IMG/VR virus record: IMGVR_UViG_3300025383_000051
Span: 1 to 37,843 of that record
Direction: 5' to 3' (one strand)
Origin: a virus
DNA: 37,843 bases
Made by a program: the position numbers and the translations under genes. Below the pieces are notes generated by a model. That model did not search any database and had not been told where the DNA came from. It was given only the letters and a program-made list of their open reading frames with translations. This document shows, piece after piece, positions 1-37,843 of the stretch (position 1 is the first letter of the stretch; each line of letters starts with the position of its first letter).

Positions 1-69
1 ATTGGTTGGACGGCACAGAACCAGCAGATTAGAGTTCTCTATCTTGATGGTGCCAGCTTTAAAAAGTAA
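1..69 (+). CDS. C-terminal end of an unknown protein (partial)
   Basis: Frame 1 is open from the window edge to a TAA at 67-69 and encodes 22 residues ending VLYLDGASFKK. The stop sits directly on a strong terminator hairpin, as expected for the last gene of a plus-strand unit converging on the minus-strand gene at 99-509. Too little is present to name the protein. The call rests on the stop-terminator arrangement and a protein-like composition. Confidence 0.5.
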   Translation: MGWTAQNQQIRVLYLDGASFKK

Positions 70-95
70 AAGGGCCAGCTTAGGCTGGCCCTTTT
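68..95. terminator. Bidirectional intrinsic terminator
   Basis: A perfect 12-bp stem (68-79 with 84-95) with loop TTAG. The GC-rich core GGGCCAGC is flanked by A-tracts and T-tracts on both sides. It lies between the convergent ends at 69 and 99 and could stop transcription from both directions. Confidence 0.85.
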
Positions 96-98
96 CGA

Positions 99-509
99 TT
101 ACTTCTTATAGAAATCTCCTTTTTCTGTCCTGTATTCGGCATGGAGTCGATCTGCCTCGGCTTGTACTTTCTTCCAAGCTTTTCTTGCAGCCTTGATCTT
201 CAGTTCCTTTTCAGAATAGTCGACATTTGGTGCAGTTTCAAGGTCGTAGACTTTCTTGTATAGAAAGTGCAAGAATTTATTTGCTTGGTCCATCGTCACC
301 CTCTTGTCTAACCTCCATAGGTAATTTTTAAGAACCTTCTGCTGAGACCAGCTCTTAAACTTGAGATTGGATCCGAAAATAGAGGAGAGGATCCCTTCTT
401 TTTTAAACTCGCCCCTGATCTGGTAGCCTTTGGCTTCTGCGAATTTCTTAATGTTGTTGATTGCAATCTCAACGTTTTCTTTTGTAGCAGCTATTTGTTT
501 AGTTTCCAT
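99..509 (-). CDS. Hypothetical protein, Lys-rich
   Basis: A 136-residue basic, helical protein starting METKQIAATK. The reading frame stays open upstream to 560, but that stretch is A/T-rich and lysine-heavy (NQKIKTKKQKLK) and looks like an untranslated leader, so the Met at 509 is preferred. No motif or membrane segment is recognised. It is the last gene of a minus-strand unit and is followed by the terminator at 68-95. Function unknown. Confidence 0.65.
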   Translation of the reverse strand: METKQIAATKENVEIAINNIKKFAEAKGYQIRGEFKKEGILSSIFGSNLKFKSWSQQKVLKNYLWRLDKRVTMDQANKFLHFLYKKVYDLETAPNVDYSEKELKIKAARKAWKKVQAEADRLHAEYRTEKGDFYKK

Positions 510-596
510 TTTTAATTTTTGTTTTTTAGTTTTAATTTTTTGATTTGAGTGCAGGGTCAAATCTGGAAACTGGGCTGCGAATGTGGATCTAGTGCT

Positions 597-917
597 TCAT
601 AATGCTGTTGGTTTTTTATTTGAATATTCAGCAAGTACTGCCTTGCCGTAAATTGTTTTGGTCCAACCGTTGTCGTGACCTTTGTTGTTTGAGATCAGGC
701 AACGGCCGTCTTCTGCCTTTTTAGTTATTTTGTGTGCATCGATGTAGCGTCCCCTTACTTTACTAAAGACGACATCACCGACTTCATAGCTTTCCCTTTT
801 AATGAAGGTGAGGGTTGCACCCGTTTGTAATATTGGCTCCATCGAATGGCCAAAGCAGGTCATCTTGCCCGTTCCTTTTTCTTCCAGCTCCGTCTTGAGC
901 CTTTCGTACTTATTCAT
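597..917 (-). CDS. S24/S26-like peptidase domain protein (LexA-like fold, no HTH)
   Basis: 106 residues. The GHSMEPIL motif around Ser25 is the nucleophile motif of the LexA/UmuD/signal-peptidase-like family. It is followed by a VGDVVF strand, then DAHKIT with Lys63 as the likely general base, then a C-terminal LISNNKGH segment resembling the N-P-x-Y region of the family. There is no helix-turn-helix, so it is a stand-alone catalytic domain rather than a classical repressor. It could cleave itself or process another phage protein; the substrate is unknown. It lies just downstream of the tRNA-Cys gene on the same strand. Confidence 0.7.
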   Translation of the reverse strand: MNKYERLKTELEEKGTGKMTCFGHSMEPILQTGATLTFIKRESYEVGDVVFSKVRGRYIDAHKITKKAEDGRCLISNNKGHDNGWTKTIYGKAVLAEYSNKKPTAL

Positions 918-940
918 ACTTTCTTTTTATTTTTTTGTAG

Positions 941-1011
941 AGCTCCTGGCAGTACTCGAACCTACCTACCTAGTCTTGCGGACTAATACCTTGCCTCTCG
1001 GTCACAGGAGC
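941..1011 (-). tRNA. tRNA-Cys (anticodon GCA), slightly irregular
   Basis: A 71-nt cloverleaf on the minus strand. It has a perfect 7-bp acceptor (GCTCCTG/CAGGAGC), a 3-bp D stem, a 5-bp anticodon stem TTAGT/ACTAG with one G-U pair, a 7-nt loop with GCA (complement of 977-979) and a T loop TTCGAGT. Two oddities are visible: position 33 is C instead of the near-universal U, and the T stem has a G-A mismatch next to the loop. No CCA is encoded. Confidence 0.75.
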
Positions 1012-1017
1012 ATAATA

Positions 1018-1281
1018 TCACTCTATCTTTGCGATTATTTCATTTTCCTCTTTGAAGATGCTGAGTCTTCCCTTAAATTGCAGGGAACCTTTTGTGTGTG
1101 GATTATCCGGAGTCTCTTTCGTAGAGAAACCGACCTTTGAATCAAGATGATCGACGTAGTGAGTCTTGCCCTTGTGCTTAATGATCCAGCATGGGATATT
1201 GTGATCCGTGTTGTGTGCCTTATTGTAGTGAAAGACCACACGCTCACTGCTATTGGATTGAAGAATTAAGTTAGTTTGCAT
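1018..1281 (-). CDS. Hypothetical protein
   Basis: 87 residues starting MQTNLILQSNSS. An upstream in-frame Met at 1338 would overlap the peptidyl-tRNA hydrolase gene much more, so the Met at 1281 is preferred (11-nt overlap with that gene's end at 1271). It is polar with several His residues and a probable beta-rich core (CWIIKHKGKTHYVDH). No family recognised. It is probably co-transcribed with its neighbours and the tRNA-Cys. Confidence 0.6.
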   Translation of the reverse strand: MQTNLILQSNSSERVVFHYNKAHNTDHNIPCWIIKHKGKTHYVDHLDSKVGFSTKETPDNPHTKGSLQFKGRLSIFKEENEIIAKIE

Positions 1282-1627
1282 GGCACATCTTCTTTTTGAA
1301 TGCCAATGGCAAATTACTAACCAATCTGCGAGTTGCATCGCACGGTTCTAAAGCAATTGCAGTTAAGCTGTTTTGTATGTCTGGTTCGGTGAATGCTGTA
1401 CTGGCTATGCCTTTGGATTGAGCCTTTTGTAGATATTGACTGAGTTCAGATTCAGTCTTTACAGCAAGGTAGACTAGATAATTGGATTGAGTCCACCATT
1501 TTTTAGATATTTCTGGAAACCGGTGTTGAAAATCGATAGCAGCATGACCGGCCTGCACTGCTTGTTGTCCAAGTAGTAGATCCTCTCTTACGATGACTAC
1601 TAATTTGTCTTTGATCTAGTGTTTCAT
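1271..1627 (-). CDS. Peptidyl-tRNA hydrolase, PTH2 family, with in-frame amber codon near the start
   Basis: The frame reads LVVIVREDLLLGQQAVQAGH, the N-terminal signature of PTH2 hydrolases, which release peptides from stalled peptidyl-tRNAs. It continues through a KWWTQSNYLVYLAVK core and a C-terminal IALEPCDATRRLVSNLPL, about the usual PTH2 length. The only ATG that gives the complete first strand is at 1627-1625, but its fourth codon is TAG (1618-1616): M-K-H-amber-I-K-D-K. Starting at the GTG at 1558 would delete the conserved first strand. Either the amber is read through, an ATC-type start is used, or the gene is damaged. A TATAAATA box lies at 1647-1654. A candidate CUA-anticodon tRNA lies about 1.1 kb upstream on the same strand. 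Confidence 0.7.
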
Positions 1628-1646
1628 GACTTGTTGTTTATATGAT

Positions 1647-1654
1647 TATTTATA
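1647..1654 (-). promoter_or_regulatory. T4-late-promoter-like box TATAAATA
   Basis: An exact TATAAATA on the minus strand, 19 nt upstream of the ATG at 1627, with an overlapping TTAGTATA element. It is placed to transcribe the peptidyl-tRNA hydrolase gene. Confidence 0.5.
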
Positions 1655-1696
1655 CTAAAATATTTTTGAGAGTTTCACTTAATTTTTGTTATGATT

Positions 1697-1906
1697 AATA
1701 AGATGATACTCTGTTTCCAATAACCAGTTGGATAGTAGATTGAGTTCCAAACCACTCAATTCCCGATTTCAATTGACTCACAAGATTTCTCTATTAGCCA
1801 ACCTTTTCACTACTTCTCTAACAAATAACAGCTTCTGGTAAAGCTTGTGACCCATTTTTGCATTAGTAGGGGTTTCAACCTAGCACTGTCACTATTTGTC
1901 TTCAAA
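1697..1906. ncRNA. Structured RNA-like element, copy 1 (unknown class)
   Basis: This non-coding stretch shares ordered blocks with 2505-2750. Block one is 1886-1903 (complement GAAGACAAATAGTGACAG). Block two is 1804-1826, with complement ACAAAT pairing to block one. Block three is CCAGTTGG at 1724-1731. The long-range stem ACAAAT (1821-1826) / ATTTGT (1894-1899) encloses a hairpin AGCTT-CTGGTA-AAGCT (1830-1845). A second hairpin ATTGAGT/ACTCAAT spans about 1739-1760. Strand is uncertain. It does not fold as a tRNA and no known RNA class was recognised. Confidence 0.45.
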
Positions 1907-1919
1907 GAACAGAGTATCA
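1894..1919. repeat. 26-bp direct repeat, copy 1
   Basis: ATTTGTCTTCAAAGAACAGA followed by GTATCA. It is identical to 2078-2103. The two copies bracket the tRNA-like gene at 1932-2074, and the first also forms one edge of structured element 1. Confidence 0.85.
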
Positions 1920-1931
1920 ATATTTTAATAG

Positions 1932-2074
1932 CAGGTGCAACAGGATTCGAACCTGTAAAGTGTGCCCTTATTAATGCCTTACTTCCACCATACATTGCTT
2001 CTTTCAACAGGGAGGATACTTTAATTTGCAACCTGTGTAAGCTGTACTGCGTCTACCAATTTCGCCATGCACCT
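1932..2074 (-). tRNA. Oversized tRNA-like gene (tRNA-Leu-like ends, about 60 extra nt)
   Basis: Both ends are canonical on the minus strand: 7-bp acceptor AGGTGCA/TGCACCT, D arm GCG-AAATTGGTAGA-CGC of the tRNA-Leu type, and T arm ACAGG-TTCGAAT-CCTGT. The middle is about 92 nt instead of the usual 30 to 45. GTACA after the D arm can pair with a distant TGTAT, leaving a 47-nt anticodon loop that can itself fold (GCTT/AAGC and ACAGG/CCTGT), and then a long variable region. No 7-nt anticodon loop can be drawn, so the anticodon cannot be assigned. It may be an interrupted tRNA, a fusion of two, or another RNA with tRNA-like ends. Confidence 0.55.
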
Positions 2075-2077
2075 ATC

Positions 2078-2103
2078 ATTTGTCTTCAAAGAACAGAGTA
2101 TCA
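2078..2103. repeat. 26-bp direct repeat, copy 2
   Basis: Identical to 1894-1919. On the minus strand it lies 3 nt before the 5' end of the tRNA-like gene at 2074, so it may be a shared leader or processing signal. Confidence 0.85.
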
Positions 2104-2136
2104 CTATTTTTATTCGGTTAAGAAAAAAAGTAGATA

Positions 2137-2175
2137 AGCACCGGACTTGACCTATTAAGGTGAGTATCCGGTGCT
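2137..2175 (-). terminator. Intrinsic terminator
   Basis: The stem AGCACCGGA (2137-2145) pairs with TCCGGTGCT (2167-2175). An inner part CTTGACCT/AAGGTGAG extends it with one mismatch. On the minus strand it is followed by a run of seven T. It lies 8 nt past the stop of the gene at 2183-2488. Confidence 0.8.
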
Positions 2176-2182
2176 CTTAAGA

Positions 2183-2488
2183 TTATATTTTGCCTGTTCG
2201 TTTCATTTTAAGAAACTCCAGACTTGAGTGACAAACTTCGTAGAAGGTTTCTTCTTTAAAAGTAAGCCTTGTAACTGCTACTCTATCTCTAAAAACTTGA
2301 GCTCCTTGTTTACGATACTGTTCAGCATCTTTAGGATCTATTGTAGTAAAAGCTCTTAGTTCGATAGCATGACCTTGAAAATGATCAGGAAGATCGTATA
2401 TTTCAAATCTTCTGTTCTTTTTTCTAAGAACTATTCCATTTTTAAAATAAGTAACACTTGTTCCAGACTTTTCTTTCTTTTCTTTCAT
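2183..2488 (-). CDS. Hypothetical protein
   Basis: 101 residues starting MKEKKEKSGT. The predicted beta-rich core (SVTYFKNGIVLRKKNRRFEI) is followed by YRKQGAQVF and a helical C-terminus ending KMKRTGKI. No known family recognised. It sits between structured RNA element 2 and a strong terminator. On the minus strand an AGAGTATCAACCTAT promoter-like motif lies about 30 nt upstream of its ATG. Confidence 0.65.
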   Translation of the reverse strand: MKEKKEKSGTSVTYFKNGIVLRKKNRRFEIYDLPDHFQGHAIELRAFTTIDPKDAEQYRKQGAQVFRDRVAVTRLTFKEETFYEVCHSSLEFLKMKRTGKI

Positions 2489-2504
2489 CTTCTATGGTTT
2501 TTAT

Positions 2505-2750
2505 AGGTTGATACTCTGATAACCAATTTGTGGAAATGCGCCTTCTTCTGAAGCATTTTATTACACTAGCAATAATTAGGTTCTGTCCAATTTCCAGTTG
2601 GAATGTAAGTGTGAGCTCTAATGCTATCCACTGACGTTTCACTACACATCTGCAACAAATGGCGGCTAACTGGAATAGCCTGCAATAGCGGTTTACCGTT
2701 TATGAATCTGGTTGAGTCCAGTTTCCTATCACTATTTGTCTTCGATCAGA
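2505..2750. ncRNA. Structured RNA-like element, copy 2 (unknown class)
   Basis: This is the partner of 1697-1906. Shared blocks are at 2726-2743, 2637-2660 and 2594-2601, in the same order. The long-range stem ACAAAT (2655-2660) / ATTTGT (2734-2739) is kept. The enclosed hairpin has changed sequence but kept its shape: GGCTA-ACTGGAA-TAGCC (2664-2680). Another hairpin CTGG/CCAG lies at about 2708-2721. The compensatory-looking stem difference is the best evidence for RNA structure. It ends close to the 3' end of the tRNA at 2757. Confidence 0.45.
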
Positions 2751-2756
2751 ACCGTG

Positions 2757-2829
2757 TGACCCACCGGAGAATCGAACTCCGTTGCCGTGGTTTTAGAGGC
2801 CAGGCGATCAACCGTCAATGCTGCGGGTC
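2757..2829 (-). tRNA. Candidate suppressor-type tRNA, anticodon CUA
   Basis: 73 nt on the minus strand. It has a 7-bp acceptor GACCCGC/GTGGGTC (one G-U), a perfect T arm CGGAG-TTCGATT-CTCCG, a 5-nt variable loop, and an anticodon loop CTCTAAA with U33, CUA at 34-36 (complement of 2794-2796) and A37-A38. CUA reads UAG. Weak points are an anticodon stem with only three good pairs (C-C and C-A mismatches at the ends), a poor D stem, and A rather than U at position 8. It may be a divergent functional tRNA or one in decay. Confidence 0.6.
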
Positions 2830-2885
2830 ATTTAATATTAGAATACTAAAAATTCCAGTACGATTAAATTTCCGGTAAAACCAAA

Positions 2886-3161
2886 TTATTTTTTGAGTTT
2901 TCTCTTTACTGCCTTACGCACGCTCTCCATCTTTTTAGCATACGATGGATTCTTTTTACGATTAAAGACGATCTGCTGGTTTAGGCTGCCAGAGATCTTT
3001 TGTAGGTTTCTACCCCTAGTCTTAATTAGCCAATCGGCCAGTGCCGTGACTCCAAGCTCTTTAAATTTACCTTTTGCGTCTGGCGCAGAACTGTCGTGCC
3101 AGTCGGGAGCTCCCTTGGGTTTTTTGCTCTCTGTTAACCAGTGTTCAAATATCATTATCAT
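2886..3161 (-). CDS. Capsid-targeted small basic protein
   Basis: 91 residues. The N-terminus MIMIFEHWLTE-SKK fits the T4 capsid-targeting signal: aromatic, two residues, aromatic, hydrophobic-x-Glu, where the prohead protease would cut after Glu11. The remainder is basic (KTRGRNLQKISG; C-terminal KAVKRKLKK) and could bind DNA. A second Met at 3155 is an alternative start, but the first keeps the usual Met-to-aromatic spacing of the family. An AAATAAATAA box lies 6 nt upstream. Packaging is inferred from the signal, not shown. Confidence 0.7.
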   Translation of the reverse strand: MIMIFEHWLTESKKPKGAPDWHDSSAPDAKGKFKELGVTALADWLIKTRGRNLQKISGSLNQQIVFNRKKNPSYAKKMESVRKAVKRKLKK

Positions 3162-3167
3162 ATAGGG

Positions 3168-3177
3168 TTATTTATTT
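3168..3177 (-). promoter_or_regulatory. Late-promoter-like AT box (AAATAAATAA)
   Basis: Minus strand, ending 6 nt before the ATG at 3161. If it is a promoter, the transcript would be nearly leaderless. Confidence 0.4.
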
Positions 3178-3195
3178 AATCACCTAGGAAATGCG

Positions 3196-3357
3196 CTAAT
3201 TTTCTGGATCCATCCAATTCTTTTTTCTGTGTTTTGGTATCTTCAGCTTTAGCTTTCTGTGCTCTGCACTGGGATCTCCACAACAGAAGTAACAGCCACA
3301 TGGGTGACTCAATCGGATCTTTCTCTTTCTTGCCTTATGTGATTTGTTCTTTCCCAT
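3196..3357 (-). CDS. Small Cys-rich basic protein (putative zinc-binding)
   Basis: 53 residues, MGKNKSHKARKRKIRLSH and then CGCYFCCGDPS. The four clustered Cys and nearby His suggest a zinc ribbon or knuckle, and both flanks are strongly basic, so nucleic-acid binding is plausible. The start ATG lies one nucleotide after the TGA of the upstream gene (3359), showing translational coupling. It ends in TAG, one of only two genes seen here to do so. No family name assigned. Confidence 0.65.
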   Translation of the reverse strand: MGKNKSHKARKRKIRLSHPCGCYFCCGDPSAEHRKLKLKIPKHRKKNWMDPEN

Positions 3358-3358
3358 A

Positions 3359-4057
3359 TCACCAGTAATTGCTTGCGTCTTTATAATTAGGCGAGATGTC
3401 TGGATCGTCTCCTTCCTTAATGAAGCGAGTGAGAGCCGCCTTTGCCTTCATCTTCTCACTGCGATTGCGATGACGACGGTACCATTTTGGTGCGTTCCAA
3501 TTGTCGCCGTACCAATAGTCGTCAACCTTATTGAATAGCGGATTGCTGCGCATTGCCTTCTCAATCTCAGCTTTTTCCTGAGCAAGGAGCTCGTCGTGCA
3601 CTCGTACTTTAGTACAGTAGTTCTTCTCTACCTTTTCGTCAAAGAAGAATCTGGGTACTGTGCACCAGTAAGAAGCGTTCCATGTGGAAACCTTGTGCAG
3701 GTTAAGGCTAAACCACTTTTTGACCTGTGGCGCAAGCTGTTCGTACTCAGTCGGACGAATGTCACGAATTCCTGCACGAAGTGTTACCTTTTTGCGCAGA
3801 GTTGGATCGTAAAAAAGAAAGTCCTTTTTACGTGAAGTTGGTGAGGTACCGAACTTCTTAATGATTTCTTGGAAGACCCATGCGTCTTCGCGATTTTCAA
3901 TGTCTGATCTAAGAGTCAGACTCTTTTTGTACCCAATAAAACGGGGAATCTCGAGATCGATCCAACCCAATGCGCGCTGTGCGGCATCGTTGCGATCGTA
4001 TCTTTCGTTCAAAGCAAACCACTCAAGCTCTGCTTCGAAATACTTGTCTCTTTTCAT
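3359..4057 (-). CDS. Hypothetical protein, aromatic- and charge-rich
   Basis: 232 residues, very rich in Trp, Tyr, Arg, Lys and Asp. There is no signal peptide or membrane helix. Distinct segments include KKDFLFYDPTLRKKVTLRAG, a WNASYWCTVPRFFFDEK stretch and a C-terminal WYRRHRNRSEKMKAKAAL. I do not recognise a family. Its stop is followed one nucleotide later by the start of the Cys-rich gene at 3357, so the pair form an operon. An AGTATAAT motif lies about 75 nt upstream (4131-4138) and an AATAAATAA about 100 nt upstream. Confidence 0.65.
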   Translation of the reverse strand: MKRDKYFEAELEWFALNERYDRNDAAQRALGWIDLEIPRFIGYKKSLTLRSDIENREDAWVFQEIIKKFGTSPTSRKKDFLFYDPTLRKKVTLRAGIRDIRPTEYEQLAPQVKKWFSLNLHKVSTWNASYWCTVPRFFFDEKVEKNYCTKVRVHDELLAQEKAEIEKAMRSNPLFNKVDDYWYGDNWNAPKWYRRHRNRSEKMKAKAALTRFIKEGDDPDISPNYKDASNYW

Positions 4058-4130
4058 AAAACTGTTATTTTTTTCACATTCGTTTCATGATATTCTCCTT
4101 TCTTTTTATTTTTTGTAATATAGGAAGTTT

Positions 4131-4138
4131 ATTATACT
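4131..4138 (-). promoter_or_regulatory. AGTATAAT promoter-like motif
   Basis: The minus strand reads TTAGTATAATAAAC in the gap between the divergent genes at 4057 and 4211. It resembles a sigma-70-type -10 box. The same motif recurs before several minus-strand genes. No clear -35 element was seen. Confidence 0.35.
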
Positions 4139-4182
4139 AAGATCTTGACCCCTATTAAATTATTTATTGATTCTCCAGTTCA

Positions 4183-4191
4183 GATAAATAA
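4183..4191 (+). promoter_or_regulatory. Late-promoter-like box GATAAATAA
   Basis: Ends 19 nt before the ATG at 4211. It matches the T4 late-promoter core TATAAATA at seven of eight positions. Confidence 0.5.
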
Positions 4192-4210
4192 CATAAACTG
4201 ATTTTAAAAG

Positions 4211-4942
4211 ATGGTCAAGGGTTTTAATGAATGGATCAACGAGAAAGTAGAATACCACAAAGAGCTGTGTCCAAAGATATGGAAGGAGAACCGAATGGAT
4301 CCGGAAATAAGGACGAAACTGCTTGAAATCTCTAGGGACTTTTGGGAATCGCTAAAACTTAACGTACAGATAGTTGACATACAATTGACTGGCTCCCTTG
4401 CGAATTACAACTGGACGGACTCTTCTGACCTTGACACTCACATCATTATAGACTTTTCACAAGTTGATAAAAATGTCGAGCTCGTAAGAAAAGCGTTAGA
4501 CGGTCAGAGATTTATCTGGAATCAAAGACACCAGGTGGTTCTTAGAGGTCACGATGTTGAGTGCTACGTTCAGGACAAGAACGAACAGCACGTTTCATCG
4601 GGTCTCTATTCTATACTAAAGGACAAGTGGATCACCGTGCCAAGCTACACCCCTCCAATGGTCGACGAGAAGGACGTTAACGAAAAGGTTAGAGTCCTAA
4701 AATCCGAAATAAAAGAGATGACCAAGAAGCTTAGAAGCGCTTCTCCTGGGGAAGCAAAAGAGCTGTTCGATTATCTTGAAAGGATCAAGAAAAAGATAAT
4801 GAACGACCGCAAAGAAGGGCTTGCATCTGGCGGAGAATTTTCAATCGAGAATCTTGTATTCAAAGAGCTTAGAAGAAAGGGCGACATTGAGGGTCTGATC
4901 GATGCAATTAGCGAGGCATACAAAAAGATGTATTCAGAGTAA
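4211..4942 (+). CDS. Capsid-targeted nucleotidyltransferase-fold protein
   Basis: 243 residues. Residues 1-11 (MVKGFNEWINE) match the T4-type capsid-targeting signal, with predicted cleavage after Glu11. Residues about 60-80 contain GSLANYNWTDSSDLDTHIII, the Pol-beta-superfamily signature: G-S, then D-x-D with the two metal-binding Asp followed by His. A third acidic residue is likely in HDVECYVQ. The C-terminal third is helical and charged. It would transfer a nucleotide to an RNA, protein or small molecule; the target is unknown. By analogy with T4 Alt, it may be packed in the head and injected as an early effector. It heads a plus-strand run of capsid-targeted genes. Confidence 0.8.
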   Translation: MVKGFNEWINEKVEYHKELCPKIWKENRMDPEIRTKLLEISRDFWESLKLNVQIVDIQLTGSLANYNWTDSSDLDTHIIIDFSQVDKNVELVRKALDGQRFIWNQRHQVVLRGHDVECYVQDKNEQHVSSGLYSILKDKWITVPSYTPPMVDEKDVNEKVRVLKSEIKEMTKKLRSASPGEAKELFDYLERIKKKIMNDRKEGLASGGEFSIENLVFKELRRKGDIEGLIDAISEAYKKMYSE

Positions 4943-4950
4943 ATAAATAA
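4940..4950 (+). promoter_or_regulatory. Late-promoter-like box TAAATAAATAA
   Basis: Overlaps the TAA stop of the nucleotidyltransferase gene and ends 15 nt before the ATG at 4966. Confidence 0.5.
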
Positions 4951-4965
4951 AAAAAAGTACTGACA

Positions 4966-5337
4966 ATGAGCAATCAAATAAAGAAATTCGACGAATTCGT
5001 TAATGAGGCAAAGAAAGAAAAGTGGATCGGTAAGATCGACATGCAAAAAGATGCCCTAAAAAAGTCTCTTGGTAAAAAAGAGATCGACATGGCTACTTTA
5101 AACAAGGAGGAGAAAAAGCTAGAGAAGAAGGACAAGGACAAAAAGAAACCCGGTCTTCAGCTTGATGCAAAAGACGCTAAGAAACGCAAGAGAATCGTCC
5201 TTGCTAAGAACCTGATGAAAGCTTCTGGTGCAATTGATGAGGCAAAGAAGAACGAGATCGCTGACGTGAAGAACAAACTCGTAGAGATCCACCAAGTCGT
5301 TCAAAAAATGATCAAGCAGACTTCTGCTAAAAAATAA
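4966..5337 (+). CDS. Capsid-targeted, extremely Lys-rich internal protein
   Basis: 123 residues. The N-terminus MSNQIKKFDEFVNE-AKKEK is one of the clearest capsid-targeting signals here (F-x-x-F-V-N-E, predicted cut after Glu14). The mature part is dominated by Lys with alternating acid, for example EKKLEKKDKDKKKPG and DAKKRKRIVLAKNLMK, and a helical C-terminus VEIHQVVQKMIKQ. Composition and signal resemble T4 internal proteins that are packed and bind DNA. A role in DNA condensation or as an injected protein is inferred. Confidence 0.75.
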   Translation: MSNQIKKFDEFVNEAKKEKWIGKIDMQKDALKKSLGKKEIDMATLNKEEKKLEKKDKDKKKPGLQLDAKDAKKRKRIVLAKNLMKASGAIDEAKKNEIADVKNKLVEIHQVVQKMIKQTSAKK

Positions 5338-5350
5338 TAGCTGACAAAAG

Positions 5351-5887
5351 ATGAAAACTAACGAATGCAGTTGCGGCTGTGGTGATTCTAACCACATGAA
5401 CGGCAAAGAAGAAATGACTGAAAATTATATGTTTGCTGGAAACGTCCAGACAATCAAGCGTCTCATCGAAATAATCGAAGAGATGGATCCAAAGGCAGTC
5501 GATGAAATAATCCACAACGGACACGATTGGGCAGAGGACCACATATCTTCAGCAAAGGACGATATTGAAGAGGTTGCAGACTTCCTAATGAATAAGATGG
5601 GTATGACCAAGTCTCACCCAGCAGCTCACGGAAAAATGATCGGAATCAAGATGCCTTTTGTGCACACTTTCGAAAGCTTTGTGAGCGAATCGATGAAAAA
5701 AGAATACGGCGATCCTATAACAAAGGAAGAGTTTGCAAAGCTTAAAGGCAAAACTATTGTCTATTCAGGAATGAAGTATAAAGTAAAGGAAGCTGACGAG
5801 TACGCTATTACTTGTGAGGGAGAAAACGGTAAAGAGAAGAAGATCAATCTCAATATGTTTAACTCTCACGGAGCAATCACAAAATAA
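5351..5887 (+). CDS. Cys-rich protein with an internal capsid-targeting signal
   Basis: 178 residues in three parts. There is a short Cys/His-rich head (ECSCGCGDSNH), possibly metal-binding. A helical acidic domain follows at residues 23-85 (FAGNVQTIKRLIEIIEEMD and DWAEDHISSAKDDIEEV). From Met101 comes MPFVHTFESFVSE-SMKKE, a canonical capsid-targeting signal, and then a small beta domain (KLKGKTIVYSGMKYKVKEAD). The Met at nucleotide 5651 would start a 78-residue capsid-targeted protein, so the gene may be a fusion or contain an internal start. Function unknown. Confidence 0.7.
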   Translation: MKTNECSCGCGDSNHMNGKEEMTENYMFAGNVQTIKRLIEIIEEMDPKAVDEIIHNGHDWAEDHISSAKDDIEEVADFLMNKMGMTKSHPAAHGKMIGIKMPFVHTFESFVSESMKKEYGDPITKEEFAKLKGKTIVYSGMKYKVKEADEYAITCEGENGKEKKINLNMFNSHGAITK

Positions 5888-5897
5888 AGATAAAGAA

Positions 5898-6923
5898 ATG
5901 CTACTTACTTTTGAAGGATTTATAAATGAACAGGCACAGTCCGCTACCTATCAAGTCGGATCTAAAGGAGATGCAGTAAAGGCAATACAGACCAAGCTTA
6001 TTTCACTGGGCTTATTGAAACTTGATAAGCCGACTGGCACGTTTGGTGAAAAGACTAAAGCTGCAGTAGTCGAATTTCAAAAGAAGAACGGATTAGATCC
6101 AGATGGAGTTATTGGTGCCAAGACCTATCCTAAGTTGATGAGCGATACCTCAACTTCCACTCAAGCTGCAAGCACAAAGTATTTTGATCCCAATAAACCG
6201 ATAGCGCTAGACACAGTAGCGCCAAAGCCTAGCACAGTAGATTCTTTTTCACAGTATGCTAAAAAGGAGCCCGTAAAGTTTACTCCTAAGAAAGAAGCGG
6301 CTGTAACTACTTCAATGTTTCAGGTGATTCCGCCTAACTTAAAGCAGATGATCCATCCCAAGGAGCTAACCAATGCTGATTTTACAAAGGACCAACTCGT
6401 TGCCTTGTGGAATGCTATACAGAATGCAAGAAAGAGACCAAAATACGTAGGTAAGACTAAAGGCGATACTGAGTATATCGATTTTGGTCCAGATTACGAC
6501 AAGTGGTTTGTTCAAAACAAGGCAGAAGAGCTAGATTGGAAAAAACTAATCCAATTATCTACAACAGATCCTAAGTTTGCAATGGCAACAACAGTCGGTC
6601 GCGGAAATTGGGAAGTAGATCCAAATGATCCAAATCCAGCCGACCCTACCACGATAATCTACACAGATAGATATAATTGGAATAAAACAAAGGAGGGAGA
6701 AGCCCGATATGTCGCAGCAAAGGACATTAAGGACTCTGAATTGCAGGGAATGAATGATTTTGAAAAGTGGTATTACTTAAAAACTCACTCTAAGCCTGAG
6801 CTTTCTGCGTATCAAGCATTTAGAGAGTTGCAACACAGAAATGCTCCGGTCGGAGAAGCTGCTGGTCCAGAAATAAAGCTCATCCTAAATAAGAACGAGC
6901 TTTTTCCGGGAGTAACTACTTGA
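5898..6923 (+). CDS. Capsid-targeted protein with PG_binding_1 peptidoglycan-binding domain
   Basis: 341 residues. The start at 5898 is chosen because MLLTFEGFINE-Q is a capsid-targeting signal at the N-terminus; the open frame upstream overlaps the previous gene. Residues about 18-80 form a peptidoglycan-binding module: GSKGDAVKAIQTKLISLGLL, then TGTFGEKTKAAVVEFQKKNG and DGVIGAKTYPKL. A linker rich in Ser, Thr and Ala follows, then an unrecognised C-terminal domain with many Trp, Tyr and Asp (TDRYNWNKTKEGEARYVAAK). No lytic active site was identified. It may be injected to act at the cell wall. It ends convergently with the L,D-transpeptidase gene, overlapping by 8 nt. Confidence 0.75.
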   Translation: MLLTFEGFINEQAQSATYQVGSKGDAVKAIQTKLISLGLLKLDKPTGTFGEKTKAAVVEFQKKNGLDPDGVIGAKTYPKLMSDTSTSTQAASTKYFDPNKPIALDTVAPKPSTVDSFSQYAKKEPVKFTPKKEAAVTTSMFQVIPPNLKQMIHPKELTNADFTKDQLVALWNAIQNARKRPKYVGKTKGDTEYIDFGPDYDKWFVQNKAEELDWKKLIQLSTTDPKFAMATTVGRGNWEVDPNDPNPADPTTIIYTDRYNWNKTKEGEARYVAAKDIKDSELQGMNDFEKWYYLKTHSKPELSAYQAFRELQHRNAPVGEAAGPEIKLILNKNELFPGVTT

Positions 6924-7437
6924 TCACCACGACCAAACAGCCACCATTAGTTAAGTTTATCAGTTTAGTATTAGTTTCATCAGGGGTAGCAAAGCAACCC
7001 AGACTATATGGAATATAGATCATCTTGTGAAAGACGATGTTACGATCCCTGGTGTTCTTATTGAATGAGTCTAACCCTTTAATTCTCATTCCAAGACCAA
7101 GCTCGCCTGTAAATTTCTCCTGTGTAAGAAAAGTGCCAGTCACTGTTTTATTAGAGCCAACAACACTGCTTGTATCGTTAGGATGCAGGATCCCGCTCAT
7201 TAGACTGTGGGAAACAAAGTCATTTATCACTACTTTACCAGTCTTTACTTCAATCACATAGAGTCTCTTAGCTGAAATGCTCTTCGTATAATCGATCACG
7301 ATCACATAATCCTTTCTTGGAGGATTATACTTGGCAATCTGTGTCTTACAAATAGCTAAGTAGTCTCTCTCTTCTTTGCACATTGAAAATGCAGTAAGGG
7401 TAAAGATGACTAGGATGAGAGCTGCAAATTTTTTCAT
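6916..7437 (-). CDS. Secreted L,D-transpeptidase-like protein (YkuD_2 / murein L,D-transpeptidase catalytic domain)
   Basis: 173 residues. An N-terminal signal sequence (MKKFAALILVIFTLTAFSMC), possibly of lipoprotein type at Cys20, is followed by a YkuD_2-like catalytic domain: VIDYTKSISAKRLYVIEVKT, TGTFLTQEKFTG, then NIVFHKM and IPYSLGCFATPDE with Cys in the SLGC active-site position. Such enzymes form L,D crosslinks in peptidoglycan or exchange the terminal D-amino acid, in the periplasm. It may remodel the infected host's wall. It ends in TAG. An AGTATCAT motif lies about 22 nt upstream of the ATG. Confidence 0.75.
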   Translation of the reverse strand: MKKFAALILVIFTLTAFSMCKEERDYLAICKTQIAKYNPPRKDYVIVIDYTKSISAKRLYVIEVKTGKVVINDFVSHSLMSGILHPNDTSSVVGSNKTVTGTFLTQEKFTGELGLGMRIKGLDSFNKNTRDRNIVFHKMIYIPYSLGCFATPDETNTKLINLTNGGCLVVVIK

Positions 7438-7458
7438 AACTCGGTTTTTGTTAGAATT

Positions 7459-7466
7459 ATGATACT
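7459..7466 (-). promoter_or_regulatory. AGTATCAT promoter-like motif
   Basis: The minus strand reads TTTGTAGTATCATAATTC, 21 nt before the ATG at 7437 and just past the stop of the gene upstream (7483). It is placed as a promoter for the L,D-transpeptidase. Confidence 0.35.
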
Positions 7467-7482
7467 ACAAAACTAAAATCAA

Positions 7483-8310
7483 TTAAACAGATTCTGCAGC
7501 TTTTATGATTGGACCTTCGCCTTTCGCCCATGCAGTAAGGTCAGCTATTCCATACCAGCCATAGTTATAGATGTGTTGATCCCAAGGATTGAGCCAAAAT
7601 ATAATTTCCTTTTTGGTCTCGTCCTTCCATCTTGGTGAAAGAGCGTAATATCCTTTGCCGGCCTTCTTTAACGTATCATAGATGCCTGTAGCTTCTGCTG
7701 CTTTTATGAGTTCAATACGATCAAGATCAAGTTTTAGCAACTCATCAGTGAACTCCTTGGGAAGCCTTGATGCTATTGCGATAGTTAGACCGGCGTTCTT
7801 AAATGCACCCGATCCTCCCATCCACATCGCAATGTCAAGATTTGAAAATGCTTCAGCAAGATCAGAAATGTCCAGTTCAGACTCAAGCAAAAGAAGAAAC
7901 CTGCTGTCTGACCAGTAAGCAAGAACTTCTTCTCGAGACCTGTCAAACCAGGTAGAACTGGTATGATAGGTAAACTGATCGACCGAATTTCTAGTGGCTG
8001 GAAAGTAGGGATTCGTCATTCCCAAGCCGTGCATTTTGGTCTTGCGCGCCTCACCGTTGAGTCGAGCGTCAATCTCAATGTCAAACTTGAGCAGCGAGTC
8101 GACCTTGTTGGTTATCCGTCTAGCATCGATGCCAAGCTTTTCAGATCCAATAAGTCGATTGATGAGTCCCTTCTTTTCTCCTATGCCAAACCTTTCCTTT
8201 ATTCCAGAAAAGCCGTGTTCGTGCTCTGCACAAAAATCTGCTCCCAGATTTACTGATATTATCCTCAGTGAATCGTCTCTTAGTATTGCTCCGCCGAATG
8301 CTCTTCTCAT
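7483..8310 (-). CDS. Hypothetical protein
   Basis: 275 residues starting MRRAFGGAILRDD. It is soluble, with no membrane segments. Segments such as MWMGGSGAFKNAGLTIAIAS and HIYNYGWYGIADLTAW suggest a mixed alpha/beta fold, but I do not recognise the family. The start overlaps the stop of the upstream gene (ATGA at 8307-8310), so it is translationally coupled. It is the most downstream gene of the 10811-7483 unit before the AGTATCAT motif at 7459. Confidence 0.65.
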   Translation of the reverse strand: MRRAFGGAILRDDSLRIISVNLGADFCAEHEHGFSGIKERFGIGEKKGLINRLIGSEKLGIDARRITNKVDSLLKFDIEIDARLNGEARKTKMHGLGMTNPYFPATRNSVDQFTYHTSSTWFDRSREEVLAYWSDSRFLLLLESELDISDLAEAFSNLDIAMWMGGSGAFKNAGLTIAIASRLPKEFTDELLKLDLDRIELIKAAEATGIYDTLKKAGKGYYALSPRWKDETKKEIIFWLNPWDQHIYNYGWYGIADLTAWAKGEGPIIKAAESV

Positions 8311-8585
8311 ATTAGATCAAATTGCGTTCCGAGTCTCCTTTCGAGTTCCTCTAATGTGTATGTGTTTGCTGCCAGGTTCAAAAGTTCAGCTTTCATCGAT
8401 CTTACAAGACTGCCTTCTGCCATCGGAGTCTTTTCATCGTAGCCCAGGTCTCGCATCGTCCTACGCAGGATTGAAATGTCAGTTGGGGTAGCGTGATTCT
8501 TGATGAAGGTCTCAACATCGCTTACTGTAACTGTAATGTCGACTTCTACGTCTTCAGACAATGTCATTTTGCCGTTTTTTTCCAT
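8307..8585 (-). CDS. Hypothetical small acidic protein
   Basis: 92 residues starting MEKNGKMTLSED. It has a short beta strand (VEVDITVTVSDVETFI) followed by helical segments (TDISILRRTMRDLGYDE and YTLEELERRLG). No family recognised. It lies between the HAD gene (which ends at 8587) and the 275-residue gene, overlapping the latter by an ATGA. Confidence 0.6.
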   Translation of the reverse strand: MEKNGKMTLSEDVEVDITVTVSDVETFIKNHATPTDISILRRTMRDLGYDEKTPMAEGSLVRSMKAELLNLAANTYTLEELERRLGTQFDLI

Positions 8586-8586
8586 A

Positions 8587-9153
8587 TTATTGTAAAAATT
8601 TAAGTATTTTATCTTTTATTCCGCTCTGCTTAATGCCCTCGGTCGATAGGGGCGTCCATACAAAGTTAGAGAGACCCCATCGGGTGATGCCGGTCTCTGG
8701 ATTTATCCTGGCATGCATATCGAGGTCGTCTACTGCAACCCAATTGGTGACTTCTGGGTGAGCCTTTAGCCACTCTAATATTTCATATGATCTGGTCTCT
8801 TCGAGGTCGGTCCGAGGATCCCAAAACCTCAGGTTTCTGGACAGGGCAGTTGGTGTAAAATCGATTGGTCGCTTAGCAATACCCTGCTCGAGGTAATATT
8901 CACCCATTTCGGTAAGGGTTCCATGACACCTCCAGTCTGAAGACACTACGATCTCTGCACCAGTCTCCTCAAGGATAGAGTTTAGGACCCTTATTGCCTT
9001 TTGATTAAAGTTATCCACCCTAAACTTAAATGGAGTCTCTTCATATCGAGTGATGCCAGTCTCTGCAGTCCAAGTCTGGCGCTTTTTATTTCGACTTCCC
9101 CACTCGTCTACCAGGCAGATCACCCCGTCGTGATCCAGAAATATTACTTTCAT
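8587..9153 (-). CDS. HAD-superfamily phosphatase-like protein (SAK-type HAD)
   Basis: 188 residues. Motif I is FLDHDGVI (Asp7 and Asp9 as catalytic pair), motif II IVVSSDWR, and a late acidic motif VAVDDLDMH. The shape matches the HAD domains named after Swiss-army-knife RNA-repair proteins, whose members are linked to RNA end processing. It is paralogous to the gene at 9637-10233, sharing the MKVIFLD-x-DGV start and VVSS-x-WR motif. Its ATG overlaps the stop of the tRNA-binding gene (9150-9153). Phosphatase activity is inferred; the substrate is unknown. Confidence 0.75.
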   Translation of the reverse strand: MKVIFLDHDGVICLVDEWGSRNKKRQTWTAETGITRYEETPFKFRVDNFNQKAIRVLNSILEETGAEIVVSSDWRCHGTLTEMGEYYLEQGIAKRPIDFTPTALSRNLRFWDPRTDLEETRSYEILEWLKAHPEVTNWVAVDDLDMHARINPETGITRWGLSNFVWTPLSTEGIKQSGIKDKILKFLQ

Positions 9154-9656
9154 AGTATTGTGTTTCCTATTTGGCCGACCACTGTAACTGTCTGGAACCT
9201 TTCGATTTCTCCAGGCATGATCATTGCAGTGGACTCAATTCCCATGATCTTGGTAGGTTTTAGATTGGTCACAAAAAGCATTTTGTGTCCGGTTAGCTCA
9301 CTTAAAAGCCTAACGTGTGATCCGATATTAGTGACGACAATTCTCACGTCAGAGTTTCCAAAATCTACTGTAAGCTTCAGTAGCTTATCTGACTTTGGCA
9401 CCCTTTCGGCATCAGTGACGAGTCCGATGGTTATTTCAAGTCGCTTCTGTATTTCAAGAAACTCTGAGAATTCTATTTGATCTTTCATTTGCGGTTTTAG
9501 TTTTTTACTTTCTTCTAGCGCAAGCTTAACCCTGTATTCAGCATAGAGCTCGGCTGCTTCATCATAATAAGTAGGACGATGTCCGATTACCAGCTTTGAG
9601 CCCAATCGATATTTTTGAGCTACCTCTGCCTTAAAGTCATGATAAGTTTTCGTCAT
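9150..9656 (-). CDS. tRNA-binding-domain protein (EMAPII/CsaA/MetRS-C type)
   Basis: 168 residues. The C-terminal 100 match the OB-fold tRNA-binding domain: LEITIGLVTDAERVPKSDKL, KLTVDFGNSDVRIVVTNIG, then LLSELTGHKMLFVTNLKPTK and IMGIESTAMIM. The N-terminal 65 residues are helical (EAAELYAEYRVKLALEESKK). Proteins with this domain bind tRNA or act as tRNA chaperones beside synthetases. The gene is sandwiched between two HAD paralogs with overlapping ends (20 nt and 4 nt), so all three are likely made together. A role in tRNA protection or repair is inferred. Confidence 0.8.
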   Translation of the reverse strand: MTKTYHDFKAEVAQKYRLGSKLVIGHRPTYYDEAAELYAEYRVKLALEESKKLKPQMKDQIEFSEFLEIQKRLEITIGLVTDAERVPKSDKLLKLTVDFGNSDVRIVVTNIGSHVRLLSELTGHKMLFVTNLKPTKIMGIESTAMIMPGEIERFQTVTVVGQIGNTIL

Positions 9657-10233
9657 AATTTTTCCAGTCTATGTCATAATACAATTTTTCTACCGGAGTG
9701 TTAAGTATTTCGATGGCTTTATTTGCAAGTTCCGGAGTAAGACCGTCCTTCCAGCTAGTTTTTACAAAGTGCTCCCTTTGACTTAAAAGCATGTCAGAAT
9801 CATCATCGAGTATCACATAGTTCTTTACGATTGCCTCGGCAATGTATTCTCTCTGCTTTGCGATCGACCAGTTGATCCGCTTGAACTTTCCCTTGTTTTC
9901 TACCCACCACTCAATCTCACAGCCTCGAGGTATGTGATACTCTTTAAAATAGCCTATGCTTGGTGTGGCGTCGATGATCTCACCTTCAAATCCATGAAAC
10001 TTTAGGATTGAGGTGAGCTCCTCGCAAGACCTTCCGTGTCTCCAAGTGGAAGACACGACGACCTTTGCACCTGTCGCATCGATAATTCGATTTAGTTCAC
10101 AAACAGAAGCCGGGTCTATCTCGTAAAAAGGATATTGTGCTGCGACTGCGTGAGGGTCGACTGTATCTTGACGTTCTTTCATCCATTTTTCTGAATTTAG
10201 GACTCCGTCAAAGTCTAGGAATATTACTTTCAT
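9637..10233 (-). CDS. HAD-superfamily phosphatase-like protein (second copy)
   Basis: 198 residues. MKVIFLDFDGVLNS (Asp7, Asp9), KVVVSSTWRHG and YVILDDDSDM are the HAD motifs. Similarity to the gene at 8587-9153 suggests a local duplication with the tRNA-binding gene caught between. The C-terminus is longer and more acidic. The gene overlaps the upstream secreted-protein gene at TAATG (10231-10235). Likely phosphatase, substrate unknown. Confidence 0.75.
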   Translation of the reverse strand: MKVIFLDFDGVLNSEKWMKERQDTVDPHAVAAQYPFYEIDPASVCELNRIIDATGAKVVVSSTWRHGRSCEELTSILKFHGFEGEIIDATPSIGYFKEYHIPRGCEIEWWVENKGKFKRINWSIAKQREYIAEAIVKNYVILDDDSDMLLSQREHFVKTSWKDGLTPELANKAIEILNTPVEKLYYDIDWKNYDENLS

Positions 10234-10811
10234 TAGTGACTGTGTTTTTTACGTTCTTTGTCGGCTGCAGTTTTGTAGCAAGGAATAAAGAGCAAGATCC
10301 TGTCGTCAACGATTCCCTTCTTTAAAACATTCACATCCCAGGTATCTGAGAAGGGATTGAATAGGGGTCGAATGAGTTCTATTATCTTATTTCCGGAATT
10401 GTCATAGAGGTCGATCCTGGTACCAAAGAGGTCGAGCTTTTTGGACACTGCAAGTATTCGATCGTTCTTGTCTCGAATGGTGTAGATCGCGTAGACTGAG
10501 AACGTCGAGCTTAACACCTCTTCCTTGATGTAGCCTATTAGGTTTGAGTTACCGTCATACACTGCGATCTGGGTTCCAAAGGAGAAGATCGCCTCCTTTG
10601 CGACAGCAGTCTTGACTTTTGCTGAGTTGTAGTAGATGAATACGGTAGAGGCACTGAGCAATTCCTCGTCGACTGTTCCCAGGTTATCACTGAGAGTGAA
10701 GCAGGTCCCGATTGAGATTATGTCTTCTGAGATCTTAAAATGATTTGGAAAATTCGCGAATCCGGTTAGGAAGGTCGCGATAAAGAGTAGTGTTAGCGTT
10801 AGTTTTTTCAT
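10233..10811 (-). CDS. Secreted LURP-one/tubby-like beta-barrel protein
   Basis: 192 residues. It has a clear signal peptide (MKKLTLTLLFIATFLTGFA). Repeating beta strands of the LURP-one-related pattern follow: FTLSDNLGTVDEE, IAVYDGNSNLIGYIKEE, VYAIYTIRDKNDRILAVSKK, RIDLYDNSGNKIIELI and a closing LLFIPCYKTAAD. LURP-one folds resemble tubby and scramblase domains and often act at membranes. A secreted version in a phage is unusual. Family assignment is by pattern only. Confidence 0.55.
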   Translation of the reverse strand: MKKLTLTLLFIATFLTGFANFPNHFKISEDIISIGTCFTLSDNLGTVDEELLSASTVFIYYNSAKVKTAVAKEAIFSFGTQIAVYDGNSNLIGYIKEEVLSSTFSVYAIYTIRDKNDRILAVSKKLDLFGTRIDLYDNSGNKIIELIRPLFNPFSDTWDVNVLKKGIVDDRILLFIPCYKTAADKERKKHSH

Positions 10812-10837
10812 TTTTGTAAAGGTGGAGTTAGATTAAT

Positions 10838-11032
10838 TTAGTGTTGAGAAATAGAGTTCTTCTTCGGCGGAGTGTAGGATTTCATAAACTGTTCCAGCGC
10901 ATTGATAAAGTCTCCGTCGTATGCTGAGTGATACTCATTGATCTTTATGAACAGGACTTTAAGTCTCATGTTCTCTTCTTCAAACTGTTCTCTAGCAGCG
11001 GTCTCGGCTTTGAGCCTTTGTAAGTAATCCAT
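10838..11032 (-). CDS. Hypothetical small coiled-coil protein
   Basis: 64 residues starting MDYLQRLKAETAAREQFEEE. The first half is a heptad-like helix and the second half reads HSAYDGDFINALEQFMKSY. No family recognised. An AGTACAAT motif lies 36 nt upstream. Confidence 0.6.
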   Translation of the reverse strand: MDYLQRLKAETAAREQFEEENMRLKVLFIKINEYHSAYDGDFINALEQFMKSYTPPKKNSISQH

Positions 11033-11067
11033 GCAATTTGGTTTAGTGATAAAATACTTATGATTTT

Positions 11068-11075
11068 ATTGTACT
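11068..11075 (-). promoter_or_regulatory. AGTACAAT promoter-like motif
   Basis: The minus strand reads CTTAGTACAATAAAATC between the terminator at 11095-11122 and the ATG at 11032. This position is consistent with a new transcription start. Confidence 0.35.
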
Positions 11076-11094
11076 AAGAATCCTGATAAAATTA

Positions 11095-11122
11095 AAAAGG
11101 GATCCTTGCAAGGATCCCTTTT
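11095..11122 (-). terminator. Intrinsic terminator
   Basis: An 11-bp perfect stem AAAAGGGATCC/GGATCCCTTTT with loop TTGCAA, followed on the minus strand by a T-run. It lies 23 nt past the stop of the gene at 11145-11891. Confidence 0.85.
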
Positions 11123-11144
11123 AAGCCTGACATTAAGTTATGGT

Positions 11145-11891
11145 TTATACTTTCGTTCCGCAAGTTGGGCAGAACTTCCAATTTTGATTTTTCATTCTAG
11201 CTCCGCAGCTTCCGCAATAGTTACGGATTGCTGAGTAGTTCTCTGCAAGTCGGTGGGATTCTGGAAGAATCTTTAGAGATGCAACAGCCGACCACTGTGA
11301 ACTGAAGGAAGAACTATCCGATATTAGAGTTTGATTAGATGAGTTGCCCTGTTCAGCTCGGCCCGTCTCTATTCCTCGCACAGATGATGCGGTAGAGGTC
11401 ACGGTAGTCTTGGCAGAGTAGACTGGACCAGTTGAGTTGTAATACGAATTACAAGTGATTATCGGCGAATCGGCCCAGACTGGATTGCTAGGATACGTCG
11501 GGTAGCTTGGGTAGTATATGAACCCAGGCTGAGAGACGGACTCGTCGTGAAAGTGGACAGTTACGGATCCGTTGTTGGCGATTGCAGATGCGGCCTCGTT
11601 TGAGTTCTCTACTTCATAGGTCTCAAACTTAAACTTTTTGGCCGCGTCGATCCACCTTTCTAAAAAGATGCGTTCACCAGGCTTAAGCACTATTCCTGAA
11701 TTTGAAATGGGCTGCCCGTTCACGTGGATCTTTGCAAGGATCTTAACTGATTTTGGGTTAAATAGTTCGATCTCAAAGTGAGTTCCGTTTTTGAGATAAA
11801 CAGTAGTTCCGCCGTAGTGTTTAAGACGGTTTCGATTGACTGCAATATGAGCAGTCGGACAAGCTCCGCTTGTCGAGTAGGTGTGTATCAT
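11145..11891 (-). CDS. Beta-domain protein with C-terminal zinc ribbon
   Basis: 248 residues. The N-terminal domain (residues about 25-95) has TTVYLKNGTHFEIELFNPKS, KIHVNGQPISNSGIVLKPGE and RIFLERWIDAAKKFKFETYE, a compact beta fold found in various large-virus proteins. A Ser/Thr/Tyr-rich linker of about 100 residues follows. The end is a classic zinc ribbon, CGSCGARMKNQNWKFCPTCG. The ribbon suggests nucleic-acid or protein binding. It is followed by a strong terminator, so it is a single-gene or final-gene transcript. Exact function unknown. Confidence 0.7.
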   Translation of the reverse strand: MIHTYSTSGACPTAHIAVNRNRLKHYGGTTVYLKNGTHFEIELFNPKSVKILAKIHVNGQPISNSGIVLKPGERIFLERWIDAAKKFKFETYEVENSNEAASAIANNGSVTVHFHDESVSQPGFIYYPSYPTYPSNPVWADSPIITCNSYYNSTGPVYSAKTTVTSTASSVRGIETGRAEQGNSSNQTLISDSSSFSSQWSAVASLKILPESHRLAENYSAIRNYCGSCGARMKNQNWKFCPTCGTKV

Positions 11892-12055
11892 GGTTTTACC
11901 TGATTTTTTTAATTAAGCAAACGTCTTTGTTGCAATAAACAACTTAAAGTCAGTTAGACTCGACGCCAACTAGAGTGTCAGGCTCTATTAATATTTAACT
12001 CTACTAGGAGAAAAGGTTTTAAGTAACCTGTGAGTAGTGATCTCTATAAATCCCT

Positions 12056-12361
12056 TTAGTATGCAGGTTTAAGAACTTCTGCGATCTTTACCATGTCCTT
12101 AAGGTATTCTCTAACAAGCTGTTTAGAGCCGTCTATTTCATTAGTTAGCATTTTACCTTCATTAGTCAATTTGCCGAAACCCAATTCACGATTTGGGAAA
12201 AAATGAAAGTATGAGTAGCCCTTTCCTCTTTCGATTTTACCAATAACAGTACTACCGATGGCTACTTTTAGGATTAGATTGCCGTCCTCTTCCGCTCTGA
12301 CAAACTCGATTGAATTGCTGCCGCTTGTGACTTTGGATCTACCGAATAGTGTTTTAAACAT
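12056..12361 (-). CDS. Hypothetical protein
   Basis: 101 residues starting MFKTLFGRSKVTSGS. Beta strands (NLILKVAIGSTVIGKIERG, GYSYFHFFPN) are followed by a helical C-terminus (KQLVREYLKDMVKIAEVLK). No family recognised. The 164-nt gap downstream (11892-12055) shows only a weak hairpin AGGTT/AACCT. An AAGTATCTTATTACT promoter-like stretch lies about 20 nt upstream of the ATG. Confidence 0.6.
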   Translation of the reverse strand: MFKTLFGRSKVTSGSNSIEFVRAEEDGNLILKVAIGSTVIGKIERGKGYSYFHFFPNRELGFGKLTNEGKMLTNEIDGSKQLVREYLKDMVKIAEVLKPAY

Positions 12362-12391
12362 GGTTGAAATTTTTGGTTAGTAATAAGATAC

Positions 12392-12622
12392 TTATTTCTT
12401 GACCGAATTTACATTCCAAACCTGGAGCCCATCGACTAGGATCTCAGTGATCAGGGAAGAAGCATCAGCCTTTAGAATCTTACGAATGTAGTTGGTGGGA
12501 TTTTTCACCTTATCGTATTCCCTAGCCGGTCCGTGCTTATAGATGACCCTTACTTTATGTCCTCCTGGAATGAGGCTAAGCCCATTTATCCTGTGTGCGT
12601 CTTGTACGTTGAGTGTTTGCAT
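12392..12622 (-). CDS. Hypothetical small basic protein
   Basis: 76 residues starting MQTLNVQDAHRINGLSLIPG. It contains HKVRVIYKHGPAREYDKVKN and a C-terminal ILVDGLQVWNVNSVKK, suggesting a small beta fold. No family recognised. It is followed after 2 nt by the lipoprotein gene upstream in the operon (12625). Confidence 0.6.
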   Translation of the reverse strand: MQTLNVQDAHRINGLSLIPGGHKVRVIYKHGPAREYDKVKNPTNYIRKILKADASSLITEILVDGLQVWNVNSVKK

Positions 12623-12624
12623 AA

Positions 12625-12987
12625 TTATCCTCCGATTGATGAGTGACCGCTGCTACCAAATCCGTCTCTTGATATTGAGACTCTACCCGATCCAGAAACG
12701 TCGGCACGGCTTACTCGGCCGCCGGACGTTGCTTTGTAACCGGAAGGAGTGCGATACACGACTGCAGTGTTATTTGAAATGTGACCTCCATAGTATCCGT
12801 AACTTGGATAGTAGCCAATTGGGTAACGGTAGAGAATTGGAGTGTACCCGTAACCGTAGTCCATGTAAACTCCGTCTTGTCCAGGGCCACTGTTGTAGAT
12901 CGGATAGCGATGTGCAGGTTCCCTTCTGCACGAAGCGATCGATACGGCAAGGAGGCTTAGTGTGATGTATTTTGTGCTTTTGCGCAT
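12625..12987 (-). CDS. Tyr/Gly-rich lipoprotein
   Basis: 120 residues. The signal LSLLAVSIASC ends in a lipobox, with Cys20 as the lipidated residue. The mature part is low-complexity, Tyr-Gly-Pro rich (YMDYGYGYTP, YPIGYYPSYGYYGG) and then Ser-Gly rich. It has no enzyme motif and is expected in the host envelope. It forms an operon with the second lipoprotein gene, with 1 nt between stop and start. A superinfection or surface-masking role is possible but not shown. Confidence 0.65.
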   Translation of the reverse strand: MRKSTKYITLSLLAVSIASCRREPAHRYPIYNSGPGQDGVYMDYGYGYTPILYRYPIGYYPSYGYYGGHISNNTAVVYRTPSGYKATSGGRVSRADVSGSGRVSISRDGFGSSGHSSIGG

Positions 12988-12988
12988 A

Positions 12989-13396
12989 TTAGTTCTTTGA
13001 TACTGTTATGAATAGCTGATAGTGTTTCGGATGAGTGATAACTGTGTCTAGGTAGTAGGTTTCAGTCTTAGTCTGTTCGTCGCCGTCATCATCGATGTAT
13101 TTGTAGGTATTCTCGGCAGTTTTATCCGTTTCAAGGGTGTCACGGGTCATGCCGAGAGAAGGTATTGAATCGAGGTGAGTGATCACCTTTACAAGATTTC
13201 CCGAGTTGTCAAAGACGGAATCTACTAGGTAGACTAGCGAATAGGGACAGTCGCAGTTGACTTGGCCGAGGTTGATTACACAGGCACTGTTGTGACTCAC
13301 CTGGATCGTGGCATTGGGATTTTCAGGTTCAGAATCATCACATGATGATAGCAGGGTGCATGCAAATAGTGCAGCACAAATTAGGACTTTTTTCAT
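12989..13396 (-). CDS. Lipoprotein with acidic Bacteroidota-type export signal
   Basis: 135 residues. The signal MKKVLICAALFACTLLSSC has a good lipobox. Directly after the lipid Cys comes DDSEPENP, an acidic stretch like the lipoprotein export signal that sends Bacteroidota lipoproteins to the cell surface. The mature part is beta-rich, with Cys pairs (NSACVINLGQVNCDCPYS) and a YKYIDDDGDEQTKTETYYLD hairpin. It strongly points to a Bacteroidota host. Function unknown; surface exclusion is one option. Confidence 0.7.
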   Translation of the reverse strand: MKKVLICAALFACTLLSSCDDSEPENPNATIQVSHNSACVINLGQVNCDCPYSLVYLVDSVFDNSGNLVKVITHLDSIPSLGMTRDTLETDKTAENTYKYIDDDGDEQTKTETYYLDTVITHPKHYQLFITVSKN

Positions 13397-13400
13397 TTTA

Positions 13401-14543
13401 TTAGTATTGAGTTATTTGATGTGGTATGAATCTTGATAGGTTATCGGTGATTAGGGTTCGGCTCTCGCGTATTCCCATTCCAGCGCTTTCTCCGCCGATC
13501 ACCCAGCTGCCAATGATCGGGTAGTTTCCGTCAAAGTTAGGGATATCTTGCAGCTTTTGGTAGACATATCCCTCTTCGCCGTACTCTCCATCAGAGACTT
13601 CAGTCTCTACTGAATTTCGATATATTGTGATGTTCGCACCTTCCCTAGAGTAGATTGGTTTTTTCACATAATCAGTCATTCCGTTTGGAGAGTCAAAGTA
13701 GCACTCGAGCAGGTTAGGATGGTCGGGATCAAGTTCCCAAAGGATCGGTAGGATACCCTTGTTGGAAAGGATCGCCTTCCAGGCAGGCTCTATCCACTTT
13801 GATTTAAGAGAGTCGTTCGCGATGTTTGGACCAAAAGCTTCTCCCATAAGCCATTCCCAAGGATAGAGCTTAAAAATATTCTTTATCTCGGTGTTGTCCA
13901 GGTCGACAAAGAATTTTCCAGCATCGTCCCAGCCAATTTCATCGATATAGATGAATTTAGTGGTCAGGCCGGCCTGGTGAGCAGTGTCTCTTAGGTATTC
14001 GACTGTTGTGTAGTCTTCTATCGATTCACGAACGCAAGTAAAATAGACAGTCTCTCCGCCAAAGTACTCTATACAACCGTTCCAGTAGTCTATTAGCTTT
14101 TCATGAATGGAATTGAATTGGTCCTGGTCTTTAGCTACTTCCTGTAACCAGTACCACTGCACGACGGCAGCCTCGTATAGCGAAGTTGGAGTGTCGGCAT
14201 TGAATTCGAGCATCTTGGGTTCGCCGGACCCGGTGTAGACGAGGTCAAATCGACCGTAGAAGGACGGTTCCTCCTCGTTCCAGGATCTCTCAATCAATGG
14301 GATGAGGTTTGGGTCAATGTGCAGTCTGTCGTATAGCTTATTATCAATGACGTGCTGAACTGCTTTGAGGCAAAGATTAAATAAACTATTAGTTGCATCT
14401 TCCAGTTTATAGATCTCCTTCAGCTGAAACTCATAGTAGGCAGACTCGTCCCAGTAAACGTTGTTTAGCGAGTGGAACTCAAAGGAGATCTCCTCCAATT
14501 TCTTTATATGGTCCTCGCGGACTTGTGTTTGGACTCTCTTCAT
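13401..14543 (-). CDS. Glutathionylspermidine synthase-like ATP-grasp enzyme
   Basis: 380 residues. The family signature FYGRFDLVYTGSGEPKMLEF, followed by NADTPTSLYEAAVVQWYWL, is that of the C-terminal glutathionylspermidine synthase domain. Later motifs are WELDPDHPNLLECYFD and a SREGANITIYR loop. The family ligates amines such as polyamines to peptides using ATP. In a phage it might modify polyamines that neutralise packaged DNA, or cell-wall peptides. Its stop is near the lipoprotein gene and its start overlaps the stop of the 105-residue gene. Enzyme family confident, substrate not. Confidence 0.8.
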   Translation of the reverse strand: MKRVQTQVREDHIKKLEEISFEFHSLNNVYWDESAYYEFQLKEIYKLEDATNSLFNLCLKAVQHVIDNKLYDRLHIDPNLIPLIERSWNEEEPSFYGRFDLVYTGSGEPKMLEFNADTPTSLYEAAVVQWYWLQEVAKDQDQFNSIHEKLIDYWNGCIEYFGGETVYFTCVRESIEDYTTVEYLRDTAHQAGLTTKFIYIDEIGWDDAGKFFVDLDNTEIKNIFKLYPWEWLMGEAFGPNIANDSLKSKWIEPAWKAILSNKGILPILWELDPDHPNLLECYFDSPNGMTDYVKKPIYSREGANITIYRNSVETEVSDGEYGEEGYVYQKLQDIPNFDGNYPIIGSWVIGGESAGMGIRESRTLITDNLSRFIPHQITQY

Positions 14544-14860
14544 CAGATTCCGTGGTTTTTAAAGTGTTTCTTTAGAAAAAGGTAATGGTTAGAGTGCCTG
14601 ATCGGATGTTGCTCTTCCAAAAACTCGTCGATTTGCAGTAACATGAAGCCGACGTGCGTCTCAAATGGGTCAAACTCAGGCTCAGTTGTGACTCTACTTT
14701 CTACTAGAACTTCGCTTTCTTCTTTTAAAACTTCGATTGGTTCAGGATCCGCTTCAAACCAACTTGAATTGTATATGACAACTGTGTGATGATTCTTCAA
14801 TGCCTGTATTGCAGTTAAACCATCGCTAGGTCTTTTCCAGGTTTTATATGGATATGGCAT
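14543..14860 (-). CDS. Hypothetical acidic protein
   Basis: 105 residues starting MPYPYKTWKRPSDG. The central region is rich in Glu and Val (PIEVLKEESEVLVESRVTTE) and the C-terminal helix is HPIRHSNHYLFLKKHFKNHG. It immediately precedes and overlaps the glutathionylspermidine-synthase-like gene, so a linked role is possible. No family recognised. Confidence 0.6.
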   Translation of the reverse strand: MPYPYKTWKRPSDGLTAIQALKNHHTVVIYNSSWFEADPEPIEVLKEESEVLVESRVTTEPEFDPFETHVGFMLLQIDEFLEEQHPIRHSNHYLFLKKHFKNHGI

Positions 14861-14861
14861 G

Positions 14862-15095
14862 TTATTTTACTTGTATGATTGAACAACTAGAGGAACCTCG
14901 GTACACCATTAAGTGAACCGTGTCGTCGACTGTGACGTAATTGAGACCCAACTTAACCTCTTCCGAAATGTGCCGTATCTTTACGTTAAGCTGGTGCTTG
15001 ACTTCGGGCTCAGGTCGAGTTATAAAGTAATACAGTCCACAAAAAGCAGCCGTGAAGTATAAGATCAGTAGAATAATAAGTCCCTGCGGTTTCAT
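14862..15095 (-). CDS. Small single-pass membrane protein
   Basis: 77 residues. Residues 4-26 (QGLIILLILYFTAAFCGLYY) form a membrane helix or uncleaved signal anchor. The rest is a small beta-prone domain outside the membrane, with Cys near the end (GSSSCSIIQVK). It is tightly packed between neighbours (1 nt and 4 nt). Function unknown. Confidence 0.6.
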   Translation of the reverse strand: MKPQGLIILLILYFTAAFCGLYYFITRPEPEVKHQLNVKIRHISEEVKLGLNYVTVDDTVHLMVYRGSSSCSIIQVK

Positions 15096-15099
15096 TTTA

Positions 15100-15690
15100 T
15101 TATTTTTCTTTTATAGGTGACGTAAAGAGGTCGATTAGGTAGTCAAATAAAGGCTTGAGTTTATGATTTTCCCGGTAGCCAAGTGAGTTGATGAAATTCT
15201 CGTTTTCTTTTAGGTAGACTTCAAACATTCGAGACTTTGTCATTTTTCCGTACTGCACGTTTGCGATACGGTCGCAAAGCTTAACAAATACTGCGCCTGG
15301 AGTGTTTCGGATCCCTTGGTAGTACTTTTCATTTGCGCGTTCTTTGCGATTCTTGCCCTTTTCATTGGTGACTGCATAGATGATGTCGGCAGCTTCCATT
15401 CCAAGGTAAGTCGAGACATCGTTATATGAAGTTCGGGTGTCCTCTATTAGATCGTGTCCCCATGCAGCGGTTATGCAGGCACTTCTAAGAGTCACCGTCG
15501 TTTCATATCCACGGTCATATTCCTTTTTGCCGGTAAAATAGTCGACTTCGTCATCCAGGAGGTGCTTAAAATCTTCAGCGACGTTTGCTACCATTCTAAG
15601 ATGAAAGCTATAAGGAAGATATTCGTCATAATAATGCTTTGTCATTTCATGTCGAGATATTATCCATTCAATATTTTTGAGATTTGCCAT
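15100..15690 (-). CDS. HD-domain hydrolase of RelA/SpoT type (putative (p)ppGpp hydrolase)
   Basis: 196 residues. An N-terminal His (Phe-His-Leu-Arg at about 29-32) is followed by the signature AAWGHDLIEDT (His79, Asp80, Glu83, Asp84) and then FVKLCDRIANV (136-146). These match the order and spacing of the SpoT/MESH1 hydrolase domain (HD...ED and the K-L-x-D-R-x-x-N motif). There is no synthetase, TGS or ACT domain. It would remove the 3' pyrophosphate of (p)ppGpp, lowering the stringent response during infection. A TATAAATA box lies 24 nt upstream. Substrate is inferred. Confidence 0.7.
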   Translation of the reverse strand: MANLKNIEWIISRHEMTKHYYDEYLPYSFHLRMVANVAEDFKHLLDDEVDYFTGKKEYDRGYETTVTLRSACITAAWGHDLIEDTRTSYNDVSTYLGMEAADIIYAVTNEKGKNRKERANEKYYQGIRNTPGAVFVKLCDRIANVQYGKMTKSRMFEVYLKENENFINSLGYRENHKLKPLFDYLIDLFTSPIKEK

Positions 15691-15713
15691 TTTCTTAATT
15701 TATGAATTTCAAT

Positions 15714-15721
15714 TATTTATA
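15714..15721 (-). promoter_or_regulatory. T4-late-promoter-like box TATAAATA
   Basis: An exact consensus on the minus strand, 23 nt before the ATG of the HD gene at 15690. Confidence 0.5.
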
Positions 15722-15868
15722 GTAGTAGTGATTTGTTGCCTTGTGTTGTGCGATGCACCACTCTATTTTTTATACATGGGACAATTTTTCTTTTGGTTAA
15801 CAAATAGTCATAAAGATTTCGATTGTACTTACCGAATTGGCCAGCAAAGAGGTCTCCATCGTATTATT

Positions 15869-15876
15869 ATGATACT
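15869..15876 (-). promoter_or_regulatory. AGTATCAT promoter-like motif
   Basis: The minus strand reads CTATAGTATCATAATAATAC, 17 nt past the stop of the cREC gene. The nearest annotated start (15690) is about 180 nt downstream. The gap 15691-15868 is otherwise unassigned. Confidence 0.3.
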
Positions 15877-15892
15877 ATAGAATCTTCTGCTA

Positions 15893-16339
15893 TTAAACTG
15901 TGTGGTCAATTCTCACTCTGACGCAAGTCTGAGGCCTGTGCAAGTTCATCAGAAAGTTATTGATGTAACCCATGATGTTGGCAGACCCTATTGGATTTGC
16001 CGAGTGAGTGTAGACAGTCGGAAAGCCAATGTCTGGCGCCTTTCTTATGTAGGCTGACTCAAGGTCATGCGAGTCTAGCCAGAAATCTATAAGCCACTTT
16101 GCACAATCATACCCGGTCTTTTCCTTTATGTTAGCGTAATTGAGAGCGTAGTTAGGAGACACATTTGTGTAGTACTCTTGCATCGCAGAGTCTCCCAGAT
16201 CGTGATCCAGCGAAACTGTTTCTATATTCTCTATTCCCAATTGCTTTACCTTTTCTACGAACTCGTCGTAGCTTCGCACCACGATCCAGTCAGGATCAAG
16301 TGGAGTTCGAACGTCGTCTAAATATATTTTATGCTTCAT
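15893..16339 (-). CDS. Cyclic-phosphate-processing receiver (cREC) domain protein
   Basis: 148 residues. IYLDDVRTPLDPDWIVVRSY is the N-terminal acidic motif, followed by VSLDHDLGD (about 43-51), TGYDCAKWLIDFW and the terminal THSANPIGSANIMGYINNFL. These are the conserved elements of cREC, a receiver-fold domain predicted to process 2',3'-cyclic phosphates in RNA-repair systems. It fits with the HAD proteins, tRNA-binding protein and ligase-like protein nearby. An AGTATAAT motif lies 7 nt upstream of its ATG. Confidence 0.7.
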   Translation of the reverse strand: MKHKIYLDDVRTPLDPDWIVVRSYDEFVEKVKQLGIENIETVSLDHDLGDSAMQEYYTNVSPNYALNYANIKEKTGYDCAKWLIDFWLDSHDLESAYIRKAPDIGFPTVYTHSANPIGSANIMGYINNFLMNLHRPQTCVRVRIDHTV

Positions 16340-16346
16340 AATGAAG

Positions 16347-16354
16347 ATTATACT
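16347..16354 (-). promoter_or_regulatory. AGTATAAT promoter-like motif
   Basis: The minus strand reads GCGTAGTATAATCTTCATT, just before the ATG at 16339. A transcript from here would have almost no leader. Confidence 0.35.
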
Positions 16355-16395
16355 ACGCTTCAGTACTTCGTTTTAAATTTGTAACCAAATTGAAG

Positions 16396-16404
16396 AATAA
16401 ATAA
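16396..16404 (+). promoter_or_regulatory. Late-promoter-like box AATAAATAA
   Basis: Ends 17 nt before the ATG at 16422 in the divergent gap opposite the cREC promoter motif. Confidence 0.5.
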
Positions 16405-16421
16405 CTAAAAAAGCAACAGCT

Positions 16422-17066
16422 ATGTCTGATAGAGTTTTAAATTTTTCTGAATTCTTTACCAAGTATTCAAAAGAGGGACAGGACGGGGCCGCAAAGCTTG
16501 ATAGTATCGAGACTGCCGCTTCAAATTTTGAAAAAGGGTTTGACGATCAAACATATGATCAAAAACCAATCGGACCTAATCGTCAGATCGCAGGATCAAC
16601 TGAAGTTGCGCCTCCTCAACCTGGAGAAGAAGGTGCTCCCGCATTTAGTGCAGAGATCGATGCAGATTTAGAAGCACCAGAAGAACCAAAGGAAGAAAAA
16701 GATAAAGAATCTCCTGAACCTAAGAAAGAAGAGAAAGAGGAGAAAAAAGAGGAGGACGAAGACGATACTCCTGAACCAGAAGCTGGAGCTAATCCCAAGA
16801 AAGAAAAGTTAGCTGAAGCCCTAGTTATGGGATTTGGCGAATTTATAAATGAATACCACCACGAAGACTTTGAAGAAGACATGGACGACTCTGGTGAATA
16901 TAGCGATTTCGATAACGATTTTGACAATGACCGTGACGAGCACCTTCTTGGACTTAATCCATTCGACGAAGATGATGAGGACACAGAGGAAGAAGTTTGC
17001 CCAAACTGCGGCGAACCGATAAGATTCGATGAAGAGTCTAATGCGACCTGCGGTTGCAACATGTAA
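16422..17066 (+). CDS. Highly acidic capsid-targeted protein with zinc ribbon
   Basis: 214 residues. The N-terminus VLNFSEFFTKYSK is a degenerate capsid-targeting signal. The middle is an acidic Glu/Lys/Pro low-complexity region (EEKDKESPEPKKEEKEE). At residues 136-145 a canonical signal MGFGEFINE-Y follows, preceded by Met at nucleotide 16827. The tail is Asp/Glu-rich and ends in a zinc ribbon CPNCGEPI...TCGC. Acidic, processed proteins of this type occur in the T4 prohead core, so a scaffold or core role is possible. The second signal suggests a fusion or an internal start. Confidence 0.7.
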   Translation: MSDRVLNFSEFFTKYSKEGQDGAAKLDSIETAASNFEKGFDDQTYDQKPIGPNRQIAGSTEVAPPQPGEEGAPAFSAEIDADLEAPEEPKEEKDKESPEPKKEEKEEKKEEDEDDTPEPEAGANPKKEKLAEALVMGFGEFINEYHHEDFEEDMDDSGEYSDFDNDFDNDRDEHLLGLNPFDEDDEDTEEEVCPNCGEPIRFDEESNATCGCNM

Positions 17067-17080
17067 AAACCAAAGAATTA

Positions 17081-17686
17081 ATGCAAAACATTATTATCTC
17101 TTTCTTTACAGGTGTGTTGGGTCCGATCGTCGTGTTGTTAATCAAGCACTACCTTGAATCAAGAAAGAAAACAAAGGACCCACTAAAAGAGGCAGTAAAC
17201 AATGCCGATATTATATCATCAGAACTTGAAGTTATTATGGAAGATTTTGAAGCAGATCGAATATGGATCGCCCAATTTCATAATGGTGGACACTTCTATC
17301 CTACTGGAAAGTCAATACAAAAGTTTAGTCTCCTATTTGAATTAGTAAGACAGACTAAGGATTCAATTAGAAACTCATTCCAGAACATACCAGTAAACCT
17401 ATTTAGCCGATTTTTTGCAGGTCTCTTAAAGGACCAGTTCATCTGCATCTCTGATTACACTGATGAAAAGATCGCAACATATGGATTAAAGTATATCGCT
17501 CAAGAAAACTTAACTAAGAGCTCTTATATCTTTGCACTAAGATCAATGGACGATAAAATGATTGGCGTCCTTGCTCTTGAATACACTGCAGGAACTCGCA
17601 ATCTTAACGCTGACGAGATTATTAAACTTAGACTTGAAGCGGCAAAGATCGGAACCATCTTAATGACTCAATTATCTCAAAAATGA
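17081..17686 (+). CDS. Membrane-anchored GAF-like domain protein
   Basis: 201 residues. The start at 17081 is preferred over an upstream TTG inside the previous gene. Residues 2-22 (QNIIISFFTGVLGPIVVLLI) form a membrane helix. The remainder resembles a GAF domain: ADRIWIAQFHNGGHFYPTGK, DQFICISDYTDEKIATYGLK and MIGVLALEYTAGTRNLN. GAF domains bind small ligands or sense signals. The GAF fold is inferred from strand pattern only. Its stop overlaps the next gene's ATG (ATGA). Confidence 0.6.
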   Translation: MQNIIISFFTGVLGPIVVLLIKHYLESRKKTKDPLKEAVNNADIISSELEVIMEDFEADRIWIAQFHNGGHFYPTGKSIQKFSLLFELVRQTKDSIRNSFQNIPVNLFSRFFAGLLKDQFICISDYTDEKIATYGLKYIAQENLTKSSYIFALRSMDDKMIGVLALEYTAGTRNLNADEIIKLRLEAAKIGTILMTQLSQK

Positions 17687-17886
17687 TAGTAGAAAACTTT
17701 TTACAATTCATACAATCAGCTGAATTAAGTCAGTTACCGGACATTGCCAATCGATATGGTGCGAATCCGGTAAAGATGACCAGGTCAAATAAGCAAATGC
17801 TTAAAAGGTACGCAGACCTTTGTCGAGCTTACTCATCGTCGTCATCAAAATCGTCATCGTCAAAATCGATGTCAGGACTGCCATAA
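17683..17886 (+). CDS. Small protein with weak capsid-targeting-like start
   Basis: 67 residues, MIVENFLQFIQSAELSQLPD. The spacing FLQFIQSAE is like the capsid-targeting signals but lacks the clean hydrophobic-x-Glu end. The C-terminus is a Ser/Lys tract (YSSSSSKSSSSKS) that lies antisense to the Asp-rich tail of the gene at 17829-18068. The tail may be a side effect of that overlap. The start is coupled to the upstream gene by ATGA. Confidence 0.5.
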   Translation: MIVENFLQFIQSAELSQLPDIANRYGANPVKMTRSNKQMLKRYADLCRAYSSSSSKSSSSKSMSGLP

Positions 17887-18068
17887 ACTAGAGGTATCGC
17901 ATCTGATTCCCAATTAAGTAAAACGTCATCTAATTCTTCGCTTACCATTATTAGGGTTTGAAGGTCTGCCTTTGGATCTTCATTCACTGCATTTAGCGTC
18001 TTGTTTTTAATAGACTCTAGCTTCTTTAATATTACCTCTTCGAGTGTCGCTCTAACTTCATTTTTCAT
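17829..18068 (-). CDS. Hypothetical acidic protein
   Basis: 79 residues starting MKNEVRATLEEVILKKLES. The first 60 residues are helical and the end is DIDFDDDDFDDDDE. The acidic tail overlaps the plus-strand Ser tract by 58 nt, tail to tail. It is a single minus-strand gene inside a plus-strand region. No family recognised. Confidence 0.6.
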   Translation of the reverse strand: MKNEVRATLEEVILKKLESIKNKTLNAVNEDPKADLQTLIMVSEELDDVLLNWESDAIPLVYGSPDIDFDDDDFDDDDE

Positions 18069-18102
18069 GATCTTTTATATCACAAAAGCTTGGAGGGTTT
18101 TA

Positions 18103-18111
18103 GATAAATAA
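18103..18111 (+). promoter_or_regulatory. Late-promoter-like box GATAAATAA
   Basis: Ends 26 nt before the ATG at 18138, in the divergent gap after 18068. Confidence 0.5.
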
Positions 18112-18137
18112 TAAAGACAAAAAACCGTTTATTTAAA

Positions 18138-18563
18138 ATGAAAGACTATACCGTAGTAAGAAGACTCAATGAGCAAGACATGATGCCTGCAGCACCTCAA
18201 CCCGCTGAGCCACAGGATGCAATGCCAGCAGCACAAGTTGCTCCGCCTGCGCCAATCGCACCTTTTCCAGGACAAGAACCAGCACAGCCTGCTCTTCCAG
18301 CAGAGGGAGAATCACACGTTCCAGTGGACCCAATGGTAATGACAGTAAAAGACTTCTTAGAGAAGTGTAAAGAAATCGATCCACTTGTTTGTATGGGAAT
18401 TGAGACATTCATACAGAGAAACGAAGGATCTTTTGGAATCGACCAGATTCACGGAGACACCGACATTACCTTTTCTAATGCAATAGGACACTCACAGCCA
18501 CCGGCTCACGTTCAACCAGTTGCAGTAAACCAAACTAATGCAGACTTAAATTTTCCAGCGTAA
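18138..18563 (+). CDS. Pro/Ala-rich putative virion protein
   Basis: 141 residues. It starts MKDYTVVRRLNE-Q, which ends in L-N-E like the prohead-protease sites but lacks the second aromatic. Residues 15-60 are Pro/Ala/Gln-rich (APQPAEPQDAMPAAQVAPPA). The C-terminal half is a compact helical domain (TVKDFLEKCKEIDPLVCMGI) and an N/Q-rich tail. It begins a run of overlapping capsid-targeted genes. Function unknown. Confidence 0.6.
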   Translation: MKDYTVVRRLNEQDMMPAAPQPAEPQDAMPAAQVAPPAPIAPFPGQEPAQPALPAEGESHVPVDPMVMTVKDFLEKCKEIDPLVCMGIETFIQRNEGSFGIDQIHGDTDITFSNAIGHSQPPAHVQPVAVNQTNADLNFPA

Positions 18564-18841
18564 TGGTATTGGGATTCGATAAATATCTTAATGAAACCAT
18601 TGGGGCAGACTCGATGGAAAGGGATCCGGCAGACCTTGTTCTGCATCCGGATATTCAGCGATCTAGCGCTCTAATGTTTAATGCAGGAACTTCTGGGACG
18701 ATTCCAACCCAGTGGAATAATTCACCATTCCTAAGCGGAGGTAGATTAACCAGCGCATTTGGATTAAACCCAAAGCAGAAGAAAAAGAAGGTATTGTCGT
18801 ATCACGAGTTTGTAAAATCAAGTAAAAAATTCTCTAAATAA
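18563..18841 (+). CDS. Capsid-targeted small protein with signals at both ends
   Basis: 92 residues. The N-terminus MVLGFDKYLNE-T is a canonical capsid-targeting signal. The C-terminus VLSYHEFVKSSKKFSK looks like a second, degenerate copy. The middle is Gly/Ser/Asn-rich with LNPKQKKKK before the second copy. The start overlaps the upstream stop (TAATG). An internal head protein is the likely role. Confidence 0.65.
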   Translation: MVLGFDKYLNETIGADSMERDPADLVLHPDIQRSSALMFNAGTSGTIPTQWNNSPFLSGGRLTSAFGLNPKQKKKKVLSYHEFVKSSKKFSK

Positions 18842-19231
18842 ATGGGATACGTTTCAACATTTAATAAGTTCATAAAAGGCGAAGAAAAAAAGAAGCTAGA
18901 AGCAGGTGCCAATCCTTCTATTGAAGAACAGGCAGATCCTGCTCAAACGACTGATGCTAATTCACAAGATGTAGGAGCACCAGCTGCAGGTCAAAATCAG
19001 ACGGCTACTCCGACTCCGCAAAACACGAGCGTCGAGAGCAACCCTGCAGTAATTTCAGCAAGACAGGCAGTTGCACAAGCAACAGAAAATCGCGATAAAG
19101 TAATTGCTGCAAAACAGGCAGAGCTTGATAAGCTAAAGGCTGATCAAAACACGCTCGTCAACACAAAAGTGTCAGACCTCAATAAAGCGATAGCTGACGC
19201 CGCAAAAACACCAGCGCAACCTACAGCATGA
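18842..19231 (+). CDS. Capsid-targeted Ala/Gln-rich protein with coiled coil
   Basis: 129 residues. It starts MGYVSTFNKFIKGE-EKKK, a capsid-targeting signal with I-K-G-E. Residues 22-70 are low-complexity Ala/Thr/Gln/Pro. Residues 70-118 form a predicted coiled coil (ARQAVAQATENRDKVIAAKQ and AELDKLKADQNTLV). ATG follows the previous stop directly. Possible scaffold-core or internal protein. Confidence 0.65.
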   Translation: MGYVSTFNKFIKGEEKKKLEAGANPSIEEQADPAQTTDANSQDVGAPAAGQNQTATPTPQNTSVESNPAVISARQAVAQATENRDKVIAAKQAELDKLKADQNTLVNTKVSDLNKAIADAAKTPAQPTA

Positions 19232-19671
19232 AAATCATAAAGTCATATCAGCAATTTGTAAACGAGGCGACAAAGGAAGTTGTGTACCCTACCAACTTTA
19301 AGGGAATGGTACAGAGCACTCTTTCTAGCATTTACACTTCGGTAATGGCGATTGCGCAGGAACTTGCTAATGAAAAGGCAGCAAGAAATCCAAATAGGTA
19401 TGATGGAACCATTTCAGATGTTGACGTCACCAGAGCAATGAATCTTGTGTTTCACAGCGACTGGAAAAAGAAGCTAAAGAAAAAAGCGTTAGGTCAGATG
19501 TTGCACGGATCTATGGAAAGAGCTGAAAAACAGGACACAGTAGTCGCAAAGAAGAATCAAAGAGCGCTAGGCAGAATGTCCGGAGACAAGGAGTTTAATC
19601 TTGACGTTGATAAGTCTAGCGTAAGATTTAGCGATGACCGATTAGGAGGAGGGCCAGGATCAAATCAATAA
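19228..19671 (+). CDS. Capsid-targeted protein with possible histone-like fold
   Basis: 147 residues. MKIIKSYQQFVNE-A is almost the T4 internal-protein signal (MKTYQEFIAEA). Residues about 28-75 show a helix-long helix-helix pattern: QSTLSSIYTSVMAIAQELAN, EKAARN, then the loop-and-helix TISDVDVTRAMNLVF. This recalls the end of histone folds, where a T-I/V-x-x-x-D-V loop precedes the last helix. A basic tail follows (WKKKLKKKALGQ, KKNQRALGR). If the fold is right, it would be a packaged DNA-binding histone-like protein. That reading is speculative. The targeting signal is clear. Confidence 0.7.
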   Translation: MKIIKSYQQFVNEATKEVVYPTNFKGMVQSTLSSIYTSVMAIAQELANEKAARNPNRYDGTISDVDVTRAMNLVFHSDWKKKLKKKALGQMLHGSMERAEKQDTVVAKKNQRALGRMSGDKEFNLDVDKSSVRFSDDRLGGGPGSNQ

Positions 19672-19678
19672 ATTTAAT

Positions 19679-20413
19679 ATGAGCGAGATAGAATTAATAG
19701 AAGACATAAATAACGAGATTACGTTCTCAGGTGCACTACCGTACTCACTACCGCAAAAGGAATTACAGCGTATACTTACAAACGACACTAGATTCTTTTG
19801 GGATAACTGGAGACACGCAGTAGAGAGCAAGTATTTGTTACTACCTCTTGAACTTTTTCAGAGCCAGTATTTTAAGAAGATGCGTCAGATCCAGCTGCCG
19901 GACTGTGTTCAGTTTGTAGTAGATTTTAAAGAAGCAAAGGGAGGATCTCTTTTTGCTACGCTGGATAGGGACTTTGCAGAGCAAAAGTTTATTGGTTCTG
20001 AGATCTATCTTACACCCTTTGTTGGAGAAAGTATTATGTATAGAACGGTTATTTTCTCGTTTCTTGATCTTACTAAAAGCATGATGATCGATACGATAGC
20101 ATACGATTTCAATAAAAACTCAAAGCGACTTGGAGTAATAGGTCGTACTCCAGCTACCGCAGCAGTCGTTCGTATCTGGAAGAGGCTCGAACCGGAAAGT
20201 CTGTATGATGACGAAATGTTTCAGAGATACGTCCGTGCTCACGCAAAAGTAAGACTTGCACACATGTTGCAGTCGTTTGGATTTACTCTCCCAGGAGACG
20301 TCACAATAAACTATACCAACATGGTAACAACTGCTGAAAAGGAAATGGCAGATGTTGTCACGATGATGAAGGGAGAAAATACGACAGATTGGCTTTACTT
20401 GGCGCATTATTAA
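19679..20413 (+). CDS. Putative virion structural protein
   Basis: 244 residues starting MSEIELIEDINNEITFSGAL. It is soluble and well-folded looking, with SQYFKKMRQIQLPDCVQFVV, ATLDRDFAEQKFIGSEIYLT and VRAHAKVRLAHMLQSFGFTL. Its place between capsid-targeted genes and the DUF1003/gp25 genes suggests a structural or neck/baseplate role. I do not recognise a T4 counterpart. There is no capsid-targeting signal. Confidence 0.6.
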   Translation: MSEIELIEDINNEITFSGALPYSLPQKELQRILTNDTRFFWDNWRHAVESKYLLLPLELFQSQYFKKMRQIQLPDCVQFVVDFKEAKGGSLFATLDRDFAEQKFIGSEIYLTPFVGESIMYRTVIFSFLDLTKSMMIDTIAYDFNKNSKRLGVIGRTPATAAVVRIWKRLEPESLYDDEMFQRYVRAHAKVRLAHMLQSFGFTLPGDVTINYTNMVTTAEKEMADVVTMMKGENTTDWLYLAHY

Positions 20414-20417
20414 TCAC

Positions 20418-20852
20418 ATGTCACCGAAGAGAAACAAAATATCGACCCTAGGCAGTGCAAATAAGATACACCGCCAGAAACTCAATCGATTGGACAAGAT
20501 CGCAGTGTGGATCACCAATCATGTTGGATCCATGGGATTTTTTCTTATTATTTTTACCTGGACCGTCTGCTGGTTAAGCTGGAACACCTTTGCTCCAATT
20601 AACTTAAGATTTGATACCTATCCAGGATTTATCTTATGGCTCTTTATTTCAAACATGATCCAGATCTTTCTTATGCCTCTCATCATGATCGGTCAGAACG
20701 TGCAGTCAGCCCATGCTGAGACTACTGCCGAAGCCGATTACCGAGTGAGCGTGCTGACTGAAGGACTTATTGAAGAGCTAAACCAGAAAGCGGATCGACA
20801 GGAGGAACTTTTACACGAGATCATACAAAAAATAGAAAGAGAAAAATCGTAA
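20418..20852 (+). CDS. DUF1003-family membrane protein
   Basis: 144 residues. A basic N-terminus is followed by two membrane helices (about 38-58, MGFFLIIFTWTVCWLSWNTF, and 70-92, FILWLFISNMIQIFLMPLIM). The family signature P-x-x-M-x-x-Q-N (PLIMIGQNVQSAHAETTAEA) is present, then a helical C-terminus with Glu and Lys. DUF1003 proteins are inner-membrane proteins of unknown function in bacteria. Finding one among phage structural genes is unusual. It may affect membrane state or lysis timing. Confidence 0.75.
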   Translation: MSPKRNKISTLGSANKIHRQKLNRLDKIAVWITNHVGSMGFFLIIFTWTVCWLSWNTFAPINLRFDTYPGFILWLFISNMIQIFLMPLIMIGQNVQSAHAETTAEADYRVSVLTEGLIEELNQKADRQEELLHEIIQKIEREKS

Positions 20853-20859
20853 TAAATAA
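20851..20859 (+). promoter_or_regulatory. Late-promoter-like box AATAAATAA
   Basis: Overlaps the stop of the DUF1003 gene and ends 5 nt before the ATG at 20865. Confidence 0.4.
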
Positions 20860-20864
20860 AGTAT

Positions 20865-21242
20865 ATGGCACAATTACGTGATTTCTACCTAGGCAATACC
20901 GCAGATCCAGGATACGATCCAAATAGACTTGAAGTTTACGATGATCTTGAGGAGACCTTGCAACAGACCAAGATGACGCTTTTCACCAATAAAGGCGAAG
21001 TTCTTGGAGAATATGATTTTGGATTACAGGTAGAAAAGTACCTTTTTGAATTTACTATAGATCCGTTCTCCCTTTCAAAGGAGGCAAGCGGACAAATCAA
21101 TAAATACGTAGGTAGCGCTAGAAAAAGAGCGATCACCGTAAATCCTGCAAGTTATGCAGATTCCAAATCAAACAGGGAGATATTTGTCCTATTGATAGAC
21201 ATCCCTGAATTGACCTCTCCCCTTTCTATTTTTTACGATTAA
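20865..21242 (+). CDS. Baseplate wedge protein, gp25-like
   Basis: 125 residues. The core TLFTNKGEVLGEYDFGLQVE followed by KYLFEFTIDP matches the gp25/gpW-like family (L-x-T-x-x-G-E then DFG and a following hydrophobic stretch). Gp25 is an essential inner baseplate wedge subunit that helps start tail-sheath assembly. Length fits the family (about 130 residues). It is convergent with the portal gene, overlapping by 4 nt with no terminator visible. Confidence 0.75.
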   Translation: MAQLRDFYLGNTADPGYDPNRLEVYDDLEETLQQTKMTLFTNKGEVLGEYDFGLQVEKYLFEFTIDPFSLSKEASGQINKYVGSARKRAITVNPASYADSKSNREIFVLLIDIPELTSPLSIFYD

Positions 21243-22939
21243 AGTTGACCTGCGCCTTTTACTTCTCCGCCAGCTAGGGTTTCTTCACCCGCAGCTGGAG
21301 TTTCTGCAGGTCTAGCTGCTGGCGCGCCGCCTCCACCTGGAGGAGGAGCTGCCGCACCAGCATCACCGTGTTCAACTGGCTCGTCTTTAAATTCCAACCA
21401 TTTCTTGTTAGACTCAATCTCGTCCTCATTGAGTTTTAGAGTTTTTCTTACAAGGTATTCAGTAGAGTAGTAAGGGGTTCCGTCATCATTCATAATGCCT
21501 TTCTTAGCAGTAAATGCAGCGATACGCTTAGCTTCAAGCTCGTTTTCTTTCATCTCTTCAAACACGTTATCGTTGTTGTAGTTTATACCCACAGCATTTT
21601 TAAACTTGTAGTCATCAGAGATCTCTGGAAAATCAAGATACATTTGTAACCTTACTGGTTTATTGATGAGTTCTGAGAATGCAGAACGAAGACGCTTTAT
21701 AAATTTCTGGTAACGAATCTCCTCTCGGCTAATACCTTCAGCGTTTAGGGTAAATGCACCCATACCACTTTGTCCTTCCCAACGGGAATAAGGTATCTTG
21801 GAGTCCATTTTCAGCTTCTTATAGAAGTAGTTAAGCAACTCAGAACCAGAAAGGTTTGGTCCAGGGATCTGCATAGGTTCGATCTTAACGGCCTGATTCT
21901 GATCGTTCACCGGAACAACATAGTTCTTATAGAACATCATGTTAGGATTACCCTGAACAGAAAGCTCGCCGGTGTCTCCATTGAAGTAGATGTCCTCCTT
22001 CAGCAAGTTGAGAAACTCGCGAACGTCCTCCTGTGCTTTCTGCATGCTCTTGGTTCCGGTAGGAACTGTTGTCGTAAGTCGAATAGGCGCATTCATTACG
22101 TGCCAAATAACTTTACTGTGCTCGATGATTCGCATCAGGTTGAAAGAACGAATGAGACGTTCTACGAAAGATACCCTCTTGGTCTTAAAGTGATTTGCAT
22201 ATGAGATGTAGATCACCTGTGAGTCGTTAAGTATTCTAGTGCCGCCGGTCGTTGGATCGAACTGCAACCACTGGAGGAACAGCTTGCCCTTTGCGTCCTT
22301 TTGAAGTTGTGGAGCAACGCTTGCTGGGTCCATCTCCTTGAAGCCGATGATCTCGGTTGGTTTTTCCAAATTGTCGTAGATGATCTCAAAGGCAAGGTGA
22401 CCCTCTATCAGGAACTGAAAGGCATACTGCCAAGCGGAAATACCCTCGCCGAATCCCCAAGCATTGTAGATCTTTTCAAAGTTGTCGTGGTACTTGGAAA
22501 CTACTCTATCTTGAAAGTTCAAACGCTCGTCCTTCGTGCTTCCGCGATACATTATCTTACCGGTAAGATCCCTAGAGTAGCAAAATCGGTTTTCCTCGTC
22601 GTACACGATCATGTCGTCAACGATCGTCTCCAAGATAAACTCGATCTCACCGTTTGCGGCAACGTCCCTTAGCCTCTCCCTCTTTACTGCGTAATCTAAC
22701 TGGAAGAAAGCAATGGCTTTAGTTCTCAACTGAGAGGTAGTGTCGGCGATCGCCATCGAAAAACGAAGCAGATCGTTATCACTGCTGATCTTATTAGACC
22801 TGGTCATTAGCTGGCTTTCGATAAAACCAATCGCTTGCGAATTTTTAAGGAGCAAGTCCTCGTACTTGGTACCGAACTTACTTAATCCTTCAAGAGCGCT
22901 TCCAGCTCTGCCTTTTTTTACGTCCAAAAATCCTGCCAT
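21239..22939 (-). CDS. Portal vertex protein, gp20-like
   Basis: 566 residues, close to T4 gp20. Features include an N-terminal helical region, a clip/stem region (IVDDMIVYDEENRFCYSRDL), SRDLTGKIMYRG, VIYISYANHFKTKRVSFVER, a MNAPIRLTTTVPTGTKSMQK stretch and KLKMDSKIPYSRWEGQSGMG. The C-terminus is a Gly/Pro/Ala-rich disordered tail. It forms the dodecameric ring through which DNA enters the head and which nucleates prohead assembly. It lies directly downstream of 22942-23562 on the same strand. Confidence 0.85.
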   Translation of the reverse strand: MAGFLDVKKGRAGSALEGLSKFGTKYEDLLLKNSQAIGFIESQLMTRSNKISSDNDLLRFSMAIADTTSQLRTKAIAFFQLDYAVKRERLRDVAANGEIEFILETIVDDMIVYDEENRFCYSRDLTGKIMYRGSTKDERLNFQDRVVSKYHDNFEKIYNAWGFGEGISAWQYAFQFLIEGHLAFEIIYDNLEKPTEIIGFKEMDPASVAPQLQKDAKGKLFLQWLQFDPTTGGTRILNDSQVIYISYANHFKTKRVSFVERLIRSFNLMRIIEHSKVIWHVMNAPIRLTTTVPTGTKSMQKAQEDVREFLNLLKEDIYFNGDTGELSVQGNPNMMFYKNYVVPVNDQNQAVKIEPMQIPGPNLSGSELLNYFYKKLKMDSKIPYSRWEGQSGMGAFTLNAEGISREEIRYQKFIKRLRSAFSELINKPVRLQMYLDFPEISDDYKFKNAVGINYNNDNVFEEMKENELEAKRIAAFTAKKGIMNDDGTPYYSTEYLVRKTLKLNEDEIESNKKWLEFKDEPVEHGDAGAAAPPPGGGGAPAARPAETPAAGEETLAGGEVKGAGQL

Positions 22940-22941
22940 AG

Positions 22942-23562
22942 TTATGTAAATGTATTTGTTATAAAGTCTTCGTAGATCTCTTGCAAGTTGATAGTTTCAG
23001 GAAAGAGACCCATACTAGTAAACCTGGGTTTTATTAGCTTGCCAAAGTTATCCCAGTCTATCAAACGGGCTTCAGCAATTAGGTCCATGTTATATTTATT
23101 TATCGCGTAGTTAAAGTTATTAGCTCCAACAAGTCTGGCAAGTAAGCCAGGAGGAATCATGTAGAACCTCAAATCAAGAGTCCTGCGCTCTTCGAGTGGA
23201 ATGAGCTTGCCGTCGCGGTAGAGATTAGTGAGCCCGCTTGACATCGCAAAAGCGTAATAGGCTTCAAGTATCTTGGCTGCAGCTTGCGGTGGGATCACCT
23301 TAAGGTTAAGAATTAGAGCAGTCTCCTTCCAGTTGTCGTGGTATAGCATGAGTCCCAAAGGATAGAGATCGTAATAGGGTTTACCATCGCTGATTATCGG
23401 CACGACCCTCTCATTAAGGTCTACGACTGGACTCACCGCTTTTAACTGATAAAATCTACCGGGCAAGACTTGTGGCCGGGTCTGAACGATACCCTTGTCC
23501 ATCGCTACTTGGTATAGTGTAGAGGTACCGTTATTCTTTTCTATTTTATCAAAGGTTAGCAC
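22942..23562 (-). CDS. Hypothetical protein upstream of portal
   Basis: 206 residues starting MLTFDKIEKNNGTS. Globular, with RPQVLPGRFYQLKAVSPVVD, KPYYDLYPLGLMLYHDNWKE and a helical C-terminus ending EIYEDFITNTFT. Its position between gp4 and the portal gene suggests a head or neck function. No family recognised. The gap to the portal start is only 2 nt. Confidence 0.6.
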   Translation of the reverse strand: MLTFDKIEKNNGTSTLYQVAMDKGIVQTRPQVLPGRFYQLKAVSPVVDLNERVVPIISDGKPYYDLYPLGLMLYHDNWKETALILNLKVIPPQAAAKILEAYYAFAMSSGLTNLYRDGKLIPLEERRTLDLRFYMIPPGLLARLVGANNFNYAINKYNMDLIAEARLIDWDNFGKLIKPRFTSMGLFPETINLQEIYEDFITNTFT

Positions 23563-23584
23563 TAATATTTAGTCTTTAGCTATT

Positions 23585-24085
23585 TTACACATTCTTAAAG
23601 AGAAAGTTCTCTGTAATGATGCCAAATCGCATATCATTTTTTGCAGCGTAAGCTTTTGCTGCGTCAAACTTGGCACTGTTTACTATAAATGCCTTTGCGT
23701 GTCGAGCGTAGTTTAGGGTCTGCTTCTCGGTCAGTCGCTTTGGGGATTCAGGCGGAGTCAAATACTTGTTTGGTTTTATTTCAATAAGCCATTTGGTGGC
23801 AGTGCCGTCCTGGTTTAGGGTCTTGATGTAACAGTCAATCCAGTAAGTGCTTTCCTTCTTTAGGATGGGATTGTAGTATTTGATTCCGACGGGTTCTGAC
23901 GAGTACTCTACTATTCTGGGATCACCATCGCACGAGTTTAAGAACTTAAATTCCCAACTTGATCTGTATATGATCTTGGCAAGATCGCCTCGATACTTTT
24001 CCGGATTCTTAGGAGTAAAGTAACCCTGCTGAACTCGGCCGTTCTGAGGTTTTAAAAAATCGTGGATGTTACGTTCCTTCTTCAT
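23585..24085 (-). CDS. Head completion protein, gp4-like (nuclease fold)
   Basis: 166 residues. GYFTPKNPEKYRGDLAKIIY then RSSWEFKFLNSCD, GIKYYNPILKKESTYWIDCY and TKWLIEIKPNKYLTPPE. This is the order in T4 gp4/gp50, a PD-(D/E)XK-like protein needed to finish heads before tail joining: the RSSWE-x-K motif, D in the central strand and I-E-I-K-P as the E-x-K catalytic pair. It is close to the portal gene, as expected for head genes. Confidence 0.8.
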   Translation of the reverse strand: MKKERNIHDFLKPQNGRVQQGYFTPKNPEKYRGDLAKIIYRSSWEFKFLNSCDGDPRIVEYSSEPVGIKYYNPILKKESTYWIDCYIKTLNQDGTATKWLIEIKPNKYLTPPESPKRLTEKQTLNYARHAKAFIVNSAKFDAAKAYAAKNDMRFGIITENFLFKNV

Positions 24086-24108
24086 ATTATTATATATCCA
24101 AAATAAAA

Positions 24109-24129
24109 AAGGAGCCCGCTGGGCTCCTT
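24109..24129 (-). terminator. Intrinsic terminator
   Basis: Stem AAGGAGCCC/GGGCTCCTT (9 bp) with loop GCT, followed on the minus strand by six T. It lies past the stop of the gene at 24152 and before the gp4-like gene. Confidence 0.8.
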
Positions 24130-24140
24130 CTATAGTTAGG

Positions 24141-24148
24141 ATGATACT
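24141..24148 (-). promoter_or_regulatory. AGTATCAT promoter-like motif
   Basis: The minus strand reads AGAGTATCATCCTAAC, four nt past the stop at 24152. It sits upstream of the terminator, so a transcript from it would reach the hairpin at once. It may form an attenuated leader for gp4, or not be a promoter. Confidence 0.25.
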
Positions 24149-24151
24149 CTA

Positions 24152-24469
24152 TTATCCGATATGCTCTTCTATAAACTGGTCAGCCTCTTCTGGTCCTAGT
24201 TTACCAGACTCGACTAGCTTTAGTATGAGAGCTGCAAATGCAAGCTTTTCTGGAACGGTCTCTTCGTCCATCTCAATGTCGTTGTTTTCAAAGGACTTGA
24301 GCAGGTCTTCATATGATTCTTTAGCAGCAGCTTCAACCTCTTCTTCAGATCCAACAAGTTCAACGAGTTTGTCGAGTGCAGCCTCATCAAAGTTTAGTTC
24401 AGGTTCAGTAGGATTTGTGCCCATTGAATAGGTGTGACCGTATTCGTTTATCGTCATCAGCTTGATCAT
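24152..24469 (-). CDS. Hypothetical acidic helical protein
   Basis: 105 residues. MIKLMTINE-YGHTY ends in I-N-E like a processing site, but lacks the aromatic pattern. The rest is strongly acidic and helical (DEAALDKLVELVGSEEEVEA, AAKESYEDLLKSFEN). A GATAAATAA box lies 16 nt upstream. It may be another head-core component. No family recognised. Confidence 0.6.
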   Translation of the reverse strand: MIKLMTINEYGHTYSMGTNPTEPELNFDEAALDKLVELVGSEEEVEAAAKESYEDLLKSFENNDIEMDEETVPEKLAFAALILKLVESGKLGPEEADQFIEEHIG

Positions 24470-24485
24470 TTCAATTTAGTTTTTA

Positions 24486-24494
24486 TTATTTATC
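24486..24494 (-). promoter_or_regulatory. Late-promoter-like box GATAAATAA
   Basis: Minus strand, overlapping the TGA stop of the LRV gene at 24493 and ending 16 nt before the ATG at 24469. Confidence 0.5.
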
Positions 24495-24858
24495 ACCAGT
24501 CACCGAGCGCCCAGTCTGTAATATCTTCTGGAAAGTTTGGATTTTCTTCCGCTGCTTCACGGACGATTGAGTCCGGATCGCTTGCCAACTGGACTAGGAT
24601 CTCCTTTGGAGTGTTCGGGTTATTGGCTACGCCCTGTCTCACTTCATCGTCTTCATCCCCTGCAAGCTGGACTAGAGTTTCAGCTGGCGTGTTTGGGTTC
24701 CCGGCGACTCCTGATCGTACCGTCCAGTCAGGGTCTGACGCTAACTCTTGTAGAGTCTCAGCTGGAGAGTTTGGGTTCTCAGCAAGGTCAATTCTATCAC
24801 GGACTGAAAGTTCAGTCGACTCTAGTAGGAATAGAGGATATGACTTGACGTGTAGCAT
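24493..24858 (-). CDS. Capsid-targeted LRV-repeat protein (copy A)
   Basis: 121 residues. MLHVKSYPLFLLE-S is a capsid-targeting signal. Four repeats of 24 residues follow on the pattern L-A-x-N-P-N-[ST]-P-x-E-[TI]-L-x-x-L-A-x-D-x-D-x-x-V-R, for example LAENPNSPAETLQELASDPD. This is the leucine-rich-repeat-variant (LRV) family, a right-handed helical solenoid used for protein binding. It is paralogous to 29076-29522 on the other strand. A packaged protein-binding solenoid is inferred. Confidence 0.8.
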   Translation of the reverse strand: MLHVKSYPLFLLESTELSVRDRIDLAENPNSPAETLQELASDPDWTVRSGVAGNPNTPAETLVQLAGDEDDEVRQGVANNPNTPKEILVQLASDPDSIVREAAEENPNFPEDITDWALGDW

Positions 24859-24864
24859 ATGATT

Positions 24865-24873
24865 TTATTTATC
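24865..24873 (-). promoter_or_regulatory. Late-promoter-like box GATAAATAA
   Basis: Minus strand, overlapping the primase TGA stop (24872-24874) and ending 6 nt before the ATG at 24858. Confidence 0.45.
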
Positions 24874-26017
24874 ACACGGATAAAATATCAAAAGCTGAGA
24901 CTGAAAAGTATTGATTTACAAAGTCATTGAATTTACTAAAGGAGAGGGCAGGATCACGCAAGATCAGGAATCTAAAAAGATCATTAACGTCCTTTATTGA
25001 TTTGATCTCTTTGCTTGAACTTGGATATTTGTTCTTTAGATCCTGTAAAACTGTGCCCCATAAAAATACACGATAGCCTTTGGTCAGAAATGCGATTGAC
25101 TGCTCACGGCCGGCCTTGTCGTTATCAAAGAAGATTAGGGCCTTTTCCTTGGATATGAGGTTCTCCATTAGAGCCTTGCTCTTGGTTACCCCAGTGGTCG
25201 CGATAGAATTGCTGAGGAACATTGAATCGATCTGACCCTCGACTATAATAATGGGCTTGGAAAAATCAACGTTAAGTATGTTGAAGTAGTTGTTGATCTG
25301 GTCGACTTCTGCAATAAATTCGTCTAATAGTTCCCGAGCTAGCCCGTTTCGCTTGAGCTCAGAATAACCCTTGATATTGTATTTTGGACCGGGCGCAGAG
25401 TCGTCTATTTTTCGTATCGCAAAACCCAATACTCGGCCCGATCTTATGTCGAGGTTGAATATGTAGACTTTGTCTTGCCTAGAATCGTAGTAACAACACT
25501 TTTCAAATATCGGTAACCGATTGATCTTGCGCTTTTCGACAAATCGACCGATTGGACTTTCTGGTTCAGCTTCCGAGCATGGGACCAGAGAAAATCGTGA
25601 AACGATATCCTTTAGTAGCAAGAGGCTTCGTCCGACCTCTCGATTTATTAGGAACTCAATAAGGAAGCCCTTCTTTTTTACGGATACTTCGGGCTTGAAC
25701 TCTACCCTTTTGGGAGCAATCGACGGTACTGTGAGATTGTACTTTTCGGCAAAGTAGGCGACGAATTTATCGAGCCTGACCCACACCATGCAGCCGTCAT
25801 TGTAGCACTTGTATGTCTGGGTCTTGAGGTAAAGGTTACCTCTCTTTTTGTTTGGATCCCTGGCCGAGTCTCCACAGTATGGGCAGGCAAAATTTATCTT
25901 GTCGGAGTCCGACTCATATATCTCCTGCTTGAGCGGATCGTTTGGAAACCTCTTAGTTAACACAGACTTACAAAACTTAAGCACCGATTCGTCTGTGTCT
26001 AGGTTAAAATTACTCAT
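24872..26017 (-). CDS. DNA primase, gp61-like
   Basis: 381 residues from the Met at 26017. This start lies inside the polymerase gene's final codons and stop (ATGAGTAA overlap). The N-terminal zinc finger is CPYCGD (Cys45, Cys48) with CYNDGC (Cys71, Cys76). The Toprim-like catalytic part has IIIVEGQIDSMF and ALIFFDNDKAGREQ, with Glu and D-x-D metal ligands. It makes RNA primers for lagging-strand synthesis, with the replicative helicase. It is adjacent to and coupled with the polymerase gene, so the replisome parts are made together. Confidence 0.85.
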   Translation of the reverse strand: MSNFNLDTDESVLKFCKSVLTKRFPNDPLKQEIYESDSDKINFACPYCGDSARDPNKKRGNLYLKTQTYKCYNDGCMVWVRLDKFVAYFAEKYNLTVPSIAPKRVEFKPEVSVKKKGFLIEFLINREVGRSLLLLKDIVSRFSLVPCSEAEPESPIGRFVEKRKINRLPIFEKCCYYDSRQDKVYIFNLDIRSGRVLGFAIRKIDDSAPGPKYNIKGYSELKRNGLARELLDEFIAEVDQINNYFNILNVDFSKPIIIVEGQIDSMFLSNSIATTGVTKSKALMENLISKEKALIFFDNDKAGREQSIAFLTKGYRVFLWGTVLQDLKNKYPSSSKEIKSIKDVNDLFRFLILRDPALSFSKFNDFVNQYFSVSAFDILSV

Positions 26018-27449
26018 CGTCAGAGTCATCATCTTCTTCCTCCATTTGTAGTGCTAGTTTCTCTTTCTTCTTGTTCTTCTGTTTAAGATACTTTTCTAGC
26101 TCAAACTTGGGAACGATTACAGAGTTTAGCCCGTATTTTGTAATAGTCGCGAGATATTCCGGAAAGTCAGTCTCACTGATGTCGGCGTCAGGATTTCCAA
26201 TAATCTTCCAGAATTTTTGAGGAGTCTCAATGTATTCAAGAGTATCTTCGTCCACGACATAGAGCGGAAACAACTGGTCGTCAGTCAGTTCTTTCTTGGA
26301 TTTGACCTTGACGACCTCGACATTTCTCTTAAGAGTTATGTCGATTGAGCTGATCTTCATTGCTGTAAGAATTCGGTTGATTGGTTCGACGATCAAAACA
26401 AAGAACTGGTAGTTCTTATCGATCGGTGGCGCGACTTCAGTCGGAAAGTTTTCTGGGGCGTATGCGAATACGTCAAAACCATACTCGTTTTCAGGAGCAC
26501 AGTGGTAGAACTTGATCTTTTCCTTCTCCCGGATCGGGGTGTACTTTTTATTGAGTCCAGTCTTTAGTAAGAGGTGGTTGTAGTAGGAAGCAGCTCGACC
26601 GTAGATTGGAATACCCTTCTTTAGTTTTAGGGTCTCTTCGTCTTCAACATATTTATTGTAGACAGTCACCTTAAAGTTGAAAGCTACCTCGTTTATGCTT
26701 AGCTTCTCAAAATCTTCACGAAGCTTCTTTATTTTTGGAATTAGGTCCTCTTCGAGGTTTAGAGTCTTTCCTATTTCTAGCATGAAACTAGTTAGCTTCT
26801 TTAGGTTTTCTCGAGCCCAGTCAGGATAGGACGATTTCACGGGCTCAAGTCCCTTGATTATGAGAAACCGCTTCTCTTTTGGAATGAGTTCCATGTTAGG
26901 ATTGGGCTCATATGCAACCTGGATGGCATAGTTCTTCTTCTTTAGCCAAATACCGTATTCGGAAAGGTTCTCAAGCTTAAACTTGAGTCGATTTTTCGTA
27001 TTAAAGATCTTGCCGTACTTTTCAAAGCACTGGTCAAAGTACTTGGAAAGCCTAAAGTTATCGATCGCAACACACATCTTTAAAGCCTCTTCTCGGGTAA
27101 ACTCGGCACCTTGGATAGAGCTTATTGCCGAATCGAACTGCACATAAATAGAGTCAGTGTCAGTATAGATCGCAGCTTCTGCCTCGATCTTGGATATTTT
27201 ATACTGGTCGATTCCCAAAAGAGCGTGCAGTTCAGTGTCAAGGTGCCACTTTTCTTGAAAGTAGTGGTTTACTGCTCGTATGCTGAATTTGATGAGATCT
27301 TGGCCCTGTAGAGTGATCGACTGGGCTATGTCTGGGTTGTAAAAGTAGAACCACTTGTTTCCAAAAGCTCCATAAATAGAGTTAATAAGGATCTTAATCG
27401 CATTTTGCTTGAGGTCTAGCTTTTTTATCTGTTTTGACTTATCTTCCAT
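26010..27449 (-). CDS. DNA polymerase B family, C-terminal half only (gp43-like)
   Basis: 479 residues, about half the usual 900. It begins near motif B: LDLKQNAIKILINSIYGAFG (Lys19, Asn23, Tyr26, Gly27). Motif C follows, AIYTDTDSIYVQF (Asp97, Asp99), then thumb-like sequences (YGRAASYYNHLLLKTG) and an acidic end. The exonuclease domain and motif A (S-L-Y-P-S) are absent, and the 230 nt upstream contain no sign of them. Split polymerases are known in some T4 relatives, so the N-terminal half is probably encoded elsewhere. The stop overlaps the primase start. Confidence 0.85.
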   Translation of the reverse strand: MEDKSKQIKKLDLKQNAIKILINSIYGAFGNKWFYFYNPDIAQSITLQGQDLIKFSIRAVNHYFQEKWHLDTELHALLGIDQYKISKIEAEAAIYTDTDSIYVQFDSAISSIQGAEFTREEALKMCVAIDNFRLSKYFDQCFEKYGKIFNTKNRLKFKLENLSEYGIWLKKKNYAIQVAYEPNPNMELIPKEKRFLIIKGLEPVKSSYPDWARENLKKLTSFMLEIGKTLNLEEDLIPKIKKLREDFEKLSINEVAFNFKVTVYNKYVEDEETLKLKKGIPIYGRAASYYNHLLLKTGLNKKYTPIREKEKIKFYHCAPENEYGFDVFAYAPENFPTEVAPPIDKNYQFFVLIVEPINRILTAMKISSIDITLKRNVEVVKVKSKKELTDDQLFPLYVVDEDTLEYIETPQKFWKIIGNPDADISETDFPEYLATITKYGLNSVIVPKFELEKYLKQKNKKKEKLALQMEEEDDDSDDE

Positions 27450-27656
27450 GAATGGTTATACTTTAAAGATTGGCGAGAGTTCCTATATATCTTCATATTT
27501 AGGACTGATTTTAATTCAATTAAATTTAAAAATTATATGAGAGATCCCTTGGGACAGAGTGATCCACTTTTACTAATAATACACAATATTTGGGCAAATT
27601 TAAGTTTGAATTTTATTTTCTAAGAGAAACGGTGAAAACGTGTCAAACCATTACAG

Positions 27657-27665
27657 GATAAATAA
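27657..27665 (+). promoter_or_regulatory. Late-promoter-like box GATAAATAA
   Basis: Ends 16 nt before the ATG at 27682. It is followed by AAAAAGGAG, one of the few Shine-Dalgarno-like sequences in the window. Confidence 0.5.
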
Positions 27666-27681
27666 TAAAAAGGAGTTTGGA

Positions 27682-28302
27682 ATGAGTGAAGAAGATTCAC
27701 TAGATGAAACTTCAGAGGTGTCGGAGGTACTTCCCTTCATGGAATCCTTCCCATTCGATGAATATGAGATCGTGGTCGAAGATCAAGACGAGACTCGTAC
27801 TGCCGACCTTGGAATCACGCCAATACTCATCACTGCACTTGGAAAACTAGAGCTGGAAAAAAGAGTCCACTTTCTCTATGCTGAGAAAGGATCGAAAATG
27901 ATGGTCAGCTTCTTTGTGGAAGATCTTAAATACATTTACGAAAACCAGGGAAAGATTGAAAAGCTGGACTCAGTCAGGGAAGACCTTGATGCAGGACTAG
28001 CAAGCCCAGACTTTGGCGTCAAGATCAAGAAGATAAGGGTCGGAAACTCATTTAACAAGCTGCTCGACTCAAAGATCCTAAACTCGCCAGTCTTTGAGGG
28101 AGTTATCCAGGACCTGTGCAGCATAAAGGACACAGCACTACCTTCAGACGCGATACTTGCGTTACAGACTCTTAAATACAACAAAGCTTTACAAAAGGAA
28201 TTTACCGCAAGGTCAAAGGAAGTAATCGACCTTTACCTTAACTTTCAACTGCATTACTCTAAGATCATATTAGGAATAGTAATTGCAGCAAAAATACACT
28301 AA
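27682..28302 (+). CDS. Hypothetical acidic protein upstream of phoH
   Basis: 206 residues from MSEEDSLDETSEVSE. This start is chosen over an upstream GTG (27640) because the GATAAATAA box and AAGGAG lie just before it. The N-terminus is acidic. The core has ELEKRVHFLYAEKGSKMMVS, ASPDFGVKIKKIRVGNSFNK and a helical C-terminus (DLYLNFQLHYSKIILGIVIA). No family recognised. The gap to phoH is 4 nt. Confidence 0.6.
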   Translation: MSEEDSLDETSEVSEVLPFMESFPFDEYEIVVEDQDETRTADLGITPILITALGKLELEKRVHFLYAEKGSKMMVSFFVEDLKYIYENQGKIEKLDSVREDLDAGLASPDFGVKIKKIRVGNSFNKLLDSKILNSPVFEGVIQDLCSIKDTALPSDAILALQTLKYNKALQKEFTARSKEVIDLYLNFQLHYSKIILGIVIAAKIH

Positions 28303-28306
28303 CACC

Positions 28307-29071
28307 ATGGCAAAAACAAAGAACAGACTTACAAAAGAGGAACAGATGGACCTGGAAGATTGGAACCAGGAGAGAAAGAGCCTTAAGACGAAGGCGACGA
28401 TGCAGAAGAAGATAGAAATAAAATGTAAGTCCAAGGCCCAGAAGGACGTGATTGAGACAATTGAGAATAACTACATCTCAATCATCACCGGTCCTCCGGG
28501 AACGGGTAAAACCTACCTTTCTTGTGCCAGAGCCCTAAAATACATAAAGGATGAGGGCGGTACATATCGCAACATCATCCTTATAAAATCAGTTAACGTG
28601 CCAAAGAATGAGGAGATAGGGTACTTAAAGGGCACGATGGAAGAAAAGATGGAGATGTACATGTATCCATTTATCCATAACTTTAATGAGATAATTGGTA
28701 ATCAGGCAACTGAAGAGCTTCGAATGAGCAAGACGATAGACATTCTCCCGATCAAGTTTGCGCTTGGTGTGACTCTAAAAAACTCAATAGTCCTCATTGA
28801 CGAGGCTCAGCAAATAGCAAAGGACGATCTGCACACGCTAATCTCCAGAATTGGAGAAAACTCCAAGCTTATATTTCTGGGAGACATCAAACAAAAGTCG
28901 GTAAATAAGGGCCAAAAGAGTGCGCTTGAGATCCTGATAAAACACTTTGCTGGAGAAGAGGGTATTGGCATCGCTGCTCTCACGGCAGACGACATTGTGC
29001 GTCACCCAATTATAAAGAGAATAGAGGCGATATTTGAGAAGATAGAAGAGGAGGAGAAGCTGAATAAATAA
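28307..29071 (+). CDS. PhoH-like ATPase
   Basis: 254 residues. Walker A is SIITGPPGTGKTYL (about 58-71), then IILIKSVNVPKNEEIGYLKG and Walker B SIVLIDEAQ. This is the PhoH/RNA-helicase-like P-loop family, common in T4-like phages. Its activity in infection is unclear; RNA or DNA unwinding has been proposed. The ATG at 28307 is preferred because it follows AACACC directly. The stop codon lies within an AATAAATAA box before the next gene. Confidence 0.8.
   Translation: MAKTKNRLTKEEQMDLEDWNQERKSLKTKATMQKKIEIKCKSKAQKDVIETIENNYISIITGPPGTGKTYLSCARALKYIKDEGGTYRNIILIKSVNVPKNEEIGYLKGTMEEKMEMYMYPFIHNFNEIIGNQATEELRMSKTIDILPIKFALGVTLKNSIVLIDEAQQIAKDDLHTLISRIGENSKLIFLGDIKQKSVNKGQKSALEILIKHFAGEEGIGIAALTADDIVRHPIIKRIEAIFEKIEEEEKLNK
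29063..29071 (+). promoter_or_regulatory. Late-promoter-like box AATAAATAA
   Basis: Contains the phoH TAA stop and ends 4 nt before the ATG at 29076. Confidence 0.4.
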
Positions 29072-29075
29072 TCCT

Positions 29076-29522
29076 ATGATACAAGTCAAGTCATATTCAG
29101 ACTTCATATTAGAATCGGCTAACCGTTCATTAGGGTACCGAAGAAACCTTGCTGAGAATCCGAACACGCCAGCCAAAGCTCTACAGAAGCTAGCGGAAGA
29201 CCTGGACCCTGGTGTAAGATGGTACGTCGCTGAGAATCCTAACACGCCAGTCGACGCTCTACAAAAGCTAGCAGAGGACCCTGAAGTTGAAGTGAGAGAA
29301 GGAGTCGCCCGAAATCCTAGCACTCCAAAGGAGACTCTACAGAAGCTAGCAGAGGACCCTGATTCGGACGTGCGATGGGACGTCGCCGGGAACCCCAAAG
29401 CGCCTATCGAGACTCTACTCCAGTTGGCAAAGGATCCGGACTCTGATGTGAGGCGAGAGGCTAAAAATCACAAAAACTATCCTAATAATCTTGCCGACTT
29501 TCTAAAGTTCGACTGGCAATAA
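29076..29522 (+). CDS. Capsid-targeted LRV-repeat protein (copy B)
   Basis: 148 residues. MIQVKSYSDFILE-S matches copy A at 24493-24858 (M-x-x-V-K-S-Y-x-x-F-x-L-E-S). Five LRV repeats follow, such as LAENPNTPAKALQKLAEDLD and VARNPSTPKETLQKLAEDPD. The repeats are nearly identical in DNA as well (the complement of GAGAATCCNAACACGCCAG recurs), so repeat number may change easily. It is presumably packed in the head and binds a protein target. Confidence 0.8.
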   Translation: MIQVKSYSDFILESANRSLGYRRNLAENPNTPAKALQKLAEDLDPGVRWYVAENPNTPVDALQKLAEDPEVEVREGVARNPSTPKETLQKLAEDPDSDVRWDVAGNPKAPIETLLQLAKDPDSDVRREAKNHKNYPNNLADFLKFDWQ

Positions 29523-29526
29523 ATAA
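29518..29526 (+). promoter_or_regulatory. Late-promoter-like box AATAAATAA
   Basis: Overlaps the stop of LRV copy B and ends 4 nt before the ATG at 29531. Confidence 0.4.
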
Positions 29527-29530
29527 ACTT

Positions 29531-29875
29531 ATGAAAACCTTCGTACACAGCTTTAATCAATTTTCTCTTAATGAGATGGCAATTCGCCCAAGAAAGGAAA
29601 TGCACCGCCCTGAAAAAATAGAAATAGACTTAAATGGACCGGACGGCAATGCCTTTGCCCTAATCGCTCTTGCTAAAAGGCTATACGCAAAAAAGTACCC
29701 CGATCAAGTAGAAGGATTTACGACATCTAGGCTCGCGCTAAATAAAATTGATCCTTCTGTGAAACTGCCAAGTCCACAAGAAGTATTTATAGATAGAATG
29801 ACGTCCGGCGATTATGAAAATCTAATTAAGGTGTTTGACGAAGAGTTTGGTGATGTTGTGACTCTTTACCGATAA
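29531..29875 (+). CDS. Capsid-targeted hypothetical protein
   Basis: 114 residues. MKTFVHSFNQFSLNE-M has the F-x-x-F-x-L-N-E form of the targeting signal. The mature part contains KIEIDLNGPDGNAFALIALA, AKRLYAKKYPDQVEG and a C-terminal DEEFGDVVTLYR. It has a mixed alpha/beta look, but no family recognised. It lies between LRV copy B and the glycosyltransferase. Confidence 0.65.
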   Translation: MKTFVHSFNQFSLNEMAIRPRKEMHRPEKIEIDLNGPDGNAFALIALAKRLYAKKYPDQVEGFTTSRLALNKIDPSVKLPSPQEVFIDRMTSGDYENLIKVFDEEFGDVVTLYR

Positions 29876-29925
29876 TCTAAGAAACTGACGGCAACTCGAT
29901 CTAACTAATAAAAATCTAACCCGTC

Positions 29926-30750
29926 ATGTACCTAGAAGGAGTAATCATCTGTGTCAACTATTCAGACTTTCTTGCACACACTCTTCCCCATAACAAAATA
30001 CATTTTGATAGGTTAGTCATAGTCACTGACACTAAAGACGTTAGGACTAAGAAGCTTTGCGAATATTATCACGTTGAGTGCATACAAACTGATGAATTCT
30101 ACCGAGGAGGCAATCGATTTAACAAGGGTGCCGGCATAAATGTTGGCCTTGCAGCTCTTTCTAAAAGAGACTGGGTGTTACACCTCGATGCAGACATGTA
30201 CTTACCACCGCTCACTAGATCAATACTTAATAACTTGCCTTTACAAAAAGACAAGGTGTATGGAGCAGATCGTCTCATGTGTCCTTCATATTCTGAGTGG
30301 ATGAAATTTATGGACTCACCTCCAAAGATCCAGGAAGCCTGGATCTACATACACTTGACGGCTTTTCCGATAGGAGTCAGAATTGCCGAATATGCAAACC
30401 TGCATGCAGGCTACGAGCCGATAGGCTTCTTTCAATTGTGGAATCCAGAAGGATCTGGAGTATTTGATTATCCAGACGAGCACGGATACGCCGATCGAAC
30501 CGACGTGTTACATATAAAGAGGTTTCCTAGAGAAAGAAGAGAGCTCCTACCTGAAATAGTGACAATTCACCTCGATTCAGAAGGACTTGGAGTAGCTGAA
30601 ATGGGTAAGAACTGGAACGGTAGGGAGACTGCGATATTTGGATACGATAACCGCGACTATTCCAAGTCTTGGACAAGGAGACAGATTGACAAGATCGTCT
30701 CAATTAAGAGGAGGTTGAGGTCGCCTCTTCATCACTGGCTCGGTCTTTAA
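29926..30750 (+). CDS. GT-A-fold glycosyltransferase
   Basis: 274 residues. FDRLVIVTDTKDVRTKKLCE and the LHLDADMYLP motif (D-x-D, metal and nucleotide-sugar binding) are typical GT-A features. GAGINVGLAALSKRDWVLHL precedes it, and WNPEGSG and YPDEHGYADR loops follow. Phage glycosyltransferases modify phage DNA bases or host surface sugars. There is no membrane segment. Its 3' end overlaps the uvsW fragment end on the other strand by 47 nt. Target unknown. Confidence 0.75.
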   Translation: MYLEGVIICVNYSDFLAHTLPHNKIHFDRLVIVTDTKDVRTKKLCEYYHVECIQTDEFYRGGNRFNKGAGINVGLAALSKRDWVLHLDADMYLPPLTRSILNNLPLQKDKVYGADRLMCPSYSEWMKFMDSPPKIQEAWIYIHLTAFPIGVRIAEYANLHAGYEPIGFFQLWNPEGSGVFDYPDEHGYADRTDVLHIKRFPRERRELLPEIVTIHLDSEGLGVAEMGKNWNGRETAIFGYDNRDYSKSWTRRQIDKIVSIKRRLRSPLHHWLGL

Positions 30751-31073
30751 GCTTAGTCAAATTTATGTCACGTTTTGAGATCTCAAAGTTTTGCTCCACA
30801 TAGATCTCTTCCCTTTCCTTTGAGTGCTTTACCATGTAACCGTCAAGCTGATCTACAAGATCCCAAATCACCACCTTAAACTTTTCAGCAAGCTTACGCA
30901 TGCCTCGGCCAATCGACTGTCTGATCGTGATCTCGGCTTTAGTCGATTCTGCAAAAATGATGTGATGCACATTTTTAAGATCGATCCCTGTACTGAAGGT
31001 GCCGTCCTCAATAGGAGGCAACGATAATCGTTGCCTCCTCTTTGCCCTCCTTTATTGATGTTGGTTTTGCCAT
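30704..31073 (-). pseudogene. uvsW: UvsW helicase, C-terminal fragment with frame break
   Basis: It starts at ATG 31073 with MAKPTSIKEGKEEATIIVAS and Tyr, then meets TGA (31010-31008). The next frame continues GTFSTGIDLKNVHHIIFAES and IRQSIGRGMRKLAEKFKVVI, the motif V and VI region of UvsW. T4 UvsW reads VASFGTFSTG here, so both parts belong to one helicase. They are separated by 7 extra nt (31010-31004), or a +1 shift giving VASY-ED-GTF. A perfect 27-nt palindrome (31013-31039) lies just before the break. Either a pseudogene, a recoded gene or a sequence error. Confidence 0.75.
31013..31039. repeat. Perfect 13-1-13 palindrome inside uvsW
   Basis: AGGAGGCAACGAT, one A, then its exact reverse complement. 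It lies within the codons for EEATIIVAS of helicase motif V and ends next to the frame break. It could act as a recoding hairpin or as part of the recognition site of the neighbouring HNH nuclease. Confidence 0.8.
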
Positions 31074-31075
31074 AT

Positions 31076-32041
31076 TCAATTTATTTTTTTAAATGTCCAG
31101 CCTATTGTGTTCTGAACTTGTTTATTTTTTAAATAGTTTGAAGAAACCGGTTTTCCAGAATTTGTAAATTTTCTAACCAATGACGGAGAAAAATCAAACT
31201 CCCGTATCATTTCAATTAGTCCATCTCGATAATATGTTTCTCCAGTAGGTGAAATTATTTCAAGCTTTTGTAGATACTTTTTTCTGGACTTCATTTTTTC
31301 TTTAAAGTTATTATCTTCCCACTTATTTTTTAATTTTAAGCTTATTTTTTTCCTAATTTCGGGAGAACTTAATGTTTCCGTTATTTTTGCTTTAAATTTT
31401 TCTCTATCTTCAATTGATTTATTATCCCAATACTTTTTAGACCTAATTGACAGTTTACCTGGATTATTTTTTATCCATTCTGATATTTTCTTTGACTGGT
31501 GCAATTTGCGATCATCTGTCCATGAGTTTTTAGCAGAATTACAGAAATTCAAATATTGTGAGGTATTTGATTTAATTGATTTCCAAGCAGCTTGGCCGCG
31601 CTTCTTATGTTCATCAGTTGATGCATTAATCATATGATTGCGTCTAGCTTCTTTAAATTTTTCAAATTTTTCAGTATTCGATTTCAATTTTTTCCAACCA
31701 AAAATTGAAGCAGATGATATTAGCTCAGTATTTTTATTTAGTGGACTTTTCATGAAATTTAAAGTTCTCTGATTTTGTCTAGTCGGATATGCTTTAAATA
31801 ATAACTCATGAGCTATTATATGGTTTGAGTATGTTAAGTTTACAATATTCCACTCGCAATTAATAAATTCACTAAATGCTGCTCGAGGTAAAATATGGTG
31901 CTTTTCGCAATATTCAGTAGAGTCAAACTGTGAAACTTTTTCAAAAACAAATGAAATATAATTAGATAGTGCATCATCGGATTGAGGTTTCCCGCACTTT
32001 TCTATAAATAAATTAAAAATTATTTGAATTTGAGAACACAT
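31076..32041 (-). CDS. HNH homing endonuclease with NUMOD-like repeats
   Basis: 321 residues. The HNH core reads CEKHHILPRAAFSEF...CEWNIVNLTYSNHIIAH, with His, Asn and His ligands. The C-terminal two thirds are basic and contain NUMOD3-like DNA-binding segments (SPEIRKKISLKLKNKW) and a final RDGLIEMIREFDFSPSLVRK helix-turn-helix-like NUMOD. The gene is clearly more AT-rich than its neighbours, showing foreign origin. It sits between the two uvsW fragments, 18 nt after the first and 3 nt before the second. It would cut intact uvsW alleles to spread the insertion. Confidence 0.85.
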   Translation of the reverse strand: MCSQIQIIFNLFIEKCGKPQSDDALSNYISFVFEKVSQFDSTEYCEKHHILPRAAFSEFINCEWNIVNLTYSNHIIAHELLFKAYPTRQNQRTLNFMKSPLNKNTELISSASIFGWKKLKSNTEKFEKFKEARRNHMINASTDEHKKRGQAAWKSIKSNTSQYLNFCNSAKNSWTDDRKLHQSKKISEWIKNNPGKLSIRSKKYWDNKSIEDREKFKAKITETLSSPEIRKKISLKLKNKWEDNNFKEKMKSRKKYLQKLEIISPTGETYYRDGLIEMIREFDFSPSLVRKFTNSGKPVSSNYLKNKQVQNTIGWTFKKIN

Positions 32042-32059
32042 ATTGAATAGGTATACATT

Positions 32060-33499
32060 TTAATTATTTATTTTATGTTCTAAAATCCAGGAATCTAATA
32101 TATCATCTTCATGAGTTACATCTTTTGCTTTCTTTAGCGTACCGTTAGTCAATGGAATCATATCACTAGACAAAACTGATACTTTAGTTTCATTAAACGT
32201 AAATTCAATATTATAATTTAATTCTTCCATTATGGCTTTATACTGGTCCCTGATCTCAGATTCAACTTCGCCGTCTATGTAAAAAGTGTTTAGATTCCAC
32301 TTAAGGAGTCTCTCCTGTATCTTACGACCGTATCCGTTTTTAACATCGGAAAATAGGATCAGGGTATTTTTACCAAGCCCCTTTACGAGGGTATTGATGA
32401 ATTCAAGTCTCTCCTTGCTTTCGAACAAATAATTACGCTCAATTGAGAGCATCTCACGGCCATAGTCCTTTGCGCTGTTATACATCTCAATGCCTTCCTT
32501 CTTTAGCTTCCAATACTGCTGAAGGTATGGATCGCTCCTGTCATAGTGTAAGTTTAGTATCTTTATTAGGACGTTTGGCGAATAGCCATGATCTATTAAG
32601 TGCTTCGCCGAAAGAGTCATGACCAGGGGGCCGACGTTTTCCTGGATTCTAAAAAAGTCAGAGTATTCTTCGTCAATTTTTGCAGTTCCAGAAAGTCCCA
32701 AGCGATACTGCCAGTTTGAGCTGTTGATTAATATCTCCCTAATCACATTGCCTCGAGATTTGTGCACTTCGTCCACACAGACGACGCTAAACTGCTTAAA
32801 GAAGCCCTTATCCATGTTCTGCAGGCTTTGATAGGTAGAGATGACGACTTCGCTCTCATCAAAAGTCTTTTGATTGAATTTATTATCTCCTCCGATTGAG
32901 CACACCTTCCATGGAGTCTTGCCGACTGAATAAAGTTCAAATTTTTCGGCAGTCTGACCTACTAGTGATACGTTAGGCACGATTATCAGTGATTTTGCCT
33001 TTGAATTTATCTTACGACCGTCCCTTAGAAAAGAATTGAATATGTAGAAGATGAGAGTCTTACCGGCAGAGGTAGCAAGTTCCTGGGTTGAGAACTTATA
33101 CTGAATGGCACGGTACGCGCCCTCAACTTGATAGTCCCTAGGAGTGATCGGCTTTCCGTGTTCGTCGACTACTCCACTCAGTAGTGAGTTTACGTATTTT
33201 AGGTAGGCTTCACGATTGAGTCCCAGATTTAAGATTGAGTCTAAGCCTTCAATTTCACAGTCATGTCCGTGAGTAGCCGCAAAGTTGTAGATCTCCTTCC
33301 ATAGTCCGACTGCAATGACACCTTCTTTGGTGATAAATGGATCTTTACCGTCCCATACTCCTCGGTCTACTAGCACATTGAACTTTGCTTTCTTTGACTT
33401 ACGCTTGAAAAACGAAAAAAGCTCAATTCTTTCTGAATTGAGGTCGTAGTCAGTTAAAAGTATGGATTTCTGGTCCTTTGAGAGTTTAAACTTTAGCAA
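32060..33499 (-). CDS. uvsW: UvsW helicase, N-terminal part with intein-like tail
   Basis: 479 residues. Helicase motifs are Walker A ATSAGKT (142-148), DEVH box VCVDEVHKS (241-249) and LSGTAKID, then the start of domain 2 (TLILFSDVKNGYGRKIQERL, TFYIDGEVESEIRDQYKAIM) up to about residue 426. The last 53 residues are AT-rich and unrelated to UvsW. They include SVLSSDMIPLTNGTLKKAKD, resembling the start of Ser-type inteins (S-x-L-x-x-x-x-x-P-L-x-x-N-G). UvsW unwinds recombination intermediates and origin R-loops. The rest of the protein is encoded at 30704-31073. Confidence 0.85.
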   Translation of the reverse strand: MLKFKLSKDQKSILLTDYDLNSERIELFSFFKRKSKKAKFNVLVDRGVWDGKDPFITKEGVIAVGLWKEIYNFAATHGHDCEIEGLDSILNLGLNREAYLKYVNSLLSGVVDEHGKPITPRDYQVEGAYRAIQYKFSTQELATSAGKTLIFYIFNSFLRDGRKINSKAKSLIIVPNVSLVGQTAEKFELYSVGKTPWKVCSIGGDNKFNQKTFDESEVVISTYQSLQNMDKGFFKQFSVVCVDEVHKSRGNVIREILINSSNWQYRLGLSGTAKIDEEYSDFFRIQENVGPLVMTLSAKHLIDHGYSPNVLIKILNLHYDRSDPYLQQYWKLKKEGIEMYNSAKDYGREMLSIERNYLFESKERLEFINTLVKGLGKNTLILFSDVKNGYGRKIQERLLKWNLNTFYIDGEVESEIRDQYKAIMEELNYNIEFTFNETKVSVLSSDMIPLTNGTLKKAKDVTHEDDILDSWILEHKINN

Positions 33500-33514
33500 T
33501 CATTGAGGATTATT

Positions 33515-33973
33515 TTAGAGTCCCAACGTTTTTTCAATATCCAGACGAGTTTTTATGCCAAATATGATGTTATCGATAGTTTTGATCGATTCGGTAAAAA
33601 ATGAAACCTGATTTTCGAATATTTCAAGGTATTCCTTAGTCTCAGACGTTCTACCGTCAATCACAACAGTCTTTTCATTCGCTTGATAGCGAAGCTGTAA
33701 GTTATTTGAGAGTTTTTCCATCTCAAAGGCACGGCCTTCTCGATATTTGCGTCTAAGATTGGTTATGTGTTCAAGCAGAGTGTGATTGTCCTCCAATAGC
33801 CTCTGTCTAAGCGAAAGCATGTTCACCTGGGCTTCTTTGAGGGTCTTTAAATTAGACAGCTTCTCAACGTTTGAATAGATCTCTCGTGAAACCTCAGTGC
33901 GTTTCACTGCAAACTTTTTTGCTATCTTATCCTTTGCTGATTCTGGACTAATTTCTTTGTTTTCTTCCACCAT
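33515..33973 (-). CDS. uvsY: Recombination mediator, UvsY-like
   Basis: 152 residues, all helical, near the T4 UvsY length (137). The conserved pattern is LRQRLLEDNHTLLEHITNLR, RKYREGRAFEMEKLSN, then VVIDGRTSETKEYLEIFENQ and SIKTIDNIIFGIKTRLDIEK. UvsY loads the UvsX recombinase onto SSB-coated DNA. The assignment is supported by its place next to uvsW, as in T4. It is 15 nt upstream of the uvsW start. Confidence 0.65.
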   Translation of the reverse strand: MVEENKEISPESAKDKIAKKFAVKRTEVSREIYSNVEKLSNLKTLKEAQVNMLSLRQRLLEDNHTLLEHITNLRRKYREGRAFEMEKLSNNLQLRYQANEKTVVIDGRTSETKEYLEIFENQVSFFTESIKTIDNIIFGIKTRLDIEKTLGL

Positions 33974-34025
33974 AAAGCTTTAACAGTTTACATTTTATAC
34001 TCCAGAAAGACAAAGAGTTTATTGA

Positions 34026-34520
34026 TTAGTCGTTGAATTCGATAAAGCGATAAAAGGTCGAACCTATCTTAAAATAGTCCTCAGTTACAAAGTCTCTTTC
34101 CTCAATCGTTGAGATGATCTCGTTACCGAACTCACTAGAGCTGCCGTCTTGTGAGTATAGTGTCGCAGAATCCCTATTGGATTCACCAATTATAATCGCT
34201 TTTATTGGAAATTTCTCGTATAGCTTACGAACGTCTGACTCAGTGTCGCGGTCTTCCTCTAATGTGTAAAAGACTGAAGGGTACCTCACTCTCTTGCCGT
34301 CAAGATCCATGAATGCCGACTGCTTAATATAGTCTTGCGGTTTGAATGAGGATTCCAGGTAGTCCAAGTAACCTTGTTTGGTCCTAAATACGATAATCAC
34401 AAAGGGTCTTTTCATCTGGATGGCATCACGGATTTCGCTCCATGTGTGAGTCGTCTCAGAGGATCCTGTTTTTATGTCATTTACGTATTCTTCAAATAGT
34501 TTTAGCAATCTTTGGGCCAC
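34026..34520 (-). CDS. Capsid-targeted hypothetical protein
   Basis: 164 residues from a GTG at 34520 (a TTG at 34508 is possible). LLKLFEEYVND-I fits the targeting pattern with Asp in place of Glu. The mature part has alternating strands and helices (RPFVIIVFRTKQGYLDYLES, PIKAIIIGESNRDSATLYSQ) suggesting a small alpha/beta fold. No family recognised. A GATAAATAA box lies 16 nt upstream. Confidence 0.65.
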   Translation of the reverse strand: MAQRLLKLFEEYVNDIKTGSSETTHTWSEIRDAIQMKRPFVIIVFRTKQGYLDYLESSFKPQDYIKQSAFMDLDGKRVRYPSVFYTLEEDRDTESDVRKLYEKFPIKAIIIGESNRDSATLYSQDGSSSEFGNEIISTIEERDFVTEDYFKIGSTFYRFIEFND

Positions 34521-34536
34521 CGGTCAAAACTTTTTA

Positions 34537-34545
34537 TTATTTATC
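34537..34545 (-). promoter_or_regulatory. Late-promoter-like box GATAAATAA
   Basis: Minus strand, ending 16 nt before the GTG start at 34520, in the divergent gap to 34574. Confidence 0.5.
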
Positions 34546-34573
34546 AATATAAAATAGTGTAAAAATTTTAATC

Positions 34574-35140
34574 ATGCAACAAATCACTGAACTCAACCTA
34601 TTTGATCTTGACGAAACCCTGATCCGAGCTCCAGGTTACACTAGCAAAAAGACGATTGAGCTCGCAAATCCAGAACTTAGCTTCAATTACCCATACGAGT
34701 ATTACGATCATCCGACTTCGCTTTGCGAAGACACGCATAACATACAATTAATCGAGCCAGTCTATGATGTCTGGAAGGATTCTAGCGAAAATCCCAATTC
34801 TTTCTCAGCTCTAGTTACTCAAAGGGTCGAGGAATTGGAATCGGTTGTGAAAGGAGTGCTTAATAGAAGAGAAGTCGAGATGGATCGCTACTATTTTCTA
34901 AGCAGAAAGCGCAAAAAGCACGAAATTCTTCTTGAATTGATGAAAGAATTTCCAAAAGCCTCAAAGATAAGGATCTTTGACGACTCAGTCGAACAGCTGG
35001 TCGACTATTCTAACGCGATAGACCAGATCATCGACTCAAATCCTGAAATAGACGTTGAAGTATGGATAGTAGACAAGTCCAAGATATTTAGACTCACAAG
35101 CATTGGAGTTTTGGAATTTAAAAGAATCACTTTACTATGA
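34574..35140 (+). CDS. HAD-like protein of SAK RNA-repair type
   Basis: 188 residues. The start reads NLFDLDETLIRAPG, with the D-x-D-E-T HAD motif I (Asp11, Asp13), then SFNYPYEYYDHPTSL, YYFLSRKRKKHEILLELMKE and IRIFDDSVEQLVDYSNAI as the late acidic motif. The pattern fits the HAD_SAK-like family linked to RNA repair. It is distinct from the two HAD genes at 8587-10233. It overlaps the kinase gene by ATGA (35137-35140), so the two are coupled. Confidence 0.65.
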   Translation: MQQITELNLFDLDETLIRAPGYTSKKTIELANPELSFNYPYEYYDHPTSLCEDTHNIQLIEPVYDVWKDSSENPNSFSALVTQRVEELESVVKGVLNRREVEMDRYYFLSRKRKKHEILLELMKEFPKASKIRIFDDSVEQLVDYSNAIDQIIDSNPEIDVEVWIVDKSKIFRLTSIGVLEFKRITLL

Positions 35141-35733
35141 TAATTTTTATAGAGGGTCCACGAACAAGTGGCAAAACTCACCTCATCGACTCATTCTTTA
35201 AGCAAAACACGAATCCAAACGTGATGTACTATAAATTTAAGTTTGCAAAGTACATCGATGACTTGGGAATGAGGGATCAGGACTCAGGTCCAGGAGTGCA
35301 CTACTTTAGCATCGCAAACGTGATGACTATCCTCGAGCTAAATGAGACAGTCTTTAAGGATAAGATTATTATATTTGATCGCTCGATCTATTCGGCCTAC
35401 GTTTGGTCGATCTATCGCGAAAGAATGGAAAAGTGGAGATTGCTTACCGAGTTCGAAAGGTTGCTTACTAGCGATCTATATCATGACTGCGCACTAGTAT
35501 ATCTCACTCGCAAAGAGATGCCGGCTCCAGAAAAGAGAGGCAAGGACTATTTTGATAATTTTGAAAATTACGAAGCTGAAAGGGCCATCTTTGAAGAAGT
35601 TCTCACACGATTTAGCAAACAGTCAGAAGAGCCAAGTCGAAATAATCGATCACTGACTTTTAAAAACAACTTCGATGAAGCAAGCGTTGAGAGCTTTTGT
35701 AATCTGATCAACGGCTTAGCGAACCGTGTCTAA
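35137..35733 (+). CDS. P-loop nucleoside/nucleotide kinase (thymidylate-kinase-like)
   Basis: 198 residues. The start FIEGPRTSGKTHLIDSFFKQ is a Walker A of the kinase type. KIIIFDRSIYSAYVWSIYRE is the DR-S nucleoside-binding motif, and YHDCALVYLTRKEMP is the following strand. These are features of deoxynucleoside and thymidylate kinases. It would supply nucleotides or phosphorylate nucleic-acid ends; the coupling to the HAD gene hints at RNA end processing. Exact substrate unknown. Confidence 0.7.
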   Translation: MIIFIEGPRTSGKTHLIDSFFKQNTNPNVMYYKFKFAKYIDDLGMRDQDSGPGVHYFSIANVMTILELNETVFKDKIIIFDRSIYSAYVWSIYRERMEKWRLLTEFERLLTSDLYHDCALVYLTRKEMPAPEKRGKDYFDNFENYEAERAIFEEVLTRFSKQSEEPSRNNRSLTFKNNFDEASVESFCNLINGLANRV

Positions 35734-35741
35734 CTCTCTAT

Positions 35742-35750
35742 AATAAATAA
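35742..35750 (+). promoter_or_regulatory. Late-promoter-like box AATAAATAA
   Basis: The sequence reads TATAATAAATAATAAA and ends 17 nt before the ATG at 35768. Confidence 0.5.
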
Positions 35751-35767
35751 TAAAAAACATTTTAGAG

Positions 35768-36331
35768 ATGGCAAAAAATATTAGGTCATTCACTCAGTTC
35801 GTTAACGAGCAAGCAGAAGTAGAAGACTCACGTCCACTCAAAGGCTACACAGCAGATCAAATCATAGGCAGAATAAACGACCTAATGGACGTTCTTGCAG
35901 ATTCAGTAAGATTTGGCGTTCCTTCTGATACTTTGGGTAGAGCTACTACCTATCGCGATGCGAATGGCGCGATCCAGAAGATAAAGGACATGCAGCACTA
36001 TTATGCTAGCAAAAACGAAGAAGTTCGTTTCTATTGCTGGTCAATAAGCTATAGCGGAAGCTGGAAGGCATCTAAAACGCTAAGAACAAAAATTGAGTCG
36101 GCTGGCGGATTTGGCGAAGACAAACAAAATCTAAACTTGAAGAAAGTTATAGAGTATTTTACAGAAAACTCTGAGGATTCGGATAACGTAGCGAGCATAT
36201 CAATAAGCATGGATTCAGAAAGCATTCGCAAGGCCATGAGAAAAGAGGAAGCTGCTGAATCCCCTAAACCTGAAGCAGCTAAGGCTGAATCTACTGAGAC
36301 TAAATCGGGCACAGACGCTGAGGCTAAATAA
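35768..36331 (+). CDS. Capsid-targeted hypothetical protein
   Basis: 187 residues. MAKNIRSFTQFVNE-Q is a clear targeting signal (F-x-x-F-V-N-E, cut after Glu14). A folded core follows (ADQIIGRINDLMDVLADSVR, RFYCWSISYSGSWKASKTLR, SISISMDSESIRKAMRK) and then an Ala/Glu/Lys/Pro tail. No family recognised. The stop is followed two nt later by the next gene's ATG. Confidence 0.7.
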   Translation: MAKNIRSFTQFVNEQAEVEDSRPLKGYTADQIIGRINDLMDVLADSVRFGVPSDTLGRATTYRDANGAIQKIKDMQHYYASKNEEVRFYCWSISYSGSWKASKTLRTKIESAGGFGEDKQNLNLKKVIEYFTENSEDSDNVASISISMDSESIRKAMRKEEAAESPKPEAAKAESTETKSGTDAEAK

Positions 36332-36333
36332 AT

Positions 36334-37843
36334 ATGGCAGGAATAAACAATTTAAGGGAAGTTTACGAGAAAAAGGGCGACGCTTTTCTCACCAGTCTTC
36401 TTAATAATTTCGTGATTATTAATGAGGTGATAGACGGCGCGTTTTTTGGAGTAAAGAAAACTACATCGGACGAATTTAAGTACTTTAAAAAGTCCGGTGA
36501 AATAAGTTATGTGGATAGAGTGCTCATGAAGTACTACAATCCAGTGATCTCTTATTTTGAAAACATGCCGCTTGAAAAGAGACAGAGAATACCGTCACAC
36601 GTATACTTTGGATTTGAGTACCTTACCAAAAAGGACTCGGTTTCAAGCAAATACGACAAGCTTCCCAAGAATAACCTTGTCCTTTCCTACATTCACAAGC
36701 TCGATGATTCGGGCAAAGTCGTCTCTACCATACAGTCAAAAGTAGTGCTTGACCGCTGGGCTGATTATCTTGGAGTAGAGAGACCGCCGATTATTTTTGA
36801 AGGAAAGCTGGACGATGAACAAAAGACTGCGATCCTTGAATTCGTTTATGCTCAACCTTCTGAGCTCTTTAAGAAATTTAAAACGACCTCTTTCACAAAA
36901 TATATTATATCGATCCTAAACGAAGGCCAGGAAACAGCATTTCTGAAGGACACGAAGGATTCTGGTATTGATGCTATTGTGTTTAGGTTCTATGATGAGA
37001 AGCAAGAAAAGCCAGAGGCTAAAGTATTTCTAGCAAAGATGGTTGATCCGATCTTTAAGAAAGAGGGAGAAGACCAGCCTAGAGAAAACAAGTCACAGGA
37101 TTATATTTGGCTCATCCTCATTGACTTGATGAACCAGTTTGAGGTGTACTCTATAGACCGACTTACTGAGATGTGTGGCGAATCGGCTAGCTTTGAAGAA
37201 AAGTATCTTTCCCTAATAAACGGCGTGTTCAAGGATTTTGTAAAGGAATACTCTAAAAAATATGAGGGTCTCCAGTTAGAAGTACCAGAGTACCTAAATC
37301 GCCCAGAGTTTAACCTCGACACGGATCTTATAAAGGATCCTGAAGTAAAGCGACTTGTGCAAGCAAATCCAACTTATGCTGAAGTGTACAAGATATTGCT
37401 TAACTTCTTTAGAAAGCCTCGTAAAAAATCGACGGCTGGCTTCTTTAATGCAGATCTGCTCACTCAGCTCAATCTCATAATTAAGAAGATAAAGAACGTG
37501 ATAATGGGCGACGAAATATACGAAAGCCTGTTTCCAAGCTTTAGTGAGTTCATCGGCAGCGTGTCAGAAGACTCGATACTTAGCGAAAAGGAAGCCGCTG
37601 AACACATGAGCAAAAAGGTAGAACCAAAAAAGGTGAATATTCTTATTGGAGGATTCCAGCCAGTTACTCTCGGTCACATCAAAGCTGCAAAGAAGCTGAT
37701 GGAAAAGAACGGACTCGCAACTGTGTTTGTTGCAATAAAATCCGAAAAGCAGACAACTAAGTCACCGTTCTCTTTAAGAATAACCAGAGAGATGTTGGAG
37801 AAAGTCCAACAGGAGTTTAATGATGTTATAGCCGACGTCAAGA
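36334..37843 (+). CDS. Ligase-like domain fused to NMNAT-like nucleotidyltransferase (partial at window edge)
   Basis: 503 residues visible, open at the right end. Residues about 25-70 resemble RNA/DNA ligase-type adenylation domains: NEVIDGAFFGVKK and YVDRVLMKYYNP. However, the K-x-D-G nucleophile position reads V-I-D-G (Val32), so it may be inactive. Residues 402-412 (SFSEFIGSVSE) resemble a capsid-targeting signal inside the protein. From residue 434 an NMNAT/cytidylyltransferase-like domain starts: VNILIGGFQPVTLGHIKAAK, with the T-x-G-H nucleotide-binding motif. Cleavage at 412 could release this domain. NAD or nucleotide metabolism linked to RNA repair is inferred. Confidence 0.7.
   Translation, partial: MAGINNLREVYEKKGDAFLTSLLNNFVIINEVIDGAFFGVKKTTSDEFKYFKKSGEISYVDRVLMKYYNPVISYFENMPLEKRQRIPSHVYFGFEYLTKKDSVSSKYDKLPKNNLVLSYIHKLDDSGKVVSTIQSKVVLDRWADYLGVERPPIIFEGKLDDEQKTAILEFVYAQPSELFKKFKTTSFTKYIISILNEGQETAFLKDTKDSGIDAIVFRFYDEKQEKPEAKVFLAKMVDPIFKKEGEDQPRENKSQDYIWLILIDLMNQFEVYSIDRLTEMCGESASFEEKYLSLINGVFKDFVKEYSKKYEGLQLEVPEYLNRPEFNLDTDLIKDPEVKRLVQANPTYAEVYKILLNFFRKPRKKSTAGFFNADLLTQLNLIIKKIKNVIMGDEIYESLFPSFSEFIGSVSEDSILSEKEAAEHMSKKVEPKKVNILIGGFQPVTLGHIKAAKKLMEKNGLATVFVAIKSEKQTTKSPFSLRITREMLEKVQQEFNDVIADVK

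Follow-up and report, generated by a model that had tools for sequence, protein, structure and literature searches.

A viral uvsW gene split by a mobile HNH cassette with an intein-related tail and a candidate short ribosomal bypass

Results

The window, i.e. the whole stretch of viral DNA analyzed here (37,843 nucleotides, IMG/VR record IMGVR_UViG_3300025383_000051), carries uvsW as two coding pieces on the minus strand with an HNH gene between them. In minus-strand order, the N-terminal part of the helicase (N-part) with a 53-residue tail is followed by the HNH gene, a 21-codon leader and the C-terminal part of the helicase (C-part):

33499-32060, minus strand: N-part open reading frame including the tail, 479 aa
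32222..33499, minus strand: UvsW helicase N-part, residues 1-426, matching UvsW by tblastn, HMM and AF2
32060..32221, minus strand: Hint-derived C-terminal tail, 53 aa plus stop, fused to the N-part (tail HMM, hhalign, AF2)
31076..32041, minus strand: HNH homing-endonuclease-like gene, 321 aa, HHILP...N...H (PHROG HNH/homing endonuclease)
31011..31073, minus strand: leader ORF MAKPTSIKEGKEEATIIVASY, 21 codons; M(A)K... leader conserved in 19 junctions, low dN/dS
31014..31038, minus strand: RNA hairpin GGAGGCAACGA-UUA-UCGUUGCCUCC, 11 bp, covarying and abutting the TAT codon
31004..31010, minus strand: 7-nt insert TGAGGAC, without counterpart in intact relatives
30704..31003, minus strand: C-part of the UvsW helicase (GTFSTGIDLK...) with its motifs V and VI, 99 aa plus stop, in the +1 frame relative to the leader

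UvsW homology in the N-part stops at residue 425-428, beyond which most intact relatives do not align, and the AF2 model of the N-part aligns with T4 UvsW (2OCA) over residues 1-428. Residues 427-479 are additional to UvsW and AT-rich, with GC at 25% in the tail, 29% in the HNH gene and 42% in the N-part core. An initial annotation, made from the sequence alone, had ended the N-part at about residue 426 with 53 foreign AT-rich residues behind it, which agrees with these results, and alignment with intact uvsW relatives, which it had suggested for locating the insertion point, fixes that point at residue 425-428. The segment at 32222..33499 covers UvsW domain 1 and the larger part of domain 2.

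The split is confirmed as genuine. An assembly error in the window was rejected because the identical break is present in many independent contigs, and a chance arrangement is excluded because the whole layout recurs in other contigs, with 64-71% identity over the tail of the N-part in L001 and L004 and 44-74% identity of the HNH protein in other contigs. The fracture of uvsW around an HNH homing-type gene, as first annotated at this place, is borne out by this recurrence and by L002, a close relative of L001 (92-95% DNA identity around the element) that carries an uninterrupted uvsW; at this empty site, homology picks up again exactly at GGA. No second uvsW was found in the nine records examined, three of them 151-208 kb in length.

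The HNH ORF (32041-31076) matched PHROG HNH endonucleases (E 1e-18), Pfam gave no HNH match for the 321-aa ORF, and distant relatives of the protein are Mob-type endonucleases from T4-like phages. Lying between two coding halves, with an intact allele in relatives, it marks the locus as a gene fractured by a homing endonuclease. The HNH gene is gone or gutted in L116, L137, L144, L145, and L146, all of which retain tail, leader, hairpin, and stop, and the spacer between the two halves measures 8 nt in L137 and 17 nt in L146. In L038 (=L045) and L144 the flanks have diverged and the cassette is near-identical; since the two phages are otherwise diverged, the cassette moves, as is expected of a fractured gene of the mobA/mobE type. 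L050 shares the tail and HNH gene but has a broken helicase and was left out of the set.

The initial annotation had compared the tail to the start of a Ser-type intein and had proposed a check of residues 427-479 for Hint similarity. Such similarity was found: the tail HMM matched real UvsW N-inteins (hmmsearch E 5e-7 to 3e-4), and hhalign aligned the tail to their columns 55-95 (probability 89%, E 2.3e-6). The relationship to inteins therefore stands, and the reading as an intein N-terminus does not, because these columns belong to the second half. Structure was in keeping with this, in that inteins headed the PDB matches of the AF2 tail model (pLDDT 86) and made up most Foldseek/VIA matches, with Z up to 4.5. 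Pfam searches of the tails gave no Hint match, and the tail profile searched against PDB sequences gave just Ataxin AXH (E 0.1-0.4). Neither the block A Cys/Ser nucleophile nor the block B TxxH histidine occurs in any of 16 aligned tails, and for this reason the tail is unable to splice by the known route; dN/dS of 0.17-0.31 in relatives indicates purifying selection. The tail is a Hint remnant, i.e. the second half of an N-intein from which nucleophile and catalytic His are missing, and it is probably a docking module between the helicase halves.

The region from 31073 to 31003, with leader, hairpin, stop, and frame jump, had escaped the initial annotation. The leader, from an ATG at 31073 to a TAT ending at 31011, encodes EATIIVASY, the helicase strand that precedes motif V and is otherwise missing. 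It stops at TGA, and the helicase from motif V onward restarts 7 nt further on in the +1 frame, with no start codon of its own at any sensible place. The 7-nt insert begins with this TGA and ends with the proposed landing codon GAC (31006-31004); the proposed take-off codon is the last leader codon, TAT (31013-31011), and the 11-bp hairpin ends immediately 5' of it.

One design is common to 19 distinct junctions found in diverged UvsWs: the leader starts M(A)K..., a hairpin of about 9-12 bp ends 0-1 nt short of a Tyr codon, a stop follows at once, and the coding sequence restarts at GGN after 4, 6, or 7 nt. Their lineages are not independent, so that 19 overstates the number of events, and searches after the first used patterns with TGA and 4 or 7 nt, which biases the insert lengths. 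In all 19 the codon directly followed by the stop is Tyr, though Phe stands there in many intact relatives, and coding ORFs lie on both sides. The 4-nt inserts all read TGAC and the 7-nt inserts all read TGAGNNY, so that GAC is never encountered too early; a single clade holds four inserts (TGAC, TGAGAAC, TGAGGAC, and TGAGTAC), all following the rule. The sole 6-nt insert, TAGTAA in L049, keeps frame 0, and the other 18 shift to +1 and have UGA as the stop. The codon preceding GGN pairs with tRNA-Tyr at two or three positions in 18/19, fully in two (UAU to UAU in L138, UAU to UAC in L116), at two of three in 16, and at one of three in L117. The product of a hop would have the sequence of the intact protein.

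The hairpin directly 5' of the take-off codon, whose stimulatory role is putative, is conserved and covaries (0.413 vs 0.192 in shuffles, with 100% of cells paired). Covariation was computed from alignment A4, built from the arms, with N standing in for the loop; a MAFFT alignment (A3) was dropped for misplaced loop gaps. The hairpin was stronger than in synonymous recodings in 19/19 junctions (p<=0.01) and did not stand out in most intact relatives or in any of the three split relatives without the stop. Purifying selection is evident in the leader (dN/dS 0.03-0.34) and, in computable relatives, in the C-part (0.03-0.10).

Several sequences (L115, L119-L121, L128, L139, and L140) match the junction pattern but are unrelated genes. 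The pattern had two matches in bacterial genomes, both unrelated, and a version with Phe take-off had one match, also unrelated. No cultured phage with the stop insert was found; uvsW of C48C1 is intact.

Discussion

Patterns at these junctions appear best explained by a short ribosomal bypass resembling that of T4 gene 60. The mobile cassette comprises the Hint-remnant tail, the HNH gene, and a recoded leader that includes the hairpin and ends at the stop insert, and it lies exactly 5' of helicase motif V; the helicase would be made as two polypeptides, the first being the N-part with its tail. Translation of the second would begin at the leader ATG and run through the hairpin as far as UAU, a Tyr codon that is followed by UGA; the ribosome, carrying peptidyl-tRNA-Tyr, would hop 7 nt forward (4 or 6 in relatives), land on a partly matching codon (GAC in the window, NAY generally), and resume at GGC, giving ...VASY-GTFSTGID..., identical to the intact protein. 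By refolding once the ribosome has passed, the hairpin may pull the ribosome forward, as in the motor model for the 5' stem-loop of T4 gene 60, and the two chains would then assemble without a covalent bond, probably docked by the tail. Because the insert coincides with the sharp right-hand boundary of the mobile block, it probably also abolishes the site that the cassette's endonuclease targets and so shields the carrier. As a whole, a mobile cassette with a two-chain helicase, a short tRNA-Tyr hop, a hairpin motor, and non-covalent assembly is the best explanation and, we think, a probable one. We lean slightly towards the broader view that this is a widespread stop-hop family, with hops of 4-7 nt, a 5' hairpin and tRNA-Tyr, housed in a mobile cassette with an intein-derived docking tail.

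The main rival, which we regard as rather unlikely, is a hairpin-stimulated, RF2-like programmed +1 frameshift at UAU or UAC over the U of UGA, after which GAN would be read and D or E-X placed ahead of GTF. It fits 18/19 inserts, all with UGA, and the 4-nt class even has the RF2-like context TGAC; stem-loops on the 5' side are able to promote +1 shifting (PMC5009743), and landing pairing of two of three in most junctions, and one of three in L117, counts against bypass. However, TAGTAA in L049 stays in frame 0, the slipped pairs (UAU to AUU, UAC to ACU) would re-pair at just one of three positions, and in place of the Shine-Dalgarno that RF2 has 3 nt upstream, a hairpin arm lies directly 5' of TAY. 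A frameshift also leaves unpredicted that 4-nt inserts are TGAC and 7-nt inserts TGAG..Y. It is quite improbable that there is no recoding, with the leader ending at its stop and the C-part either starting internally, for example at an in-frame TTG (LPPIEDGTF...), or belonging to a dead helicase. Most junctions do hold such a TTG (GUUGCC), and hairpins are common around start sites, but the TTG arises from Val-Ala coding and sits inside the stem, four junctions (L049, L137, L138, and L143) have no ATG, GTG, or TTG before motif V, and an internal start would omit the IIVAS strand. The purifying selection on leader and C-part and the lack of a second uvsW in nine records likewise argue against it.

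That a working split intein whose motifs have degenerated joins the two chains is very improbable, and this reading was rejected even though the tail is Hint-related and relatives have real split inteins elsewhere in UvsW: splicing motifs are absent, in that none of the 16 tails has a block A nucleophile, a TxxH, or a C-intein with terminal HN, and no leader has a C-intein ending HN before Cys, Ser, or Thr. The initial annotation had been right to see no such C-intein before the second part, and its interpretation holds for the fracture, the intein-related tail, and the missing C-intein, with the tail as an intein N-terminus falling away. Its option of an intron is not supported. The least probable reading is an intron, of group I or another type, that contains an HNH ORF; the LIMEstone authors put this forward for their own uvsW, and a published table gives it for I-LimI (PMC3296691). 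Group I and II introns were rejected for want of an Rfam match in the window region or in 11 relatives, the halves are only 8 nt apart in L137 and 17 nt in L146, the LIMEstone and Vibrio C-parts each open with an ATG, and the tails show conservation at the protein level.

If the bypass is real, this would be a selfish gene that brings along both a recoding signal and a protein glue of its own, and it suggests a route for homing endonucleases into essential genes without lethality, by which the target is recoded, the tail re-joins the halves, and the ribosome skips the scar. The 19 natural variants in insert length, loop, and landing codon would allow hop length, landing rules, and the hairpin motor to be tested, and several genes annotated in the literature as "intron" or "split", those of LIMEstone and the Vibrio phages among them, may have to be reconsidered.

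To our knowledge, T4 gene 60 is nearly the sole model for efficient ribosome bypassing in bacteria. Counterparts shorter than its bypass have long been presumed (2016 review, PMC5009743). In T4, too, an HNH endonuclease gene interrupts an essential replication gene (gene 39, mobA, and gene 60), with recoding at the start of the downstream half, a stop after the take-off codon, and a 5' stem-loop (PMC5009743). T4 gp39 also ends in a tail, of 40 residues, that is missing from most gp39 matches; T4 topo II (8YO3) was among the Foldseek matches of the window's tail, and sequence similarity between the two tails was not significant (E 2.7). The systems differ in hop length (50 nt vs 4-7 nt), in the gene affected (topoisomerase large subunit vs uvsW), and in the Tyr take-off and imperfect landing codon of the uvsW junctions. 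The bypass in Aes516 has been annotated as 17 nt.

Aeromonas phage Aeh1 nrdA-a/mobE/nrdA-b is another core gene split by an HNH gene, its halves reportedly forming an active enzyme (review PMC2988022), but gene and insertion are different and a stop, hairpin, or hop is not known there. Fractured genes with split inteins resemble the window in that the halves flank a homing endonuclease and the tail comes from an N-intein half, and differ in that residues for splicing are missing from the tail and leader of the window; a real split N-intein is present at the Walker B site of uvsW in L038, L142, and L152. Dickeya phage LIMEstone1 uvsW/I-LimI (ORF122-124), published as a putative intron (PMC3296691), and the Vibrio phage D506 group share split point, tail, and MKPTK-type leader, but have neither stop insert nor hairpin, and the Vibrio group has no HNH gene. 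The byps of Magnusiomyces capitatus are also short hopped inserts with two-of-three landing pairing (PMC5009743). They differ in being mitochondrial, at 81 sites, with no reported link to a uvsW cassette, and they are reported to be independent of mRNA context (PMC5009743).

Organization of the split uvsW

The window carries T4-like genes within its 37.8 kb (UvsW, DNA polymerase, portal and a weak UvsY match), and its uvsW is established as fractured by an HNH mobile cassette, as the initial annotation had proposed, into the following pieces.

33499-32060, minus strand: uvsW N-part with the 53-residue tail
32041-31076, minus strand: HNH gene
ATG at 31073, minus strand: leader ORF MAKPTSIKEGKEEATIIVASY, terminating at TGA
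after the HNH gene, minus strand: uvsW C-part, the third piece

The C-part, earlier read as an ORF standing alone, does not do so: the strand preceding motif V, EATIIVASY, is coded by the leader ORF in another frame, and GTFSTGID... picks up in the +1 frame, 7 nt past the Tyr codon. A small protein elsewhere in the window (29076-29522, plus strand) has near-perfect repeats ENPNTPxxALQKLAEDPDxxVRWxVA resembling leucine-rich-repeat-variant domains.

Homologues in IMG/VR read uninterrupted as ...MEAQEDVIIVASF-GTFSTGID.... Between related locus L001 and its empty site, L002 (DNA identity 92% and 95% on the two flanks), homology ends near the N-part end and restarts precisely at GGA of GTF. The inserted block therefore comprises tail, HNH gene, leader, hairpin and stop insert, and it also substituted its own version for the host VIIVASF codons.

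Origin of the tail and mobility of the cassette

Intact UvsW lacks the tail. An HMM built from 12 tails matched the second half of bona fide split UvsW N-inteins from loci L142 (E 5e-7), L152 (1e-5) and L038 (about 1e-4), which themselves score over the Pfam Hint cut-off; hhalign of tail against UvsW N-inteins gave a probability of 89% (E 2.3e-6), and an AF2 model (pLDDT 86) matched mostly inteins (VidaL TM 0.60; VIA Z up to 4.5). The suggestion of an intein-like tail thus held for Hint relationship but not for splicing residues, as nucleophile and TxxH are both missing, and a tail that is intein-derived and non-splicing is well supported. With tail dN/dS at 0.17-0.31 and the tail kept after HNH gene loss, a putative role as a docking module is likely.

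The HNH gene is absent from L116, L137, L145 and L146 (8-138 nt remain) and gutted in L144, with tail, leader, hairpin and stop retained in all five. Tail, leader and insert of L144 are two substitutions from those of L038 (identical to L045), apart from the large HNH deletion in L144, while the flanks have diverged (pS 0.64-0.69). The right edge of this identity lies 17 nt past position 1 of the Tyr codon, which suggests a putative cut site close to the insert. A second uvsW was not found in nine possibly incomplete records, three of 151-208 kb. Among cultured relatives, 58 Vibrio phage records carry the tail and leader and lack the HNH gene, stop and hairpin. In Dickeya LIMEstone phages the HNH gene is present along with tail and leader, and the stop and hairpin are again lacking; the LIMEstone element was given as a putative intron (PMC3296691).

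Probable reading across the stop

HNH-based and pattern-based scans collected 19 distinct junction sequences in UvsWs down to about 30% identity; later scans fixed TGA and insert lengths of 4 or 7 nt, and L038, L047 and L049 came from unbiased HNH scans. Leaders are 19-26 residues, start MK, MAK or MAR and end A-(x)n-VAS-Tyr, with a stop directly after, then the insert (4 nt TGAC, n=10; 7 nt TGAGNNY, n=8; 6 nt TAGTAA, n=1) and GGN. Every junction has a stem of ~9-12 bp ending 0-1 nt 5' of the Tyr codon, with folding energy within the lowest 1% of synonymous recodings (19/19); intact relatives scatter about zero (z near -3 in 2/19), and the same comparison found no hairpin in three split relatives without the stop. 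Across 15 distinct hairpin sequences 148/148 cells were paired, with double changes at four pairs and a covariation score of 0.413 vs 0.192 +/- 0.023 in shuffles (0/500), lost when the partner was slid.

An independent start for the C-part does not work for four junctions, which lack ATG, GTG or TTG ahead of motif V. Recoding across the stop is likely. A +1 frameshift at the Tyr codon would add D or E-X; this would leave L049 (frame 0) unexplained and allows re-pairing at one position only. A hop over the insert would restore VASY-GTFSTG exactly, and in 18/19 junctions tRNA-Tyr forms two or three pairs with the codon immediately 5' of resumption, a better fit than in almost every intermediate register. 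On these grounds we favor bypass over a +1 frameshift, with fair confidence. For gene 60 a 5' stem-loop "motor" has been modeled, and shorter natural hops were expected (PMC5009743).

Other split genes

A different break in UvsW, at the Walker B site (VDE|CH), is made by a split N-intein (CLHP... start, TGNH) in relatives L038, L142, L152 and L017; a C-intein lies downstream where the locus contains it (L038: ...HNYIANGISVSN|CHKARG). L038 has an unrelated endonuclease-like ORF between the two, and its uvsW is thus cut twice, by two element types. Locus L050 (1140-2420) has uvsW with C-intein, tail and HNH, the helicase between them deleted or misassembled. The L004 genome holds a second fractured gene, since its DNA polymerase (8552-9247) terminates in an N-intein-like domain (TGDH).

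The last 40 residues of T4 gp39, EWFTFELNGDTIIVNENDEVQINGKW... (L157 3781-3900), form a tail conserved in Aeromonas phage Aes516 (L159) and missing from most gp39 matches. This tail is in the same register as the uvsW Hint-like tails, but its similarity to them is not significant; it may be a counterpart of the putative uvsW docking tail in the classic split of 39/mobA/60. The topoisomerase large subunit of Aeromonas phage Asswx_1 (L160 2612-2750) is a single ORF with gp39-tail-like and gp60-leader-like stretches in its middle, possibly a healed split. Aes516 gene 60 has an annotated bypass of 17 nt (L159 3685-3701), compared with 50 nt in T4, adding a third gap length.
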